Assembly: GCA_016199745.1 (NCBI GenBank)
Contig: JACQFZ010000050.1
Coordinates: 62,001 to 126,000 of the forward strand
DNA length: 64,000 bases
DNA from: Gammaproteobacteria bacterium
GTDB lineage: Bacteria > Pseudomonadota > Gammaproteobacteria > Acidiferrobacterales > Sulfurifustaceae
Direction: 5' to 3'
Shown: positions 1 through 64,000 of the stretch, piece after piece
Position numbering within the stretch: position 1 is the first letter of the stretch
How the letters are laid out: each line of letters opens with the position of its first letter
Program-made: the position numbers and the translations under genes
The notes under the pieces: generated by a model
Database searches by the model: none
Told to the model about the DNA's origin: nothing
What the model saw: only the letters and a program-made list of their open reading frames with translations

Positions 1-259
1 ATCAACAGCCACGCAATCCGCGCGTTCAACACTAGCGCGCTTTACTGTTGTAACACGTAAAGGATTGACCCCTCTAGCGGTATTGTAAAAAAAGACAGGC
101 TGTCGCATCGGCAGGTCTGCCCGCGACATAAGTCGACGATGCGTCCCTGTCCCTCTTTCCCCTCCTGGGTCAGGCGCTTTGGCCGAAGACTTCGGCGCGC
201 CCGCATTCAAACCGGTATTCGTACGGATCAGAAACCGCTGCAAATTGAAAAAAGCGAAA

Positions 260-694
260 CTACTCTTCCTTCAATTTAACGATCAGACACGAGCAATGGA
301 TTCGTCGTGCGACATAATAGGTCGTCGCACCAAAAAACGCCTTAGATAGGCTGCTAGTGCCATGAGAACCCAGCACCACGAGGTCGACCTCATGTGCCTT
401 GGCCGCGCGCACAATCGTAGCTCCCGACCGACCGTACTCGACGACAGGGGTCACCGCTTTGCAGCCGGCGGCAGTGCGCGCTAAATTCACTAGCTTATTG
501 TGCGCGACGTCCTGTGCCCGCGCGTATAAATCGCCCATCATTCCATCGTCATCGGACGGTGTCGGCGCATTTTCTACGACATGCAGCAGTACGAAGGTAG
601 TCTGCGGCGAGCCGAATCGTTTGAGCGCAACTTCAAGAGCATGGCGGGAACTGTCGGAAAAATCTAAAGGAACTAAAACACGCTCAAATTCCAT
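260..694 (-). CDS. universal stress protein, UspA family
   Basis: A single Usp domain of 144 residues, the usual length for a one-domain UspA-type protein. The N-terminus (MEFERVLVPLDFSDSSRHAL) has the family's first beta strand, and the C-terminal part has a glycine loop, GSHGTSSLSKAFFGAT, matching the G-2x-G-9x-G nucleotide-binding pattern except that Ala follows the last Gly. This suggests an ATP-binding subclass protein in the cytoplasm. The ATG follows a good AGGAGAG ribosome site. The gene stands alone and its neighbours give no hint of a specific stress. Family assignment is firm; the physiological role is unknown. Confidence 0.93.
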   Translation of the reverse strand: MEFERVLVPLDFSDSSRHALEVALKRFGSPQTTFVLLHVVENAPTPSDDDGMMGDLYARAQDVAHNKLVNLARTAAGCKAVTPVVEYGRSGATIVRAAKAHEVDLVVLGSHGTSSLSKAFFGATTYYVARRIHCSCLIVKLKEE

Positions 695-926
695 TGGGTC
701 TCTCCTAGGGCGAGCACTTCAGGAAACCAGTTTCTTAGTCCGTTTGGCCGTTATGTCCGGGTGCCACACGCAAAGTATAAGACCTTTCCCTAACGATGCG
801 AGAGGCGTTTTTTGAACAGACCTCAGCCCTTTATAGTAGAGGTTGCCGGCACCCGCCACTGTAAAATCGCCGGTCGTAATATCCGCTTATTGTCGCTGTT
901 TCTACAAGGATCACGGGCACACCCTT

Positions 927-1334
927 ATGAATACCAAGACTCGTTCGCTGCTCGAGCGCTACTACGCCGCCTTCAACGCCGCCGCCTGGGACACATTCCT
1001 TGGCTTGCTGACCGAGGATGTGATTCACGATATCAATCAAGGAGGTCGCGAGGTCGGACGGGCTACGTTTGCTCGCTTCATGGAGCGCATGAATACCAGC
1101 TATCGCGAACAAATTGCCGATATCGTCATCATGACCAACGACGATGGCAGTCGCGCTGCGGTTGAGTTCACCGTGCTGGGCCAATATTTGAAAACCGACG
1201 AAGGCCTACCGCCGGCCGCCGGACAAACGTATCGCCTTCCCGGCGGCGCATTTTTTGAAATCCGCGACGACAAAGTCGCGCGCGTGACTAACTATTACAA
1301 CCTGCAAGATTGGCTGCGACAGGTGGGTACCTGA
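927..1334 (+). CDS. SnoaL-like / ketosteroid isomerase-like protein
   Basis: A 135-residue protein of the NTF2-like superfamily. The start MNTKTRSLLERYYAAFNA is the typical first helix (LLxRYYxAFNA), followed by DTFLGLLTEDVIHDINQGG and a C-terminal sheet with the GGAFFEIRDDKVARVTNYY pattern. An upstream in-frame ATG at 843 exists, but ATG 927 fits the family start. The stop codon overlaps the next start (TGATG at 1332-1336), so the gene is translationally coupled to the GNAT gene. Such proteins are small cone-shaped barrels that bind or isomerise small hydrophobic molecules. The substrate cannot be read from sequence; the linked acyltransferase and amidohydrolase suggest a shared small-molecule pathway. 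Confidence 0.85.
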   Translation: MNTKTRSLLERYYAAFNAAAWDTFLGLLTEDVIHDINQGGREVGRATFARFMERMNTSYREQIADIVIMTNDDGSRAAVEFTVLGQYLKTDEGLPPAAGQTYRLPGGAFFEIRDDKVARVTNYYNLQDWLRQVGT

Positions 1335-1936
1335 TGGCGGACTTACGGCTGGAGTCGTTACGGGGTGCAGCGATCGCACAACAGCTCGACACACTGGCCG
1401 AGTTGCGCATCACTGTCTTTCGCGATTGGCCGTATTTGTACGACGGTACACGCGAGTACGAAAAAAAATATCTCGATGTGTATTTGCGCTGCCCGCGCAG
1501 CTTGGCGGTGTTGGTGTGGGATGGCAATCACTGTATCGGCGCGACTACCGTGTTGCCGTTAGCGGACGCGGGCGCTGAGTCGCAACAACCGTTTATCGAT
1601 CACGGCCACGATATTTCACGCATCAATTATTTCGGTGAGTCGGTACTGCTGAAACCTTATCGCGGTCGTGGCTTAGGTGTGCGCTTTTTCGAACTGCGCG
1701 AAGCGCATGCGCGCGAACACAACTTGTCGATTTGTGCTTTCTGCTCAGTCGAGCGCCCGATGAATCATCCGGCGAAACCGGTCGACTATGTGCCGAACGA
1801 TGCCTTCTGGACGCGCCGCGGATATCACAAGGTAGCGGACATGGTGACGACCTACTCTTGGCCCGATATCGGTGAAACCGAATCTACCGCCAAGCCGATG
1901 ACGTTTTGGCGGCGCGACTTGAGCGCGACCGCATGA
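1334..1936 (+). CDS. GNAT family N-acyltransferase
   Basis: A 200-residue acetyltransferase. The acetyl-CoA pyrophosphate loop is visible in the middle (LLKPYRGRGLGVRFFELREA, motif RGRGLG), preceded by the YFGESVLL strand. I take ATG 1334, which overlaps the preceding stop; its own stop overlaps the start of the nitrilase gene (ATGA at 1933-1936). This tight coupling with a carbon-nitrogen hydrolase suggests the pair makes and breaks, or edits, an amide bond on the same metabolite. GNAT-nitrilase pairs and fusions occur in other bacteria, though I recall no proven substrate for this type. Confidence 0.88.
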   Translation: MADLRLESLRGAAIAQQLDTLAELRITVFRDWPYLYDGTREYEKKYLDVYLRCPRSLAVLVWDGNHCIGATTVLPLADAGAESQQPFIDHGHDISRINYFGESVLLKPYRGRGLGVRFFELREAHAREHNLSICAFCSVERPMNHPAKPVDYVPNDAFWTRRGYHKVADMVTTYSWPDIGETESTAKPMTFWRRDLSATA

Positions 1937-2829
1937 ACGGATTCGTCGCCGCCGCCGCGCAATATCCGGTCAGCAAACCGGCGTCGTGGACCGAAATCGA
2001 AGACACCTTATCGGCCTGGGTAGCGGAAGCGGCGGCGCGTGGCGCACAACTGCTCGTGTTTCCGGAATATGCGTCGATGTCGCTACCGGCGCTGTTCGCT
2101 CCTGATGTGCAAGCAGATCTCGCGGCACAACTGATCGAGCTGCAGCAATTACGCGACGATTATTTGGCGTTACACCGTCGACTGGCACAGACGCATCAGG
2201 TTTACCTGCTCGCCGGAAGTTTTCCATGGCAGGTATCGCCCGGACGTTTCCACAACCGTACATGGTTGTGCGCGCCGAGCGGCGCCAGCGATTATCAAGA
2301 CAAACAAATCATGACGCGCTTCGAGCGCGAGCAATGGGGCATTCAGTCGAGCGACGAGTTGCGTGTGTTTGACACCGCGCTCGGCTGTATCGGCGTGAAT
2401 ATCTGTTACGACGTCGAGTTTCCGCTGTTTGCGCGTGCACAAGCCGAGGCTGGCGCAATTTTAATTTTGACGCCGAGCTGCACCGACACGGTCGCCGGTT
2501 ACTTTCGTGTCCGCGTTGGCGCGCAAGCACGCGCCTTGGAAAACCAGTGCTATGTCATCCAATCGCCGCTCGTGGGTTCGGCGGCGTGGTCGCCGGCAGT
2601 AGATATCAATGTCGGCGCCGCCGGTTTTTATGGTCCGCCGGAGCGTGGTTTTCCCGACGACGGTGTGATTGCGCAAGGTCCGGTCAACGAAGCCAAGTGG
2701 GTATATGCCGGTATCGAACCAGAGCGCGTGGACCATGCACGCCGCGAAGGACAAGTGTTGAACTTCAAGCATTGGCCCGAGCAAAAATTACCGCCGCGGT
2801 CGACGCTAACCCGAATCGATCTTCGGTAG
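1933..2829 (+). CDS. carbon-nitrogen hydrolase (nitrilase superfamily)
   Basis: A 298-residue cytoplasmic amidohydrolase with the complete nitrilase-superfamily triad: Glu45 in LVFPEYASM, Lys124 in YQDKQIMTRFE and the nucleophile Cys158 in IGVNICYDVEFP. It probably cleaves a C-N amide bond rather than a nitrile, since most members with this layout are amidases or carbamoylases. ATG 1933 overlaps the GNAT stop codon, making it the last gene of a coupled three-gene unit. Its length and motif spacing are normal. The substrate is unknown; linkage to an N-acyltransferase suggests an N-acylated amine or amino acid derivative. Confidence 0.92.
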   Translation: MNGFVAAAAQYPVSKPASWTEIEDTLSAWVAEAAARGAQLLVFPEYASMSLPALFAPDVQADLAAQLIELQQLRDDYLALHRRLAQTHQVYLLAGSFPWQVSPGRFHNRTWLCAPSGASDYQDKQIMTRFEREQWGIQSSDELRVFDTALGCIGVNICYDVEFPLFARAQAEAGAILILTPSCTDTVAGYFRVRVGAQARALENQCYVIQSPLVGSAAWSPAVDINVGAAGFYGPPERGFPDDGVIAQGPVNEAKWVYAGIEPERVDHARREGQVLNFKHWPEQKLPPRSTLTRIDLR

Positions 2830-2858
2830 CGTGACCGCATGGAGCCGTTGGAAAAAAA

Positions 2859-3305
2859 ATGACAACGCACAACATCGAATCAACAACGGATCCGCGTGCA
2901 CGCGGCCATTGCTTATGCGGTGCCGTACAGTATGAAGTTCACGGACCGTTGCGTCCGGTCGTGGCCTGCCACTGCGAAATGTGTCGCCGCACCAGCGGCC
3001 ATTATGTGGCAGCCACTGCCTGTGAGGCGCAGCACCTGCGTTTGACCGAAGACCGCGGTTTACGCTGGTATCAATCATCCGCCGCCGCGCGTCGCGGCTT
3101 CTGCCAGGAATGCGGATCTAATCTATTCTGGCATCCGCAGAAAGAGCTGCACATTGCCATCATGGCTGGCTCGCTCGATCAACCGACCGGACTTTCGCTG
3201 GTCGCGCATATTTATGCTTCTGCCGCCGGCGACTACTACCAGATCTGCGACACCCTGGCGCGACACGATGACGGCGCGCATGGCATTAAACCGCCCTACG
3301 CGTAA
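2859..3305 (+). CDS. GFA/CENP-V domain zinc protein
   Basis: A 148-residue protein with the glutathione-dependent formaldehyde-activating (GFA) fold. Zinc ligands are visible as HCLCGAVQYEV near the N-terminus, ACHCEMCRRTSG about 25 residues later, and FCQECGSNLFW in the middle. These are the paired Cys clusters of the family. The founding member was proposed to speed addition of formaldehyde to glutathione, but most GFA proteins have no proven activity. It starts 29 bases after the nitrilase gene and may be co-transcribed with the preceding trio. A link to formaldehyde from methylamine-type metabolism elsewhere in the window is only a possibility. Confidence 0.88.
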   Translation: MTTHNIESTTDPRARGHCLCGAVQYEVHGPLRPVVACHCEMCRRTSGHYVAATACEAQHLRLTEDRGLRWYQSSAAARRGFCQECGSNLFWHPQKELHIAIMAGSLDQPTGLSLVAHIYASAAGDYYQICDTLARHDDGAHGIKPPYA

Positions 3306-3317
3306 CGCTAACTTCTT

Positions 3318-5375
3318 TTAATTAACGACGTCGGCCGCCAACGGCCGGCCGGTCGCCGTCGACCGTACTGTTGCCTCGGCCAAAAAATCTTTGCCGCTGG
3401 TTTGCTTGGCCACTTTCTTCTGCACCACTGTATCGACTTTGGGCATAACCGCGCCTGCTCGTAGCGCCGCATCGCGCGCCAGCACTTGTGCAATCTCGGC
3501 AGCTCGAGCAATCGCCGCGTCGGCATCCGGAAAATCTTGTGGACCCTCGGGTCCGTGCACGCGAAACAGCTCGAGCTTCGGCTGTGTTACCAAAATCTCG
3601 ACCGACTGCATGACGACGCCGGCAACAGCACCGATGGCGTTGGTCACGGCCGCATGCTCCGGAATCACCAACGGCGCCTGCAAGCGCTCCGCTACTTGCG
3701 GATAGTAACTACGCACCGGCGCACCGATGGCGATGAGCGAGGCATTCAGACTGAAAGTGACATTCGCCAACCGCGAGAACATCTTGCCGCTGACCACATC
3801 TTCGATGAACGTGTCGCCGAACCGGCCCCAGCTGCCGCTGGTGGCGCGACGAATGCATGGATCATGCGCCAGCACTGCCTCGAACACCACCCGTCCGGTT
3901 TGACGAACGACGGCTTCGCGTATTTCGGTACAGAATTCTGGGACATCGGTATCGCTCAGTTGCTCTAGCCAACCGCGACGCTCACGAATCAACAATGCCG
4001 CACCCAGTCGCGCTGCTTCCACGTCCCAGCTGTGTTGCTCGCCCAACACGTGCATCGCATCACTCGGCGTGATGCCGGACGCGGCGACGAGGCCCTGACT
4101 CACCAGCGATCGCAGTGCCCGTAGCGCGCTGGCGCTGCGGGCGATCTCGGCTAACGGTTGCGGTCCCGGCGCGAGCGCATCCCAAACTTTTTGCTCGATT
4201 TTGGAGCTTAGATGCACGTCGGTGCGAGCACTTTGGCGAAATGCGAACCGCGCCGGGTGTAACGGCGGGATTTCCGCGAGCGCTTGCGCCCGCAACACAT
4301 CGAGGATCGCCGGCGTCGTCTTCGCCAATAAACTCAACGGCACGACTCGCCGTGGGCCGATGGTCAACTGCGCCTGATCGTTGAAGCCGACTTCACTGTC
4401 GCCGCCGAGGCCATACGTGCGCACGTCGACCGCCTGCACCATCGTGTTCCAACCACCGACCAGTGCGCCCTCGTCGTTCAACACCGGCTTGCCGTCACGG
4501 ACGATGGCGATGTCAGTGGTCGTGCCGCCCATGTCGGACACGACAAAATCTTCTATGCCGGTCAAAAATTTCGCGCCAACGACGCTGGCCGCCGGTCCCG
4601 ACAAGATCGTTTCGACCGGACACTCCAACGCGACCTTGGCATCCATCAACGAACCATCGCCCTTCACCACCATCAGCGACGCATGGATGCGCTCGATTGC
4701 CAGTACTGCTTGCACCGCTTCGATCAAATGCCGAATCTGCGGCGTCAATTGCGCGTTGAGCGCGGTCGTCAACGCGCGCCGCGGCGCGTCGAGCCGCGAT
4801 GTCAGCTCGTGACCACAAGTGACCGGCTTGTGCGTGAGATCGCGAATCAGTTGGCGTAAGCGGACTTCATGGCTCGGATTGCGCACCGAAAAAAGGCTGG
4901 AGACAGCGAAGGCGTCGACCCGCGCCGCGTGCTTGAGCACCACCGCCGTCGCCGCTTCGATATCGAGCGGCGCCAGCTCTTCACCGCTGGCGCGATGACC
5001 GCCGGCGATCAAAGCGGTCGGGCTATTGATCAACGCCTCGCGCAGCCCGGCGCGCGACAGCATCTGCTCATCGTAGCCGATCAAGATGGCACAAATCGGA
5101 CCGCGCTGGTTCTCGACCACGGCATTGGTTGCCAATGTGGTCGACACCGAGACTAGGCTGATGTCGGCCGACGATAACGGCGCCGGCAATTTTTCGATTA
5201 CCGCTTTGATCGCGCCGGCGAGACCGATCGATAGGTCGTGCTTGGTCGTCAGTGACTTGGCAGTAGCGATGACCTGCTTGCTACCGTTGAGGATGACCGC
5301 GTCGGTGTAAGTCCCGCCAGTATCCAAGCCCAACCAAAGATCTTTGTTACTGGGGGTCGTGTTAGTACTTGTCAT
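3318..5375 (-). CDS. hydantoinase/oxoprolinase family protein (HyuA-like ASKHA ATPase)
   Basis: A 685-residue protein of the HyuA/5-oxoprolinase A family. The N-terminal phosphate loop LGLDTGGTYTDAVIL and the second ASKHA loop DMGGTTTDIAIVRDGKPVL are intact, so it should bind and hydrolyse ATP. No HyuB-type partner, which true hydantoinases and oxoprolinases need, lies in the window. The start overlaps the end of the MttB-family gene by 14 bases, so both are translated from one message. ASKHA ATPases such as RamA/RACo reactivate corrinoid proteins for methyltransferases; by analogy this one might serve the adjacent MttB homologue. That is inference: it lacks the ferredoxin domain of RamA. Confidence 0.85.
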   Translation of the reverse strand: MTSTNTTPSNKDLWLGLDTGGTYTDAVILNGSKQVIATAKSLTTKHDLSIGLAGAIKAVIEKLPAPLSSADISLVSVSTTLATNAVVENQRGPICAILIGYDEQMLSRAGLREALINSPTALIAGGHRASGEELAPLDIEAATAVVLKHAARVDAFAVSSLFSVRNPSHEVRLRQLIRDLTHKPVTCGHELTSRLDAPRRALTTALNAQLTPQIRHLIEAVQAVLAIERIHASLMVVKGDGSLMDAKVALECPVETILSGPAASVVGAKFLTGIEDFVVSDMGGTTTDIAIVRDGKPVLNDEGALVGGWNTMVQAVDVRTYGLGGDSEVGFNDQAQLTIGPRRVVPLSLLAKTTPAILDVLRAQALAEIPPLHPARFAFRQSARTDVHLSSKIEQKVWDALAPGPQPLAEIARSASALRALRSLVSQGLVAASGITPSDAMHVLGEQHSWDVEAARLGAALLIRERRGWLEQLSDTDVPEFCTEIREAVVRQTGRVVFEAVLAHDPCIRRATSGSWGRFGDTFIEDVVSGKMFSRLANVTFSLNASLIAIGAPVRSYYPQVAERLQAPLVIPEHAAVTNAIGAVAGVVMQSVEILVTQPKLELFRVHGPEGPQDFPDADAAIARAAEIAQVLARDAALRAGAVMPKVDTVVQKKVAKQTSGKDFLAEATVRSTATGRPLAADVVN

Positions 5376-6627
5376 GTTCCAGAGCCAGCAATTCTTCCGA
5401 GCGGGCCCGCACGAAATCGTTGAGTGCCATATCTATCTTTATATTGAGTTGCGAAATTTCCGAATGCGGCAACAGCGCGTCATCGGCCCAGTTGCCACGC
5501 GACTTCCTTATATGAAGCAAGCCGGCGTGATCCAAGTGCCATTTATCTTGGCTGACGGCGAGCCCGTTATCCATCCAGCCGGCGGCATGTAATACAAAGT
5601 CTGCGCCCGCGTCTAGAGCCAATTGCAAGGAAAAGCTCGATTCGGCGGCCGCTTGCGCGTCGACGCATTTCGCCGAGGTGAATCCGCCATCGAGCCGGTA
5701 TGGCACGCCCAGCCGGCGGAACAGCTGCCCTGCCGCCAGACTTACCAGCCAGGTGGTCGGCTTGCCACAATCCGGCCGCATGGATTTCATCGAGAACGGA
5801 ACACCGACAATTCCCCCCATGACCGGTGCCCCGGGATTCACCAACTGTGTCGTCGCTAAACCGAATAGGACCTCGGCGAATCCTTGCGCTAGTGCACCGG
5901 CAATCGTCGTCGGCGCCATCATGCCAAGCACCAGCCATGACGCAACCTGGGTCGCCTGCCCGGTCGCTGCCGAATAACACAGCGCCTCGATCACGCCTTT
6001 GTCGAAACGCAACGGCGAATCGGGGTTGATGATATTAAGTAAGCAGCAGCGACCCACCATCTCTCGTTCAAACACGATCGTCGCCAGCATCAATGCATCT
6101 TTATAGCGTTCGACCGACGGCTTCGGTCCTAAGAGAGGTTTACCGGTATAGCGGAATTGGATGGCGAGATGTTGCAAGTGCCGCACCGGCGTCGCCACGT
6201 CGGTAACCTCGCACAACGTACCGGCGTGACGCAGTCCGCTCGATGCTTGCACGAGTTGTGTCAGCACCGCGAGATCGGCGCTGGTCGTATAACGCCGCTG
6301 ACCGTCCGGGGTAAGTAGGAAAGGCGTAAACGACGCCGGCGCGCAGACACCGCTGCCCTGGCCAAAATCGATTGAATACGCGTGGTCGCGCGCGAGTTGC
6401 CGAAACGATGCCGGCGCCGAGCGCGCGATGATCGCACGCGCTAAGCCGGCAGGAACTTTGATACAGCCTGCTTCGACACGTGCGCCCTGCTGGCGCCACA
6501 GTTGTTCGACTTGCTCACTGCCGGAACAGTCGATGCCGATCGTTGCTAAAAGCCGCTCGGCATTTTGTTCGATGACGACGACGCCATCGTCGGCAAGTAC
6601 CGTGGCAAAGGGTTTGGCCGCTGACAC
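5362..6627 (-). CDS. MttB-family (non-pyrrolysine) methyltransferase
   Basis: A 421-residue member of the trimethylamine methyltransferase (MttB) superfamily, recognisable from the N-terminal helix pattern ending in VPAGLARAIIARSAPASF and the TIM-barrel core (KPLLGPKPSVERYKDA, GALAQGFAEVLFG, GAPVMGGIVGVPFS). The frame contains no internal TAG, so it is a pyrrolysine-free type. Characterised relatives demethylate quaternary amines such as glycine betaine, proline betaine, carnitine or gamma-butyrobetaine onto a corrinoid protein. No corrinoid protein gene was seen here. It is the middle gene of an MFS-MttB-HyuA operon opposite a LysR gene. A quaternary-amine substrate fits the rest of the window but is unproven. 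Confidence 0.87.
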   Translation of the reverse strand: MSAAKPFATVLADDGVVVIEQNAERLLATIGIDCSGSEQVEQLWRQQGARVEAGCIKVPAGLARAIIARSAPASFRQLARDHAYSIDFGQGSGVCAPASFTPFLLTPDGQRRYTTSADLAVLTQLVQASSGLRHAGTLCEVTDVATPVRHLQHLAIQFRYTGKPLLGPKPSVERYKDALMLATIVFEREMVGRCCLLNIINPDSPLRFDKGVIEALCYSAATGQATQVASWLVLGMMAPTTIAGALAQGFAEVLFGLATTQLVNPGAPVMGGIVGVPFSMKSMRPDCGKPTTWLVSLAAGQLFRRLGVPYRLDGGFTSAKCVDAQAAAESSFSLQLALDAGADFVLHAAGWMDNGLAVSQDKWHLDHAGLLHIRKSRGNWADDALLPHSEISQLNIKIDMALNDFVRARSEELLALEHDKY

Positions 6628-6637
6628 CGTGGCGATT

Positions 6638-7855
6638 TTATACGACTGCCGCGTTACCGCGTCGAACGTAAGCCACTTTAATCGACTCGCCGGTACCGAA
6701 CCGTAACGCGGTGACCATAGCGATAACGACGGCTAAGAGACCGGCGATCGCCAACAGCCAGGTATAGCTACCGAAATAGGTCTTCCAATAACCGCTCAAG
6801 AAGCTGAAGGTCATGATGCCCAGGAACAAGCTGACATTACCGATCGACGATACCGACAACAATCGCGCCCGCGGCACGACCGCCGCCATATGCGCATAAA
6901 ATGCCGCCTGCGTGCCGAACATCGCCAAACCGAAAATAGCAGTCGTCAGCAACAATACTTCCTTAATCGGCCATACCACCGACACGACCATCGCCACGCC
7001 GGCGACCAAATGACCGATGGTGAGGCCGATACGAGTCGTGAAACGTTCAGCGATATGACCGATCACGTAACCGCTGAACATGCCAGCAGCACCAATGACG
7101 CTGAGAAGTACGCCAACCGTGTCGGCGTTCAGTCCGACCTCATGCCGTGCGTAGACCGACAAATAAGTGGGAAATATCGTCAGGCTGCCACCCGAGAGAA
7201 ACATCAATAGATAAAGCAGCGTCAATGACGGCGCGATCGACCGCGTCGACGACGTCACGTCAAGCGCCGCGGCCGCGTGGTGGCTGCATTGCGACTTGGG
7301 AACGACGATCCAGCCAATCACACCCAAGGCAACGGCGATGGCGCCGAAGATCAGCCAGTTAAAGCTCCAGTCGAGCTTGTCGTTAACGATCGGCATTACG
7401 GTACCGACCAAAACGATGGCGTAAGCAGCGCCACCCGAGGCAATGCCCATCGCCCGCGCAAAATAAGTCGCTGGAATAAATTCTTTTAGTAAATTCGCCA
7501 TCGGCGCCCAGCTGATCGCCGCTAACGAGCCGAGCGCGAACATCAATAAAACGATCAGCATTTCCGAGCGCACGAAGAACAGCCCGATCAGCAACAGCCC
7601 GAACAAAATAATCGAGCTCGATACTAAGCGGCTGAGATTGAGCCGGCCTTCGATCAGCGGCACCGCCAACGAGAAAATAATGAGGCCGAGCTGAAACGCA
7701 CTGGAGGCCCAGCCAAGACCGCGATAGGACAACGCGCCCTGCTCGATCATCTCGGGCGCCAATGCCGACAATAGAAAGTGACCGAATCCAAACGCGACCA
7801 TAACGAAGATCGTCATGAGCGCGGTCACGACGATCCAATGCATCTTCTGAAACAT
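6638..7855 (-). CDS. MFS transporter
   Basis: A 405-residue integral membrane protein with about twelve hydrophobic segments, beginning in the first one (MHWIVVTALMTIFVMVAFG). The central loop (residues about 190-210) is polar, as in major facilitator proteins of the oxalate/formate or monocarboxylate-like groups. It is the first gene of the operon with the MttB homologue (10-base gap), so it likely imports that enzyme's substrate. ATG 7855 is taken; ATG 7843 is possible. The 148-base gap to the divergent LysR gene must carry both promoters. The substrate cannot be told from sequence. Confidence 0.88.
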   Translation of the reverse strand: MFQKMHWIVVTALMTIFVMVAFGFGHFLLSALAPEMIEQGALSYRGLGWASSAFQLGLIIFSLAVPLIEGRLNLSRLVSSSIILFGLLLIGLFFVRSEMLIVLLMFALGSLAAISWAPMANLLKEFIPATYFARAMGIASGGAAYAIVLVGTVMPIVNDKLDWSFNWLIFGAIAVALGVIGWIVVPKSQCSHHAAAALDVTSSTRSIAPSLTLLYLLMFLSGGSLTIFPTYLSVYARHEVGLNADTVGVLLSVIGAAGMFSGYVIGHIAERFTTRIGLTIGHLVAGVAMVVSVVWPIKEVLLLTTAIFGLAMFGTQAAFYAHMAAVVPRARLLSVSSIGNVSLFLGIMTFSFLSGYWKTYFGSYTWLLAIAGLLAVVIAMVTALRFGTGESIKVAYVRRGNAAVV

Positions 7856-8003
7856 ACTGGCTTGTTTTATCCTGCTCGAGTACGAGCTGCTGTGGTGCGC
7901 GCATCCTCTCGTTCCCGCCTTGGCCGAACAATTGATAAAGATAGTAGTAAACTTGAGTTTTCTTCATGTATTGTTGTAGTAACACTAATTAAAGGTTTGG
8001 CCC

Positions 8004-8903
8004 ATGAAATTGCGTTATCCGCCGCTAAACGAGCTTAAAACGTTCCATGCGGTCGCTCAGGCGGGGCGGTTTTCGAAGGCGGCGGCGCTGTTGTCGGTTA
8101 CCGAATCGGCGGTCAGCCATCAGATTCGGCGCCTGGAACAACGCCTCGGCGTGCGGCTGTTCGAGAAAAACGGCCGAGAGATGCATCTATCGGCTGCCGG
8201 CGCTAAATATTTTCAGGCGGTCCGACTCGCGCTCGAAACGCTGTCGGAGGCGACGGAAGAATTGGCCGGCACACCGGCGCGCGGACGGGCGACGCTGACA
8301 TTGCCGACGTCGCTCGCCGCCTTCTGGTTGATCCCGCGGCTGAGCGATTTGCACCAGCAACACCCTGACCTCAGCTTGCAGCTGATTACCACCAATCGCC
8401 TGTGCGACTTCGATCGTGAGAACATCGACCTCGGCATTCGCTACGGCTATGGCGATTGGTCGGGTTACGACATCACTAAGCTGATGCCGGAAGTGTTACT
8501 GCCGGTGGCGGCTGAATCGTATTTAAAAAAATGGCGCGACGCGCCGATGGCGAAGGTGCTGGCGGAAGCTAAGATCATCGTCAATACGTATGACACCAAC
8601 GAATGGAAAGATTGGTGCGAGGCGCATGGATTGCCGGTACCGCCGGAACAACGGACCGTCACGTTCGAAGGCTCGGAGCTCGTGCTCCAAGCCGCCATGG
8701 AAGGCGTGGGCATCGCCATGGGTCGGCAACCACTGGTGGACCGGCTTATTCGATCCGGTAAACTGATGGCGCCGTTCATCAATGTTTCCATCGAAAGCGC
8801 CGCGTACTACCTCATCCACCGTAAAGGCACGATGCTGTCGGGGTCGGCGCTGAAAGTCGCCGATTGGCTGAAAGAACAGGCCATCGGTCACACCAGCAAA
8901 TAA
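8004..8903 (+). CDS. LysR family regulator (GcvA-like)
   Basis: A 299-residue LysR-type regulator. The N-terminal winged helix-turn-helix (residues 5-64; FSKAAALLSVTESAVSHQIRRLE) is followed by a substrate-binding effector domain with the IDLGIRYGYGDWSGYD stretch characteristic of GcvA-like members. It is transcribed divergently from the MFS-MttB-HyuA operon. LysR proteins usually control the gene facing them, so it probably activates that operon when its substrate is present. It resembles the two other LysR proteins in this window in type and in divergent arrangement. Confidence 0.93.
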   Translation: MKLRYPPLNELKTFHAVAQAGRFSKAAALLSVTESAVSHQIRRLEQRLGVRLFEKNGREMHLSAAGAKYFQAVRLALETLSEATEELAGTPARGRATLTLPTSLAAFWLIPRLSDLHQQHPDLSLQLITTNRLCDFDRENIDLGIRYGYGDWSGYDITKLMPEVLLPVAAESYLKKWRDAPMAKVLAEAKIIVNTYDTNEWKDWCEAHGLPVPPEQRTVTFEGSELVLQAAMEGVGIAMGRQPLVDRLIRSGKLMAPFINVSIESAAYYLIHRKGTMLSGSALKVADWLKEQAIGHTSK

Positions 8904-8955
8904 ATAATCTTCGTTGTGCGATTAACTATCATTCATCTCAACTATAGAAAACGAT

Positions 8956-9819
8956 ATGGAACGTCCTCGCATTGTCATTTACCGTCGCTGGTTATCATTG
9001 TTTTGTTTGTTGCTGGCGGCGCCGTCGGCGCGAAGCGATGAAATCACCCTGCCCGATCTCGCCGGTGCATCTTCCATCGACTTGAAGACGGATGATCCAA
9101 GCCTATCCAAACGTTCGTTCGGCCAACAATTGGTCCATGACACGCGCTATATGCTCAGCGCTCCGGCTCGATGGGACGCCGACGATTGGAAAGGATTCGG
9201 CGTTGCCGCAGCATTGGTGATCGGCACCGGCGCACTGATGGATAAACGCGAAGGCGATGGCGCCGATGACGAGGAAAGCGAATTGGATAGGCTCGCGTCG
9301 AATGTCGAACGTTTTGGCGGCGAGTTTTCAGCCATCACCATGGCTGGCTTTTATGCCGGCGCCAAATTATTCGATTCGCCGCGCGCTGCTGCTGTCGCCG
9401 AAGACGGTCTTACCGCCAGCATTATCGCCTCCGTCATCATCACACCATTAACCAAATGGACGATAGGACGCGTACGCCCGAGCGATACCGCGGACAACAC
9501 CGAGTTCCACCCGTTCGGCCACAACCATTCTTTTCCTTCCGGACACACGACCCAAGCATTCGCACTCGCTTCGGTCATCGGCGCGCACTACGACTCGCCC
9601 TGGGTCGATACCGCCGCCTACACGACCGCCACCTTGGTCGGCTACGCACGCCACCAACATAATGCCCACTGGCCGTCAGACATCGTCGCCGGCGCACTGA
9701 TTGGATTCGCCGTCGGCCAAACGGTGGTACGACTGAATGACGAGAATCGCGGCGCACATCTCTCGCTGCAAGCATCAGCCGATGGACCGATGCTTGCGTG
9801 GGTCATCCCGTTTCATTGA
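8956..9819 (+). CDS. PAP2-family membrane-associated phosphatase
   Basis: A 287-residue exported protein. A signal peptide (residues about 1-27, hydrophobic LSLFCLLLAAPSA) precedes the PAP2 domain. All three catalytic motifs are seen: KWTIGRVRP (KX6RP type), PSGHTT, and a third-motif equivalent YARHQHNAHWPSDIVAG, which carries the catalytic His and Asp. The family hydrolyses phosphate monoesters on lipids (phosphatidate, undecaprenyl pyrophosphate) or small molecules in the periplasm. With an exported N-terminus and only weakly hydrophobic later segments, it may be largely periplasmic. It appears monocistronic. Confidence 0.9.
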   Translation: MERPRIVIYRRWLSLFCLLLAAPSARSDEITLPDLAGASSIDLKTDDPSLSKRSFGQQLVHDTRYMLSAPARWDADDWKGFGVAAALVIGTGALMDKREGDGADDEESELDRLASNVERFGGEFSAITMAGFYAGAKLFDSPRAAAVAEDGLTASIIASVIITPLTKWTIGRVRPSDTADNTEFHPFGHNHSFPSGHTTQAFALASVIGAHYDSPWVDTAAYTTATLVGYARHQHNAHWPSDIVAGALIGFAVGQTVVRLNDENRGAHLSLQASADGPMLAWVIPFH

Positions 9820-9906
9820 GCGACTTGCTACTGACAGCACGCTGTCAGTAGCCCCACCGTATCGTGCTGCTCCTGGACACCTCGGTCCGGTTGATAAGGA
9901 GCACGC

Positions 9907-10356
9907 ATGAAAACTGAAAACCTACTGAACGATTTTTCCACGCCCTTAGTTCAGATGATCCCACAATGGCAAATCACGTTCCAAGCGCCGGAGGATGAAG
10001 TCGACGGAATTTTAGAAAAACTGACGGCAGTGGTGCCGTTGGAATACGGCAACAACGACAAATGTGCGCTGCGCTCCGCCAGCGGCGTCGAATATTACCG
10101 ACCGCTCGCGGGGTCTCATGTGGGCGCCGAAGACGACGTGCGCAAACGCCCCGGCGTGGTCGTTGTATCGTTCCTTATTCCCCCGAACGACGCCATGCTG
10201 CGCCAAACAATCGATGCCATCGCCGCCGCCCATAGTTACGAAGAGCCGGTAATTACGGTGCAAACCGCTTTGGCGAGCCGCTCGAAAACAATCGGTGCGA
10301 AAGACAATCCGAACCGCTGGTGGAACCGCGGCGGCGATTGGAAAACCGGATCTTAA
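9907..10356 (+). CDS. stand-alone NIF3/YqfO C-terminal-like domain protein
   Basis: A 149-residue protein with a strong ribosome site (AAGGAG) before ATG 9907. Residues about 105-125 (IDAIAAAHSYEEPVITVQTA) match the AAHPYEEPxxxV motif of the CutA1-like domain inserted in, or appended to, NIF3/YqfO proteins. No dimetal-binding NIF3 halves are present, so only this small domain is encoded. The N-terminal 30 residues and the basic C-terminal tail (NRWWNRGGDWKTGS) are not recognised. Function is unknown; stand-alone versions exist in many bacteria without an assigned role. Confidence 0.7.
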   Translation: MKTENLLNDFSTPLVQMIPQWQITFQAPEDEVDGILEKLTAVVPLEYGNNDKCALRSASGVEYYRPLAGSHVGAEDDVRKRPGVVVVSFLIPPNDAMLRQTIDAIAAAHSYEEPVITVQTALASRSKTIGAKDNPNRWWNRGGDWKTGS

Positions 10357-10370
10357 AAAACCGAACGGAG

Positions 10371-10407
10371 CCGGCCGGCGGCGCCTCAGGACTTGAGCGC
10401 CGGCCGG
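10371..10407. terminator. GC-rich hairpin between convergent genes
   Basis: Arms CCGGCCGGCGGCGC and GCGCCGGCCGG flank an 11-12 base loop, where the YqfO-like gene (ending at 10356) meets the end of the AraC gene (stop at 10386). It overlaps the AraC coding end and has no clear T-run on the plus strand, but an A-rich tract to its left (10354-10360) gives a T-run for minus-strand transcription. It may be an intrinsic terminator for the AraC gene. Weakly supported. Confidence 0.4.
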
Positions 10408-11333
10408 GCCCGTCGCAACTCGCCGGGACCGACGCCGAGCACGCGCTTGAAGGCTTTACTGAAGGCGGCATCGGACTGATAGCCGCAACGCGCGGCGACT
10501 TCGGACACACTCAGACGGTCTTGCTCCAACCATCGCCGCGCCCGCTGCATGCGCCAATCGAGCAGAAAATCCATCGGCGTCTGTCCGAGCAACGCATGAA
10601 AGCGTTCGGCAAACGTCGAGCGCGATAGGAACACTTGTTCCGCCAACGCTTCCAACGTCCACGCCCGCTCCGGTTGCTCGCACATGCTGATCAACGCCGC
10701 GCAAATTTGTTTGTCGCGCAACGCCGCCAACAATCCGGCGGAAGTCGCGTTCCCGGCGACGGCGTAGCGAATCACATAGAACATCAGCGCATCGGCTAAC
10801 CGATCCAACACCGCGGTTGCCGCCAGCGCGTCGGCCTGCGCTTCGATGAACAACAAATCGATTAGCTGACGAAACTGGGCGGCCCCGCTGTGTTGGCTGC
10901 GAACGATAAGATATGGCGGCAACATCGAAAAGATAAGCCGATGGGCGCTACGATCCATCATCAGATAACCACAAATGAGCGCCGTCCCCGACTGCTGACG
11001 ATCGAACGCGACCGGCGACGGCAACGAGATCTGGCCATAGCCCGTCGTTATATCGGGCGCCGACGCCAATAAATGCGGTGCGTCGTGCGGCAACACCACG
11101 ACGTCTCCTTGCTGCAGCCGCAACGGCGTATCCATACCCGGTAGGCGAAACCAGCATTCGCCGTGACATATCGCATGAAAGTTGACGTGGCCGCTGCCGG
11201 CGGTATCGAGCGACCAGGTCTCGCACACCTGCCCGCGGTAGTATACCTGGCACTGGAACGACACCGCGCGCAAGTAATCGTCGAGCACGCGCTTGATCGC
11301 CGGCGCCGCATCGTTACCCGGACGTTCAGACAT
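10386..11333 (-). CDS. AraC family regulator with N-terminal cupin domain
   Basis: A 315-residue transcription factor. The N-terminal half is an AraC-binding cupin (GECWFRLPGMDTPLRLQQGD, then VVLPHDAPHLL). The C-terminal 100 residues are a double helix-turn-helix (LEALAEQVFLSRSTFAERF, then SVSEVAARCGYQSDAAFSKA). An in-frame ATG lies upstream at 11369, but ATG 11333 has a good GGGGGAG site five bases before it. It faces the YHS/HPP/flavodoxin genes and probably regulates them. Members with this cupin type often answer small organic or redox signals; the effector is unknown. Confidence 0.92.
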   Translation of the reverse strand: MSERPGNDAAPAIKRVLDDYLRAVSFQCQVYYRGQVCETWSLDTAGSGHVNFHAICHGECWFRLPGMDTPLRLQQGDVVVLPHDAPHLLASAPDITTGYGQISLPSPVAFDRQQSGTALICGYLMMDRSAHRLIFSMLPPYLIVRSQHSGAAQFRQLIDLLFIEAQADALAATAVLDRLADALMFYVIRYAVAGNATSAGLLAALRDKQICAALISMCEQPERAWTLEALAEQVFLSRSTFAERFHALLGQTPMDFLLDWRMQRARRWLEQDRLSVSEVAARCGYQSDAAFSKAFKRVLGVGPGELRRARPALKS

Positions 11334-11431
11334 AAAACTCCCCCGCTCGCACATAGAGCGCAACGACACGCCGTCCTACATTGGCGAACGTCGTCTGCCG
11401 TATCCACTTCAACTTTTTATAGGGGATTGTC

Positions 11432-11935
11432 ATGAACCGTCGTTTTATCAGCACGTACGCCATCTCCCTACGACGCGTCGTCGTTCCGTTAGCGATCGTT
11501 GCCGCTACTAGCGCTGGTCTGGTCGCACCCGCGGCTTACGCCGTCAAGCAAACCGGCGGCGAATATAACACGATGTACGCCGGCCTCGGCGCCAAGGGCT
11601 ACGACGTCGTCTCGTACTTCAACAAAGGAAAACCGGCGGTGGGCTCAGCGGAACACGAGTCTGTCTACGGCGGCGTCACCTGGCGTTTCGTCAGCGAAAA
11701 AAATAAAGAGGCGTTCGCCGCCAATCCGGAAAAGTATGCGCCGCAGTACGGCGGATTCTGTTCCTGGGGGGTTGCCAACGGCAAACTGTTCGATGTCGAT
11801 CCGGTAAACGGCTGGAGCATCGTCGACGGCAAGCTGTATCTCAATTTCAACGGCGATCTCAACAAGACATTTGCTGGCGAGTCGACTAAATTTATCTCCC
11901 AAGCCGAGAAGAACTGGCCGGCACTCAATCATTAG
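11432..11935 (+). CDS. exported YHS domain protein
   Basis: A 167-residue protein with a signal peptide (positive n-region MNRRFISTYAISLRR, hydrophobic core, AAYA cleavage site near residue 36). The mature part carries a YHS-type domain: GYDVVSYFNKGKPAVGSAEH, then TWRFVSEKNKEAFAANPEKYAPQYGG and FCSWGVANGK. Family members sit in the periplasm and are suspected to bind metal, but few are characterised. It is the first gene after the divergent AraC regulator and is followed by HPP and flavodoxin-type genes, suggesting a metal or redox-related unit. Confidence 0.87.
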   Translation: MNRRFISTYAISLRRVVVPLAIVAATSAGLVAPAAYAVKQTGGEYNTMYAGLGAKGYDVVSYFNKGKPAVGSAEHESVYGGVTWRFVSEKNKEAFAANPEKYAPQYGGFCSWGVANGKLFDVDPVNGWSIVDGKLYLNFNGDLNKTFAGESTKFISQAEKNWPALNH

Positions 11936-12030
11936 ACGGCAGACGCCGATCACGTTTTACTATCGACCCGGGAGCCTGGAGCAAACCGCCACGCTCCCGT
12001 TTTTCATAACAATTGCTAAGGACATCAAAA

Positions 12031-12543
12031 ATGCCAATTCCATTCAGCAAACTCAGCGGTGGCGGTTCACTTCCGGAGCGCGAGCCGTTGCCCGGCATCG
12101 CCATGGCCTGGATCGGCGGCTTACTGGCCATCGCCGCTGTCGCGCTGGCGACAGATACGCTCGGTATGCCGATGGTGCTCGGTTCGTTCGGCGCCAGTTG
12201 CGTATTGGTGTTCGGTTTTCCCAAGTCACCGTTTTCGCAACCGCGTAATGTCATCGCCGGCCACTTCTTATCGTCGCTAATTGGCCTGTTGTTTTTCACC
12301 GCATTCGGTGCCGTTTGGTGGAGCATGGCGTTGGCGCTTGCTTGTGCCATCGCCGCCATGCAGTTGACGCGCACGGTCCATCCGCCGGCGGGCTCCAATC
12401 CGGTTATCGTCATGCTGACGCATCCGAGCTGGGCGTTCCTGGTCACACCCACACTATTGGGAGTGCTCTTGATCTTGCTGGTCGCGCTCGTGATCAACAA
12501 CATCGGCAAGGCGCGGCGCTACCCCGTCTACTGGCTGGGCTAA
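12031..12543 (+). CDS. HPP family membrane protein
   Basis: A 170-residue integral membrane protein with four hydrophobic segments. It carries the family signature: TVHPPAGSNPVIVM contains the HPP triad, and MVLGSFGASCVLVFGFP precedes it. A ribosome site (AAGGA) is eight bases before ATG 12031. HPP proteins have been linked to nitrite or other anion transport in plant chloroplasts and cyanobacteria; in Proteobacteria the role is undefined. It lies 95 bases after the YHS gene and is probably co-transcribed. Confidence 0.88.
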   Translation: MPIPFSKLSGGGSLPEREPLPGIAMAWIGGLLAIAAVALATDTLGMPMVLGSFGASCVLVFGFPKSPFSQPRNVIAGHFLSSLIGLLFFTAFGAVWWSMALALACAIAAMQLTRTVHPPAGSNPVIVMLTHPSWAFLVTPTLLGVLLILLVALVINNIGKARRYPVYWLG

Positions 12544-12609
12544 GTCGCGTTGGTTACCGCTTAGGCGCGGCGTATAATTTTTGCCGCGTCTTCGCTCGCG
12601 CCAGCGTTC

Positions 12610-13065
12610 ATGAAAAAACTACTGATCGTCTATCACACCCAAGGCGTACGCACCGGCGAGCTGGCCGACGCCGTATTGCGCGGTGCGCGCGAAATCGACG
12701 ATGTCGAGACGGTGATGAAACACGCATTCGATACCGGCGTCGACGACTTAACTTCCGCCAGCGGCGTTATCTTCGGCACGCCGGAGAACTTCGGCTATAT
12801 GTCCGGCGCACTGAAAGATTTTTTCGACCGGGTGTTTTATCCGGCGCAAGGCAAGATCGAAGGCATGCCGTACGCGATTTTTGTTGCCGCCGGCAACGAC
12901 GGCACCGGCGCGGTTAACGCCATCGACCGTATCGTTCGTGGCTTTCCGTTGAAGAAGGTTGCCGAACCGGTGATCGCCAAGGAAAAAACGACATCGGAAG
13001 ATTTAGCGAGATGTGTAGAACTGGGGATGACATTGGCGGCGGGACTTTCGGTCGGGATTTTTTAA
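12610..13065 (+). CDS. flavodoxin-like NAD(P)H-dependent FMN protein
   Basis: A 151-residue flavodoxin-fold protein. The N-terminal MKKLLIVYHTQGVRTGELAD has the phosphate-binding strand-loop. The second flavin loop is GVIFGTPENFGYMSGALKDFFDR, as in the NADPH-dependent FMN reductase/WrbA-like group. ATG 12610 follows the HPP gene by 66 bases. It is likely a small soluble electron carrier or oxidoreductase. Its partner is unknown; the adjacent YHS and HPP genes may form one regulon under the AraC protein. Confidence 0.85.
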   Translation: MKKLLIVYHTQGVRTGELADAVLRGAREIDDVETVMKHAFDTGVDDLTSASGVIFGTPENFGYMSGALKDFFDRVFYPAQGKIEGMPYAIFVAAGNDGTGAVNAIDRIVRGFPLKKVAEPVIAKEKTTSEDLARCVELGMTLAAGLSVGIF

Positions 13066-13135
13066 TACTCGTCGATGAGAGAGTAAAAAATAGAAGCGCA
13101 GCGTGTTAGCGTTGGCGATATTAAACAACGCGCAT

Positions 13136-13966
13136 TTACAACCGATAACTCAAACAAATCGCGCCGGCCGCGATCACGACGCAGGCACCAAGCCTGCGCC
13201 ACGTCAACGTCTCACCGAGAAACATCCGACCGATCAGCGCGGCGAAGGCGATACTGGTCTCACGCAACGCCGATACCGGGCCCATCGGGCTTTGTGTCAT
13301 CGCCCAAATGACAATGCCATAGGTGAGCAACGACAACACTCCGCCGCCGGTGGCTTTGATCGTCGCCGGCGAACCAAGCGGAATGACCAATCGCCGGCGC
13401 GCTGCCAAAAACGCCAGTACCATCAAGATTCCATAGAGCACGAAGATCCACGCCGAGTAAGCGTACGAGTTGCCGGCAAGACGCGCGCCCATACCGTCGG
13501 TGATGGTGTAGCTGGCGATAAACAATCCGGTAACGAGCGCCGAACCGACGGCGCGGGCGTGGCGATGCGCGTGCGCCATGCTGAGAATGCCGAGCGACAC
13601 CAAAAACACGCCGAACCACGCGGCGGTACTCAACTGATCACCGGCGAGCACCGCGCCGCCAATCGTCACCAGCAACGGCGACGACCCACGGGCGATGGGA
13701 TACACCTCGCTGAATTCGCCGTGACCATAGGCGCGTACCAGGAACAAGCAGTAGCAAGTCTGCAGCACCGACGATAAACCGAGATACGGCCAACTCGCTG
13801 GTAGCGGCAACGGTAATACGAGCACCATCGGTATACCGACGATCATCGTCACGATCGACATTACCGTGATCGTCCAAAACGGATCGGCGCCGCTGCGCAG
13901 CATGGCATTCCACGTCGCATGCAACGCGGCGGCGCAAAGCACGGCACCAACAACGACCGGCATCAT
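13136..13966 (-). CDS. EamA/DMT superfamily transporter
   Basis: A 276-residue membrane protein with about ten hydrophobic segments in two EamA repeats; the repeat signatures GSSPLLVTIGGAVLAGDQLS and LRETSIAFAALIGRMFLGE end each half. The chosen start is one of two adjacent ATGs (13966/13963), with GGCGAGG upstream. The longer frame to 14014 runs into the preceding gene. It overlaps the stop of the disrupted MFS gene, so it was probably part of the HD-MFS-EamA operon. Such proteins usually export small metabolites or amino acids; the substrate is unknown. Confidence 0.87.
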   Translation of the reverse strand: MMPVVVGAVLCAAALHATWNAMLRSGADPFWTITVMSIVTMIVGIPMVLVLPLPLPASWPYLGLSSVLQTCYCLFLVRAYGHGEFSEVYPIARGSSPLLVTIGGAVLAGDQLSTAAWFGVFLVSLGILSMAHAHRHARAVGSALVTGLFIASYTITDGMGARLAGNSYAYSAWIFVLYGILMVLAFLAARRRLVIPLGSPATIKATGGGVLSLLTYGIVIWAMTQSPMGPVSALRETSIAFAALIGRMFLGETLTWRRLGACVVIAAGAICLSYRL

Positions 13967-15139
13967 GATGTAACCTCGCCGGTTCGTGCGCCAGCCAGGC
14001 TCACCAACGCGCAAATTATCACCACCGCCAACACTGCTGATATCGAAATAAAAAGCCCATCGTTCCCCAACATTTGCATGGCGAAGCCGGCGACCAGCGA
14101 GCCTATTGCCAAACCAATGCCGTTGATAGAGATCAAGGTCACACTGGCGCGCACCGTTTCGTCACGGCTGATTCGGTCGTTGACATGAGACGCACCCAAC
14201 GCGTAAAGCGGATTGCTCGTGCCGGCGACTAATCCGCCAAGCGCCATCAATGCCACAAAATTGTGCACGTCGGCCAACACCAGCATCAACGCCGCCGCCA
14301 ACGCCGTGCAAGCGGCGACCAAATCGATCGCTCAACATGCCCAACGGAATTTGCGTCACCGCCGGCGCGATCAGCACAAACGAGATAAAGCCGGAAATTT
14401 CGCCGGCCGTCAGGCCCGACTGCTTGCCGAATACACCCGCCATGCTGAAGAACGCGCTCAGCACGAACCCGGACATCATGCAGCAGATACCACCGAGCGG
14501 CGAACAGGCGATGAGCTTGGCGATCGGTAATGCTTGCTGCTTCGGCGCGATCTCCGGTTCCTTTGACGTCAGAAAACACACCGGCACTAGCGCGAAGGTA
14601 AACAGAATACCGGCGACGATATACGCATCGTTGCCGGCAAATAACCCAAGCAACAACGGGCTCGCACCAACACCGAGGACACGCACGCATTCATAAATCG
14701 CCAAGCTCCGACCGCGCACGGCGTTATGTGCCTGAAACTGAATCCAACCCTCGACCACCGACCAATGGCCACCCATGGCGACACCGGCCAGAAACCGCAG
14801 TAACGCCCAACCGACGACCGGCGTCGTCAAGCTGAGCGCAACGGTGGAAACACCGGCAACACCGGCGAGCAGCATGAACCAACGGACATGACGCACGCGC
14901 CGTACAAAGCGTTCGGTCAACGCCGCGCCGACAAAGATACCGACGAAAAACATTGAACCCAGAAGACCGATGGTCGATTCCGGATAGCCGTGCTCGGCCA
15001 AGGCAATGCCCATGACGTTGAAGAGTCCGCCGTGCGCCAGTGCAAATAACATCGCGCCGAGCAACACCGGGCTGATTGGGAGTAACACGACACGCAACTG
15101 CGCCGTCGCCGATGGCAAACGATCGACTGTCGCTGACAT
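13963..15139 (-). pseudogene. MFS transporter, frame-disrupted
   Basis: Two overlapping minus-strand frames together make one normal-length transporter. The first (15139 down to about 14330) runs from MSATVDRLPSATAQL through ten hydrophobic segments to the motif-A-like IPLGMLSDRFGRR, then turns into non-hydrophobic nonsense. The second frame resumes near 14322 with VAACTALAAALMLVLADV and encodes the last membrane segments to 13963. The break lies in the GATCGATTTGG stretch at about 14318-14335 and corresponds to one extra base or a loss of 3n+2 bases. It may be a real inactivating mutation or an assembly error. Its neighbours are an HD-domain gene (3 bases upstream) and EamA. Confidence 0.8.
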
Positions 15140-15142
15140 TGC

Positions 15143-15712
15143 TTAAGTCGCCTGCTGCAAACCGCCGTACGGCGCTTTATTAAAGAGGCGTCGAACCATC
15201 GGTACGAAATCCGCGAGCGATAATGTCGGATAGTGACGATCGAACGAGGTCTGATCCCAACGTTCGCAAAAACGTGCCGTGTGCTCGAACGCGGGATGGT
15301 CGCGGTAACGGTCGCGCTCGTTGCGATCACGACCGACGAAGTGGAAGTAGTAGTAGCCTTGAAAGACGCCGTGCTTGCTCACCAGCCAATGATTGTCGGC
15401 GGACACATATGGCTTGAGGATAGCGGCGGCGAGCTCACCGTGGTTATAGGGCGACAGATCATCGCCGATGTCATGCAACAGCGCGCAGACGACGGTCTCT
15501 TCATCGGCGCCGTCTTCAGCAGCGCGGGTCGCCGTTTGCAGCGAATGCTGTAAGCGATCGATCGGCATACCGAGCTCATTACCTTGCAGCAGTTGCAGGC
15601 TGCGTAATACCCGATCGGCCAGCCCGCGCTCGTAATCGGCGCACAGCGTATCGATCTGCTGCCAATCCTCGACTGTACTCTCGTCAAAACGCGTGAACCG
15701 CGGCACCCACAT
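15143..15712 (-). CDS. HD-domain protein related to diiron HD oxygenases
   Basis: About 189 residues from ATG 15712 (GGAG eight bases upstream; ATG 15733 is an alternative). It carries RLQHSLQTATRA, the metal pair ALLHDIGD, YNHGELAAAIL and KHGVFQGYYY, and RWDQ near the C-terminus. From memory this order of His, HD, His, His and Asp matches the six metal ligands of PhnZ/TmpB/MIOX-type HD oxygenases. The PhnZ substrate residues Tyr24 and Glu27 are not at the expected spacing, and Lys108 aligns with Gln. It is either a distinct oxygenase or a phosphohydrolase. It is the first gene of an operon with two transporters, facing a LysR gene. Confidence 0.75.
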   Translation of the reverse strand: MWVPRFTRFDESTVEDWQQIDTLCADYERGLADRVLRSLQLLQGNELGMPIDRLQHSLQTATRAAEDGADEETVVCALLHDIGDDLSPYNHGELAAAILKPYVSADNHWLVSKHGVFQGYYYFHFVGRDRNERDRYRDHPAFEHTARFCERWDQTSFDRHYPTLSLADFVPMVRRLFNKAPYGGLQQAT

Positions 15713-15813
15713 AGGATAAGCTCCAATTATCATTCTTGAACGATAGTCGGCCGGAGTTGGTGGATTCAAGCAATCAATTCTAATATTGAGGATAAGCAAT
15801 ACTTATCTGAACA

Positions 15814-16743
15814 ATGGCCCGCTCGCTTCCACCGCTCAACTTATTGCGCACCTTCGAGGTCGCCGCCCGCCACCTGAGCTTTACGCTGGCGGCCGCCGAG
15901 CTGCATGTCACCCAAGCCGCCATCAGCCAACAGATCAAACAGCTCGAAGACGCCCTGGGAACGGCGCTGTTCCTGCGCGCGCACCGCAAGCTGCGGCTGA
16001 CCGATCAAGGTCGGCAACTGTTGCCGGTGTTGCAGACGTCGTTTCATCAAATCGCCGACACCATCACCGCCTTACGCGCAACCAAAGGTCGACAAACATT
16101 GACCATCGGCCTCGGCACCTCGTTCGGTAGCTGGCTGGCGCCGCGGCTCGAACGATTTTGGACGATACATCCCGACGTCGATTTGCGGCTGCATCACTCG
16201 CGACGATTGATCAACTTTGTCGAAGATGACATCGAGCTGGCGATACGCTGGGGTCGCGGCGATTGGCCCAACGTCGTCGCCGAACCATTGATGGGATTGA
16301 CGCTGACACCGGTCTGCAGTCCGGCGCTGCTGGCCGGCGCGCGGCCGCTGCGAACACCGGACGATCTCAGGCACCATACGCTGCTGCATGACACCGACTA
16401 CGAGAGTTGGCGCCAATGGCTGATCGCCGCCAACATTAATGCGAACGAGGTCGAGAAAATTTGTCGCGGCTCGGTGTTCGACGACACCAACGTCGTGACC
16501 CAGGCGGCGTTAGACGGCCAAGGCGTGGCGCTCTGCGGGATTGCTTTAGTGACGAGTCATTTGGCCAGCGGCCGACTACTGCAACCGTTCGATTTAACGG
16601 TCGATACCGACAGCCAGTACTACGTGCTCTATCCGCCGATGGCGTTGAAACGACCCCTTGTCAACGACTTTATTCGTTGGCTACACCTCGAAACTGGATC
16701 CGATGCAGCGCGGCCTGCTGATGAACCGCGCAACAAAAATTAA
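15814..16743 (+). CDS. LysR family regulator (GcvA-like)
   Basis: A 309-residue LysR protein starting MARSLPPLNLLRTFEVAARH, typical of the GcvA group. The helix-turn-helix is at about residues 5-64 (FTLAAAELHVTQAAISQQIKQLE), and the effector domain includes FVEDDIELAIRWGRGDWPN. It is transcribed away from the HD-domain/MFS/EamA operon across a gap of about 100 bases, which points to control of that operon. The C-terminus is slightly extended (DAARPADEPRNKN) compared with the usual length. Confidence 0.93.
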   Translation: MARSLPPLNLLRTFEVAARHLSFTLAAAELHVTQAAISQQIKQLEDALGTALFLRAHRKLRLTDQGRQLLPVLQTSFHQIADTITALRATKGRQTLTIGLGTSFGSWLAPRLERFWTIHPDVDLRLHHSRRLINFVEDDIELAIRWGRGDWPNVVAEPLMGLTLTPVCSPALLAGARPLRTPDDLRHHTLLHDTDYESWRQWLIAANINANEVEKICRGSVFDDTNVVTQAALDGQGVALCGIALVTSHLASGRLLQPFDLTVDTDSQYYVLYPPMALKRPLVNDFIRWLHLETGSDAARPADEPRNKN

Positions 16744-16866
16744 GCGAAATAGGCAATAACCGACAACCCGGAGGATGGCACTTAACAACACCGTGCGCTC
16801 CCCCGGGATGACGAACCCGGACCTAACGATCGCCATCTCATCGTTATCACTCGGCGACCATTGCCG

Positions 16867-19800
16867 CTACTCCACAACAACTTCCTCATCGAGCTTATCA
16901 AGATAGGCAAACACTTTGGCAAGTTCGATCGACCGAAGATCATGCCTTCCTTCGATGCAAAGTAAGCGCCGGGCGTACGGCCGCGCTTCCTGCACGCTGC
17001 GGCACAAAACATCCTCACGCGGCAAGGCGATAACGTCGGCAACGGCGAGCTGTTCGTCATAGAAACGGTCGTATAGCACGAACTTCGCTTGCCGCTTGAT
17101 ACTTTCGTCCGGTAACAACGCGAAGTCGCCAAACCAGGGGAGCTGACGCAAAACCGTGCGCGCTCGCTCGGGGGAGATCGCATCGATGTCGATTTCTCGG
17201 AACTGCGGCAAGCGTGCCAACTCCAGTTTCGGCGGGGACACCAAAATCAATCGCGGTAATACGGCAAGCTTTCCCGCGACCATCGCCATGAATCGCTGAG
17301 CGATAAGACTGCCCATGCTGTAACCGAAGATCGTGATGGTAGTCACAGCAGCCGGCAGGCCGGCAATATGCGCCAACCACTGATCAGACAATGTCTCCAT
17401 GTTAGCAGCGCGCTCGAAGTGGACGACGAACATTTGTCCGTCACCCGGAATTTCAACCGTTTCGGTGACAGTTATCGGATCCGACATAAATCCGTTGACG
17501 AAGTAAAGCACCTCAGACGTGGTCGAACCGCTTCGGACCGAAGTGAAAACCTCACCGTCTTGTTCGTGCGATCGCGGGCTTACCGACGTCGCCACCAGAG
17601 CCGCCAGCCGATCGGCACCCTTGTCACGCGCATCGTACAGCTCGCCCAGACGAGCGAAGCTCAACTGACGGATCTCCGGCAAATCGACGGCAATATCGAA
17701 GTGATTCTTGAGCACGTGCTCGATCTCCACCGCCATCAGCGAATCCATTCCAAGCTCGCCGAGCGTGTGGCGCTCATCCACCGCCTGTTCAACGCCGAGC
17801 CCAAGCACCGTCTTGATGGCGGCGAATAAGCCGCTGCGGCTACGTTCGATCGTCGCCATCGCCGCCTGTGACGCGCCCGCCCCGCTCCGGTCCAGCAACA
17901 AGCTGCCGACCACCGGCTCCGGCTGTAACATAAATTGCTCGAGTACGGCCAAGCAGGATGCCAGACTCTGGTCGTGCAATATGGCGCTAGTAACGCGCAC
18001 GCGCTCACGATTCTCCTGGACGAAACCCACATCGCCGATCGGACCCCATTGCACCGCCAACGCCGGATATCCTTGCTGCCGGCGACGCTCGCACAACCAC
18101 TCCATCGCTCTATTGGCATAGGCGTAATTCGACTGCCCCGCGTTACCAAATACGCTCACGAGCGACGAGAACACCACAAAATGCTCAAGCGCAAAACAGT
18201 GCGCACGACTCGATGCATCTAGATTTGCCGAACCGTTGATCTTGGCGCGACAGGTCGCTTCGAAGCTTTCTGCCGTCTGATTCGTGAACAACGCATCGCG
18301 CAGCTCCATGGCTAAATGGAAGATACCGCCGACAGGTCGGCGCGCCTCAATTTCCTGCACGAGTCGCTCGACTTGTGCAGTATCAGCGATATCGGCCGCC
18401 ACCACCTGCACCGCCACGCCTTGCCGCTCCCAGGTGTATCGGCGATACGCTTGATAGGTATCGCGTATACCGGAGCGGCCGACGAGCACGATATCGCGCG
18501 CGCCGCGTTGCACTAACCAATCGGCGAGTTCGAGGCCGACGCCGCCTAGACCTCCGGTAATGAGATAACTCTTCTGTGGATCGCACCAAATAGCCGGGCG
18601 CGCCGGTATTTGCACCGGCACGGACGCCTGCTCGTCGCGCAAGCGTAGCAACACCTTGCCGATGTGCCGACCACGCGCCATGTAACGGAATGCTTCCTCG
18701 ACTTGATCGTGCCCGAATACCGTCCGATCGAGCGGTTGCACGACACCGTCAAGTATCCCCGCGCGCATAAGTTGCATTAATTCCTCTAGCTGCGCCGTGT
18801 TATCGTTGACAAGATCGTCGAGCCCGACTCCGTGAAAACTGATATCGCGCAGAAACACTTCCATACCGAGCGCCGCATTACGCGCCATGTCGTACTTACC
18901 GATTTCAACGAAACGTCCATGTCGCGCCAATACCCGCAAGCTCGCCTGCAGCTTGTCGTCGGTCAACGAATTGAGCACGACGTCCACACCGCGGCCGGCG
19001 GTCGCACGTTTTACTAAATCGACGAACGAGGTGTCGCGTGAATTGCCGATATGATCGTCGGCAATAAAGGGGAACCGTTGCTTCACATAAGCACGCTTCT
19101 CCGGCGAACCGATGGTAGTGAAAATTTCGCAGTCGAGCGCATGGGCGATTTGAATCGCCGCCTGACCGACACCGCCGCTGCCGGCATGAATCAATACGCG
19201 TTCGCCGCGGCGCAACCTGGCGCGCAACAGCAATCCGAGATAGGCGGTCATGTACACCACCGGTACCGTCGCCGCCTGTTCAAATGACCAACCCGCCGGA
19301 ACGTCGAAAATGCACTGACCGCTGTCGTCAGCACGACCGACGAATCTAGAGGCGAACGATTCGGCAACGAAACCCATCACGCGGCGCCCGTCCGCCGCCA
19401 TGCCGGCAAATTCACCACCGGCCGCGGCACTCAACCCACCGCCGAAAATTTCTTCCGGCAAGCGTCCGGTCGCAAGCACTACTGCTTTGAAGTTCACACC
19501 GAGATAGTACGGCTCGAACTCGGTCACCGCTTCCTTCCACCTCGGGGCTTGCCGCCAATGCAGCGTCGACAGATCGCCACGCGTCTGTAAATCGAGGGTA
19601 ACGTTGTCGCTCGTCACCGGCGCGGGCAACACGAACGGCAAATGCCGGAAAGAACCCCAACATCCGTGGCGATGGACGTTTACGGTTAGATCCAGTCGAC
19701 GCTGATGGGCTATCTCGGCGTCGCTGACGACGTTCTCTCGATCGGTCACTAAGCAACGAACACGGTCGCCGCTGGCCTCGTAGCGTAAGCAATTCACCAT

Positions 19801-22800
19801 GCCGACGAGACCCGGCGCGCTCGGTTCCGTCGCATCGAGCCAGAAGCGGGATTGCGGGTCCGCCGCCAGCCGGACGATGCCGGCTTGAATCGGCACCAAC
19901 TCACTCACCGGCGAATCGACCTGGACGAAATGCGGATACAGCTCGCGCTCTGCACGTTTGCGGCATAGAAACAACGTCGAGTAAAGGCCGTCATCCTTCA
20001 ACGCCACCACATCGAAGCCGCATTCATCGAGCAATGTCTGCCAACGCTCGCGTGTTAGGACGGCACCGTGGCTACGGTCCTCCGGATCGTCGTAGTTCCA
20101 CAGCTGATCCAGAAAGCCCCAGATACTGAGGAGCGAACGATAACCGTGCGTCACTTCGTGAAATAACAGGAAGCCGCCGTCGCCAAGTGCGGCACGAATA
20201 TGCGCCAGCGACGTCCGCAAATTGCGAACAGCGTGTAATGCGTTACTCGCTAATACCAGGTCGACATTCCCGCCGATGGTTGCCGGCATCGATCGATTGA
20301 GATCCCATACCTGACAATCGATCATCGTATCGTAGTCGGCGAAGCGGTCACGCAGACCACCAAAAAAGCCGGCGGAGATGTCGGTCAAGGTGTAGCGGTC
20401 CTTTTCCGGACGCAGGCGCGACAAAACGTAAGCGCTGAGACCGCCGGTGCCACTGCCGATCTCGCACAGATGTAGACCGCGATTCACCGGACTATTCTCG
20501 TACACCACATCCAGCAACGATCCGAGATAACGATCGCAAAATAACGCTGCGGCGCCGATGTCGTCGCTATACAGTTGTTTGTATTGGTCGTAACCAACGA
20601 TAACCGACAACGGATCGTCGATCAGCTGTTGCGGATGTGCGTACACATGGTGCGCCAAGCGCATGAAGATAGCGTTAGGTTCGGAAAATACCTCCGGTTC
20701 GCGATGGACCGTCTCTGTTTGTATGAGCACGGTCTTCAGACGCTGCACGTGCGCCGGCAATGTACGCCCGTCGGCCTCGGCCTGCGCGATCACAATCAAC
20801 GCCGCCTGCACCGTGAAGTCGGCCGAACGGATATAACGTTCGAATATTTCAGCATCATCGAAATCGCGACAGTTGTTTTCGATGTAAGGGATAAATTGAT
20901 ATCGCATGAGACGTGGCTGTTGCAGCGGGCGCGCCGCCGAAAAGCTGGCACAACGCAAACCTTCGATAGTCACCGCCGGCCCGACAACGCGTTGGGTAAC
21001 GAAGTCGTTATAGACATCAATGGTCTCTGTCGGCGGCTGGCGCGTCGGATCGATCGTAATCTCGCCGATGGTCGTTGGCACAAGCGTCGCCCGCGGCATC
21101 TGCATCAGCCCGGACTGCAACATGCCATCGAGGAACGTTATCCAATCGCCGCGCCAAGCAAGTTTGCAACGCGAGCCATCCGCAGCAATCTCCTCAACCG
21201 GCTGAAATGCCGGACCATATCGGTAGCCGCGTAACCGTAACTCTTTATAAAAGTCGGCAGCCTGCAAGTTCAGCTCGGCCGGCAACACCGACACGTCGGC
21301 CGTTGTTTGCGGCAACGTGATCTCGGCACCAGTGATTACGCGGCCGCTGACGACTAACTCGCCGTTACTCGATACCTCGAACAAATGCGCCGTCGGCAGG
21401 TAACGCACCGCCAGCTCGACCGCGGTACCCGCGACCAACCGCGTCGGTCGATGTAACCGAACATCGTTAAACCGCACCGGCAGACGGTCGAATGCCACAT
21501 TCATCGCCGCGGCGACGGTACGCCAGACGAGAGACAGGTATCCGGTCGCCGGGAACAACACATGTTCGCCCAACTTGTGATCCGCTATGGGCGCATATTC
21601 CTCGTCGGCAATATCGATGCGAAACACCACATCGCCCGCACCACCGCCGCCGGACTCGTTCGACAGTGTCGGCACCTCCCATGCTTGCGCGTGGTCCCAA
21701 GAACACAATTGCGGAATATGACAAGGCGATGTCAGCGGATACATCGGTGCAAACAAGCTCGACCAATGGAGCTCGACGCCACGCACATAGCACCGCGCCA
21801 CCCCCTCGAATAGCGCATCGGTGTTATCCCGATCACGCGCCATGAGGCCGACGTGTTCAGATGCGGTTACCGTTTCTGCTACCGGTAAACGCATCAACGG
21901 ATGGGCGCCGATCTCGATAACGAGCGCACCCTCCGGCACACGCTGCAATGCCTCGAAGAAACGAACGGGATTGCACAGGTTGTCGACGTAGTACTGCGCC
22001 GAGCAAAGTATCGGTGCATCGGTCAACGGCTGCGACGTGCTGAGCCAACGCGGACTGCGTGCACGCGGCTGGGCGATCACGCGTGTCAGCGCTTGCAGCA
22101 ATGCCGGCGCCGCCGCGCGTACGCCGGTTGAATGAAACGCGATCTGTGACGAGTTGACTTCACGTGCTTCGATACCTTGCGCGACCAGCCGTGCCACCAT
22201 GGCATCGATTTGTTCGGCATCGCCGGACACCGTGACACTCTGGCGCGCGTTGTGGCACGCCGGCACGACGCCGTCCGGACACAACTCGCTCGTCGCCTCC
22301 CAATCCAGGCGCACTGCCGCCATTTTGCCGCGCGCCGCCGGCGCGTCGGTCACGCAGCGGCCACGCCAATACGCGGCGAGGATCGCTTCTTCCGCCGTTA
22401 GTGCGCCGTCGGCATAGCCGCAAGCGGTCTCACCGACGCTATGACCAATGAGGCCATCCGGCACAACGCCGAGCGCCCGCAGTAGATCGACCAATCCGAT
22501 TTGAACAGCGGTTAAACCGACGAACGCCTTCGTTGGATCGTTAAAATCTGCGGCATCCGCCTGCGTCAATAACCGTTCGAGATCGATGGCGGTACCCACC
22601 AACGCCGCCGCACAACGTTCGATGGCCGCGCGAAACGGCGCCAGCACGAGCAGCGCTCGCCCCATGCCCGGCCACTGCGCACCCATACCGGGGAAAACGA
22701 ACCACACCGGCGGACGCTGGCCGACGATGTCGCGACGAAACTCGCGAATCGTTCCATCGTGGCGACGCACGACCGCGCCCCGAAACGGATGTGTCTTCGG

Positions 22801-24195
22801 CGGCATCGCCGCAACACCCTGAAGTAGCATGGCCATATCGGGCGACAGTGCGCCCGAGGTATAGCAACTCGTTAACGCATCTAGACCTTCCGCCGTGCGC
22901 GCTGCCAACGGCACGATGGCCGGTACCGGCGGCACATCGACCGCCGTAACTGCATTCACCTCATCGCGCAAAATCACATGGGCGTTGGTGCCGCCGAAAC
23001 CAAAGGAATTGATGCCGACAATGCCACCGTCCCAATTCAACGGCTCGGTAACGACGCGCAAACGGCCGTCCAACAATCCCGGGATGTCCGGATTCGGCGC
23101 CGTGAAATGCAAATTTGGCGGCAGCCGCTTATGCTCCATCGCCAACAGCACCTTAAGCACACCGACCAAACCGGCCGCTCCTTCGGCATGACCCATGTTC
23201 GATTTAACAGAACCGATCCACAACGGCGACGTTTCGGCGGTACGGCCGGCGCAAAAAATGTCGCACAGTGCATTGGCTTCCTGCGGATCGCCGGCGGTCG
23301 TGCCGGTGCCGTGGGCTTCGACATAACCCACCGAACCGGGATCGATGCCGACGCGCGTATACAAAGAAGCAATCAAATCACGTTGCGCCTGCCCGTTCGG
23401 AAACGTGATGCCTTGCTCGGTATAACCGTCATTGTTGACGGCACTGCCGAGCACGCTGGCGATGACGCGACGCGCCAATGGCTTGCGTGTCAGAAATACC
23501 GCTACCACCCCTTCCGCGCGCGCGTAGCCATTGGCATCGTGAGCGAACGAGCGGCAGCTACCATCGGCTGAAAGCATTTTAAGTTTGGCGAAGCCGACGC
23601 TCAGCGCCGGCCGCAGAATCACGTTCACGCCGCCGACGACAGCGTAGTCGCACTCGCCGGCAGCCAACGCACGCACCGCCGCATCCAGCGCCACCATCGA
23701 CGACGAGCACGCCGTATCGATCGTCTGACTGCTACCGTGGAAATCAAAAAAATACGAAAGTCGATTGGCCATCATCGACAATGCGCAGCCGGTGTTCTCG
23801 TAGCCGGTCATTGAATCCGGCCGCGCGCCTTGAAGCGAATGCGCATCGCTGAAACAGGCACCGACATACACACCCGTCTTCGAACCGCGGATCTGCGCCG
23901 GATCGACGCCGGCGCTCTTAATCGCCTCGTAGCTAACTTCGAGCAGCAGCCGCAGTTGCGGGTCCATCTTGTGCGCCTGCTTGGGATGAATCTCAAAAAA
24001 TGAAGCGTCGAAACGCGAGAGATCTTTCAGCTTGGCAAAGCGCGACGGAAGATCGTAGAGATCGATCGGCCAGCGCCGCGCATCGGCGGTGACCATGTCT
24101 CGACCTTCGATTAAATGTTGCCAAAATTCCTGAGGGCCATCGGATTCAGGAAGACGGCAGGAGTAACCAGCGATAACGACAGCATCAGAATCCAT
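16867..24195 (-). CDS. animal-FAS-like iterative type I PKS/FAS (KS-AT-DH-MT-ER-KR-ACP-TE)
   Basis: One 2442-residue polypeptide from ATG 24195 (GGGAGG eight bases before). Approximate domains: KS 1-410 (Cys163 in DTACSSS, His295, Lys331, His336); AT 495-815 (Ser586 in GHSVGE, Arg612, AFHS at 686-689); DH 855-1090 (His873, Asp1023 in FLDGMLQ); C-methyltransferase 1170-1410 (EIGSGTGG at 1245-1252); ER 1560-1850 (HAGSGGVGQAA); KR 1875-2060 (GGLGGVG, Tyr2024 in QSNYAYAN); ACP 2120-2190 (Ser2152 in LGMDSL); alpha/beta-hydrolase TE 2225-2442 (Ser2293 in GYSMGS, His2418). Long stretches look collinear with vertebrate FAS, e.g. KLKDLSRFDASFF, HPKQAHKMDPQLRLLLEV, LFPATGYLSLVW and GLAVQWG-like ALAVQWGPIGDVG. 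Likely product: a reduced, possibly alpha-methylated acyl chain released by the TE. No tailoring genes or phosphopantetheinyl transferase are adjacent. Confidence 0.93.
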   Translation of the reverse strand: MDSDAVVIAGYSCRLPESDGPQEFWQHLIEGRDMVTADARRWPIDLYDLPSRFAKLKDLSRFDASFFEIHPKQAHKMDPQLRLLLEVSYEAIKSAGVDPAQIRGSKTGVYVGACFSDAHSLQGARPDSMTGYENTGCALSMMANRLSYFFDFHGSSQTIDTACSSSMVALDAAVRALAAGECDYAVVGGVNVILRPALSVGFAKLKMLSADGSCRSFAHDANGYARAEGVVAVFLTRKPLARRVIASVLGSAVNNDGYTEQGITFPNGQAQRDLIASLYTRVGIDPGSVGYVEAHGTGTTAGDPQEANALCDIFCAGRTAETSPLWIGSVKSNMGHAEGAAGLVGVLKVLLAMEHKRLPPNLHFTAPNPDIPGLLDGRLRVVTEPLNWDGGIVGINSFGFGGTNAHVILRDEVNAVTAVDVPPVPAIVPLAARTAEGLDALTSCYTSGALSPDMAMLLQGVAAMPPKTHPFRGAVVRRHDGTIREFRRDIVGQRPPVWFVFPGMGAQWPGMGRALLVLAPFRAAIERCAAALVGTAIDLERLLTQADAADFNDPTKAFVGLTAVQIGLVDLLRALGVVPDGLIGHSVGETACGYADGALTAEEAILAAYWRGRCVTDAPAARGKMAAVRLDWEATSELCPDGVVPACHNARQSVTVSGDAEQIDAMVARLVAQGIEAREVNSSQIAFHSTGVRAAAPALLQALTRVIAQPRARSPRWLSTSQPLTDAPILCSAQYYVDNLCNPVRFFEALQRVPEGALVIEIGAHPLMRLPVAETVTASEHVGLMARDRDNTDALFEGVARCYVRGVELHWSSLFAPMYPLTSPCHIPQLCSWDHAQAWEVPTLSNESGGGGAGDVVFRIDIADEEYAPIADHKLGEHVLFPATGYLSLVWRTVAAAMNVAFDRLPVRFNDVRLHRPTRLVAGTAVELAVRYLPTAHLFEVSSNGELVVSGRVITGAEITLPQTTADVSVLPAELNLQAADFYKELRLRGYRYGPAFQPVEEIAADGSRCKLAWRGDWITFLDGMLQSGLMQMPRATLVPTTIGEITIDPTRQPPTETIDVYNDFVTQRVVGPAVTIEGLRCASFSAARPLQQPRLMRYQFIPYIENNCRDFDDAEIFERYIRSADFTVQAALIVIAQAEADGRTLPAHVQRLKTVLIQTETVHREPEVFSEPNAIFMRLAHHVYAHPQQLIDDPLSVIVGYDQYKQLYSDDIGAAALFCDRYLGSLLDVVYENSPVNRGLHLCEIGSGTGGLSAYVLSRLRPEKDRYTLTDISAGFFGGLRDRFADYDTMIDCQVWDLNRSMPATIGGNVDLVLASNALHAVRNLRTSLAHIRAALGDGGFLLFHEVTHGYRSLLSIWGFLDQLWNYDDPEDRSHGAVLTRERWQTLLDECGFDVVALKDDGLYSTLFLCRKRAERELYPHFVQVDSPVSELVPIQAGIVRLAADPQSRFWLDATEPSAPGLVGMVNCLRYEASGDRVRCLVTDRENVVSDAEIAHQRRLDLTVNVHRHGCWGSFRHLPFVLPAPVTSDNVTLDLQTRGDLSTLHWRQAPRWKEAVTEFEPYYLGVNFKAVVLATGRLPEEIFGGGLSAAAGGEFAGMAADGRRVMGFVAESFASRFVGRADDSGQCIFDVPAGWSFEQAATVPVVYMTAYLGLLLRARLRRGERVLIHAGSGGVGQAAIQIAHALDCEIFTTIGSPEKRAYVKQRFPFIADDHIGNSRDTSFVDLVKRATAGRGVDVVLNSLTDDKLQASLRVLARHGRFVEIGKYDMARNAALGMEVFLRDISFHGVGLDDLVNDNTAQLEELMQLMRAGILDGVVQPLDRTVFGHDQVEEAFRYMARGRHIGKVLLRLRDEQASVPVQIPARPAIWCDPQKSYLITGGLGGVGLELADWLVQRGARDIVLVGRSGIRDTYQAYRRYTWERQGVAVQVVAADIADTAQVERLVQEIEARRPVGGIFHLAMELRDALFTNQTAESFEATCRAKINGSANLDASSRAHCFALEHFVVFSSLVSVFGNAGQSNYAYANRAMEWLCERRRQQGYPALAVQWGPIGDVGFVQENRERVRVTSAILHDQSLASCLAVLEQFMLQPEPVVGSLLLDRSGAGASQAAMATIERSRSGLFAAIKTVLGLGVEQAVDERHTLGELGMDSLMAVEIEHVLKNHFDIAVDLPEIRQLSFARLGELYDARDKGADRLAALVATSVSPRSHEQDGEVFTSVRSGSTTSEVLYFVNGFMSDPITVTETVEIPGDGQMFVVHFERAANMETLSDQWLAHIAGLPAAVTTITIFGYSMGSLIAQRFMAMVAGKLAVLPRLILVSPPKLELARLPQFREIDIDAISPERARTVLRQLPWFGDFALLPDESIKRQAKFVLYDRFYDEQLAVADVIALPREDVLCRSVQEARPYARRLLCIEGRHDLRSIELAKVFAYLDKLDEEVVVE

Positions 24196-24643
24196 GACAT
24201 AAACCTCCCATTGATTATCTTGCAGACACGAACACTGATCACGACATGCAGCACTGCGATCGAGGTTCACGGCGAAGAAGCAAAATAGTATGAGCGATGC
24301 GTTGTCGTCTCAACTGCCCGTTTGGCCATCAACATCTCGATCGACGGAGCAAAAAACAAGACACGCGAGCGCGTGCGCGGCTCTGGCAGACGATAAGGAG
24401 TTAGATTTTTCTGTTGCGACAGATGAATGACGATCGACTTCGCACAACGCGACGATGGCTGACAACGAATTCGATCTATTACAGAATGAAGAGAGCTACC
24501 GCAAAAATATAAATCTCATTTCCGAGATAGCCCCAACTACAACTTACAGACAAAAAACGGTGAGCGCAAAAACTATAGCGCATCAGATCAGACTGGCAGC
24601 GCGAAAGCTAGGCTCAAACAGAGGGAGAACAATGGCATCACTT
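24196..24643. other. intergenic region upstream of the giant synthase gene
   Basis: About 450 bases between the synthase start and the end of the CaiD-like gene. It is visibly more AT-rich than the flanks, especially at 24400-24590, and should hold the synthase promoter. A plus-strand frame beginning at 24455 has no recognisable family and runs into the opposite-strand CaiD gene, so I do not call it. No RNA gene or repeat was recognised. Confidence 0.5.
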
Positions 24644-24677
24644 TTGATAAACGGCGGAGCGATCCACCGTTTATCAA
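24644..24677 (-). terminator. hairpin after the CaiD-like gene
   Basis: Arms TTGATAAACGG and CCGTTTATCAA form a perfect 11-bp stem with a 12-base loop, starting 13 bases after the stop of the CaiD-like gene. The stem is followed by only a short A/T stretch rather than a T-run, so it may end or stabilise the operon transcript. Moderate support. Confidence 0.55.
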
Positions 24678-24689
24678 TCGGCGATCGAA

Positions 24690-25475
24690 TCAGCGGCCCT
24701 TCCATACCGGCGTACGCTTCTCGGCAAACGCGCGCGCACCTTCGAGCTGATCATCGCTGGCGTAGAGCTTAGCAACCGTCGGGAATTCGCGACGCATGAT
24801 ACGGGCGATCGCCACCTGGAACGGCAAGCCTTCACTTTCGCGTGCCACTTCTTTGATAGCGGCGAACACCAACGGCGGACCATCGGCCAACAACTTCGCG
24901 AGTTCGCGCGCGCGCGTCATGAGCTGGTCGTGCGGTACGATCTCATTCACCAAACCCCACTTGTGGGCTTCGGTCGCTTCCATCCAGCGGCCGGTCAAGA
25001 GCAAGTCCATAGCGACGTGATACGGAATACGCCGCGGCAGCTTGAGAGTCGCGGCATCGGCGAGCGTGCCGGCTTTGATCTCCGGCAACGAGAAGCGCGC
25101 GCGATCGGAGGCAAGGATCATGTCGCACGAAATCGCCAGCTCGAAGCCGCCGCCGACAGCCATGCCATTGACCGCGGCGATGACTGGCTTGTTCAGGTTC
25201 GGCAATTCTTGCAAACCGGCGAAACCGCCGACGCCGTAGTCGGTATCAGGCGGCTCGCCGGCGGCGGCGCCTTTCAGGTCCCAGCCAGCGGAGAAAAATT
25301 TCTTGCCGCCGCCGGTAACGATGGCGACGCGCATCTCCGGATCGTCGCGAAATTCGGCGAACGCCTTACCCATTAGGCGACTGGTAGCGCCGCTGATGGC
25401 ATTGGCCTTCGGGTTATCGAGCACCACTTCGTAGATGTGGCCGTTACGGGTGATGCGTAGTGGTGATTGGATCAT
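24690..25475 (-). CDS. caiD: carnitinyl-CoA dehydratase-like enoyl-CoA hydratase
   Basis: A 261-residue crotonase-fold enzyme whose sequence closely follows E. coli CaiD: RNGHIYEVVLDNPKANAI, EKFFSAGWDLK-like KKFFSAGWDLKGAAAGE, PVIAAVNGMAVGGGFELA, and the ending FAEKRTPVWKGR. The oxyanion-hole stretches and the position for the catalytic Glu (FSLPEIKAG) are present. It should interconvert crotonobetainyl-CoA and L-carnitinyl-CoA. The ribosome site GAGGAG precedes ATG 25475. It is the last gene of the acyl-CoA dehydrogenase/CoA ligase/hydratase operon, which together would take gamma-butyrobetaine to carnitinyl-CoA. A general enoyl-CoA hydratase role cannot be excluded. Confidence 0.85.
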   Translation of the reverse strand: MIQSPLRITRNGHIYEVVLDNPKANAISGATSRLMGKAFAEFRDDPEMRVAIVTGGGKKFFSAGWDLKGAAAGEPPDTDYGVGGFAGLQELPNLNKPVIAAVNGMAVGGGFELAISCDMILASDRARFSLPEIKAGTLADAATLKLPRRIPYHVAMDLLLTGRWMEATEAHKWGLVNEIVPHDQLMTRARELAKLLADGPPLVFAAIKEVARESEGLPFQVAIARIMRREFPTVAKLYASDDQLEGARAFAEKRTPVWKGR

Positions 25476-25510
25476 GTAAAACTCCTCGCAATGTTCTCGA
25501 AAATTGTTTC

Positions 25511-27586
25511 TTAGGCGGACACGCGGATTAGCGCGTCGACGGCGACCACGCCCTTGCCCTTCGGCATAACCAGCAGTGGATTGACGTCGAGCTCCTGCAG
25601 CTGGTCGCGGTTGGCCTCGGCATAGCGCGCGACGGCGATGACGGCATCCAACACCGCGTCGATATCACCGGCCGGGCGACCACGGAAGCCGGTTAGCAAC
25701 GGATAGGTCTTGAGCGATTCCAGCGCGGCGCGAATATCGTTGCGCGACGCCGGTAACAGCACGGTCGCCGCATCTTTCAACAGCTCGACCATGATGCCAC
25801 CGGTACCAACGGTCAACGCCAGTCCGAACTGCGGATCACGGTGCACGCCGACAATCAACTCAGCGATGACGTCCTGCGCCATGCGCTCGATTAGAAACCG
25901 ATCGGAAAGCGTCTTCATCGACTCGATCGCCGTACGCACGTCGCTCGCGGCTTTGAGGTTTAGCTTCACGCCACCGGCCTCGGTCTTGTGCGCCAGCGTA
26001 TCCGACACCGCCTTGACCACCACCGGATAGCCGAGCTTGTCGGCGTAGGCCGCGGCTTCGGCAGCACTGACGACGTTACCTTCCGGTACCGTCAGCCCGT
26101 GCGCGACTAATGCGCGCTTGCTGTCCCATTCGTTCAGCATGCGCTTCGGCGAATCGGACGATGCTGGCGGCGATACCAGCGGCAAGATGTCGTTAACGCG
26201 CGCCTGCGCGGCACCAATGTCGGCGGCGGCACGAATTGCGTCGAGGCATTCGACGAGCCCCTGCATCGGCGCGATGCCTTCGGCCAACATCTTGTTACCG
26301 ACAGATTCGGGCAGCCCTTCCGGCATCGAAGCGACGACCGACGCCATTGCTGTCGCGCCGCTCTTATGGCGCGCGGCCACGAACGCCGCGAGCGTCGTGT
26401 CCCAATCGCCACTGCGACAACGATCGTCGCGCGGGAAGTCGAGGATCAAGAGATGCGAGTCGAATTTGCAATCCATCAACCCAGTGAAGCATTCGGTCTG
26501 TGCTTCGAGATCGGCCCAGATGTAGGTGTGATAATCGAGCGGATTGGCGACGCTAACTTTATCGCCGAGCAGGTTATACAACCGCTGCCGCGCCGCTTCC
26601 GGAATCTTCGGCATCTCGAGCCCACGCGGTTGCGCGAGGTCGGCGGTCAGCGACGCCTCGCCGCCGGAGCAGCTGGCGGAGATGATGCGCTTGCCGTTGA
26701 TGGCGCCGTGCACGTGCAGGAACTTCAAGGTCTCGATCAAACCGGTCGGGTCGTACACGCGGGCGATGCCGAGGCGCTTGAACAGCGCGTCGTACAAACC
26801 GTCCGGGCCGGCGAGCGAACTCGTGTGGCTGACGGTGACTTGCGCGCCGAGATCGGAGCTGCCGGATTTGAGCGCGACCAGCGGGATCCGGCGCTTCAAC
26901 GCCTTCAACGCCGCGCGTGAGAAGCCGGCGACGTCGTCCAGCCCTTCGAGATGCAACCCGATGGCGCTGACGCGTGGATCTTCGAGCAACGCCTCGATCA
27001 ACTCGTGCACGTTGGTGCCGGCTTTGTTGCCGACCGCAATCAAATACGCGAGCGGCAATGAGCGCCGTTGCATCGTCAAGTTTAAGCCGACGTTACCACT
27101 CTGAGTGATGATGGCGACGCCGCGCTCGACGCGCGCGCCGCCGTGTTGATCCGGCCACAACGCCGCGCCGTCGAGATAATTGAGCACGCCGTAGCAGTTC
27201 GGACCGATCACCGCCATGTCGGCAGCCGAATCGACCAACTGGCGCTGTAACGCCGCCCCTTCATCGCCAACTTCGGCGAAGCCCGAGGCGTAGCAAACGA
27301 CGCCACCGGCGCCGCGCTTGTTGAGATCGGTAACGATCTCGACCGTGGCTTCACGTGGTACGGCGATGAAACTTGCGTCCGGTGCCGACGGCAACTCGGC
27401 GACGCTGCGATAGCATTTATAACCTTCGACACTCTCATGGCGCGGATGCACCGGCCAGATCTCACCTTTGAAACCGATCTGCTTGCATTGCCGTACCGCT
27501 TCCGCCGCCGGCTTGCCGCCAAAGACAGCGATATGACGCGGCGCCAACAGGCGCCGCAGATTTTGTTCGCGTTTGTCAGAAGTCAT
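25511..27586 (-). CDS. NDP-forming acyl-CoA synthetase (ACD family), paralogue 1
   Basis: A 691-residue fusion of the two ACD subunits. An N-terminal CoA-binding Rossmann domain (APRHIAVFGGKPAAEAVRQC) is followed by a ligase domain with the phosphorylated His (VSHTSSLAGPDG, His254). A C-terminal ATP-grasp domain lies at about 475-691 (GYPVVVKAVSDTLAHKTEAG ... GGIMVELLKD). These enzymes make acyl-CoA from acid, CoA and ATP, releasing ADP. Between a CaiD-like hydratase and an acyl-CoA dehydrogenase, it probably activates gamma-butyrobetaine or carnitine, a job done by AMP-forming CaiC in enteric bacteria. It lies 35 bases upstream of caiD. Substrate is inferred from context only. Confidence 0.85.
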   Translation of the reverse strand: MTSDKREQNLRRLLAPRHIAVFGGKPAAEAVRQCKQIGFKGEIWPVHPRHESVEGYKCYRSVAELPSAPDASFIAVPREATVEIVTDLNKRGAGGVVCYASGFAEVGDEGAALQRQLVDSAADMAVIGPNCYGVLNYLDGAALWPDQHGGARVERGVAIITQSGNVGLNLTMQRRSLPLAYLIAVGNKAGTNVHELIEALLEDPRVSAIGLHLEGLDDVAGFSRAALKALKRRIPLVALKSGSSDLGAQVTVSHTSSLAGPDGLYDALFKRLGIARVYDPTGLIETLKFLHVHGAINGKRIISASCSGGEASLTADLAQPRGLEMPKIPEAARQRLYNLLGDKVSVANPLDYHTYIWADLEAQTECFTGLMDCKFDSHLLILDFPRDDRCRSGDWDTTLAAFVAARHKSGATAMASVVASMPEGLPESVGNKMLAEGIAPMQGLVECLDAIRAAADIGAAQARVNDILPLVSPPASSDSPKRMLNEWDSKRALVAHGLTVPEGNVVSAAEAAAYADKLGYPVVVKAVSDTLAHKTEAGGVKLNLKAASDVRTAIESMKTLSDRFLIERMAQDVIAELIVGVHRDPQFGLALTVGTGGIMVELLKDAATVLLPASRNDIRAALESLKTYPLLTGFRGRPAGDIDAVLDAVIAVARYAEANRDQLQELDVNPLLVMPKGKGVVAVDALIRVSA

Positions 27587-27640
27587 TTCGAAAATCGCTC
27601 GCTCATCGTTCGCCCATCAAATGAGTATCGTGCCCGCTTT

Positions 27641-27717
27641 CCCTCATCCCCACCTTCTCCCGGAGGGAGAAGGGCTTAAAACCCCTCTCCTACCGGGAGA
27701 GGGGTTGGGGTGAGGGA
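27641..27717. repeat. REP-like compound inverted repeat
   Basis: Between the acyl-CoA dehydrogenase and ligase genes. Outer arms CCCTCATCCCCACC and GGTTGGGGTGAGGG enclose two smaller hairpins, CTTCTCCCGGAGGGAGAAG and ACCCCTCTCCtaccGGGAGAGGGGT. The second is nearly the same as the hairpin at 49708-49737, so this is a dispersed intergenic repeat. It may shape the message between the two genes. Confidence 0.8.
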
Positions 27718-27730
27718 TCTGTTGGTATCT

Positions 27731-28891
27731 CTAAGCCCCATGCGGCCGCAACAACCCGCGCGAAATGATGTGACGCTGAATCTCGCTGGTGCCGTCCCAA
27801 ATACGCTCGACGCGCGCATCGCGCCAGAAGCGTTCGATCGGTAACTGCGACATCAGACCCATGCCGCCGAAGATCTGCAGCGCCTGATCGGTAACGCGGC
27901 CCAACATTTCCGACGCGAACACCTTGGCCATCGCCGCGTCGATATCGGTCATGCGGTTTTGATCCATCTTCCACGCTGCTTGCAATGTCAGCAGCTCGGC
28001 GGCTTCGATATCGATCACCATGTCGGCCAGCTTGAAGCCGGTACCTTGGAAGCGGCCGATCGGCTGGCCGAACTGTTTACGCGTGGCAGCCCACTCGATC
28101 GCTAAGTCGTACACGCGGCGCGCGCGGCCGACGCTAGTGGCAGCGACCGTGAGGCGCGCCGGTCCGAGCCATTCGCCCATGAGCTCGAAGCCCTTGCCCT
28201 CTTCACCCATCAGGTTGCGCGCCGGTACACGGCAGTCAGTGAAGAACAGCTCGCACTGGTGATAACCGCGGTGCGACACGCAAGCGGAGCCACGACGAAC
28301 TTCGAGACCCTTGGAATCTTTGTCGACCAGGAACGCGCTGATTTTTTTCTTCGGACCGTGCTTGGTCTCTTCGACGCCGGTAGCGGCGAACAGCACGATG
28401 AAGTCGGCCATGTCGGCATGGCTGATGAAGTGCTTGGTGCCGTTAATAACGTAGTCATCACCGTCGCGTACCGCGCGCGTCTGCATGCCGCGCACGTCGG
28501 AGCCGGCATTCGGCTCGGTCATCGCCAAACAGTCGTGGCGCTCGCCGCGAACCGTCGGCAATAAATATTCTTCGCGCTGACTGCCGTGGCAGGCCTGCAG
28601 AATATTGCTCGGGCGCCCGACCAGCATCTGCAACGCAAACGAGGCACGACCGAGCTCGCGCTCCATCAATGTCATCGACAACGCATCCAACCCGCCGCCG
28701 CCGATGGCCTCGGGCATGTTGGCGGCGTACAGACCGGCGTTGATCGCCGTCTCTTGAATTTCTTTCGCCAGCTCCGCCGGAATCTCGTCGAGACGCTCGA
28801 CCGTGTCTTCGTGCGGGTATAGCTCGGTCTCGACGAAACGACGGACCGTGTCGACGATCATCTGCTGCTCTTGGGTTAATTCGAAATTCAT
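27731..28891 (-). CDS. acyl-CoA dehydrogenase (probable gamma-butyrobetainyl-CoA dehydrogenase)
   Basis: A 386-residue flavoenzyme with the acyl-CoA dehydrogenase signatures AMTEPNAGSDVRGMQT (FAD/substrate loop), ATRKQFGQPIGRFQG and QIFGGMGLMSQLPIERFWRD. The usual catalytic-base region reads IWDGTSEIQ, with Asp (about residue 366) where many family members have Glu. It would oxidise an acyl-CoA to the 2,3-enoyl-CoA and pass electrons to ETF, encoded at 42-44 kb. As first gene of the operon with the CoA ligase and CaiD-like hydratase, gamma-butyrobetainyl-CoA to crotonobetainyl-CoA is the likely reaction. Family certain; substrate inferred. Confidence 0.88.
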   Translation of the reverse strand: MNFELTQEQQMIVDTVRRFVETELYPHEDTVERLDEIPAELAKEIQETAINAGLYAANMPEAIGGGGLDALSMTLMERELGRASFALQMLVGRPSNILQACHGSQREEYLLPTVRGERHDCLAMTEPNAGSDVRGMQTRAVRDGDDYVINGTKHFISHADMADFIVLFAATGVEETKHGPKKKISAFLVDKDSKGLEVRRGSACVSHRGYHQCELFFTDCRVPARNLMGEEGKGFELMGEWLGPARLTVAATSVGRARRVYDLAIEWAATRKQFGQPIGRFQGTGFKLADMVIDIEAAELLTLQAAWKMDQNRMTDIDAAMAKVFASEMLGRVTDQALQIFGGMGLMSQLPIERFWRDARVERIWDGTSEIQRHIISRGLLRPHGA

Positions 28892-29042
28892 GAAAATTAG
28901 GCCTCGGTAATGTATTTAGGCTAGAAACGACATAACGCCTCTGACCGGCTGCGGAATCCCCAAATAGTAGTGTGCTGGAAATTCGCTAACAAACGATGTA
29001 ATCAGCTACAGTTAATAAGCTAGGCTTATACGAAAAATCATC

Positions 29043-30026
29043 ATGTCGATAAAAAATCTTCAGCTCAATTGGTTGCGAACATTCGAAGCCGTCGGACGCC
29101 ATCTGAGCTTTTCCAACGCGGCGACGCAATTGAATATGAGTCAATCTGCCGTCAGTCAGCAGATCCGACTGCTCGAGCACAAGCTGGGAAAAAAACTGTT
29201 CTTGCGCGGCCACCGCTCGGTAGAGCTCACGGTCGCCGGGCTGGCGTACTTGAGTCTGGTGCGAGAGGCGCTGCAACACATTGAGCGCGGCATGGAGAGC
29301 ATTTTCAATAGCGTCGCCCAGGGAGTATTGGAGCTGAGCGTCAGCAATAGCATTGCGCAACTGTGGCTCGCCCCGCGCTTGAAACGCTTCGCTACGCTCT
29401 ATCCGCAAGTCTCGCTCCGCATGTATGGAAGAATTTGGGACGCCGCCGGACCGGCGAGCACCGCCGAATTGGAAATCCGCTACGGCAAAGGACAGTGGAC
29501 TGGTTTCGAGATGACCGAGTTGTTGACCGGTGGATTGCGCCCTTATTGCTCTCCCACATTGGTCGATGACGTCCGCGCTGGTAGGTTGCTAACGTTGCCG
29601 CTCATCGACGTGCTGGGCACGCCGGTGGGCTGGAACGAATGGATCGCGCAGCACGGGGCGAACGATATGACCTCTGTGCAACGGTTGTATGTCGACAATT
29701 ACGCGATCGCTGCCGACATGGCGGCTCACAACGTCGGCGTCTGTCTGATTAACGATCAGCTCGTACAAGGCTCGCATCTTCATCATGTGTTAGTTGCGCC
29801 GTTAGACAATTCCATTGACGATCAAGCGAACTTCTATCTGCTTCAGCCGAAGGATAAGTCCATCTCCGCCGCCGCCAGAGCCTTCAGTGGATGGATCAAG
29901 AATGAGCTCACTCATACCTCGACCGCCGCTACCTTATCCATCCCGCAACTTCGTCTGCGACACAACGTCCGCCGCTCAAACATTCTCCCGCGACGCTCGC
30001 GACGATCGACGACTTCCAAAAATTAG
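29043..30026 (+). CDS. LysR family regulator (GcvA-like)
   Basis: A 327-residue LysR protein. The helix-turn-helix (residues about 8-67; FSNAATQLNMSQSAVSQQIRLLE) is followed by an effector domain (STAELEIRYGKGQWTGFEM). It is transcribed divergently from the acyl-CoA dehydrogenase/ligase/CaiD operon across a 151-base gap, so it probably controls gamma-butyrobetaine use. The last 30 or so residues (LRLRHNVRRSNILPRRSRRS) are basic and atypical, perhaps a degenerate extension beyond the normal end of the family. Confidence 0.92.
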   Translation: MSIKNLQLNWLRTFEAVGRHLSFSNAATQLNMSQSAVSQQIRLLEHKLGKKLFLRGHRSVELTVAGLAYLSLVREALQHIERGMESIFNSVAQGVLELSVSNSIAQLWLAPRLKRFATLYPQVSLRMYGRIWDAAGPASTAELEIRYGKGQWTGFEMTELLTGGLRPYCSPTLVDDVRAGRLLTLPLIDVLGTPVGWNEWIAQHGANDMTSVQRLYVDNYAIAADMAAHNVGVCLINDQLVQGSHLHHVLVAPLDNSIDDQANFYLLQPKDKSISAAARAFSGWIKNELTHTSTAATLSIPQLRLRHNVRRSNILPRRSRRSTTSKN

Positions 30027-30053
30027 CCGCTGCGAGAATAGCGGCTAATTAGA

Positions 30054-30605
30054 TTAACGACGGATACCGATCACTCGCCCGGCCCACTTCGGTCGCGCCA
30101 GGCTGGCGTGTGCCGTCTGGATCGCTTGCAGGCGCTCGTACAATTCCGGCGGCATCGGCGCCGAGCGCGCGGCGTTCATGTCGACGTGCGCCAACATCTG
30201 TTCTTCGACCGCGAGTAGATCGCCGGTGTCGGCGTGCAGCATCGTTTGAAAAACGTGGACGCGTTTCGGATCGAGGTCGAGCACGTGATAGGTGAAACGC
30301 AACGGCTCGCCCTCAAGGACTTCCTTCAAGAAGTGGACGTTGGTCTGAACGGTGTAGAGCGAGAAGCCGTTCGCGCGATAAGCCTCGTCGATGCCGACGT
30401 AACGGTAAAACACGTCGGAGTTGTCACCGAACACGAGCACGTAGGCCGACTCGCTCATGTGCTTGTTGTAGTCGACCCAGGCGCGCTGCACGGTGGTCTC
30501 GTGCAGACACAGCGGCGCGGCAATCGGCGCTGATAGGTCCCACTGCCGGCCGGCGGTGCCTTCGTACGGCGTGAGTAATTCGTGCGGACGATCGAGTCGG
30601 TTCAT
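30054..30605 (-). CDS. cdhB: betainyl-CoA thioesterase, hot-dog fold
   Basis: A 183-residue thioesterase of the 4HBT/hot-dog type: TVQRAWVDYNKHMSESAYVLVFGDNSDVFYRYVG holds the VxxxWxDxNxHM entry motif and the central helix. CdhB of Pseudomonas hydrolyses betainyl-CoA to glycine betaine and CoA after the CdhC reaction. Location after cdhC, cdhA and the second CoA ligase supports this role. The gene is separated from the ligase by a 295-base repeat-rich gap, so it may be transcribed on its own. The N-terminal 28 residues are less conserved. Confidence 0.85.
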   Translation of the reverse strand: MNRLDRPHELLTPYEGTAGRQWDLSAPIAAPLCLHETTVQRAWVDYNKHMSESAYVLVFGDNSDVFYRYVGIDEAYRANGFSLYTVQTNVHFLKEVLEGEPLRFTYHVLDLDPKRVHVFQTMLHADTGDLLAVEEQMLAHVDMNAARSAPMPPELYERLQAIQTAHASLARPKWAGRVIGIRR

Positions 30606-30634
30606 GCAATGGCTTCAACAATAGCGATGAACTA

Positions 30635-30900
30635 TTCCCTCCCCCTCAGGGGGGTGAGGCGGGAATTTCGCGAGTGTCCGGTGGACACTCGCGCCGCCGA
30701 ACGGGTGCGCATGATTCTCGCGCACACCGGGCGGGAACAACCCGGGGTGGGGGTGGGTTTGTCTTCAACCGCGAAACCCACCCCCATCCTGTTTCCTACC
30801 CAGGGCACAAGAAAACCACTTGCGCCCGCTCGACGGCGCCGATGCCTGTTAAATGCATCGGCGCCAACTCCGTCTCGCCCCCTGAGGGGGAAGGAACGTC
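30635..30900. repeat. MITE-like element built of nested hairpins
   Basis: Its ends are imperfect inverted repeats of about 20 bases (left TCCCTCCCCCTCAGGGGGG, right arm CCCCCTGAGGGGGAAGGA). Inside lie two perfect 11-bp stems, CGCGAGTGTCC/GGACACTCGCG (30669-30693) and GGCGCCGATGC/GCATCGGCGCC (30835-30865), and a pair GGGGGTGGGTTT/AAACCCACCCCC (30749-30785). No coding frame is supported. It lies between the second CoA ligase gene and cdhB. Confidence 0.75.
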
Positions 30901-32991
30901 CTAATTCACTTTGGCGACGTCTTCCACCACGATCAATGCATCGACCGCGACCGCACCATCGGCTTGAAGAATCAGCGGATTGACGTCGATCTCGTTGACG
31001 CTTGGTTGCTCCATCGCCAACCGGCCGATGGCGACCAGTGTCTTAGCGACCTGCTCCAGTGCCGCTGCGCTGCCCATACCCGACAACGTCGGTGCACGTT
31101 GCACGAGCGCACGTGCCGCCGGCAGATCGAGCGGCGCCAATGCCACCGCCACCAAGCCGGCGGCTTCGGCAATCGCGCCACCGAGGCCGACGACGATCAA
31201 CGGACCGTACTCGGGGTCACGCGTCATACCGCAGAGCACTTCGACGCCGGCGCTGACTTGCTCAGCCACCAAGACCTTGCCGCCGAGCTGCACCGCGACC
31301 GATTTGGCTTCGGCGGCACTGGTGATATTGAGGCGCACACCACCCATCTTCTGTTTATGCGCCGGGCCGTCGCTCTTGACGACGACCTTCGGCACTTTCA
31401 TTTTTTCGAACGCGGCCGAGGCCTCATCCGCCGTCGCGCACCGTGCCCGCTGCGCGAAGCGCACGCCGAACTTTTCCAGAATGGCGGCGGACTCGTGCTC
31501 AGACATGGCACCCGGGCGCAATGAACCGTCGATGTTGATCTTCGGCCCGCTCGGCAGTTGCGGCGGCGTCGCCGGCTTCCACCCTGCAACTCGGGACAGT
31601 GCGCGCAGCGCTTGACCGGTACCGCGCAACAGCGGTACGTCCAGTTTGCGAGCGAGCTCGACGATCGACGGCGGCGGATCGACGTTATGCACAGTGCTGA
31701 CCGCTGGGAAGATGCCGCTGTCCGGCTTGATCTCGCCGAGTGCGGCAACGATCGCCTCGTTCCACTTCAACTCGGTCTCACCGCGGTAGTGCGAGACGTC
31801 GACTTGCGCGAACAGGATGTCGTAGTTGCCACGATCGCGCAGGATACGGGCGCAACCCGAATAAATTTTTTCGTCATCGTCGATACCGAAGCAGTCGAGC
31901 GGATTTTCCGGATTGACGAAGTTGGGGAAGGTCTTGACCAGCTCTTGCTTGATGTCGTCGCTGAACGACTCGAACGGCACACCCGAAGCTTCACCAAGAT
32001 CAGCAACGAGTGAAGCCTCACCGCCTGACTCCGAAATGGCAGCGATGCGCTTGCCACGCGGTAACGGCCGACGGCGGCCGAGGATCTCCAAGGTCTCCAA
32101 AAATTCTTGGTAGTCGGTGACATCGATGGCGCCGTAGCGATCGAGCACTGCCGAGAACGTGCGCACCGAACCGACGATAGCGCCGGTGTGGGCGAGCGCG
32201 GTGCGAACGGCCGCCTGACTGCGGCCGACCTTGAGACACACAACCGGTTTGCCGGCATTAGCAGCGCGCGCGAGCGCAGCTTCGAATGCTTTCGGCCGGC
32301 GCACCGACTCAACGAACAAACCGATGGCCTTGGTCTGTGCGTCGTCAGCAAACAATGCGAGAAAGTCGGCGACGTCGCGGTTCATTTCACCGCCGGTAGA
32401 AAGCACGGTGCGGAAACCCACGCGCGGGCCGGAGCAAAGCAGCGCCTCAGCGATCGAACCCGATTGTGCGGACACCGAGACGTGTCCACCGATCCAGTTG
32501 TTCGGCTTCGGCAACGTACCGATCCAGGTCGAGACACCCCCCGGGGTGGCGGCACCCATACAGTTCGGGCCCATCAACGCAATGCCGTTGGCATTAGCAA
32601 TGGTGCGCACGCGCTCCTTCACCTTCTCACCAGCCGGGCCGGATTCAGCACCGAGACCCGGGAGGAATACAGCCTTGATGCCCGCCTCGATCACGTCGGC
32701 CAACGCGGCTTCGACGCGATCGTGATGGACCAACAACACAGCAGTCGTCGGAGTCTCCGGCAGCGCGGTCAACTTCGGATAGCACTTGTCGCCGAGCACA
32801 GTCTCGCGCGTCGGATTGACGAACCAGACCGGCGCCCCACCCGACTTCAACTGCAGAAGCCGGTCGCTCGCGAGCTTGGTGCGATCGGACGCACCGACGA
32901 CCGCGACCGAGCGCGGGAATACGAGGTCGATCACATCGCTACGCAGATCGGCGGAGTTCACCGGGCCTGCTGCCTTCGACTCCTTCGTCAT
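30901..32991 (-). CDS. NDP-forming acyl-CoA synthetase (ACD family), paralogue 2
   Basis: A 696-residue ACD-type ligase, homologous in layout to the one at 25.5 kb but clearly diverged. It has a CoA-binding domain (FPRSVAVVGASDRTKLASDR), the phospho-His loop (ALAHTGAIVGSVRTF) and a C-terminal ATP-grasp domain (VPKVVVKSDGPAHKQKMGG). ATG 32991 is used; a TTG at 32997 is possible. It begins seven bases after cdhA and so is co-transcribed. In this setting it might activate carnitine or the acetoacetate released by CdhC. The substrate is not visible in sequence. Confidence 0.85.
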   Translation of the reverse strand: MTKESKAAGPVNSADLRSDVIDLVFPRSVAVVGASDRTKLASDRLLQLKSGGAPVWFVNPTRETVLGDKCYPKLTALPETPTTAVLLVHHDRVEAALADVIEAGIKAVFLPGLGAESGPAGEKVKERVRTIANANGIALMGPNCMGAATPGGVSTWIGTLPKPNNWIGGHVSVSAQSGSIAEALLCSGPRVGFRTVLSTGGEMNRDVADFLALFADDAQTKAIGLFVESVRRPKAFEAALARAANAGKPVVCLKVGRSQAAVRTALAHTGAIVGSVRTFSAVLDRYGAIDVTDYQEFLETLEILGRRRPLPRGKRIAAISESGGEASLVADLGEASGVPFESFSDDIKQELVKTFPNFVNPENPLDCFGIDDDEKIYSGCARILRDRGNYDILFAQVDVSHYRGETELKWNEAIVAALGEIKPDSGIFPAVSTVHNVDPPPSIVELARKLDVPLLRGTGQALRALSRVAGWKPATPPQLPSGPKINIDGSLRPGAMSEHESAAILEKFGVRFAQRARCATADEASAAFEKMKVPKVVVKSDGPAHKQKMGGVRLNITSAAEAKSVAVQLGGKVLVAEQVSAGVEVLCGMTRDPEYGPLIVVGLGGAIAEAAGLVAVALAPLDLPAARALVQRAPTLSGMGSAAALEQVAKTLVAIGRLAMEQPSVNEIDVNPLILQADGAVAVDALIVVEDVAKVN

Positions 32992-32997
32992 GATCAA

Positions 32998-33963
32998 TTA
33001 ATCCTCGAACTTAAAGCCGTGGCGCGACTTCGCACCCTTCACTGCTTCGATTACGCTGATGATGGCGTCATCGCGGTAACGCTCCAGCTCTTTGATCGAA
33101 CGCTCGCCTTGCTGCACCTTTGTGCCGTCGACGACGTCGTCGATCAGCTTGTCGGTTAACTTCGGCGCGATCAGCTTGGTCCACGGCAACTCGAGCGCCG
33201 GTCCGAACTGTTGCATGAAGTGACGCATGCCAGCTTCGCCACCAGCGAGGGTGTAAACCTGGAACGTACCCATGAACGACCAGCGAATGCCGGCGCCAAA
33301 GCGAACGGCATCGTCGATCTCACCGGTGGTGGCAACGCCTTCGTTGACCAAGTGAAGTGCTTCGCGCCAGAGCGCTTCGAGCAAACGATCGGCGATGAAG
33401 CCGGGGATTTCTTTGCGAACCTTCAGCGGACGCATGCCGAGGTCGGCGTAGATCTGCATCGCCGCTTCGACGGTTTCGGGCGCGGTCTTGTTGCCACCGA
33501 GCACTTCAACCAACGGCAACAGATAAACCGGATTGAACGGATGACCAACGACGCAACGCTCCGGGTGCTTCGCATCGGCGTAGAACTCGGACGGCAACAG
33601 GCCGGAGGTCGACGAACCGATGATGGCGTTCGGCTTGGCGGCGGCGCTGATCTGCGCGTGGATTTTTTTCTTGAGGTCGAGACGTTCCGGCGCGCTTTCT
33701 TGAATGAAGTCGGCGTCCTTCACGCACTCTTCCACGGTCGCGACGAACTTCAAGCGCGACGGCGACGCACCCGGCTTCAGGCCGACGCGTTCGAGCGCAG
33801 GCCACGCATTGGCAACGTTGGCGCGCAGTTGCTTTTCAGCACCTGCGCCCGGATCCCAAGCAACGACGTCCAAACCGTTGGCCAGCGCGCGCGATACCCA
33901 GCCACTGCCGATAACGCCGACGCCGAGGGCGGCGAAGGTTTTGATATTGGTGATGACAGCCAT
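32998..33963 (-). CDS. cdhA: L-carnitine dehydrogenase (3-hydroxyacyl-CoA dehydrogenase family)
   Basis: A 321-residue NAD-dependent dehydrogenase. The Rossmann loop is [20 protein letters not shown] at the N-terminus, followed by [20 protein letters not shown] and [18 protein letters not shown], then [18 protein letters not shown], the catalytic-His region of the family. It oxidises L-carnitine to 3-dehydrocarnitine. ATG 33963 has AGGA upstream; an open frame continues upstream to 34452 but has no family match and runs antisense-like through a repeat and cdhC, so it is not used. It lies between cdhC and the second CoA ligase in one operon. Length agrees with known carnitine dehydrogenases. 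Confidence 0.92.
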
Positions 33964-34000
33964 GGTTTTTTCCTTGGAAAGTTGTCGAACAAAGTCTTGA

Positions 34001-34057
34001 ATGTAGGGTGCGTCCCACGCACCGTTTTTTAATTGGTGCGCAGGGCGCACCCTACAT
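34001..34057. repeat. GTAGGGTGCG-type inverted repeat
   Basis: Arms ATGTAGGGTGCG and CGCACCCTACAT (12 bp, perfect) enclose a second dyad, CCCACGCACC/GGTGCGCAGGG, around a T-run. This repeat type is widely scattered in intergenic regions of beta- and gammaproteobacteria. Here it separates cdhC from cdhA and could attenuate or process the operon message. A partial copy of the left arm occurs near 39030. Confidence 0.8.
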
Positions 34058-34076
34058 TTCGAATTTAGAAATTCTC

Positions 34077-34970
34077 TTACTTCGTGCGCTTCTTGAGGTT
34101 GAGCTTCTTGCGGCCTTCTTCCGGCGTCAGCGGCTTGGCACCGAGGCGGGTGATGATCTCGCAAGCACGCTCGGTCAACGAACCGTTGCTGGCGTACACG
34201 CCTTTGTCGAGGAAGAGATTGTCTTCGAGACCGACGCGAACGTTGCCGCCGAGGAGAATCGCTTGCGCCACCATCGGCATCTGCATGCGGCCGATACCGA
34301 AGCCGGCCCAGGTCGCGCCTTCCGGCATATTGTCGACGAACGCTTTCATCGTTGTCGTGTCGGCCGGTGCGCCCCAGGGAATGCCGAGGCAGATTTGGAA
34401 CAGCGGGTTCGAATCGAGCAGGCCTTCTTTGAGCAACTGCTTGGCGAACCACAGGTGGCCGGTGTCGAACACTTCGAGCTCCGGCTTCACACCGAGCTCT
34501 TGGATCTTCTTGGCGCCGGCACGCAATTGCGCCGGAGTCGATACGTAGATGTAATCGCCGTCACCGAAGTTGAGCGTGCCACAATCGAGCGTACAGATAT
34601 CCGGTAGCAGTGCTTCGACGTGCACCAAGCGGGTCAGGCCGCCGACGAGGTCGGTGCCCTTGCCGAAGTTCATTGGCTCTTCGCCTTTACCGATTTCGAG
34701 ATCGCCGCCCATGCCAGCAGTCAGGTTCAGGATCATATCGACGCCGGACGAACGAATGCGGTCGACCACTTCGCGATAGAGGTTCACATCGCGGCTAGGC
34801 TTGCCGTTTTCCGGGTTACGCACATGGCAGTGCACCACGGTGGCGCCGGCCTTGGCGGCCTCGATAGCGGCGTCAGCGATCTGCTTCGGGGTGATGGGAA
34901 TGGCCGGATGTCTACCGACGGTGTCACCCGCTCCGGTAACTGCACACGTGACGATAACTTCATGATTCAT
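34077..34970 (-). CDS. cdhC: 3-dehydrocarnitine:acetyl-CoA cleavage enzyme (BKACE family)
   Basis: A 297-residue enzyme of the beta-keto acid cleavage (BKACE, DUF849) family. Zinc-binding His47 and His49 lie in [11 protein letters not shown]; other family stretches are [34 protein letters not shown] and [12 protein letters not shown], with the zinc-ligand Glu in [10 protein letters not shown]. It converts 3-dehydrocarnitine plus acetyl-CoA into betainyl-CoA and acetoacetate. It is the first gene of the operon cdhC-cdhA-ligase-(cdhB), which supports the carnitine assignment over other BKACE substrates. An inverted repeat lies 43-97 bases upstream. Confidence 0.9.
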
Positions 34971-35012
34971 GGTTAATGTCCTTCAACAAAACGGTTTTTT
35001 TGACGCGAACCC

Positions 35013-35067
35013 AGGGAAAGTTAGAACTCGGATATCACATCTCCTTGTATATCCGTAGTTCTTCCCT
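35013..35067. promoter_or_regulatory. large imperfect dyad upstream of cdhC
   Basis: The arms are GAACTCGGATAT (35024-35035) and ATATCCGTAGTTC (35049-35061), extended outward by AGGGAA (35013-35018) and TTCCCT (35062-35067). It sits 43-97 bases before the cdhC start in a stretch with no gene. Position and symmetry suggest an operator, perhaps for the GlxA-type AraC regulator encoded at 36.2 kb, or a 5' leader hairpin. Confidence 0.5.
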
Positions 35068-35149
35068 ACCGGACGACCTGTAACGACAAGTGATTTACCT
35101 GGTACGACCTGCGGTTAATTCCCCTATCACGGGCCTGAGGCAATAAACT

Positions 35150-36127
35150 TTAAGGTATAGCAGCGAAGAAGCGATTTAGAGCGGCAACTAACGCATCGTA
35201 CAGCTGGTCTACCGCGGGGACGAAATAGCGAGCGCGCATGCACCCGTGCACTAACCCAGCCCCGAAATATAGCTCGCTAGACACCCCTGCCTCACGTAAA
35301 CAACGTACATACTCAACACCGTCATCGCATAACAGATCGAATTCGGCCACGGCCACGAACGCCGGCGGCAATCGGTCGAAGCGATCGGCCGCCAACGGCA
35401 TAGCACGCGGGTCGCGGCGACAGTCAGCATCAGGTAAATAAAGATCGATGAAGTTAGCCATATCGCGCGCACTAAGCATTGGCGCATCGACATGTTCGCA
35501 ACGTGCAGGAAGCGTCGGTTCGCCGACGAGCACTGGGTAAATCAGCGCCTGGCCACACGGTGTCAACCCACCGGTCTCGCGCACTGCTAAACACAAGGCA
35601 GCAGCAAGATTACCGCCGGCGCTATCACCGACCACCGCGACACGGCGGCCGTCGATACCCAACTCCGCACTATTCGTTTGTAACGCACGCCATGCGGTCA
35701 AACTGTCATCGAATGCTGCGGGAAACGGATGTTCCGGCGCCAAACGGTAATCGACGGCGATCACAGCAGCCTGCAACGTGTGCGCCAGCGCGGCAGTCAT
35801 AAAATCGTGCGTGTCCAAATCACCGAGTACCCAACCGCCGCCATGCAAATACAACACGCATGGCCAACCGCCACGCGGTGCCGGCATTGATGGCAGATAA
35901 CGACGCACCGACACGATGCGTCGTTCATCAGTGAGGTTTAGGTCAGTAACAACTAGATCCGCCGGACGCTCAGGCGTGAATGCACGACACATGCGGCGAT
36001 ACGCGGCACGCTGCGCAGCAAGGTTGTCCTCGTTCGCACTATAGGCAGCGGTGCGCGCAACGAAATCCGCGAGCTCCGGCGTCAGTACGTAACGCCGTTG
36101 CCTGGCGTTACTCACGGCGGCAGACAC
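35150..36127 (-). CDS. alpha/beta-hydrolase esterase (HSL family)
   Basis: A 325-residue esterase with the hormone-sensitive-lipase-type oxyanion motif LYLHGGGWVLGDLDTHDF, nucleophile GDSAGGNLAAAL, acid region AEFDLLCDDG and C-terminal His in LVHGCMRARY. The start at 36127 is a GTG; no better ATG lies nearby. It is a soluble carboxylesterase of wide possible range. In this carnitine-linked setting it might hydrolyse O-acylcarnitines to free carnitine and fatty acid, as a short-chain acylcarnitine hydrolase does in Pseudomonas. That is inference from neighbourhood. Confidence 0.85.
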   Translation of the reverse strand: MSAAVSNARQRRYVLTPELADFVARTAAYSANEDNLAAQRAAYRRMCRAFTPERPADLVVTDLNLTDERRIVSVRRYLPSMPAPRGGWPCVLYLHGGGWVLGDLDTHDFMTAALAHTLQAAVIAVDYRLAPEHPFPAAFDDSLTAWRALQTNSAELGIDGRRVAVVGDSAGGNLAAALCLAVRETGGLTPCGQALIYPVLVGEPTLPARCEHVDAPMLSARDMANFIDLYLPDADCRRDPRAMPLAADRFDRLPPAFVAVAEFDLLCDDGVEYVRCLREAGVSSELYFGAGLVHGCMRARYFVPAVDQLYDALVAALNRFFAAIP

Positions 36128-36190
36128 GTGACTCGCTTTATCACGATCACTTGCCGGTTGTTCAGTTCGCTAATGGACGCATATCCCGTG

Positions 36191-37165
36191 TCAGCGCAGC
36201 GACGGCGTAATCTCGGTCTCTCTCAGCAGTCGCTCGGCGGTCGGCGGCTTGCCGGCCCAGTCATGATACGAGCGCGAAAAATGCGTCGCCGATCCGAAAC
36301 CGCAGGCGACCGAGATCTCGACGATGGAACGGTTGGTGTATTGCAGCAACGAACGTGCGCGCTGTAACCGTAAATCCAAATAGTAACGTCGTGGTGTCAC
36401 GCGGAAGTGCCGATGAAACATCCGTTCCAGTTGTCGACGCGAAACACCGGCGGCATGACACAAGCTCTCCATGTCCAGCGGCTCTTCGAGACAGTTCTCC
36501 ATCAGCTCGATCGCGCGTGCGAGGCCCGAGCAAACGACGCCTTGGCGCAGATGCGGGTCCATGCGTTGCCGTTCTTGGGGATCGCGGATACGTGAATGAA
36601 TAAGCTGCTCGGCAACGGCGGCGGCGAGACGATGGCCGTGCTCGGCGCGAATCAGATGCAACATCATGTCGATCGCGGCAGTGCCGCCGGCGCAAGTAAA
36701 CCGCGAACGATCGACGACGAACACGCCGGGCGCCACGTTTATCTTGGGAAACTGCTCGCGCAAGCTATCCAGGCCTTCCCAATGCGTCGTCGCCTGATAA
36801 CCATCGAGCAGACCGGACCACGCCAAAAAAAAACTACCGGTGTCGACGGCACCGAGAGCGACGCCCTCGTGCGCTAGATTTCGCAGCCACTGATCCGTGC
36901 GTCGATCGTAATTCGCTTCCGGGTCGAAGCCGGCGCACACCACCATCTTGGTATATATGGCCGGGTGTCCGATCGCATGATCGGACGCTAACGTCATATG
37001 ATTACTCGCGGTGACGGGAGCGCCGTCACGCGAAATGAGCTGGCAGCGGTAAAGTTCCCGCTGCGACAAACGATTGGCAACCCGTAGCGGTTCCGTCGCC
37101 GACATCAAAGCCCTCATGGAAAATCGGGGCGCCAGCAAGAATCCGAAAACTTCAGGAGCAGACAT
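36191..37165 (-). CDS. GlxA/CdhR-type AraC family regulator
   Basis: A 324-residue regulator with an N-terminal DJ-1/PfpI (GATase1-like) domain (FGFLLAPRFSMRALMSATEPLRVANRL; GVALGAVDTGSFFLAWSGLLDG; FTCAGGTAAIDMMLHLI). A C-terminal AraC double helix-turn-helix follows (LDMESLCHAAGVSRRQLERMF ... EISVACGFGSATHFSRSY). CdhR and GbdR of Pseudomonas have this layout. It lies next to the esterase and carnitine operon, so a carnitine-responsive CdhR role is the best guess. It is one of three such regulators within 6 kb. Confidence 0.9.
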   Translation of the reverse strand: MSAPEVFGFLLAPRFSMRALMSATEPLRVANRLSQRELYRCQLISRDGAPVTASNHMTLASDHAIGHPAIYTKMVVCAGFDPEANYDRRTDQWLRNLAHEGVALGAVDTGSFFLAWSGLLDGYQATTHWEGLDSLREQFPKINVAPGVFVVDRSRFTCAGGTAAIDMMLHLIRAEHGHRLAAAVAEQLIHSRIRDPQERQRMDPHLRQGVVCSGLARAIELMENCLEEPLDMESLCHAAGVSRRQLERMFHRHFRVTPRRYYLDLRLQRARSLLQYTNRSIVEISVACGFGSATHFSRSYHDWAGKPPTAERLLRETEITPSLR

Positions 37166-37358
37166 CCTTCTGTTCTCCAGTGCTGGGTGTACCTCGCTGC
37201 GCTATGTCAGCATCGCGCGCGAAATAGATCAAGCGCGATATCGTTTTACCGGACGAAAACCGACGAAGTCACCGACGCTTGGCGAAACAGCGGTACTTTT
37301 CTTTGGTGGGAGCGACAACGATTGTCGCGCGTAAGATAAGGAGCTGAAGAAAACAAAC

Positions 37359-37383
37359 GCCGGCCCGCGTTAACGGGCCGGCG
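37359..37383 (-). terminator. rho-independent terminator of the first solute-binding protein gene
   Basis: A perfect GCCGGCCCG/CGGGCCGGC stem with a short loop, followed on the minus strand by GTTTGTTTTC. It begins 17 bases after the stop of the solute-binding protein gene at 37401. Confidence 0.8.
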
Positions 37384-37400
37384 CAAACGTACTAACTAAC

Positions 37401-39002
37401 TTAGACGTCTAACCAAACCTTCTGCGGCGCAAGTCCACTCGACATCTGGAACGACGGCGACGGAACAAAGCCCTTCACCTTGGCCGAACCAGCATCGATG
37501 GTGTTATTAAACATCGGGATGAGCTCACCGCCATCATCGACCACCATCGCCTGCAGATCTTGATACATCTGCTTACGCTTGGATTGGTTGAGCTCAACAC
37601 GCGCTGCCGTCAGCAGCTTGTCGAAGTCAGCGCGTTTCCAGAACGATTCGTTCCAGGCGGCATCGGACTTGTAGGCCACCGACAACATAAGGTCGGCGGT
37701 CGCACGGCCTTCCCAGTAGGAACCGGAGAACGGCTTCTTCATCCAGATGTTGTCCCAATAACCGTCGGCCGGTACGCGGTCGAGCTGCAGGTCGATACCC
37801 GCTTTCTTGGCGCTGTCCTGGAAGATCTGGGCAGTGTCCAAGGCGCCGGTAAAGGCAGCGTCGGAGATGCTGAGCACCACTGGGCCGCTGTAACCCGACT
37901 TCTTCATGTGGAACTTAGCCTTCTCCGGATCGTACGGACGTTGCGGGATGGCCGATGCGAAGAATGGATCATGCGCCGGCACCGGATTGTCGTTGCCGAC
38001 CTTGCCGTGACCGAACAACACGCGCTTAAGGATCGATTCGCGGTCGATGGCATATTTGAGCGCCAACCGCACATCTTTGTTATTGAACGGCGCGGTATCG
38101 CAGCGCATCGGCAATGTGTAGTGCGCGCCGCCGGCAACTTCGAACAACTGCGTGTTCTTGTTGCTTGCCAACTGTTGGGCCAATTTCGGATCGACGCGGT
38201 TGATGATGTGCGCCGAACCGCTGACCAAGGCGTTGATGCGCGCCGTCGTGTCGCTAATGGCGAGCGCTTCGAGCGACTCGACAAAGCCGCGGTCGGCACG
38301 GAAGTGGTCCTTGAATTTCTTCGCGGTCAGACGTACGCCCGGCTCGAAGTTCTCCAACACGTACGGGCCGGTGCCGATAGCTTTGCTGAAGTCGGCGCCT
38401 TCCGGCGTGATCAACAGGTGGAAATCCGACAGGATGTACGGCAGATCGGCGTTACCGCTGTCGAGCGTAATAGTGACTTCGTTCGGACCGGTGGCCTTGA
38501 TGTCGGTCACGGTGGCCAGATAGGCCTTAGCGCCCGACTTCGAATCGGCACCGCGATGATGATTGAGCGAATAGACCACGTCCGCCGGCGTCATCGTCTT
38601 GCCGTTGTGGAATTGAACGCCCTTGCGCAGTTTGACCACCCATTCTTTCGCACCCGGCTTACCTTCCACGCTCTCGGCCAACGCCGGACGGAGCGACGGA
38701 CGAGTGTTCGGCTCGGTAACATCAACTTCGAGCAGTGTGTTCATAAGCTGTTGCCCCATCACCTGCATAAAAGTCGCGGTGTAAGAGGCTGGATCTAAAC
38801 TGTCGCCGGCGCCGCCGCCGTGCAGGCCGAGGATGAGGTTTCCACCCTTCTTCGGCGTGGCCGTAGCCGCTTGAGCTACATTGGATAACATACCGCCGGC
38901 AACCATCGACGAGATACCGAGGGCGGTTGCCCGCCGCAGGAAATCGCGTCGGCTGATGCTGCCAGCGATAAGAGTTGCCTTGAGATCTTCCCAGTCACGC
39001 AT
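37401..39002 (-). CDS. Tat-exported ABC solute-binding protein, family 5 (copy 1)
   Basis: A 533-residue periplasmic binding protein of the DppA/OppA type (SBP family 5). The N-terminus is a twin-arginine signal (SISRRDFLRRATALGISSMVAGG, cleavage near AQA), preceded by MRDWEDLKATL. The body shows LDPASYTATFMQVMGQQLMN, AESVEGKPGAKEWVVKLRKGV and KTMTPADVVYSLNHHRG, typical of the family. Three more close paralogues lie at 56.6-61.9 kb, sharing the odd WEDLKAML leader. No permease or ATPase gene is adjacent. Its own terminator follows. It probably captures a betaine-related compound or peptide, but that is not visible in sequence. Confidence 0.92.
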   Translation of the reverse strand: MRDWEDLKATLIAGSISRRDFLRRATALGISSMVAGGMLSNVAQAATATPKKGGNLILGLHGGGAGDSLDPASYTATFMQVMGQQLMNTLLEVDVTEPNTRPSLRPALAESVEGKPGAKEWVVKLRKGVQFHNGKTMTPADVVYSLNHHRGADSKSGAKAYLATVTDIKATGPNEVTITLDSGNADLPYILSDFHLLITPEGADFSKAIGTGPYVLENFEPGVRLTAKKFKDHFRADRGFVESLEALAISDTTARINALVSGSAHIINRVDPKLAQQLASNKNTQLFEVAGGAHYTLPMRCDTAPFNNKDVRLALKYAIDRESILKRVLFGHGKVGNDNPVPAHDPFFASAIPQRPYDPEKAKFHMKKSGYSGPVVLSISDAAFTGALDTAQIFQDSAKKAGIDLQLDRVPADGYWDNIWMKKPFSGSYWEGRATADLMLSVAYKSDAAWNESFWKRADFDKLLTAARVELNQSKRKQMYQDLQAMVVDDGGELIPMFNNTIDAGSAKVKGFVPSPSFQMSSGLAPQKVWLDV

Positions 39003-39677
39003 AGTAGAGGCCCTTTGTTAGAGAGGTGTTGTAGGGTGCGGCGCCCGGATAGGAACGCGCCGTAATGACTACCGCCGGTGTCTCGTCGTTTCTTGGTAGC
39101 TCAAGCGCCGATGCGACCCCGAACTCGTGAACCAAAGAGTCCGAACAAACGATGCAGGTAAAACCGATAAAAATTCCCCTCATCCCTTCCTCACCGCCAT
39201 AGAGCGGGTGATGCTGAATTTCCGGCTCTCGGAGAGCTGGGTGGGAATGAGGAAAAGCAAACACGGCATTCGTTGTTGTTAGAGACTCTAGGGCAAACCG
39301 GTGTCGTACCCTACAGAGCCGCACTATCGGTCTTATGACACTTTGCGACGCGATTGTGAGGGATCGCGACAGCTTATGTGGTCTTTGATTCGCTTTCGTA
39401 TATAAATGTTGATCGACACAGCTTCGACAAAGACAGCCTGAGCCGAGAACAAGTAAAAAAAATTAAAGTCGGCAACACCGATATCGACCCCCATGGGTCG
39501 TGCCGTCGTTCATATGAAGTACGGATCTAAAAGTGCACCTAATCTATTGAATTTCCAATAAAGCATGGGTATATGCAGGGTAGGCATATCGCACTACCTA
39601 GAACCGTTGTTTCGCGGGAGAACGGCGCAACCATGACTACCCTACTCGGCTGCTCAGATTTACCTATCATTAGATAA
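39003..39677. other. long intergenic region between divergent genes
   Basis: A 675-base stretch between copy 1 of the solute-binding protein and the second GlxA-type regulator. It contains a REP-like inverted repeat at about 39172-39252 (CCCCTCATCCCTTCC ... GGGTGGGAATGAGG), a partial GTAGGGTGCGGCGCC arm near 39030, and a near-palindrome CGACCCCCATGGGTCG near 39486. It is AT-rich from 39380. It should hold two divergent promoters; no gene is supported (a minus-strand frame at 38995-39324 matches nothing). Confidence 0.5.
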
Positions 39678-40712
39678 ATGTCCGTTATGAGCACCCCGTT
39701 GCTAGACACTGCCCCTGAGCAGATTCATTTTCTGTTATTGCCCAAATTTTCGATGCTGGGCTTCGCCTCCGCATTGGAACCGCTGCGGGTCGCCAACCGT
39801 TTTCGCGGTCCGCTGTATCAATGGCATATCGTCAGCACGGATGGGCAGGCAGTGCCAGCCAGCGACGGTATTTCTATTATGGCCGACCGATCGATCGGCG
39901 ATGTGAAGTCGGCGAGCCGCGTATTCGTCGTCGCCGGCTTCGATCCGCTCGACTACTACACGACACCGATCGCCGCTTGGTTACGGCGGCTCGACAAATT
40001 CGGCACCACACTCGGCGCCATCGACACCGGCTGTTTTGTACTGGCCGAGGCCGGGTTACTAAACCGCGAACCGATCACGTTGCATTGGGAAGCGATTCCG
40101 CCTTTCCGCGAACGTTACCCGAGCGTCACCGTCACCCAAGAACTGTTCGAGATCACCGCGCGCCGCATCACCTGTGCCGGCGGCACTGCTGCTATCGATA
40201 TGATGCTCGATCTCATTTCGCGCAAGCACGGCAGTGAGCTAGCGATCCAAGTGTCGGAACAATTCGTCCAGGGTCGTATTCGCGATCAATCCGATCATCA
40301 ACGCATGCAAGTCGCCGCGCGCTACGATGTTCACAACAAGAAGATTGCGCAGATTATTACGATGATGGAGGGCCGTACCGAGGCGCCGCTGTCATCCAAC
40401 GAGCTGGCCGATGCGATCGGCGTCACTTGTCGCCAGTTGGAGCGGCTGTTTCGCATCCATCTGCATACGACACCGTCGAACTTCTATTTGGGATTGCGAC
40501 TCGATCACGCGCGCCAGCTGTTACAGCAGACGGATATGAGCGTGGTTGAAGTAGGTGTTGCCTGCGGCTTTGGATCGGCTTCTTATTTTTCGCGCGCTTA
40601 TCGCGCTCGCTTTGGTGTTACGCCAAGCCATGACCGCTCGAAACTGCGTGCAACAGCAGGCGCCAAACGCTCATCGATGATCCGCAAACCGCGCGCCGCT
40701 AAGCGCGCGTAA
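39678..40712 (+). CDS. GlxA-type AraC family regulator (second)
   Basis: A 344-residue protein with a DJ-1/PfpI-like sensor half (IHFLLLPKFSMLGFASALEPLRVANRF; LGAIDTGCFVLAEAGLL; ITCAGGTAAIDMMLDLIS) and an AraC DNA-binding half (SSNELADAIGVTCRQLERLF ... EVGVACGFGSASYFSRAY). ATG 39678 is used; ATG 39687 is also possible. The basic tail (GAKRSSMIRKPRAAKRA) is longer than usual. It is convergent with the third regulator (23-base gap) and divergent from the solute-binding gene, which it may control. It could be the counterpart of SouR (sarcosine) or GbdR. Confidence 0.9.
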   Translation: MSVMSTPLLDTAPEQIHFLLLPKFSMLGFASALEPLRVANRFRGPLYQWHIVSTDGQAVPASDGISIMADRSIGDVKSASRVFVVAGFDPLDYYTTPIAAWLRRLDKFGTTLGAIDTGCFVLAEAGLLNREPITLHWEAIPPFRERYPSVTVTQELFEITARRITCAGGTAAIDMMLDLISRKHGSELAIQVSEQFVQGRIRDQSDHQRMQVAARYDVHNKKIAQIITMMEGRTEAPLSSNELADAIGVTCRQLERLFRIHLHTTPSNFYLGLRLDHARQLLQQTDMSVVEVGVACGFGSASYFSRAYRARFGVTPSHDRSKLRATAGAKRSSMIRKPRAAKRA

Positions 40713-40735
40713 GTGTGGTTAGCTGGCAGCCTTGA

Positions 40736-41716
40736 CTACATCTGCATCGAGCGATTCATCTGCCGCTCGACGCTCGGTGGGTAGCCAAAAAGGCTGCGGT
40801 AACACTTAGAAAAATGCGGTGGCGACCGGAAACCACAAGCGATTGCGACGTCCATTACCGACATGGCTGTCTGCAATAACAGCTCACGCGAGCGGCGCAG
40901 TCGCAGTTCCAGATAATATTTGGTCGGAACGCAATTCAGATGCCGTTTAAATACGCGCTCAAGCTGGCGTCGCGAGACACCGATCGCAGACGCTAATTCA
41001 TCCAGCGACAACGGCTCTTCGATGTTCGCCTCCATCATTGCCGCCGACTTCAGCAACGTCTGGTGACACACGCCGATCTGCGCACGCAGCGGAATATGCT
41101 GCCGATCCCGATTGGTACGAATGCGCTCGAGAATAAATTGCTCGGAAATGCGCGGTGCAACATCGCTGCCGAATTGGCGATTGATGATATTCAACATCAT
41201 GTCGAGTGGTGCGACGCCGCCGGAACAAGTGTAGCGGTCGCGATCGATTGAAAAGAGCTGCGGTGTGAAAATGACCCGCGGAAATTCTTCGCGCAAGGCC
41301 GACATGTTTTCCCAATGGATCGCCGTTCGATAATTGTCGAGCAGACCGGCCTTGGCCAAGGCGTAGCCGCCGGTACAGAGCGAGCCGAGCGTCATGCGCT
41401 GCTGCGCCATTTGTCGCAACGCCCGCAATAACGTCGGCGTGACCGCATCGCGAACGTTGACGCCGCCGCAAACGAATAGGATATCTAACGGTCCAGCGCT
41501 CTCGAGCGGTTGCACTGGCCCCATCGAAAGCCCGTTACTCGCGCTAATGTGTTGACCATCGAGACTGAGAATCGCCCAGCTATACGCGTCTCGGCCAACG
41601 ACGCGGTTGGTCATGCGCAGCGCCTCGATAGCGCAAGATAGGGCGATCATGGAATAGTTTGGCAGAGCAAGAAAACCAAACCGAAACTTCGTCGAAGAAC
41701 TTACCGACTCAACCAT
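40736..41716 (-). CDS. GlxA/GbdR-type AraC family regulator (third)
   Basis: A 326-residue regulator with the same two-domain plan: sensor (FGFLALPNYSMIALSCAIEALRMTNRV; TLGSLCTGGYALAKAGLLD; YTCSGGVAPLDMMLNII) and double helix-turn-helix (SLDELASAIGVSRRQLERVF ... DVAIACGFRSPPHFSKCY). From memory the AIEALRMTNRV and GSLCTGGYALAKAGLL stretches are close to Pseudomonas GbdR, the glycine-betaine/dimethylglycine-responsive activator of the dgc, sox and gly genes, all found in the next 15 kb here. The subtype call is tentative. Confidence 0.9.
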   Translation of the reverse strand: MVESVSSSTKFRFGFLALPNYSMIALSCAIEALRMTNRVVGRDAYSWAILSLDGQHISASNGLSMGPVQPLESAGPLDILFVCGGVNVRDAVTPTLLRALRQMAQQRMTLGSLCTGGYALAKAGLLDNYRTAIHWENMSALREEFPRVIFTPQLFSIDRDRYTCSGGVAPLDMMLNIINRQFGSDVAPRISEQFILERIRTNRDRQHIPLRAQIGVCHQTLLKSAAMMEANIEEPLSLDELASAIGVSRRQLERVFKRHLNCVPTKYYLELRLRRSRELLLQTAMSVMDVAIACGFRSPPHFSKCYRSLFGYPPSVERQMNRSMQM

Positions 41717-42103
41717 CGGTGCTACCCTCGGTCTCTACATAAGCAGCGCACTTACCCAAAACGATCCAGTCCCTTGCTCCTTGACTTACCCTTTTGCGCC
41801 AGCGAAAAAACCGTCCTTAAGGTTAGGACAATTAACGCCTGCTACAGCCTTTGAAATATGCGCGTCGCATACGATGCCTATAAATGTCGCGCATGCGAAA
41901 ATTAGAGATAACTATAGCATCAGAATTTATCGTCAACGACAAATACTTACAAATTTGCGACATCCTAGCCATCTACAAGGCCGGTAAATTCTCCCATCGC
42001 GGAAAGAATACCGTCGCTAATGCCGCAATAACGAGGACGCATTTAGGCATTTCTAGCCCTTCGCTTCTTCCGATTCTCGGTGGCCCAACCAGACGCACAA
42101 ACA
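41717..42103. other. intergenic region without a recognised gene
   Basis: About 390 bases upstream of the third regulator, AT-rich in the middle (41860-41960), probably carrying its promoter. A short dyad GTCCT/AGGAC lies near 41813-41829. No gene or RNA was recognised. Confidence 0.4.
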
Positions 42104-42131
42104 AAAGGGGTCGACTATGGTCGGCCCCTTT
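42104..42131. terminator. second hairpin downstream of etfA
   Basis: AAAGGGGTCGAC and GTCGGCCCCTTT form a 12-bp stem with one G-T/mismatch position and a 4-base loop. A/T-rich ends on both sides allow it to act in either direction. It follows the stronger etfA terminator by 35 bases. Confidence 0.6.
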
Positions 42132-42165
42132 GTCGCGGATGTACCCGGTAAGACGTACTAACGAA

Positions 42166-42189
42166 AACGGGCACCCAAGGGTGCCCGTT
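42166..42189 (-). terminator. rho-independent terminator of etfBA
   Basis: AACGGGCACCC and GGGTGCCCGTT form a perfect 11-bp stem with a two-base loop, followed on the minus strand by TTTTC, starting about 25 bases after the etfA stop. Confidence 0.85.
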
Positions 42190-42213
42190 AATACTGACTG
42201 TTATTGAAAGCCC

Positions 42214-43155
42214 TTAACGCTTGATCTCGTCCGTCAACTTCGGCACGGCGTCAAACAGATCGGCCACTAAACCGTAGTCGGCCACCTGGAAGATCGGCGC
42301 CTCTGGATCTTTGTTAATGGCAATAATGACCTTCGAGTCCTTCATGCCCGCCAAGTGCTGGATCGCGCCGGAAATACCGACGGCGACATAGACGTCAGGT
42401 GCGACCACTTTACCGGTCTGCCCGACCTGATAATCGTTCGGGGCATAACCGGAATCGACCGCAGCGCGTGAAGCACCGACGGCCGCGCCCAGTTTATCCG
42501 CCAGCTTGTGCAAAATCTGGAAGTTGTCCGCCGACCCGAGCGCACGACCACCCGACACGACGACGCGTGCGCTAGTCAACTCCGGCCGCTCGCTCTTGGT
42601 CAACTCTTGACCGCGGAACGTTGACAGGCCCGCATCGCGCCCACCCGTGACCGACTCGACGGTAGCACTGCCGCCGGTTGCCGCCGCTGGCGCGAACTGC
42701 GTCGTGCGCACGGTGGCGATCTTGACCGGATCGGTCGATTGCACGGTCGCAATAGCGTTGCCGGCATAGATCGGACGCTCGAACGTGTTGGCGTCGATAA
42801 CATTCGTAATGTCGGACAGCTGCATGACATCGAGCAACGCCGCGACTCGCGGCAATACGTTCTTAGCGGTCGACGTTGCCGGCGCCAGAACGTGGGTGTA
42901 ACCGCCCTGCTTCACCAACTCGACGATAAACGGCGCCAGATTTTCCGCCAGCTGATTGGCCAATGACGCATCTTCGGCCAGCAACACTTTGGAAACACCG
43001 GCAATGCCGGCGGCGCTCTTTGCGGCGGCAGCACAACCGTTACCGGCCACGAGCGCATGCACGGCGCCGCCGATCTTGCTGGCAGCGGTTACGGCATTCA
43101 GTGTGCCGGGCTTTACTTGGCTATTGTCGTGCTCAACGAGAACGAGAATGTTCAT
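42214..43155 (-). CDS. etfA: electron transfer flavoprotein alpha subunit
   Basis: A 313-residue EtfA of normal length. The C-terminal FAD-binding domain is clear: [58 protein letters not shown] and [19 protein letters not shown]. With EtfB it forms the soluble FAD/AMP heterodimer that takes electrons from acyl-CoA dehydrogenases and from dimethylglycine dehydrogenase and passes them to ETF:quinone oxidoreductase. It follows etfB by 5 bases. Position directly after the dimethylglycine dehydrogenase gene suggests a dedicated role in betaine catabolism, in addition to the dehydrogenase at 28 kb. Confidence 0.95.
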
Positions 43156-43160
43156 ATCGT

Positions 43161-43904
43161 TTACTTCACCAGTTCGTTCAACTTCGTCGCCAACTCGGCG
43201 ACCGAGGAAAGCTTCACACCGGCCTTACGTTTCGGCGGTTCGGTAACCTTGACGATCTTGAGGCGCGGCGTCACATCGACGCCGAGATCGGCCGGCGTAA
43301 CGATATCGAGCGGCTTCTTTTTCGCCTTCATGATCGCCGGCAAGCCGGCGTAACGTGGTTGGTTCAAACGCAGGTCCACTGTCAGCACCGCCGGCAATTT
43401 CACCGTCAGCTTCTCCAAGCCACCGTCGACTTCGCGCGTGATCTCCGCAGCGCCATCGGTCAGCGCCAACTTGGAAACGAAAGTGCCTTGCGACCAGTTG
43501 AGCAGCGCCGCCAACATCTGACCGGTTTGATTGCAGTCGTCGTCGATCGCCTGCTTGCCGACGAAAACGATTTGCGGATTTTCTTTGGCGACTAACGCCT
43601 TCAACGCTTTGGCTACCGCTAACGGCTCAGTCTCGCCGTCGGTCTTCACCAGGATGCCGCGATCGGCGCCCATGGCGAGCGCGGTACGGATAACGTCTTG
43701 CGACTTATCCGGCCCGATCGACACCGCGACGATTTCGGTCGCCTTGCCCGATTCACGCAGCTTGACCGCTTCTTCAACGGCGATTTCGTCGAACGGGTTC
43801 ATCGACATTTTGACGTTGTCGGTCTCGACGCCGGTGCCGTTGGCTTTCACCCGGATGTTGACGTTGAAATCGACGACTCGTTTTACCGCAACGAATATCT
43901 TCAT
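43161..43904 (-). CDS. etfB: electron transfer flavoprotein beta subunit
   Basis: A 247-residue EtfB. It has the N-terminal [53 protein letters not shown] and the AMP-binding [19 protein letters not shown] signature. It pairs with EtfA in one operon (gap 5 bases). A strong hairpin lies only about 29 bases before its start, so transcription from the upstream dimethylglycine dehydrogenase gene is probably stopped there and etfBA would need its own promoter or rely on readthrough. Confidence 0.95.
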
Positions 43905-43932
43905 TTGCCTTATCCACTCTTCATGACGCTAT

Positions 43933-43958
43933 AAAAAAGTCGTAGGGCGACTTTTTTT
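43933..43958 (-). terminator. terminator between dimethylglycine dehydrogenase and etfB
   Basis: AAAAAAGTCG and CGACTTTTTT arms with a short loop make a strong intrinsic terminator that would work in both directions. It stands about 100 bases after the dimethylglycine dehydrogenase stop and about 29 bases before the etfB start. Confidence 0.85.
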
Positions 43959-43973
43959 GAAAACTCATAAACA

Positions 43974-44000
43974 CCGGGCGCGGTTACGAACCGCGCCCGG
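43974..44000. terminator. GC-rich hairpin after dimethylglycine dehydrogenase
   Basis: CCGGGCGCGGTT and AACCGCGCCCGG pair perfectly around a three-base loop. There is no long T-run, but it directly precedes the terminator at 43933-43958 in the direction of transcription and may add to it or protect the message end. Confidence 0.65.
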
Positions 44001-44057
44001 GAGCCTCGTTTACAGCGGGCATCATAACTAAAAACGGTACCGAGAAAACCTTACTAA

Positions 44058-46514
44058 CTAGGCTCGCAATTTCGCGTTGTCCGGATCGTACGGCGACTCG
44101 ACTACGACCGTGGCCTTCTTGCGCTCGCCGAGGATCTCGATCTCAAGCTGGGTGCCGACTTCGGCGAATTCCGGCTTGATGTAGCCCAACGCCAGGCTCT
44201 TGCCGAGCACGTGGCCGTAGTAACCGGCGGTGGCGCGACCGACCATCTTGCCGTCGACGAACAACGGCTCGTTGCCGAGCGGATCCGCATCTTTCACACC
44301 GTGCACTTCGAGCGTGATGAAACGGTGCGGCACACCGTCTTTCAATTGCTTCTCGAGCGCGGCCTTGCCGGCGAATTCCGGCTTCTTCATGCGCACGAAA
44401 CGGTCGAGACCGGTTTCGAACGGGGTGTAGTCGCGGGTCATGTCCGAGCCCCACATGCGGTAGGACTTCTCGAGACGCATCGATTCCATCGCCCGCAGAC
44501 CGAACATGCACATGCCGAATTCTTTACCGGCATCGACCAGCAGGTCGAACAACGAGTTGGCGTACTCGATCGGGAAGTGCAATTCCCAGCCGAGCTCGCC
44601 GATGAAGTTCACGCGCAGCGCGTAGACGTCGGCGGCGTAACCGACTTCGATGTTCTGCGCCGTCAACCACGGGAAGCTGTCGTTGTCGAGCTTGGTGTCG
44701 GTGAGCTTCGCCAACACTTCGCGCGACTTCGGTCCGGCGAGAATGAACGCGCCGCGGCTCATGGTGATGTTGCGCACCTGTACCGAACCGTCGCTCGGCA
44801 AGTTCTTCACGAGGAAGTCGTTGTCGTGACGATCGGCGGCAGCGGCGCTGACGACGTAGAAATAATTCTCCGCCATCTTGGTGATGGTGAACTCAGAGAT
44901 GATGCCGCCGCGCTTGTTCAACGCATGCGACAACGCCATACGACCGATCTTGGCCGGCACCTTGTTGGCGACGAGCTTGTCGAGCCAGGCTTCAGCGCCC
45001 GGGCCGGTCACTTCGTGCTTGGTGAACGCCGACAGATCGAGCAGGCCGACCTTCTCGCGCACCGTGCGGCATTCGTTGCCGACGTGCTCGAAGTAATTGC
45101 TGCGACGGAAGCTCCAAACGTCCTTCGCCTCGACGCCCTTCGGCGCGAACCAGTTGGCGCGTTCCCAACCGAAGCGTTGACCGAACACCGCACCCATCGC
45201 CTTCAACTTCGGATAGATCGGGCTGGTCTTGTTCGGACGACCGTCGTGACGTTCTTCGTCCGGATAGTGAACCGTGAACACTTCACGGTAGGTCTCTTCG
45301 TTCTTGGCAACGACGTACTTCTTGCTGGCGTACGCGCCGAAACGACGCGGGTCGGTGGCGAGCATGTCGATGCCCGGCTCACCTTCGGTGATCCACTCGG
45401 CGAGCTGCCAGCCAGAACCGCCGGCGGCGGTGACGCCGAAGCTGTGGCCTTCGTTGAGCCAGAGATTACGCACGCCCCACGCCGGTCCGATCAAGGGGCT
45501 GCCGTCCGGGGTGTAGGAAATCGGGCCGTTGACGATGGTCTTGATGCCGGTGTGTTCCAAACACGGCACGCGCTTCATCGCCGCTTCGACGTGCGGCAAC
45601 AGACGATCGAGGTCGCCGTCGAACAGGGTCTTGCCGAACCAATCCGGCACGCCATCGGCGAACCGCGCCGGTGCGCCCTTCTCGTAAGGTCCAAGGATCC
45701 AGCCCATGCGCTCTTCACGCAGGTAATACGAAGCGTCGGACTCACGCAGCACGGCCAGCTCATGGCCGCCAGCTTGGCGATACTTCTTCAGCTCTTCGGA
45801 TTCGTTATAAACGATGTACTGGTGTTCGACCGGAATCGCCGGCACGTTGACGCCGAACATGCGGCCGGTTTCGCGCGCGTAATTGCCGGTCGCGCAGACG
45901 ACGTGTTCGCAAACGATGTCGCCCTTGTCGGTCTTGACCTTCCACTCGCCCGACGCCGTCTTCTCGACGCCGATAACTTTGGTGTGCTCGTAGATTTCGG
46001 CACCACGGTTACGCGCGCCTTTGCGCAGCGCCATGGTGAGATCGACCGGAGCAATGTGGCCGTCATCCGGGTGATACAGCGCGCCGACGATCTTCTTCGT
46101 GTCTTTGCCGTCGCCGAGGTTCACCAGCGGCCAGAGTTTCTTTACGTCTTCGGGAGTGATGACTTCAAAGGGAACGCCGATGGTGTTGGCGGTGCCGCAA
46201 TATTTGAGGTATTCGTCCATGCGGGCGCGGTTGGTCGCGAGGCGCAGGTTGCCGGTGACGTGGAAACTGACGTCCTGACCGGTTTCTTCGTGAAGCTTCT
46301 TATAGAGGTCGACCGAGTACTTGTGCAGCTGGCCGACGGTGTAGCTCATGTTGAACAACGGCAACAATCCGGCAGCATGCCAGGTAGAGCCGGCGGTCAA
46401 TTCGCTGCGCTCGACGAGCACGACGTCCGACCAACCTTTCTTCGCTAAATGGTACAGCGTGCTGACGCCAACAACGCCGCCGCCGATCACTACTACCCGG
46501 GCCTGGGTCTTCAT
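44058..46514 (-). CDS. dimethylglycine dehydrogenase (FAD oxidoreductase-GcvT fusion)
   Basis: An 818-residue enzyme of the DMGDH/sarcosine dehydrogenase type. The N-terminal FAD domain (VVVIGGGVVGVSTLYHLA) includes His46 in GSTWHAAGLL, the residue that carries covalent FAD in relatives. The middle is DAO-type (NEGHSFGVTAAGGSGWQLAE). The C-terminal half is an aminomethyltransferase-like folate domain (VGLLDLSAFTKHEVTGPGAE ... GLRAMESMRLEKSYRMWGSD). It demethylates dimethylglycine to sarcosine, giving methylene-THF and electrons to ETF, whose genes follow. A sarcosine dehydrogenase role is possible, but soxBDAG nearby makes dimethylglycine the better guess. Confidence 0.9.
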   Translation of the reverse strand: MKTQARVVVIGGGVVGVSTLYHLAKKGWSDVVLVERSELTAGSTWHAAGLLPLFNMSYTVGQLHKYSVDLYKKLHEETGQDVSFHVTGNLRLATNRARMDEYLKYCGTANTIGVPFEVITPEDVKKLWPLVNLGDGKDTKKIVGALYHPDDGHIAPVDLTMALRKGARNRGAEIYEHTKVIGVEKTASGEWKVKTDKGDIVCEHVVCATGNYARETGRMFGVNVPAIPVEHQYIVYNESEELKKYRQAGGHELAVLRESDASYYLREERMGWILGPYEKGAPARFADGVPDWFGKTLFDGDLDRLLPHVEAAMKRVPCLEHTGIKTIVNGPISYTPDGSPLIGPAWGVRNLWLNEGHSFGVTAAGGSGWQLAEWITEGEPGIDMLATDPRRFGAYASKKYVVAKNEETYREVFTVHYPDEERHDGRPNKTSPIYPKLKAMGAVFGQRFGWERANWFAPKGVEAKDVWSFRRSNYFEHVGNECRTVREKVGLLDLSAFTKHEVTGPGAEAWLDKLVANKVPAKIGRMALSHALNKRGGIISEFTITKMAENYFYVVSAAAADRHDNDFLVKNLPSDGSVQVRNITMSRGAFILAGPKSREVLAKLTDTKLDNDSFPWLTAQNIEVGYAADVYALRVNFIGELGWELHFPIEYANSLFDLLVDAGKEFGMCMFGLRAMESMRLEKSYRMWGSDMTRDYTPFETGLDRFVRMKKPEFAGKAALEKQLKDGVPHRFITLEVHGVKDADPLGNEPLFVDGKMVGRATAGYYGHVLGKSLALGYIKPEFAEVGTQLEIEILGERKKATVVVESPYDPDNAKLRA

Positions 46515-46972
46515 CGTCTTGATTTACCTCTGTTTGATTTGGCCACGATCTCGGGCCAAGGACTCACGCAGATTTGGCGAAAAACTCCCTCGCCGCCGCG
46601 CACCATATGGAATGGCGCTAAGTTTAGCCAGCACCAAAGTGTAGACGGCTCCAATTGCGACGATCGATGTTGGAAATACGTCATGCCCTTCCGCTAGCTT
46701 TGCCCACCCTAAACCCACCTCGCTTTAGGGGAAGATTTCCGGTGGGGCTGACGCAATCAAGCAATGGGGCGGCGAATTGGAAAAACTGCCACCCAAAACA
46801 ACTTTATAAATTGGAGTCCGTAAGTATAGGTAGCGTGAGGCAGTGGGACCAGAGGGCACTTGGTTCTAGGACATGAGTCGCGGCGCAGGGTTGGCGGCTC
46901 GCTTTGGACCCGTGCCAGACGACAGCATCAGTGTCGTTTCTGCTTCTGATTCAACGGATGGCGAGTCATCGG
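46515..46972. other. divergent promoter region
   Basis: About 460 bases between the divergent dimethylglycine dehydrogenase and folC genes. It should hold both promoters. No RNA gene, riboswitch or coding frame was recognised; the open frames crossing it match no family. Confidence 0.4.
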
Positions 46973-48328
46973 ATGCAACCTCAAACGCTCGACGATTGGT
47001 TAGTCTACATCGATCAGCTTCTCCCGAAGCCGGTCCCGTGCAGTTTGGAGCGGGTCAATACGGTCAAGCAAGCGCTTGGCCTCGCACCCCAGTTCCCGAT
47101 CATCGTCGTCGGCGGCACCAACGGTAAAGGCTCGACCTGCGCGTTTCTCGAAGCGATGCTGACGAGCGACGGCCACCACGTCGGCTGCTACACCTCGCCG
47201 CATCTACTCCGCTATAACGAACGCGTCCGGTTTGATCGGCGCGAAGCCAGCGACGAGGCCTTGTGCCAAGCATTCGCCGCCGTCGAACAAGCCCGCGGCG
47301 AGACGCCGCTTAGCTACTTCGAATTCGGCACTCTGGCGGCGATGGTGTTGTTCGAACAAGTCGGAGTCGACATTGCCATCCTCGAAGTAGGCCTAGGCGG
47401 CCGGCTTGACGCCGTGAACGCTTTCGATAGCGATTGCGCCATCATTACCAGCATTGAAATCGACCACGTGGAAACGCTGGGAGACACCCGCGAAGCCATC
47501 GGCCTGGAAAAAGCCGGCATATTTCGTACCGGTAAGCCGGCGGTCTGTGCCGAGCCGCGGGTACCGATTTCGCTCTTTCAGTACGCACGCGACTTGGGTA
47601 CCCATTTCATCCAGGTCGGCTGGGAGTTCTCTTACAACGCCAACGAGTTGCGCTGGACCTATAACGGTACCGGTGGCATATCGCGCGTGCTGCCATTACC
47701 GACGTTGTACGGCCCCTATCAACTGTCGAATGCCAGCGCCGCCATCGCCGCGCTCGATCAAATCCGCGACCGGCTAGCCGTCAGCGATCAGGCGATTCAG
47801 CGCGGGTTACTCTCTGCCGGTCTGATCGGTCGTTTTCAGGTACTGCAACGGCATCCGACCTTGATTCTCGATGTCGCGCACAATCCGCATGCGGCAGCGG
47901 CACTCGCCGAGAACCTCACCACCCTCGGTACGTCGCATCACACCATCGCCGTGTTCGCGATTCTCAACGACAAGGACATCCGTGGGGTCGTGCGGGCCGT
48001 GCGCCAACCGATCGATCAATGGCTAGTCGCCGATCTACGCGAACCGCGCGGCAGCACCGCCGCAGACCTCAAGCAAATTCTAGAAAGCGAGGGTATCGTC
48101 GGGGAAATCCTGACGTTTGAAAATCCTGCCGCGGCGTACATACACGCCTGTAAGATCGCCGACCCGACCGAAGATCGCGTGGTCGTTTTCGGTTCCTTTC
48201 ATACCGTTGCTGAAGTGGTGCATCACGGTGAGCGCTTGCGTGCCGGCGCCAACGGCGATAACGCGCTCGCCGCCACTGAAGCCGTTGCGCCATCTTCAGA
48301 CCGACCACGACCACTCAGTCGAATTTAA
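46973..48328 (+). CDS. folC: bifunctional dihydrofolate/folylpolyglutamate synthase
   Basis: A 451-residue FolC from ATG 46973 (MQPQTLDDWLVYIDQL, the usual start; ATG 46958 is also possible). The ATP loop is VVGGTNGKGSTCAFLEAML, with YTSPHLLRYNERVRFDRRE, the EVGLGGRLDAVNAF motif, and a C-terminal Mur-ligase domain (LILDVAHNPHAAAALAENL). It adds glutamates to tetrahydrofolate, which holds the cofactor in the cell and on folate enzymes. FolC is usually near accD; here it precedes glyA and soxBDAG, pointing to a special supply of polyglutamyl-THF for demethylation. I cannot tell whether it is the only copy in the genome. Confidence 0.93.
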   Translation: MQPQTLDDWLVYIDQLLPKPVPCSLERVNTVKQALGLAPQFPIIVVGGTNGKGSTCAFLEAMLTSDGHHVGCYTSPHLLRYNERVRFDRREASDEALCQAFAAVEQARGETPLSYFEFGTLAAMVLFEQVGVDIAILEVGLGGRLDAVNAFDSDCAIITSIEIDHVETLGDTREAIGLEKAGIFRTGKPAVCAEPRVPISLFQYARDLGTHFIQVGWEFSYNANELRWTYNGTGGISRVLPLPTLYGPYQLSNASAAIAALDQIRDRLAVSDQAIQRGLLSAGLIGRFQVLQRHPTLILDVAHNPHAAAALAENLTTLGTSHHTIAVFAILNDKDIRGVVRAVRQPIDQWLVADLREPRGSTAADLKQILESEGIVGEILTFENPAAAYIHACKIADPTEDRVVVFGSFHTVAEVVHHGERLRAGANGDNALAATEAVAPSSDRPRPLSRI

Positions 48329-48439
48329 GCAACGTTATGTCGCCTGAGTAACAAACCCACTTACCCCCCTCCGTAGAATGCCTCATGATATAGACTCTGT
48401 GCGCAATCACGCGGCAGGGTTAAATCTATGGGGGAATTG

Positions 48440-49696
48440 ATGTTTTCAAAGCGCGATCGTATTCAGGGCTTCGATAATGAGCTGTCCGCCGCCATTGCGA
48501 AGGAGCAACAACGTCAAGAAGACCACGTCGAGCTAATCGCGTCGGAAAATTACGTGAGCCAGCGCGTGCTGGAAGCCCAAGGTTCGGTGCTGACGAACAA
48601 GTACGCCGAAGGTTATCCGGGTAAACGTTATTACGGCGGCTGCGAGTTTGTCGATATTGCCGAGCAACTCGCGATTGATCGCGTCAAAAAACTGTTCGGC
48701 GCCGATTACGCCAACGTCCAGCCGCACTCCGGTTCGCAAGCCAACGCCGCGGTGTACATGGCGCTGGTCAACCCGGGCGATACCGTCCTCGGCATGAGCT
48801 TGGCCCACGGCGGTCACTTGACCCACGGCGCCAAGGTCAACTTCTCCGGCAAGATCTACAACGCCGTGCAGTACGGCTTGAACGAGAAGACCGGCGAGAT
48901 CGACTACGATCGCATGGCCGAGCTCGCTCTCGAACACAAGCCGAAGATGATCATCGCCGGCTTCTCGGCGTACTCGCGCAAGCTCGACTTCCCACGCTTC
49001 CGTAAGATCGCCGACAGCGTCGGTGCTTACCTGTTCGTCGACATGGCGCACGTTGCCGGCTTGATCGCTGCGGGCCTGTATCCGAATCCGTTACCGATCG
49101 CCGACGTCGTCACCACCACCACGCACAAGACGCTACGCGGTCCGCGCGGCGGCGTCATTCTGTGCCGCGCCAATCCGGAGATCGAGAAGAAGCTGAACTC
49201 GATCGTATTCCCCGGCATTCAAGGCGGCCCGCTGATGCACGTCATCGCCGCCAAGGCCGTGGCATTCCTCGAAGCGCTGCAGCCGGAATTCAAGGCGTAT
49301 CAGCAACAGGTCATCGACAACGCCAAAGCCATGGCCGAGGTATTCACCTCACGCGGCTTCAAGATCGTCTCCGGCGGCACCGACAATCACCTATTCTTAC
49401 TAGACTTGGTGAACAAAGGCGTTACCGGCAAAGACACCGAAGCGCGCCTCGGCGCAGCGCATATCACCGTCAATAAAAACGCGGTGCCGAACGATCCGCA
49501 ATCGCCGTTCATTACCAGCGGCATTCGCATCGGCACCCCGGCGGCGACTACGCGCGGCTTCAAGACCGCCGAAGTGAAGGATCTCGCCACCTGGATCTGC
49601 GACCTGATCGACAACCCCAAGGATGACGCTGTCGTCGAACGTGTGCGCAAGCAAGTATCGGCGCTCTGTGCGAAGTTTCCGGTCTACGCTGACTAG
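48440..49696 (+). CDS. glyA: serine hydroxymethyltransferase
   Basis: A 418-residue PLP enzyme of full length. Signatures: [72 protein letters not shown] and the PLP lysine in [13 protein letters not shown]. It interconverts glycine plus methylene-THF and serine plus THF. ATG 48440 has GGGGG just upstream and matches the family start MFSKRD; ATG 48428 is in frame but less likely. In this locus it consumes glycine and the C1 units released by dimethylglycine dehydrogenase and sarcosine oxidase. Confidence 0.96.
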
Positions 49697-49707
49697 CCTC
49701 GATATGT

Positions 49708-49737
49708 AACCCCTCTCCTGCCCGGGAGAGGGGGTTT
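49708..49737. repeat. CCCCTCTCC hairpin repeat between glyA and sdaA
   Basis: AACCCCTCTCCTGCCCGGGAGAGGGGGTT forms a near-perfect stem, almost the same as the inner hairpin at 27680-27706. It lies 12 bases after the glyA stop and 15 before the sdaA start. It may reduce transcript continuity between the two genes. Confidence 0.75.
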
Positions 49738-49751
49738 AACCGGATAGTCCA

Positions 49752-51131
49752 ATGGCCATTAGCGTTTTTGATTTGTTCAAGATCGGTATCGGCCCATCCA
49801 GCTCGCATACGGTGGGCCCCATGAAAGCCTCGCTGACGTTTGCCCGCGGCCTCCAAGAGCAAAATTTACTGGACAAGGTTCGTTCCGTTCGAATCGATTT
49901 GTACGGTTCGCTCGGTGCTACCGGTAAGGGTCACGGTAGCGACAAAGCGGTTTTGCTCGGACTGGAAGGCGAAGCGCCGGATCAAATCGACCCGGCACTC
50001 ATCGCCGATCGACTGCAACAGATCCGCTCGCAAAAGGCCCTGACTCTGCTCGGCACGCATCGCATCGATTTCGATGAGCCCAAACAGCTCATCTTCCATC
50101 GTAAGGAAACGCTGCCGTTTCACCCGAACGGTATGTGCTTTACGGCGTCTGACGGCGTCGGGACCGAGCTCTATAAAAAGATTTATTACTCCGTCGGTGG
50201 CGGCTTCGTCGTCGACGAAGCCGCGGCCGGCGCCGATCGCATCGTCCCAGACGAGACGCCACTGCGCTATCCATTCAAGTCGGGTGCCGACTTATTGCGC
50301 TTGTGCCAAGAACACAAGTTGTCCTTCAGCCAGATCATGCTGGAAAACGAGAAGGCCTGGCGGCCGGAAGCAGAGACTCGGGCCGGTCTGCTAAAGATAT
50401 GGCAAGCGATGCAAGATTGCGTCAAACGCGGTTACCAGCAAGAAGGCGTGTTGCCGGGCGGCATGAAAGTGAAACGCCGCGCCGCCGAGATGTACCGCAA
50501 GTTGAGTGGCTCGCCCGAGGCGGCGCTGCGCGACCCGCTGACCGCGATGGATTGGGTCAACCTGTATGCGCTTGCGGTAAACGAAGAAAACGCCGCTGGC
50601 GGTCGTGTCGTAACTGCGCCAACCAATGGCGCGGCTGGAATCATCCCGGCAGTACTGCACTACTACTATCGTTTTATTCACGGTGCCAATGATGATGGTG
50701 TGGTTCGCTTCCTGCTGACCGCCGGTGCCATCGGTATCCTATATAAAGAAAACGCCTCGATCTCCGGCGCCGAAGTCGGTTGCCAAGGTGAGGTCGGCGT
50801 CGCCTGCTCTATGGCGGCCGGTGCCATCGCCGAGGTCACGGGCGGTACGCCGGAACAAGTCGAGAACGCTGCCGAAATCGGCATGGAGCACAACTTAGGT
50901 CTCACGTGCGATCCGGTCGGCGGTCTGGTACAAGTGCCCTGCATCGAGCGCAACGCGATGGGCTCGATCAAGGCGATCAATGCAGCACGCATGGCGTTGC
51001 GCGGCGATGGCAAGCACTTCGTCTCGCTCGACAAGGTGATCAAGACCATGCGCGAGACCGGCGCCGATATGCAGACGAAGTACAAAGAGACTTCTCGTGG
51101 TGGTCTCGCGGTAAACGTAATCGAGTGCTAA
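49752..51131 (+). CDS. sdaA: L-serine ammonia-lyase, iron-sulfur type
   Basis: A 459-residue single-chain serine deaminase. The N-terminal beta-like domain begins [21 protein letters not shown], the family signature. The alpha-like catalytic part has [18 protein letters not shown] and the 4Fe-4S cysteines in [33 protein letters not shown]. It dehydrates serine to pyruvate and ammonia. After glyA and before soxBDAG, it closes the route from betaine methyl groups and glycine to pyruvate. Pseudomonas also keeps a serine deaminase gene with its betaine genes. Confidence 0.95.
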
Positions 51132-51144
51132 AAACGTAGGGTCT

Positions 51145-51166
51145 CCCTCCCCCGCAAGGGGGGAGG
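51145..51166. repeat. CCCTCCCCC hairpin between sdaA and soxB
   Basis: CCCTCCCCC and GGGGGGAGGG pair around a GCAA loop, 14 bases after sdaA. GC-rich, no T-run. It resembles the other CT/GA-rich intergenic hairpins of the window in composition. Confidence 0.6.
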
Positions 51167-51206
51167 GGCGCGCAAATTTCAACGACGTGCCAAACATGGT
51201 TAACGC

Positions 51207-52457
51207 ATGAATAAATACTCGCTATTCAGCCTAGTTCGCAACGCCCTCTCCTATCACGAAAATTGGCAAACCGCCTGGCGCAGCCCTGAGCCTAAGCGCG
51301 AGTACGACGTCATCATCGTCGGCGGCGGCGGCCACGGCCTTGCCACCGCGTACTACCTCGCCAAAGAGCACGGCATCACCAACGTCGCCGTGATCGAGAA
51401 AGGCTACATCGGCGGCGGCAACACCGGTCGTAACACGACCATCGTGCGTTCCAATTATCTGTGGGACGAAGCGACTCACCTCTACGAAAAATCCATGAAG
51501 CTGTGGGAAGGGTTGTCGCAAGACCTGAACTACAACGTCATGTTCAGCCAACGCGGTGTGTTGAACTTAGGTCACTCGCTGCAAGACATGCGCGACATCG
51601 AGCGCCGCGTTAACGCCAATCGCTTGAACGGCGTCGACGGCGAAGTACTGAACGCGCGCCAAGTTAAAGAAATGGTGCCGATCATCAACGACTCGCCGAA
51701 CGCGCGTTACCCGATCCTCGGCGCCTCGTTGCAACGTCGCGCCGGCGTCGCCCGTCACGACGCAGTCGCCTGGGGCTTTGCCCGCGGTGCCGATGCGCGT
51801 GGGGTCGACATCATTCAGCAATGCGAAGTCACCGGCATCCGTCGCGAAGGCGGCAAGGTCGTCGGCGTCGAGACCAGCAAAGGTTTCATCAAGGCGAAGA
51901 AAGTCGCGGTGGTCGCTGCCGGTAATTCGAGCGTAATCGCCAACATGGCCGACCTTCGCTTGCCGGTCGAAAGCCATCCGTTGCAAGCGCTCGTGTCCGA
52001 ACCGATCAAGCCGGTATTGCACACCGTCGTCATGTCGGGCGCGGTGCACGGTTACATCAGCCAATCCGATAAGGGCGATCTCGTCATCGGCGCCGGTATC
52101 GATTCCTACGTCGGCTACGGCCAACGCGGCAGCTTCTCGATCATCGAAGGCACACTGTCAGCAATCTGCGAGCTGTTCCCGATGTTCAGCCGCGTGCGCA
52201 TGAACCGCCAATGGGGCGGCATCGTCGACGTCTGCCCGGATGCGTGCCCGATCATCAGCACGACGCCGATCAAAGGCCTCTACTTCAACTGCGGTTGGGG
52301 CACCGGCGGCTTCAAAGCCACACCGGGTTCGGGTTGGGTGTTTGCGCACACGGTCGCGCAAGATCGCCCGCACGACCTCAACTCAGCGTTCTCTATCGAG
52401 CGATTCTCCACCGGCCACCTCATCGATGAGCATGGGGCGGCGGCAGTAGCGCACTAA
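51207..52457 (+). CDS. soxB: sarcosine oxidase beta subunit
   Basis: A 416-residue flavoprotein. The dinucleotide fold is [20 protein letters not shown], followed by [13 protein letters not shown], and His184 in [11 protein letters not shown], matching the residue that covalently binds FMN in heterotetrameric sarcosine oxidase. This subunit oxidises sarcosine to the imine at the FAD site. The C-terminus has [16 protein letters not shown]. It starts the soxBDAG cluster, in the same order as in Pseudomonas and Corynebacterium. Confidence 0.96.
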
Positions 52458-52471
52458 CCGGAGTCATCACT

Positions 52472-52753
52472 ATGTTATTGATCACCTGTCCCTGGTGCGG
52501 TGTACGGTCGCAAACCGAATTCTCCTACGGCGGCGAAGCGCACATCGTGCGTCCGCTCGATACCGACGCGATGAACGACGCCGAGTGGGGCGATTACGTA
52601 TTCATGCGCAAAAATTCCAAAGGTCGTCACCTCGAGCAATGGAACCACGCGATGGGTTGCCGGCGCTGGTTCAATGCCGAGCGCGATACCGTGACTTACC
52701 GAATCAAATCCGTCTACAAGGTCGGCGAAAAAGCGCCGGGAGCGGCTGAATGA
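52472..52753 (+). CDS. soxD: sarcosine oxidase delta subunit
   Basis: A 93-residue zinc subunit. Cys6, Cys9 (CPWCG), His59 and Cys63 (NHAMGCRRWF) are in exactly the positions known to bind zinc in crystallised heterotetrameric sarcosine oxidase. It sits between the alpha and beta subunits and has a structural role. It follows soxB by 14 bases. A 169-base gap with a dyad (CCCTGTCCC at 52823 and GGGACAGGG at 52879) separates it from soxA. Confidence 0.95.
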   Translation: MLLITCPWCGVRSQTEFSYGGEAHIVRPLDTDAMNDAEWGDYVFMRKNSKGRHLEQWNHAMGCRRWFNAERDTVTYRIKSVYKVGEKAPGAAE

Positions 52754-52922
52754 TTGCACCTTCGATTACGAACGGCGGCCGTGAATCGGCGTTGCCTTCG
52801 TTCAACATCCCCTCTCCTCTACCCCTGTCCCGGTCGCTCCTGCGCCCGCGACATTCGCGCATCCGTGCGCAGCACAAGGGGACAGGGCAAGTCGGTTCGC
52901 TTTGCGGTTTAAGAGGTGGCGC

Positions 52923-55900
52923 GTGAGTCAGCACCGTTTAGATAACGGCGGTCGCATCGACCGCAGCAAAAAGATTTCGTTTACCTTCAACGGCAAGCAG
53001 TACCAAGGCCATGCTGGCGACACGCTCGCCTCTGCCCTGCTCGCCAACGGCGTGTCACTGGTGGCGCGCAGCTGGAAATACCATCGCCCGCGCGGCATCG
53101 TCTCGAGCGGTGTCGAAGAACCGAGCGCGATCGTGCAGCTCGAAACCGGTGCTTACACCGTACCGAACGCGCGCGCGACCGAAATCGAGTTGTATGAAGG
53201 CCTGAGCGCGAGTAGCGTCAACTGCTGGCCGAGTGTCGACTTCGACTTGATGTCGATCACCAGCAAGTTCGCGCGTTTCATGCCCGCCGGCTTCTACTAC
53301 AAGACCTTCATGTGGCCGAAGTCGTTGTGGATGACGTACGAACATTTCATCCGCAAAGGCGCCGGTTTCGGCAAATCGCCGGAAGTCGCTGATCCCGATC
53401 ATTACGACAAGACCTACGCCCACTGCGACGTATTGGTCGCCGGTGGCGGTGTCGCCGGCTTGGCCGCTGCGCTCGCTGCCGGTCGTGCCGGCGCACGTGT
53501 AATCATCGCCGATGAGCAAAACGAATTCGGCGGCCGCCTACTGAGCGTGCGCGGAACGACCGAGACCATCGACGGCGTCGCGCCGAATGTGTGGGTCGAA
53601 CGTACTCTGGCCGAGCTGCGCTCGATGCCGGACGTGCAACTGCTCTCGCGCAGCACCGTCTTCGGTTATCACGACTACAACTACGTAACGATCAACCAGC
53701 GCCTAACCGATCACCTGCCAATCGCTAACCGCAAAGGCGCGCGCGAGCGCGTATGGCGTGTGCGTGCCAAGCAAGTGATATTGGCGACCGGCGCTATCGA
53801 ACGGCCGCTGGTGTTCGGCAACAACGATCGCCCTGGCATAATGCTGGCGTCGGCCGTATCGACTTACTTGAACCGATATGGCGTGCACCTCGGCGTCAAT
53901 GCCGTCGTCTTCACCAACAACGACAGCGCCTATCAAACCGCGCTCGATCTCGCTGCCGCCGGTATCACCGTGGCCGCAATCGTCGACCCGCGCAGCCAGC
54001 CGCAAGGCGAGCTAGCGCAGCAAGCGCGCACGGCTGGAATCAAAATCATCGATAACTCGGTCGTCGTCGACGTCGATGGCTGCAAGCGCGTCAGCGGCGT
54101 CAAAGTCATGACGCTTGCCGGCAACGGCGTCACCGGCTCGGCACAAACGATCTCGTGCGACCTGGTGGCCATTTCCGGCGGCTGGAGCCCGGCCGTGCAT
54201 CTGCATGCACAATCGGGCGGCAAGGCCCGCTTCGATGAAGCGAAGGCCTGCTTCGTACCCGGCACATCGGTGCAAGCCGAGCGTTCGATCGGCGCCGGTA
54301 ACGGCAGCTTCGCGTTGGCCGCATGCCTGAACGAAGGCTTGAGCGCCGGTACCGAGGCGGCACGCCTCGCCGGCTTTAGCAACGCCACCATCCCGCCCCT
54401 ACCGAAGGCACAACAACCGGCAGAGCAGGCGCTGAAGCCGCTTTGGGTCGTGCCGTCGACCTATCCGATCAGCCGCGGTCCGAAGCGGTTCGTCGATCTG
54501 CAAAACGACGTCGGCGCCTCCGACATCGCGCTCGCCGCCGCCGAAGGCTACCGCTCGATCGAGCACGTCAAGCGCTACACCGCGCTCGGCTTCGGCACCG
54601 ATCAAGGCAAGCTCGGTAACATCAACGGCATGGCGATCCTGGCGCAAACGTTGGGCCAAGATATCCCGAGCACCGGCACCACTACGTTCCGTCCGAACTA
54701 CACGCCGGTCACGTTTGGTTCGATCGCCGGCCGCGAGCTGAATGATTTGCTCGATCCGATTCGCAAAACCGCGATTCACCAATGGCACGAAGAGAACGGC
54801 GCGCTGTTCGAAAACGTCGGCCAATGGAAGCGTCCTTGGTATTTCCCGAAGAACGGCGAATCGCTGCACGACGCCGTCAACCGCGAGTGCGTGGCAACAC
54901 GCAAGAGCTGCGGCATCATGGATGCCTCGACCCTCGGTAAGATCGACATCCAAGGTCCGGACGCCACCACGTTCTTGAACTGGGTCTACACCAACTCGTG
55001 GACCAAGCTCGGCGTCGGCAAGTGCCGTTACGGCTTCATGCTCGACGAGAACGGCATGGTGTTCGACGACGGTGTCACCACGCGTCTCGCCGAAAATCAT
55101 TTCTTGATGACCACCACCACCGGCGGCGCCGCGCGCGTTATGTCGTGGCTCGAGCGCTGGCTGCAAACCGAGTGGCCGCACCTCAAGGTTTACCTCACGT
55201 CCGTCACCGATCATTGGGTGACACCAGCCGTCGTCGGCCCGAACAGCCGCAAGGTGTTGCAAGGTGTCTGCAAAGACGTCGACTTCTCGCCGGAAGCGTT
55301 CCCGTTCATGGCGTACCGAGAAGGCACCGTCGCCGGCGTGCCGGCGCGCATCATGCGCATCAGCTTCTCCGGTGAGCTCGCCTACGAAGTCAACATCAAC
55401 GCCAACTATGGTCGACATGTGTGGGAAGCGCTGATGGCAGCAGGTAAGCCATACGACATCACGCCGTACGGCACTGAGACCTTACACGTGCTGCGCGCCG
55501 AGAAGGGTTACGTGATCGTCGGCCAAGACACCGACGGCTCGGTCACACCGATCGACCTCGGTATGGAGTGGGCCATTACCAAAGGCAAAGACTTCCTCGG
55601 CCGGCGCTCGTTATCGCGCTCCGATACCGCGCGCGACAACCGCAAGCACTTGGTCGGCCTGCTGACCGAGAACCCGAAGGAAGTCATTCCGGAAGGTGCC
55701 CAGGTCGTCACCGACAGCACGGTGCCGATCCCAACACCGATGATCGGCCACGTAACGTCGAGCTACTACAGCGCCTTCCTCGGTCACTCGATCGCCATGG
55801 CCATGGTCAAAGGCGGCCGCAAGCGCATGGGCGAGAAGGTTCAATGCCCGCTGGCGGACGGTCGTGTCATCACCGCCACTATCACCGGCTCGGTGTTTGT

Positions 55901-55931
55901 CGATCCGGAAGGAGCACGTCAAAATGTCTAA
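52923..55931 (+). CDS. soxA: sarcosine oxidase alpha subunit
   Basis: A 1002-residue subunit starting at GTG 52923 (GAGGTG just before; an upstream ATG at 52902 is less likely). It has an N-terminal Fer2-like domain (ISFTFNGKQYQGHAGDTLAS), an NAD-binding disulfide-reductase fold (VAGGGVAGLAAALAAGRAGA) and a C-terminal GcvT-type folate domain (CGIMDASTLGKIDIQGPDAT ... LHVLRAEKGYVIVGQDTDG). It receives the imine made by SoxB and transfers the methyl carbon to THF as methylene-THF, leaving glycine. It overlaps the soxG start by 8 bases. Confidence 0.95.
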   Translation: MSQHRLDNGGRIDRSKKISFTFNGKQYQGHAGDTLASALLANGVSLVARSWKYHRPRGIVSSGVEEPSAIVQLETGAYTVPNARATEIELYEGLSASSVNCWPSVDFDLMSITSKFARFMPAGFYYKTFMWPKSLWMTYEHFIRKGAGFGKSPEVADPDHYDKTYAHCDVLVAGGGVAGLAAALAAGRAGARVIIADEQNEFGGRLLSVRGTTETIDGVAPNVWVERTLAELRSMPDVQLLSRSTVFGYHDYNYVTINQRLTDHLPIANRKGARERVWRVRAKQVILATGAIERPLVFGNNDRPGIMLASAVSTYLNRYGVHLGVNAVVFTNNDSAYQTALDLAAAGITVAAIVDPRSQPQGELAQQARTAGIKIIDNSVVVDVDGCKRVSGVKVMTLAGNGVTGSAQTISCDLVAISGGWSPAVHLHAQSGGKARFDEAKACFVPGTSVQAERSIGAGNGSFALAACLNEGLSAGTEAARLAGFSNATIPPLPKAQQPAEQALKPLWVVPSTYPISRGPKRFVDLQNDVGASDIALAAAEGYRSIEHVKRYTALGFGTDQGKLGNINGMAILAQTLGQDIPSTGTTTFRPNYTPVTFGSIAGRELNDLLDPIRKTAIHQWHEENGALFENVGQWKRPWYFPKNGESLHDAVNRECVATRKSCGIMDASTLGKIDIQGPDATTFLNWVYTNSWTKLGVGKCRYGFMLDENGMVFDDGVTTRLAENHFLMTTTTGGAARVMSWLERWLQTEWPHLKVYLTSVTDHWVTPAVVGPNSRKVLQGVCKDVDFSPEAFPFMAYREGTVAGVPARIMRISFSGELAYEVNINANYGRHVWEALMAAGKPYDITPYGTETLHVLRAEKGYVIVGQDTDGSVTPIDLGMEWAITKGKDFLGRRSLSRSDTARDNRKHLVGLLTENPKEVIPEGAQVVTDSTVPIPTPMIGHVTSSYYSAFLGHSIAMAMVKGGRKRMGEKVQCPLADGRVITATITGSVFVDPEGARQNV

Positions 55932-56532
55932 TACCGTCGTAGCGGAAAGCCCGCTGGTTCGATTCAAGCTCAACGAGCGCGCCGCCAAGGGCACTGGCAA
56001 CGCCGGTGTCATCGTCAACGAACGCGCCCTGCTCGGCCACGTCAACTTGCGTGGCGATGCCCAAGACCCGCGCTTCGTCAGCGCTGCCAGCCAGGTCCTT
56101 GGCGTCGATGTGCCGACGGCCGCGAACACAGTGCACGAGGCGCAAGGCAATACCGTTTATTGGCTCGGCCCGAACGAGTGGTTGATCGTCACCACCGGCG
56201 AGCGTGCAACCGCCCTGGTCGGCGAGCTGCGCAAGGCGTTGGCAGGTTTATTCGTTGCCGTGACGGAAGTCAGCGGCGGCCAGACCGTGCTGGTGTTCCG
56301 CGGGCGCTCTGCCCGTGCCTTGTTTACGAAGGAATGCCCGCTCGATCTACATCCACGGTCGTTCCGCGTCGGCCAGTGCGCGCAAACTCATCTCGCCAAG
56401 GCGCCGATCTTAATCCGCCAGCTCGACGGCGAGCCGACCTATGAGATCGTTGTCCGCCGCAGCTTCTCGGACTATCTCTGGCTGTGGTTGGAAAGCGCCG
56501 CCGCGGAATATGGCCTGGCAATGTCAAAATAA
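55924..56532 (+). CDS. soxG: sarcosine oxidase gamma subunit
   Basis: A 202-residue subunit from ATG 55924, which has GGAAGGAGC upstream and overlaps the soxA end. The sequence has NERALLGHVNLRGDAQDPRF, GNTVYWLGPNEWLIVT and VTEVSGGQTVLVFRGRSAR, as in SoxG and related GcvT-like folds. It completes the heterotetramer and contacts the alpha subunit's folate domain. It is the last plus-strand gene; no purU, folD or fdhA-type formaldehyde dehydrogenase follows, unlike the Pseudomonas locus. Confidence 0.93.
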   Translation: MSNTVVAESPLVRFKLNERAAKGTGNAGVIVNERALLGHVNLRGDAQDPRFVSAASQVLGVDVPTAANTVHEAQGNTVYWLGPNEWLIVTTGERATALVGELRKALAGLFVAVTEVSGGQTVLVFRGRSARALFTKECPLDLHPRSFRVGQCAQTHLAKAPILIRQLDGEPTYEIVVRRSFSDYLWLWLESAAAEYGLAMSK

Positions 56533-56534
56533 GC

Positions 56535-56572
56535 AAAAAAAACCATCCGTAACCAACCGGCTACGGATGGTT
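56535..56572 (-). terminator. terminator of solute-binding protein copy 2
   Basis: AACCATCCGTA and TACGGATGGTT form a perfect 11-bp stem, followed on the minus strand by eight Ts. It lies between soxG and the convergent solute-binding protein gene. Confidence 0.9.
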
Positions 56573-56594
56573 GCTGTACCGCTACTGACGCCCT

Positions 56595-58196
56595 TTAGGT
56601 ATCGAGCCAGACCTTTTGCGGTCCAAGTCCTCCGCCCATTTGATAGACCGGCGACGGCACGAAGCCCTTCACCTGCTTCGAGCCTGCGTCGATCGTGCTG
56701 TTGAACATCGGGATGAGCTCACCGCAGTCGTCGACCACCATGGCTTGCAAGTCGTGATACATCTTCATGCGCTTGCCCGAATTGAGCTCGACGCGCGCCG
56801 CGGCTAACAATTTGTCAAAGTCCGGCCGCTTCCAGAATGCCTCGTTCCACGCCGCATCTGACGTATAGGCCACCGACAACATCAGGTCGACCGTCGCGCG
56901 ACCTTCCCAATAGGAACCACAGAACGGCTTTTTCATCCATACGTTGTCCCAATACCCGTCGGCCGGCACACGATCGATCTCCAACTTGATGCCAGCCTTG
57001 GCCGCGCTCCCTTGAAAGATTTGCGCAGTGTCAATTGCGCCGGTAAAGGCGGCGTCGGAGATGCTGAGCACGATCGGTCCACTGTAGCCGGACCGCTTCA
57101 TGTGATGCTTGGCGCGGTCTGGATCGTACGGGCGCTGTTGAATATTGGAGGCGTAATACAGATAATGCGAAGCAATCGGATTATCGTTGCCGATCTTACC
57201 GTGTCCTAACAAGACGCGATCGACGATGGCTTGACGATCGATCGCATATTTAAGCGCGAGCCGCACATCTATATTATTAAACGGTGCCGTATCGCAGCGC
57301 ATTGGGAACGTGTAGTGCGCACCAGCGGTGATCTCGAACAACTGCAGTTTGGGGTTACGCGACAACGACAACACCGACTTCGGATCGACGCGATTGATGA
57401 TGTGAACTGAGCCGCTGTTCAGCGCATTAATACGCGCCGTCGCATCGTTGATCGCCAGTGCTTCCATTGAATCCACGAAACCGCGGTCCTTGCGGAAATG
57501 GTTGGGGTTGCGCTTGAGGATTAACCGCACACCAGGCTCGAAGTCTTCGACAACGTATGGCCCGGTAGTCACTTTGCCGTCGAACTTATCGCCCTCCGGC
57601 ACAATCTGTAGGTGGAAATCCGCCAAAATGAAAGGCAAGTCAGCGTTGCCGGCATCAAGCGTAATGGTGACCTCGTCCTTGCCAGTCGCCTTAATGTCCG
57701 TTACCGATGTTAAATAGGCTTTGGCACCCGACTTGGAATCTTTACCGCGGTGATGGTTGATCGAATAGATAACATCTTCCGGCGTCATCGTCTTGCCGTT
57801 ACTGAAGGTGACGTCTTTGCGCAGCTTCATCACCCACTCCTTGGCGCCGGGCTTGCCTTGCCAGCTCTCCGCCAGGGCCGCCGTAAGCTTCGGCCGGGCG
57901 CGCACATCTGCGCCGACGTCGACTTCGAGGAGAGGATTGAAGATCTGCTGGCCCATCACCTGCATAAACGACGACGTGTAAGTCGCAGGGTCGATGCTAT
58001 CGCTGCTACTACCGCCATGAAGACCCAGCAGCAGATGGCCGCCCCGCTTCGGCTGCTCAGCCGCCTGCGCCACGCCGGCTAACAACGTACCGGCCGTTGC
58101 CGCCGATACTCCGAGCGCTAACGAACGCTTGATGAAATCACGCCGGCTGAGCTTCCCGGACGCCAACATCGCTTTGAGGTCTTCCCACTCGCGCAT
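56595..58196 (-). CDS. Tat-exported ABC solute-binding protein, family 5 (copy 2)
   Basis: A 533-residue paralogue of the protein at 37.4 kb, the closest of the four in sequence (shared RVPADGYWDN(I/V)WMKKPF, same length and same FVPSP C-terminal region). Its Tat signal reads SRRDFIKRSLALGVSAATAG, preceded by MREWEDLKAML. The mature protein has the family 5 pattern (IDPATYTSSFMQVMGQQIFN, KTMTPEDVIYSINHHRG). It is followed by its own terminator. No permease or ATPase gene is nearby. It likely shares a ligand class with copy 1 and docks to a transporter encoded elsewhere. Confidence 0.92.
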   Translation of the reverse strand: MREWEDLKAMLASGKLSRRDFIKRSLALGVSAATAGTLLAGVAQAAEQPKRGGHLLLGLHGGSSSDSIDPATYTSSFMQVMGQQIFNPLLEVDVGADVRARPKLTAALAESWQGKPGAKEWVMKLRKDVTFSNGKTMTPEDVIYSINHHRGKDSKSGAKAYLTSVTDIKATGKDEVTITLDAGNADLPFILADFHLQIVPEGDKFDGKVTTGPYVVEDFEPGVRLILKRNPNHFRKDRGFVDSMEALAINDATARINALNSGSVHIINRVDPKSVLSLSRNPKLQLFEITAGAHYTFPMRCDTAPFNNIDVRLALKYAIDRQAIVDRVLLGHGKIGNDNPIASHYLYYASNIQQRPYDPDRAKHHMKRSGYSGPIVLSISDAAFTGAIDTAQIFQGSAAKAGIKLEIDRVPADGYWDNVWMKKPFCGSYWEGRATVDLMLSVAYTSDAAWNEAFWKRPDFDKLLAAARVELNSGKRMKMYHDLQAMVVDDCGELIPMFNSTIDAGSKQVKGFVPSPVYQMGGGLGPQKVWLDT

Positions 58197-58404
58197 CGCA
58201 ACCCTCCTACCGATTAGTGTTGAACATCGATCAAAGCCCGCGATGACAGCGACATGATGGCTATTGCATCGAAACGGGTTCCATAAATATAGAGCACTCA
58301 GAACATGGTAAATGGCCCGACTATTTAAGAGTTAACTGTGGAGAAATATTGCGCGACATCGTCTTATGGAGATCATGCTGAATACCATTACGCACCCTTA
58401 AACT

Positions 58405-58440
58405 AAAAAACGAGCGACGCGCCCTTCTGGGGGGCGTCGC
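58405..58440 (-). terminator. terminator of solute-binding protein copy 3
   Basis: GCGACGCGCCC and GGGGGCGTCGC pair with a short loop; on the minus strand the stem is followed by TCG and a run of six Ts. It stands about 30 bases after the gene ending at 58472. Confidence 0.85.
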
Positions 58441-58471
58441 CGGGCAATTCCGTCTGCCGAGGATTAGCGAA

Positions 58472-60073
58472 TTATTCCAACCAAACCTTTTCGGGCGCTC
58501 GATAACCGCTCAACTCGTAGGTCGGCAACGCATTAAAGCCTTTGACCTTGCTCGAACCGGCATCGATCGTATTGTTGAACATCGGGATGATCTCGCCGCC
58601 ATCTTCGTAAATCATCATTTGCAGATCGCGGTACATTTGTTTGCGCTTGCCGTAATCCAACTCGGCGCGCGCGACAGCGAGTAACTTGTCGAAGTCGGGA
58701 CGCTTCCAGGCCGACTCGTTCCAGGCCGCATCAGATTTATAAACAACCGATAACATGAGATCGGCCGTCGGTCGACCGGACCAATACGATGCGCACCAAG
58801 GCTTCTTCAGCCAAACGTTGTCCCAGTAAGTTTCCGCGGCGGCGCGGTCGAGCTGCACGTTGATACCGGCTTTGGCGGCACCTTGTTGGATAATCTCGGC
58901 GCAGGCGACGGCGCCGGTAAACGCACCTTCAGATACCGACAACACCAACGGACCACTGTGTCCGGATTTCTTATAGTGGAACTTCGCTAAATCCGGATCG
59001 AACTGACGTTGCGGAATATCGGCCGCTTGGAAACGATCGTACGGCGAAATCGGCACGTCTTTGCCGACCTTGCCATGGCCGTACAGCACTTTGTCGACCA
59101 TAGCGTAGCGATCGACTGCACATTTCAACGCGAGTCGCAGACTATTGTTATTGTACGGTGCGGTATCGCAACGCATCGGGAACGTGTAATGCGCGCCGCC
59201 GGAAATTTCGAATACCTGACAAGCCGGGTTGCGCGATAACGCCAATACCGATTTCGCTTCGACACGATTAATCAAATGCACTTTGCCGGCCAACAACGCG
59301 TCAATACGCGCCTTCGGATCATTGATCGCGAGTGTTTCAACCGAGTCGACGAAGCCGCGATCAGAGCGGTAATGATTGGGGTTGCGCTTGGTTAGACCGC
59401 GCACACCGGGCTCGAACTTTTCCAAAACATACGCGCCGGTACCGACGCCGTCGAGAAAGTTAGTGCCCTCAGGCCCGATAGCCAGATGATAATCGGCGAG
59501 CAGATACGGAATGTCCGCATTACCACTGTTGAGCGTAATTTTTACTTCATGCTTGTCGGTCGCCTTGATGTCGATGATCGGCTCGAGCAACGACTTGGCG
59601 CTTGATTTCGAATCCTTCTTACGATGATGATTGAGCGAATAAACCACATCCGCCGCCGTCATCGACTTGCCGTTGTGGAACGTCACGTCCTTGCGGAGCT
59701 TGATGGTCCATTCTTTCGCGCCTGGCTTGGCTTCCCAACTCTCGGCCAATGCTGGCTGCGCCACCGGCCGGCCGCGGATATCGGACCCGATATCGACCTC
59801 AACCAGAGCGTTATAGAGCTGCATGCCGACAATCTGTAGATGCACAGCGACGATATTTGCCGGATCCAACGTATCTTGTGGGCTGGCGCCGTTGACGCCA
59901 AGAATCAAATGACCGCCGCGCTTCGGTGTAATGGCATCGGCCGATGCCGTCTTGGAAAGCACGCCGTCCGCCAGAGCGAACGAGACACCTAGCGCTGCCG
60001 ATCGCTTCAAAAAGTCGCGGCGGCTAATTCGTCCCGCAGTTAACATCGCCTTGAGGTCTTCCCAATCACGCAT
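58472..60073 (-). CDS. Tat-exported ABC solute-binding protein, family 5 (copy 3)
   Basis: 533 residues from ATG 60073, which has AGGAG eight bases before. The longer open frame to 60229 begins inside the neighbouring terminator and is not used. Tat signal ISRRDFLKRSAALGVSFALA after MRDWEDLKAML. The body shows LDPANIVAVHLQIVGMQLYN and KSMTAADVVYSLNHHRK. It is closer to copy 4 than to copies 1 and 2 (shared GPEGTNFLDG(V/I)GTGAYVLEK). It is flanked by terminators on both sides, so it is a single-gene unit. Ligand unknown. Confidence 0.92.
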   Translation of the reverse strand: MRDWEDLKAMLTAGRISRRDFLKRSAALGVSFALADGVLSKTASADAITPKRGGHLILGVNGASPQDTLDPANIVAVHLQIVGMQLYNALVEVDIGSDIRGRPVAQPALAESWEAKPGAKEWTIKLRKDVTFHNGKSMTAADVVYSLNHHRKKDSKSSAKSLLEPIIDIKATDKHEVKITLNSGNADIPYLLADYHLAIGPEGTNFLDGVGTGAYVLEKFEPGVRGLTKRNPNHYRSDRGFVDSVETLAINDPKARIDALLAGKVHLINRVEAKSVLALSRNPACQVFEISGGAHYTFPMRCDTAPYNNNSLRLALKCAVDRYAMVDKVLYGHGKVGKDVPISPYDRFQAADIPQRQFDPDLAKFHYKKSGHSGPLVLSVSEGAFTGAVACAEIIQQGAAKAGINVQLDRAAAETYWDNVWLKKPWCASYWSGRPTADLMLSVVYKSDAAWNESAWKRPDFDKLLAVARAELDYGKRKQMYRDLQMMIYEDGGEIIPMFNNTIDAGSSKVKGFNALPTYELSGYRAPEKVWLE

Positions 60074-60208
60074 ACCGGCAACTCCTAGAAGATTAATTAT
60101 GGGTAATTGAGGTATAGAACATTGCCGAGCAATTTGCCCAGTTAACGAATAACGAATAGCGACATTGGCGAAGATGGAATAAGTACCGAATTCCCTCGAA
60201 TTTTTGGC

Positions 60209-60242
60209 AAAAAAAAATGCGCAACCCATTGAGGTTGCGCAT
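60209..60242 (-). terminator. terminator of solute-binding protein copy 4
   Basis: ATGCGCAACC and GGTTGCGCAT form a perfect stem with a six-base loop, followed on the minus strand by a long T-run. It stands about 95 bases after the copy 4 stop. Confidence 0.9.
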
Positions 60243-60335
60243 CAATTCCCTGCCCCGCTTACTGCCAAAGGCAAGGAGACCCGAACATCATTAGGCGACC
60301 GCTTATTGGGCGGTAACCTGTCGTTTATTGGCTAA

Positions 60336-61934
60336 CTAGGCCTCCAACCAAACCTTCTCGGGTGCCCGATAGCCGCTGACGGGGTTGGTCGGTAGGGCCA
60401 GGAAGCCCTTAACCTGACTCGATCCGGCGTCGATGGTGTTGTTGAACATGGGAATAACTTCGCCGCCGTCTTCGTAAACCATCGACTGCAGATCGAAGTA
60501 CATCTTCCGACGCTTTACAAAATCGAGCTCGCTACGCGCGGCCTCGAGCAATTTGTCGAAATCGGAGCGCTTCCAAAACGACTCGTTCCACGGTGCATCG
60601 GACTTATAAGCCACCGACAACATAAGATCCGCCGTCGCGCGGCCATCCCAGAACGACGCGCAGAACGGCTTTTTCATCCATACGTTGTCCCAGTAACCAT
60701 CGGCCGGCACCTTCTCGACCTTCAAGGGAATACCGGCAGCGTTGGCACTCCTCTGGAAAATCTCGGCACAAGCGACGGCACCGGTAAAAGCCCCGTCGGA
60801 TACGCTCAATACCACCGGTCCATTGTGGCCGGATTTTTTAAAGTGAAATTGCGCGAGATCGGGATCGTAACGACGTTGGCGCAAATCGGAGGCATAAAAC
60901 CGATCGTAGTTATAAATCGGCACGTCTTTGCCGGGCTTGCCGTGACCGTATAACACTTGCTGCACCATCGCCTCGCGATCGACAGCGTATTTGAGCGCGA
61001 GGCGCAAATCATTGTTGTCGAACGGCGCGATATCACAACGCATCGGGAAACAGTAATGCGCGCTGCCGGCAATTTCGAATACTTGGACTTTGTTGTTGCG
61101 CGATAGCGAAAGCACTGCCTTCGGATCGACCCGGTTGATGATGTGTACCGAGCCATCGAGCAACGCATTCAAACGCGCGGCCGGATCATTGATTGCACGG
61201 GTCTCGACCGAGTCGACGAAGCCACGATCGGAACGATAGTGATTCTTAAAGCGTTTCGTCAGGCCGCGCACACCGGGTTGGTATTTCTCCAATACGTAGG
61301 CGCCGGTGCCGATACCATCGAGGAAGTTCGTACCTTCGGGTCCGATGCAAAGATGGTAATCCGCCAACAGGTAAGCCATATCGGCGTTGCCGCTATTGAG
61401 CGTGATTTTTACCTCGTGCCTGTCACTCACCTTGATGTCGGCGATCTGTGCCAGCAATGACTTGGCACCGGATTTGGAATCTGGCTTGCGGTGATGATTG
61501 AGCGAATAAACGACGTCGGCCGGGGTAAGCGTCTTGCCGTTGTGAAACGTTACGCCCTTACGGATTTTAAAGATCCATTCTTTAGCACCGGGCTTGGCAT
61601 CCCAACTTTCCGCCAGCGCCGGATGTGCCGCCGGTTGTGCCCGCAGATCGAGGCCAATTTCGACTTCGGTTAGCGTGTTATAGAGCTGCATGCCGATAAT
61701 TTGCAGATGGCTCGCGGTGTAAGTCGCCGGATCGAGAATATCGGTGGGGTTGGCGCCGTTGAGGCCGACGATGAGATGGCCGCCGCGCTTCGGAGTTTCC
61801 GCTTTGGCGTTTTGCGGCAACATGCTGCCGGCAAGCGAAGCAGAGACGCCCAGCGCCAGCGCCCGCTTCATAAAATCGCGGCGGCTGACGCTATCGTCGG
61901 CCGACATCGCTTCGAGATTTACTCGGTCACGCAT
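60336..61934 (-). CDS. Tat-exported ABC solute-binding protein, family 5 (copy 4)
   Basis: A 532-residue paralogue. Its leader has drifted (MRDRVNLEAMSADDSVSRRDF rather than WEDLKAML), but the Tat motif SRRDFMKRALALGVSASLAG is intact. It has LDPATYTASHLQIIGMQLYN and KTLTPADVVYSLNHHRK. Together with copies 2 and 3 it forms a tandem array of minus-strand single-gene units, which points to duplication and divergence of ligand binding. No transporter core genes are present in the window. Confidence 0.92.
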   Translation of the reverse strand: MRDRVNLEAMSADDSVSRRDFMKRALALGVSASLAGSMLPQNAKAETPKRGGHLIVGLNGANPTDILDPATYTASHLQIIGMQLYNTLTEVEIGLDLRAQPAAHPALAESWDAKPGAKEWIFKIRKGVTFHNGKTLTPADVVYSLNHHRKPDSKSGAKSLLAQIADIKVSDRHEVKITLNSGNADMAYLLADYHLCIGPEGTNFLDGIGTGAYVLEKYQPGVRGLTKRFKNHYRSDRGFVDSVETRAINDPAARLNALLDGSVHIINRVDPKAVLSLSRNNKVQVFEIAGSAHYCFPMRCDIAPFDNNDLRLALKYAVDREAMVQQVLYGHGKPGKDVPIYNYDRFYASDLRQRRYDPDLAQFHFKKSGHNGPVVLSVSDGAFTGAVACAEIFQRSANAAGIPLKVEKVPADGYWDNVWMKKPFCASFWDGRATADLMLSVAYKSDAPWNESFWKRSDFDKLLEAARSELDFVKRRKMYFDLQSMVYEDGGEVIPMFNNTIDAGSSQVKGFLALPTNPVSGYRAPEKVWLEA

Positions 61935-62220
61935 CTTAGTGGCCCCTTACGTCGGTGTATTACGGCGCCGACGCGGGACCAGCAGCGGCTCGTGAACATG
62001 CAAGATCATTCACGATTGGTTCTCCCTTCCCAACGACAACAAACTGCACCCACGCCGACAAATCGATTATGCACTGCTGAGGAGGTATAAGTGACTTACG
62101 TGTCGGTATGCCGACGTAAGACGACCGGTTATTGAATTTTTACGACATTGGGACGGGCGGTAGCCGGCGCATGCCATCGATGCGCCGACATGAGTGCCGG
62201 CGAGGAGCAAAGGGTTGGGT
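61935..62220. other. intergenic region with two dyads
   Basis: About 290 bases upstream of copy 4. Contains CTTACGTGTCGG/CCGACGTAAG (about 62095-62120) and a near-palindrome GGCGCATGCCATCGATGCGCC (62166-62186). It should hold the copy 4 promoter; no gene recognised. Confidence 0.45.
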
Positions 62221-62259
62221 AAAAAAACTAACTTAATCGCGAATAGCGTTAGTTTTTTC
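62221..62259 (-). terminator. terminator of the formate dehydrogenase operon
   Basis: AAAAAACTAAC and GTTAGTTTTTT form an 11-bp stem with a 15-base loop, ending in a T-run on either strand. The stem overlaps the fdsD stop codon, so the operon ends here. Confidence 0.85.
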
Positions 62260-62482
62260 TTTCAGCTTGCTCGGCGGCCAGCACTTTCACCGCATCGGCC
62301 ACGATCTGCTTTAAGTCGTTATGGCCACCTTGCACGTGCGCAACAATTGCACGCCGCATACGTGGATCCCAAAAACGCCGCAGGTGATCGGCAACGCCGG
62401 CAACGGCTTCGTTGCGATCGGGCTGGGATTCGAAGAAGGCGCCGATCTGATTCGCCATCGTCACTAAATGTTCTACGTTCAT
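62249..62482 (-). CDS. fdsD: formate dehydrogenase delta subunit
   Basis: A 77-residue FdsD: MNVEHLVTMANQIGAFFES, then VADHLRRFWDPRMRRAIVAH is the highly conserved family core. It is a small accessory or structural subunit of NAD-linked, molybdenum- or tungsten-dependent Fds formate dehydrogenases. ATG 62482 overlaps the fdhD stop (ATGA). It is the last gene of the operon, with a terminator stem over its stop codon. Confidence 0.94.
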   Translation of the reverse strand: MNVEHLVTMANQIGAFFESQPDRNEAVAGVADHLRRFWDPRMRRAIVAHVQGGHNDLKQIVADAVKVLAAEQAERKN

Positions 62483-63309
62483 GCGCAGTCGAGACTCTGA
62501 TTAGTTTGAATTCGTTCCGGCCCGGCATAAACCGTATGGCCGTGTTGGCGTGCGAAGCCGACTAGCGTTAGTCCGCTCTGCTGAGCCAAACGGATAGCGA
62601 GACCGGTAGGTGCGGAAATAGCCGCCAATAACGGGATACCAACGGTTGCTGCCTTTTGCACCATTTCGCAACTAGCGCGGCTGGTAAGCACGGCGAAGCC
62701 GCTGTCGCAGGCCACGCCCTGCTTGGCCATCGCGCCGATCAATTTATCTAACGCGTTGTGCCGGCCGACGTCTTCGCGCACGAGTTGCACTTCGCCTGTC
62801 GGCGTCGCCCAAGCCGCCGCGTGGACCGCGCCGGTCAATGTGTTCAAACGTTGGCCCTTCGGCAATTCGGCGAACGCACGATGCAACGCGTCGGGATGAA
62901 TGACAGTGCCCTTTGGTACCGCCGGCAACGGCCGCAGCACCTGCTCCAGACTCTCGGTGCCGCAGATGCCGCAGCCGGTGCGTCCAGCGAGCGTGCGCCG
63001 ACGTTCTTGGATCGCGAGGAAATGATTTTCCGCGACCGTGAGCAGAACCTGGATGCCCATGTCGGTGGTGCGCACGTGCACGTCATAAATATCGCGCGTG
63101 TTCGGCACCAATCCTTCGCTCAACGAAAAACCGAAGGCGAAGTCTTCGAGGTCATGCGGCGTCGCCAACATCACGGCATGCGATACGCCGTTGTAGAACA
63201 AACCGACCGGCACCTCTTCGGCGACGACATCCTGCACCGCCGACGTCGCCGTCCCGTCCCAATGTTGGGCGGAGTACTTGCCGGTTTGCGCGGGCAACTT
63301 CACCAGCAT
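62479..63309 (-). CDS. fdhD: formate dehydrogenase accessory sulfurtransferase FdhD
   Basis: A 276-residue FdhD from ATG 63309 (MLVKLPAQTGKYSAQHWDG; GGAG just upstream). The open frame continues back to 63675 but only as antisense-like sequence through the formate dehydrogenase gene. The active-site cysteines are in RTGCGICGTESLEQVL, and DVGRHNALDKLIGA and TSRASCEMVQKAATVGIPLL are family signatures. FdhD hands sulfur from IscS to the molybdenum cofactor of formate dehydrogenase. It overlaps fdsD and follows fdsA by 8 bases, the usual fds operon order. Confidence 0.95.
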   Translation of the reverse strand: MLVKLPAQTGKYSAQHWDGTATSAVQDVVAEEVPVGLFYNGVSHAVMLATPHDLEDFAFGFSLSEGLVPNTRDIYDVHVRTTDMGIQVLLTVAENHFLAIQERRRTLAGRTGCGICGTESLEQVLRPLPAVPKGTVIHPDALHRAFAELPKGQRLNTLTGAVHAAAWATPTGEVQLVREDVGRHNALDKLIGAMAKQGVACDSGFAVLTSRASCEMVQKAATVGIPLLAAISAPTGLAIRLAQQSGLTLVGFARQHGHTVYAGPERIQTNQSLDCA

Positions 63310-63317
63310 CTCCGACG

Positions 63318-64000
63318 TTACGACGCCTTCGCCGCCTTGGTACGCTGCTCGACGAATTGGATCTGCTCGTCGCGGAAACGATGGAAGCGCTTCTGCCACT
63401 CCGACGGCTGCGACACCGGCGTTACCTGCACCGCCGTCACCTTGTACTCCGGACAGTTGGTCGCCCAATCGGAGTTCTCGGTGGTGATGACGTTGGCGCC
63501 CGATTCCGGAAAGTGGAACGTGGTGTAAACCACGCCCGGCTGCACGCGATCGGTAACGGTCGCGCGCAATACCGTCTCGCCGGCGCGGCTGCTGATACCG
63601 ACCCAATCGCCCTCGTTGACGCCACGCTCTTCGGCGTCGTGCGGATGGATTTCCAGACGATCTTCGCTGTGCCAAAAGTTATTGTAGGTACGGCGAGTTT
63701 GCGCGCCGACGTTGTATTGCGACAGGATACGACCGGTCGTGAGAATCAACGGATAACGCTGGTTAACCTTCTCGTCGGTCGCCACATATTGGGTGATGAC
63801 GAACCGGCCCTTGCCGCGCACGAATTGGTCAATGTGCATGATCGGCGTGCCTTCCGGCGTCTTGTCATTGCACGGCCATTGAATACTGCCGAGCTCGTCG
63901 ATCTTCTCGTAGCTGACGCCGGTGAACGTCGGCGTGAGCCGCGCTATCTCGTCCATGATCTCGGACGGATGCGTGTAGTTCATCGGATAACCGAGGGCGT
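63318..64000 (-). CDS. fdsA: formate dehydrogenase alpha subunit, C-terminal part (partial)
   Basis: The last 226 or so residues of the catalytic subunit; the frame is open to the window edge (ALGYPMNYTHPSEIMDEIA continues from beyond 64000). The visible part is the C-terminal molybdopterin dinucleotide-binding domain: LILTTGRILSQYNVGAQTRR, WHSEDRLEIHPHDAEERGV, GDWVGISSRAGE and TTFHFPESGANVITTENSD. It oxidises formate to CO2 with NAD reduction through partner subunits, probably encoded beyond the edge. In this window it would drain C1 units arising from betaine methyl groups. Confidence 0.93.
   Translation of the reverse strand, partial: ALGYPMNYTHPSEIMDEIARLTPTFTGVSYEKIDELGSIQWPCNDKTPEGTPIMHIDQFVRGKGRFVITQYVATDEKVNQRYPLILTTGRILSQYNVGAQTRRTYNNFWHSEDRLEIHPHDAEERGVNEGDWVGISSRAGETVLRATVTDRVQPGVVYTTFHFPESGANVITTENSDWATNCPEYKVTAVQVTPVSQPSEWQKRFHRFRDEQIQFVEQRTKAAKAS

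Follow-up and report, generated by a model that had tools for sequence, protein, structure and literature searches.

The locus described here raises the question of whether a bacterium can carry a true relative of animal fatty acid synthase (FAS), or whether its megasynthase is an ordinary reducing polyketide synthase (PKS) that shares catalytic motifs with FAS and nothing more. In the window (the whole stretch of DNA analysed, 64,000 nucleotides), the open frame 24270..16867 on the minus strand comprises 2467 codons (P0001). Its ATG at 24195 corresponds to residue 26 of this frame and, with the stop at 16867, yields a protein of 2442 amino acids. A previous interpretation of the DNA letters, referred to here as the sequence-only reading, had placed the gene at 16867-24195 without naming a strand; because the ATG at 24195 follows a GGAGG element, these limits are exactly those of the 2442-residue coding sequence. 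Its statements that the gene possesses a bacterial ribosome binding site and lacks introns also held, the site being separated from the ATG by 8 bases, and all motifs it quoted are found in the protein. The domain order it gave, KS-AT-DH-MT-ER-KR-ACP-TE, was confirmed with one addition, a pseudo-ketoreductase, so that the full order reads KS-AT-DH-MT-psiKR-ER-KR-ACP-TE. Pfam models match, in this sequence, KS, AT, DH, methyltransferase, FAS pseudo-KR (PF21149, 60.9 bits), ER, KR and ACP, while the TE stays below the Pfam threshold (Table 1). The catalytic residues Cys/His/His of KS, Ser/Arg/His of AT and His/Asp of DH are intact, as are the cofactor motifs of ER and KR, the KR tyrosine and the ACP serine.

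Table 1. Positions in the window of the megasynthase gene, its ribosome binding site and the encoded domains.
Feature	Coordinates	Strand	Remarks
FAS-like megasynthase gene, 2442 aa	16867..24195	-	ATG at 24195
Ribosome binding site GGAGG, 8 bases before megasynthase ATG	24204..24208	-	
Ketosynthase (KS)	22960..24189	-	DTACSS, EAHGTGT, KSNMGH intact
Acyltransferase (AT, MAT-like)	21751..22704	-	GHSVGE, YWRG arginine, AFHS as in human FAS
Dehydratase (DH)	20881..21648	-	His (DHKLGEHVLFP) and Asp (FLDGMLQ)
C-methyltransferase (MT)	19951..20565	-	EIGSGTGG (1270-1277), H1346, E1372 intact (P0001 numbering)
Structural pseudo-ketoreductase subdomain (psiKR)	19603..19950	-	PF21149
Enoylreductase (ER)	18631..19602	-	NADPH motif HAGSGGVGQ
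Ketoreductase (KR)	17866..18588	-	GGLGGVG and Tyr/Asn motif
Acyl carrier protein (ACP)	17635..17838	-	LGMDSL serine
C-terminal thioesterase-like alpha/beta hydrolase (TE)	16891..17553	-	GYSMG Ser2318, His2443

An animal-like gene in a binned genome could be eukaryotic contamination, and some of the relatives described below indeed derive from metagenome-assembled genomes. Against this explanation, the gene is intronless, has a Shine-Dalgarno site and lies among bacterial genes on a contig that is at least 126 kb long; the source genome is bacterial and 98% complete. Its composition is that of its surroundings, as had been claimed: the G+C content is 59.2% compared with 58.5% for the window, codon usage correlates with that of the other genes at 0.93, and in tetranucleotide distance the gene is as close to the window as other segments of it are. 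Furthermore, the gene occurs in five genomes, each time in a bacterial context, with G+C contents of ~50 to 66% in the four that were measured. Contamination is thus all but ruled out, and we regard the gene with high confidence as a resident bacterial one for which recent import, too, is improbable. On other contigs, the source genome carries several type I PKSs of the ordinary kind (L002, L003-L006, L004/L010 and L007); these are ~35-39% identical to the megasynthase. Stand-alone ketosynthases of ~407-444 amino acids are found elsewhere in the same genome; they might belong to a separate type II system, the genes of which were not inventoried.

Among all PDB sequences, the megasynthase matches human FAS (1727 bits) and pig FAS (1716 bits) best. 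The human alignment is a single stretch that pairs residues 29-2220 with 34-2231 of the FAS chain, so the nearly full-length similarity to vertebrate FAS proposed by the sequence-only reading is unbroken. The AFPKs (animal FAS-like PKSs) EcPKS1 (1335 bits in two stretches) and EcPKS2 (1216 bits) of Elysia chlorotica come next, and the best bacterial entries are MAS (552 bits) and DEBS (508 bits). ER-KR-ACP alone score 577 bits with pig FAS versus 223 with MAS. Identities to human FAS are 58% for KS, 45% for AT, 55% for ER and 49% for KR, compared with 43-49%, 26-35%, 34-41% and 33-38%, respectively, for seven ordinary bacterial PKSs. Domain by domain, the megasynthase is therefore the closest bacterial relative of animal FAS among the sequences compared.

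For phylogenetic placement, human and pig FAS, EcPKS1/2, LovB, PsoA, Dictyostelium Pks16, CurL, MAS and Pks13 were taken from the PDB as references. Animals are represented in these trees only by the human and pig FASs and the two AFPKs of Elysia, and in the ER and KR trees, which lack AFPKs, by mammalian FAS alone. In the KS tree (36 rows, LG+C20, IQ-TREE), four bacterial FAS-like proteins, namely the megasynthase and three relatives, form a clade (support 96/88) that is sister to animal FAS plus AFPKs (98/94). The union of both groups receives 100/100 on a stem of 0.58 and excludes fungal, amoebal and bacterial PKSs; the fungal highly reducing PKSs branch next (97/88). The AT, ER and KR trees each unite the bacterial proteins with animal FAS at 100/100, in the case of AT together with the AFPKs, on stems of 1.34, 1.02 and 1.08, and a concatenation of the four domains agrees with this union. 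The bacterial proteins do not fall within the animal sequences but outside human and pig FAS plus EcPKS1/2; in the KR tree the two mammalian FASs are instead nested among the bacterial proteins. A position of KS, AT and KR inside an ordinary bacterial PKS clade would have refuted the proposal of a bacterial sister to animal FAS and AFPKs. This test was run and did not refute it, and for the window gene and its three relatives we consider the sister relationship very well supported.

These data also bear on the possibility that the protein is an ordinary bacterial or mycobacterial-type reducing PKS, such as a MAS-like enzyme or a cyanobacterial module, with only catalytic motifs in common with FAS. 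In its favour, the domain set matches that of many C-methylating reducing PKSs, and the top NCBIfam match, albeit below the cut-off, is to a model for type I PKSs in general. However, MAS, DEBS and Pks13 obtain much lower scores than FAS, the best plasmid-encoded PKSs are just ~31-36% identical, KS, AT, ER and KR each group with animals at 100/100, and the KS lies in neither the MAS nor the CurL clade. This alternative can be set aside almost entirely. MAS and its kin are bacterial iterative reducing synthases of methyl-branched lipids, as the megasynthase is inferred to be, but the MAS KS belongs to a separate bacterial clade, and the source of the methyl group probably differs (methylmalonyl-CoA in MAS, SAM in the megasynthase). 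The fungal enzymes LovB and PsoA follow the related logic KS-AT-DH-MT-(psi)KR-ER-KR-ACP and have the C-MT His and Glu in common with the bacterial proteins, yet they remain outside the animal plus bacterial clade, which is set apart by its long stem. The AFPKs are collinear with the bacterial proteins and unite with them and FAS in the KS and AT trees (100/100), but within this union they group with animal FAS. The Sup and Swf PKSs of sponge symbionts are likewise small, monomodular and bacterial, and Sup has been proposed to produce methyl-branched fatty acids (PMC4245539); they are absent from our trees and group apart from animal FAS in the KS tree of that study.

The methyltransferase domain distinguishes the bacterial proteins from animal FAS. 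All five retain the SAM motif, E-[IV]-G-x-G-[TS]-G-G, together with the His and Glu of CurJ and LovB, a dyad to which a catalytic role has been assigned in PKS C-MTs (PMC9821293). At the corresponding sites human FAS reads EVLAGHGH, CAVAA and HTLL. With CurJ and LovB, both active C-MTs, the MT core reaches 106 and 79 bits, respectively, compared with 38 for the FAS pseudo-MT. By its SAM-binding motif and His-Glu dyad, the domain is of the PKS C-methyltransferase type and not an inactive pseudo-methyltransferase as in animal FAS. The predicted MT structure is poor (mean pLDDT 60), too low for a fold search, and the claim of activity consequently rests on motifs alone; the C-MT is likely to be active, although no activity data support this inference.

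At the carboxy terminus the relationship to FAS is less clear. A sequence search detected no FAS-TE match in the last 230 residues, and only weak alpha/beta-hydrolase and thioesterase matches, under Pfam's threshold, were obtained. The serine of the GxSxG motif (Ser2318) and His2443 are invariant across four members, and the segment is predicted to adopt an alpha/beta-hydrolase thioesterase fold (pTM 0.82). Its top Foldseek match is the human FAS TE (13% identity, TM 0.59), but many other thioesterases are equally close. We therefore do not assign the segment as a FAS-type TE, the sequence search being negative and the fold match non-specific.

Compared with human FASN, the megasynthase thus displays the same domain order including the pseudo-KR, collinearity over ~2200 residues, the MAT motifs and a C-terminal hydrolase whose predicted fold belongs to the same class. 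It differs in being bacterial, in the intact SAM motif and His/Glu dyad that FASN has lost, in a TE without recognizable sequence homology and in identities of ~45-58% per catalytic domain. The megasynthase is nevertheless not an animal FAS, given its position outside the animal clade, its non-degenerate MT and a TE that differs in sequence from that of FAS.

Four relatives were identified in other Pseudomonadota genomes, with identities of 58%, ~50%, 46% and 34%. In the genome contig search, a Rhizobacter MAG yielded a relative of full length (L011) and a Gammaproteobacteria MAG the greater part of another (L012, the remainder on L019); whole-genome searches added a full-length protein of 46% identity (L016, genome G293) and a divergent one of 34% identity that lacks the TE (L033, genome G765). 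The C-terminal hydrolase is present in the four closest members. No further relatives were found in ~1385 genome look-ups, some of them repeats, from which the family of the Rhizobacter MAG was missing. Within these look-ups, a phylum-wide draw of 398 genomes yielded none, and no second carrier was detected in the orders of the source genome (57 genomes), G293 (40) or G765 (143). Viral contigs searched held no relatives, and plasmids encoded only ordinary PKSs (at best ~31-36% identical). With so few carriers among the genomes searched, the distribution is rare and patchy.

There is no conserved gene neighbourhood. Flanking genes differ at every locus compared, and the synthase therefore stands alone, save for L033 and a PLP-enzyme gene. 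Directly downstream of the TE-less L033 lies a class I/II PLP enzyme resembling alpha-oxoamine synthases (L033:8099-9214; L034:18215-19483), which may hint at release by amino-acid condensation, as in sphingolipid-like products. Plasmid PKSs of Pseudomonas and Caballeronia (L025, L026) each have a class I/II PLP aminotransferase-type gene behind them, either immediately or after one intervening gene, a layout that recalls the L033 arrangement. In the window, the segment 24690-37165 encodes an ECH, two ADP-forming acyl-CoA synthetases, an acyl-CoA dehydrogenase, a 3-hydroxyacyl-CoA dehydrogenase, a BKACE protein and an AraC/DJ-1 regulator; these genes probably serve a pathway resembling carnitine/betaine catabolism and apparently have no tie to the synthase. 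Reading a product from this neighbourhood (the ECH, acyl-CoA synthetase and acyl-CoA dehydrogenase upstream, together with BKACE and the 3-hydroxyacyl-CoA dehydrogenase) was considered and abandoned, and we claim no gene cluster because none of these catabolic genes is conserved at the other loci. The genes at 5362-6627, 44058-46514 and 52902-55931, an MTTB-family methyltransferase and two sarcosine/dimethylglycine dehydrogenase-like proteins with GCV_T domains, are likely to function in methylamine and betaine demethylation.

On the basis of the relationship, the domain order, the intact catalytic motifs and the presence in five genomes, all of which are shown, we favour the model that the megasynthase is a resident type I iterative synthase sharing an exclusive ancestor with animal FAS and AFPKs. 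Its activity, iteration, methylation pattern, chain length, release and product are inferred, with no activity or product data, and the genes next to it give no clue to the product. Its working mode may be like that of animal FAS or of a fungal highly reducing PKS. An Sfp-type transferase, the gene of which was not inventoried, would load phosphopantetheine onto the ACP, the MAT-like AT would load acyl and malonyl groups, and the KS would condense them. The SAM-dependent C-MT would methylate the beta-ketoacyl-ACP in some or all cycles before reduction by KR, DH and ER. Cycles would repeat on one ACP until the C-terminal hydrolase sets free an acid that is methyl-branched and largely saturated. 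The enzyme would act as an accessory lipid or polyketide synthase and not as the main FAS of the cell.

Two other functions were weighed against this model. A role as primary fatty acid synthase, with straight-chain, palmitate-like products as in animals, would fit the full reductive loop, the TE-like domain and the MAT residues identical to FAS. We consider it unlikely in view of the intact C-MT motifs, the further PKSs and the stand-alone ketosynthases that the genome encodes, and the absence of the gene from most related genomes, which also marks it as dispensable. A partly reduced polyketide, for example a pyrone as for EcPKS1, is suggested by the kinship to EcPKS1 and EcPKS2, and the TE-less L033 with its PLP-enzyme gene hints at another product type. 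Intact DH, ER and KR motifs and the C-terminal hydrolase in the four closest members argue against such a product, which we likewise hold to be improbable.

The sequence-only reading had left open a transfer in either direction. This is still unsettled, but the position of L033 tips the balance towards bacteria as donors. In a KS-only tree L033 groups with the other bacteria (92/78), whereas the concatenated tree places it below bacteria plus animals (95/96), and an AU test rejects a single bacterial clade (p=0.013). The split recurs with LG+G, with SR4 recoding, without AFPKs, with fewer outgroups and with complete KS+AT columns (SH-aLRT 97-100, bootstrap 92-100). Since L033 branches below both groups in the concatenated trees, animal FAS seems to be nested in bacterial diversity; because the L033 branch is long (1.24), this placement is evidence and not proof. 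The reverse route, in which bacteria received the gene from an early animal or another eukaryote and it then spread among Pseudomonadota, is supported by the patchy distribution without a second carrier in three orders (57, 40 and 143 genomes), by the KS-only tree that holds all bacteria together and by the many animal lineages missing from our trees. Conversely, the bacterial sequences lie outside FAS plus AFPKs and not among animals, L033 keeps its low position across models, the MT motifs are kept by bacteria and lost in animals, and animal-type FAS was not found in choanoflagellates, sponges and ctenophores (Lin 2024, PMC10764717). We therefore rate the eukaryotic origin as the weaker of the two routes, though by no wide margin. 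Transfer from bacteria to animals is preferred only slightly, given the long branch of L033, its conflicting KS-only placement and the sparse animal sampling. A bolder reading, for which we see slightly more reason to doubt than to believe, is that animals acquired the FAS/AFPK gene from the bacterial C-methylating FAS-like clade and later lost MT activity; the donors would have been iterative synthases that today persist in scattered Pseudomonadota.

The open-access literature searched contained no description of a bacterial clade of this kind, although a report may have been missed. Short KS fragments near animal FAS were described in a 2014 metagenome of the sponge Plakortis halichondrioides (PMC4245539) and could represent an earlier glimpse of it. 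A bacterial clade united with animal FAS in each of the four catalytic domains tested bears directly on the statement in PMC10764717 and, as sister to FAS plus AFPKs on KS and AT, helps to root the family. The origin of animal FAS, so far unsolved, thereby becomes testable. Because the bacterial clade has retained a C-methyltransferase that is apparently active, the ancestor of animal FAS is predicted to have made methyl-branched chains, and it is conceivable that it methylated its products before the MT decayed. A bacterial relative of this medically important enzyme also allows a methylating synthase to be compared with a non-methylating one.
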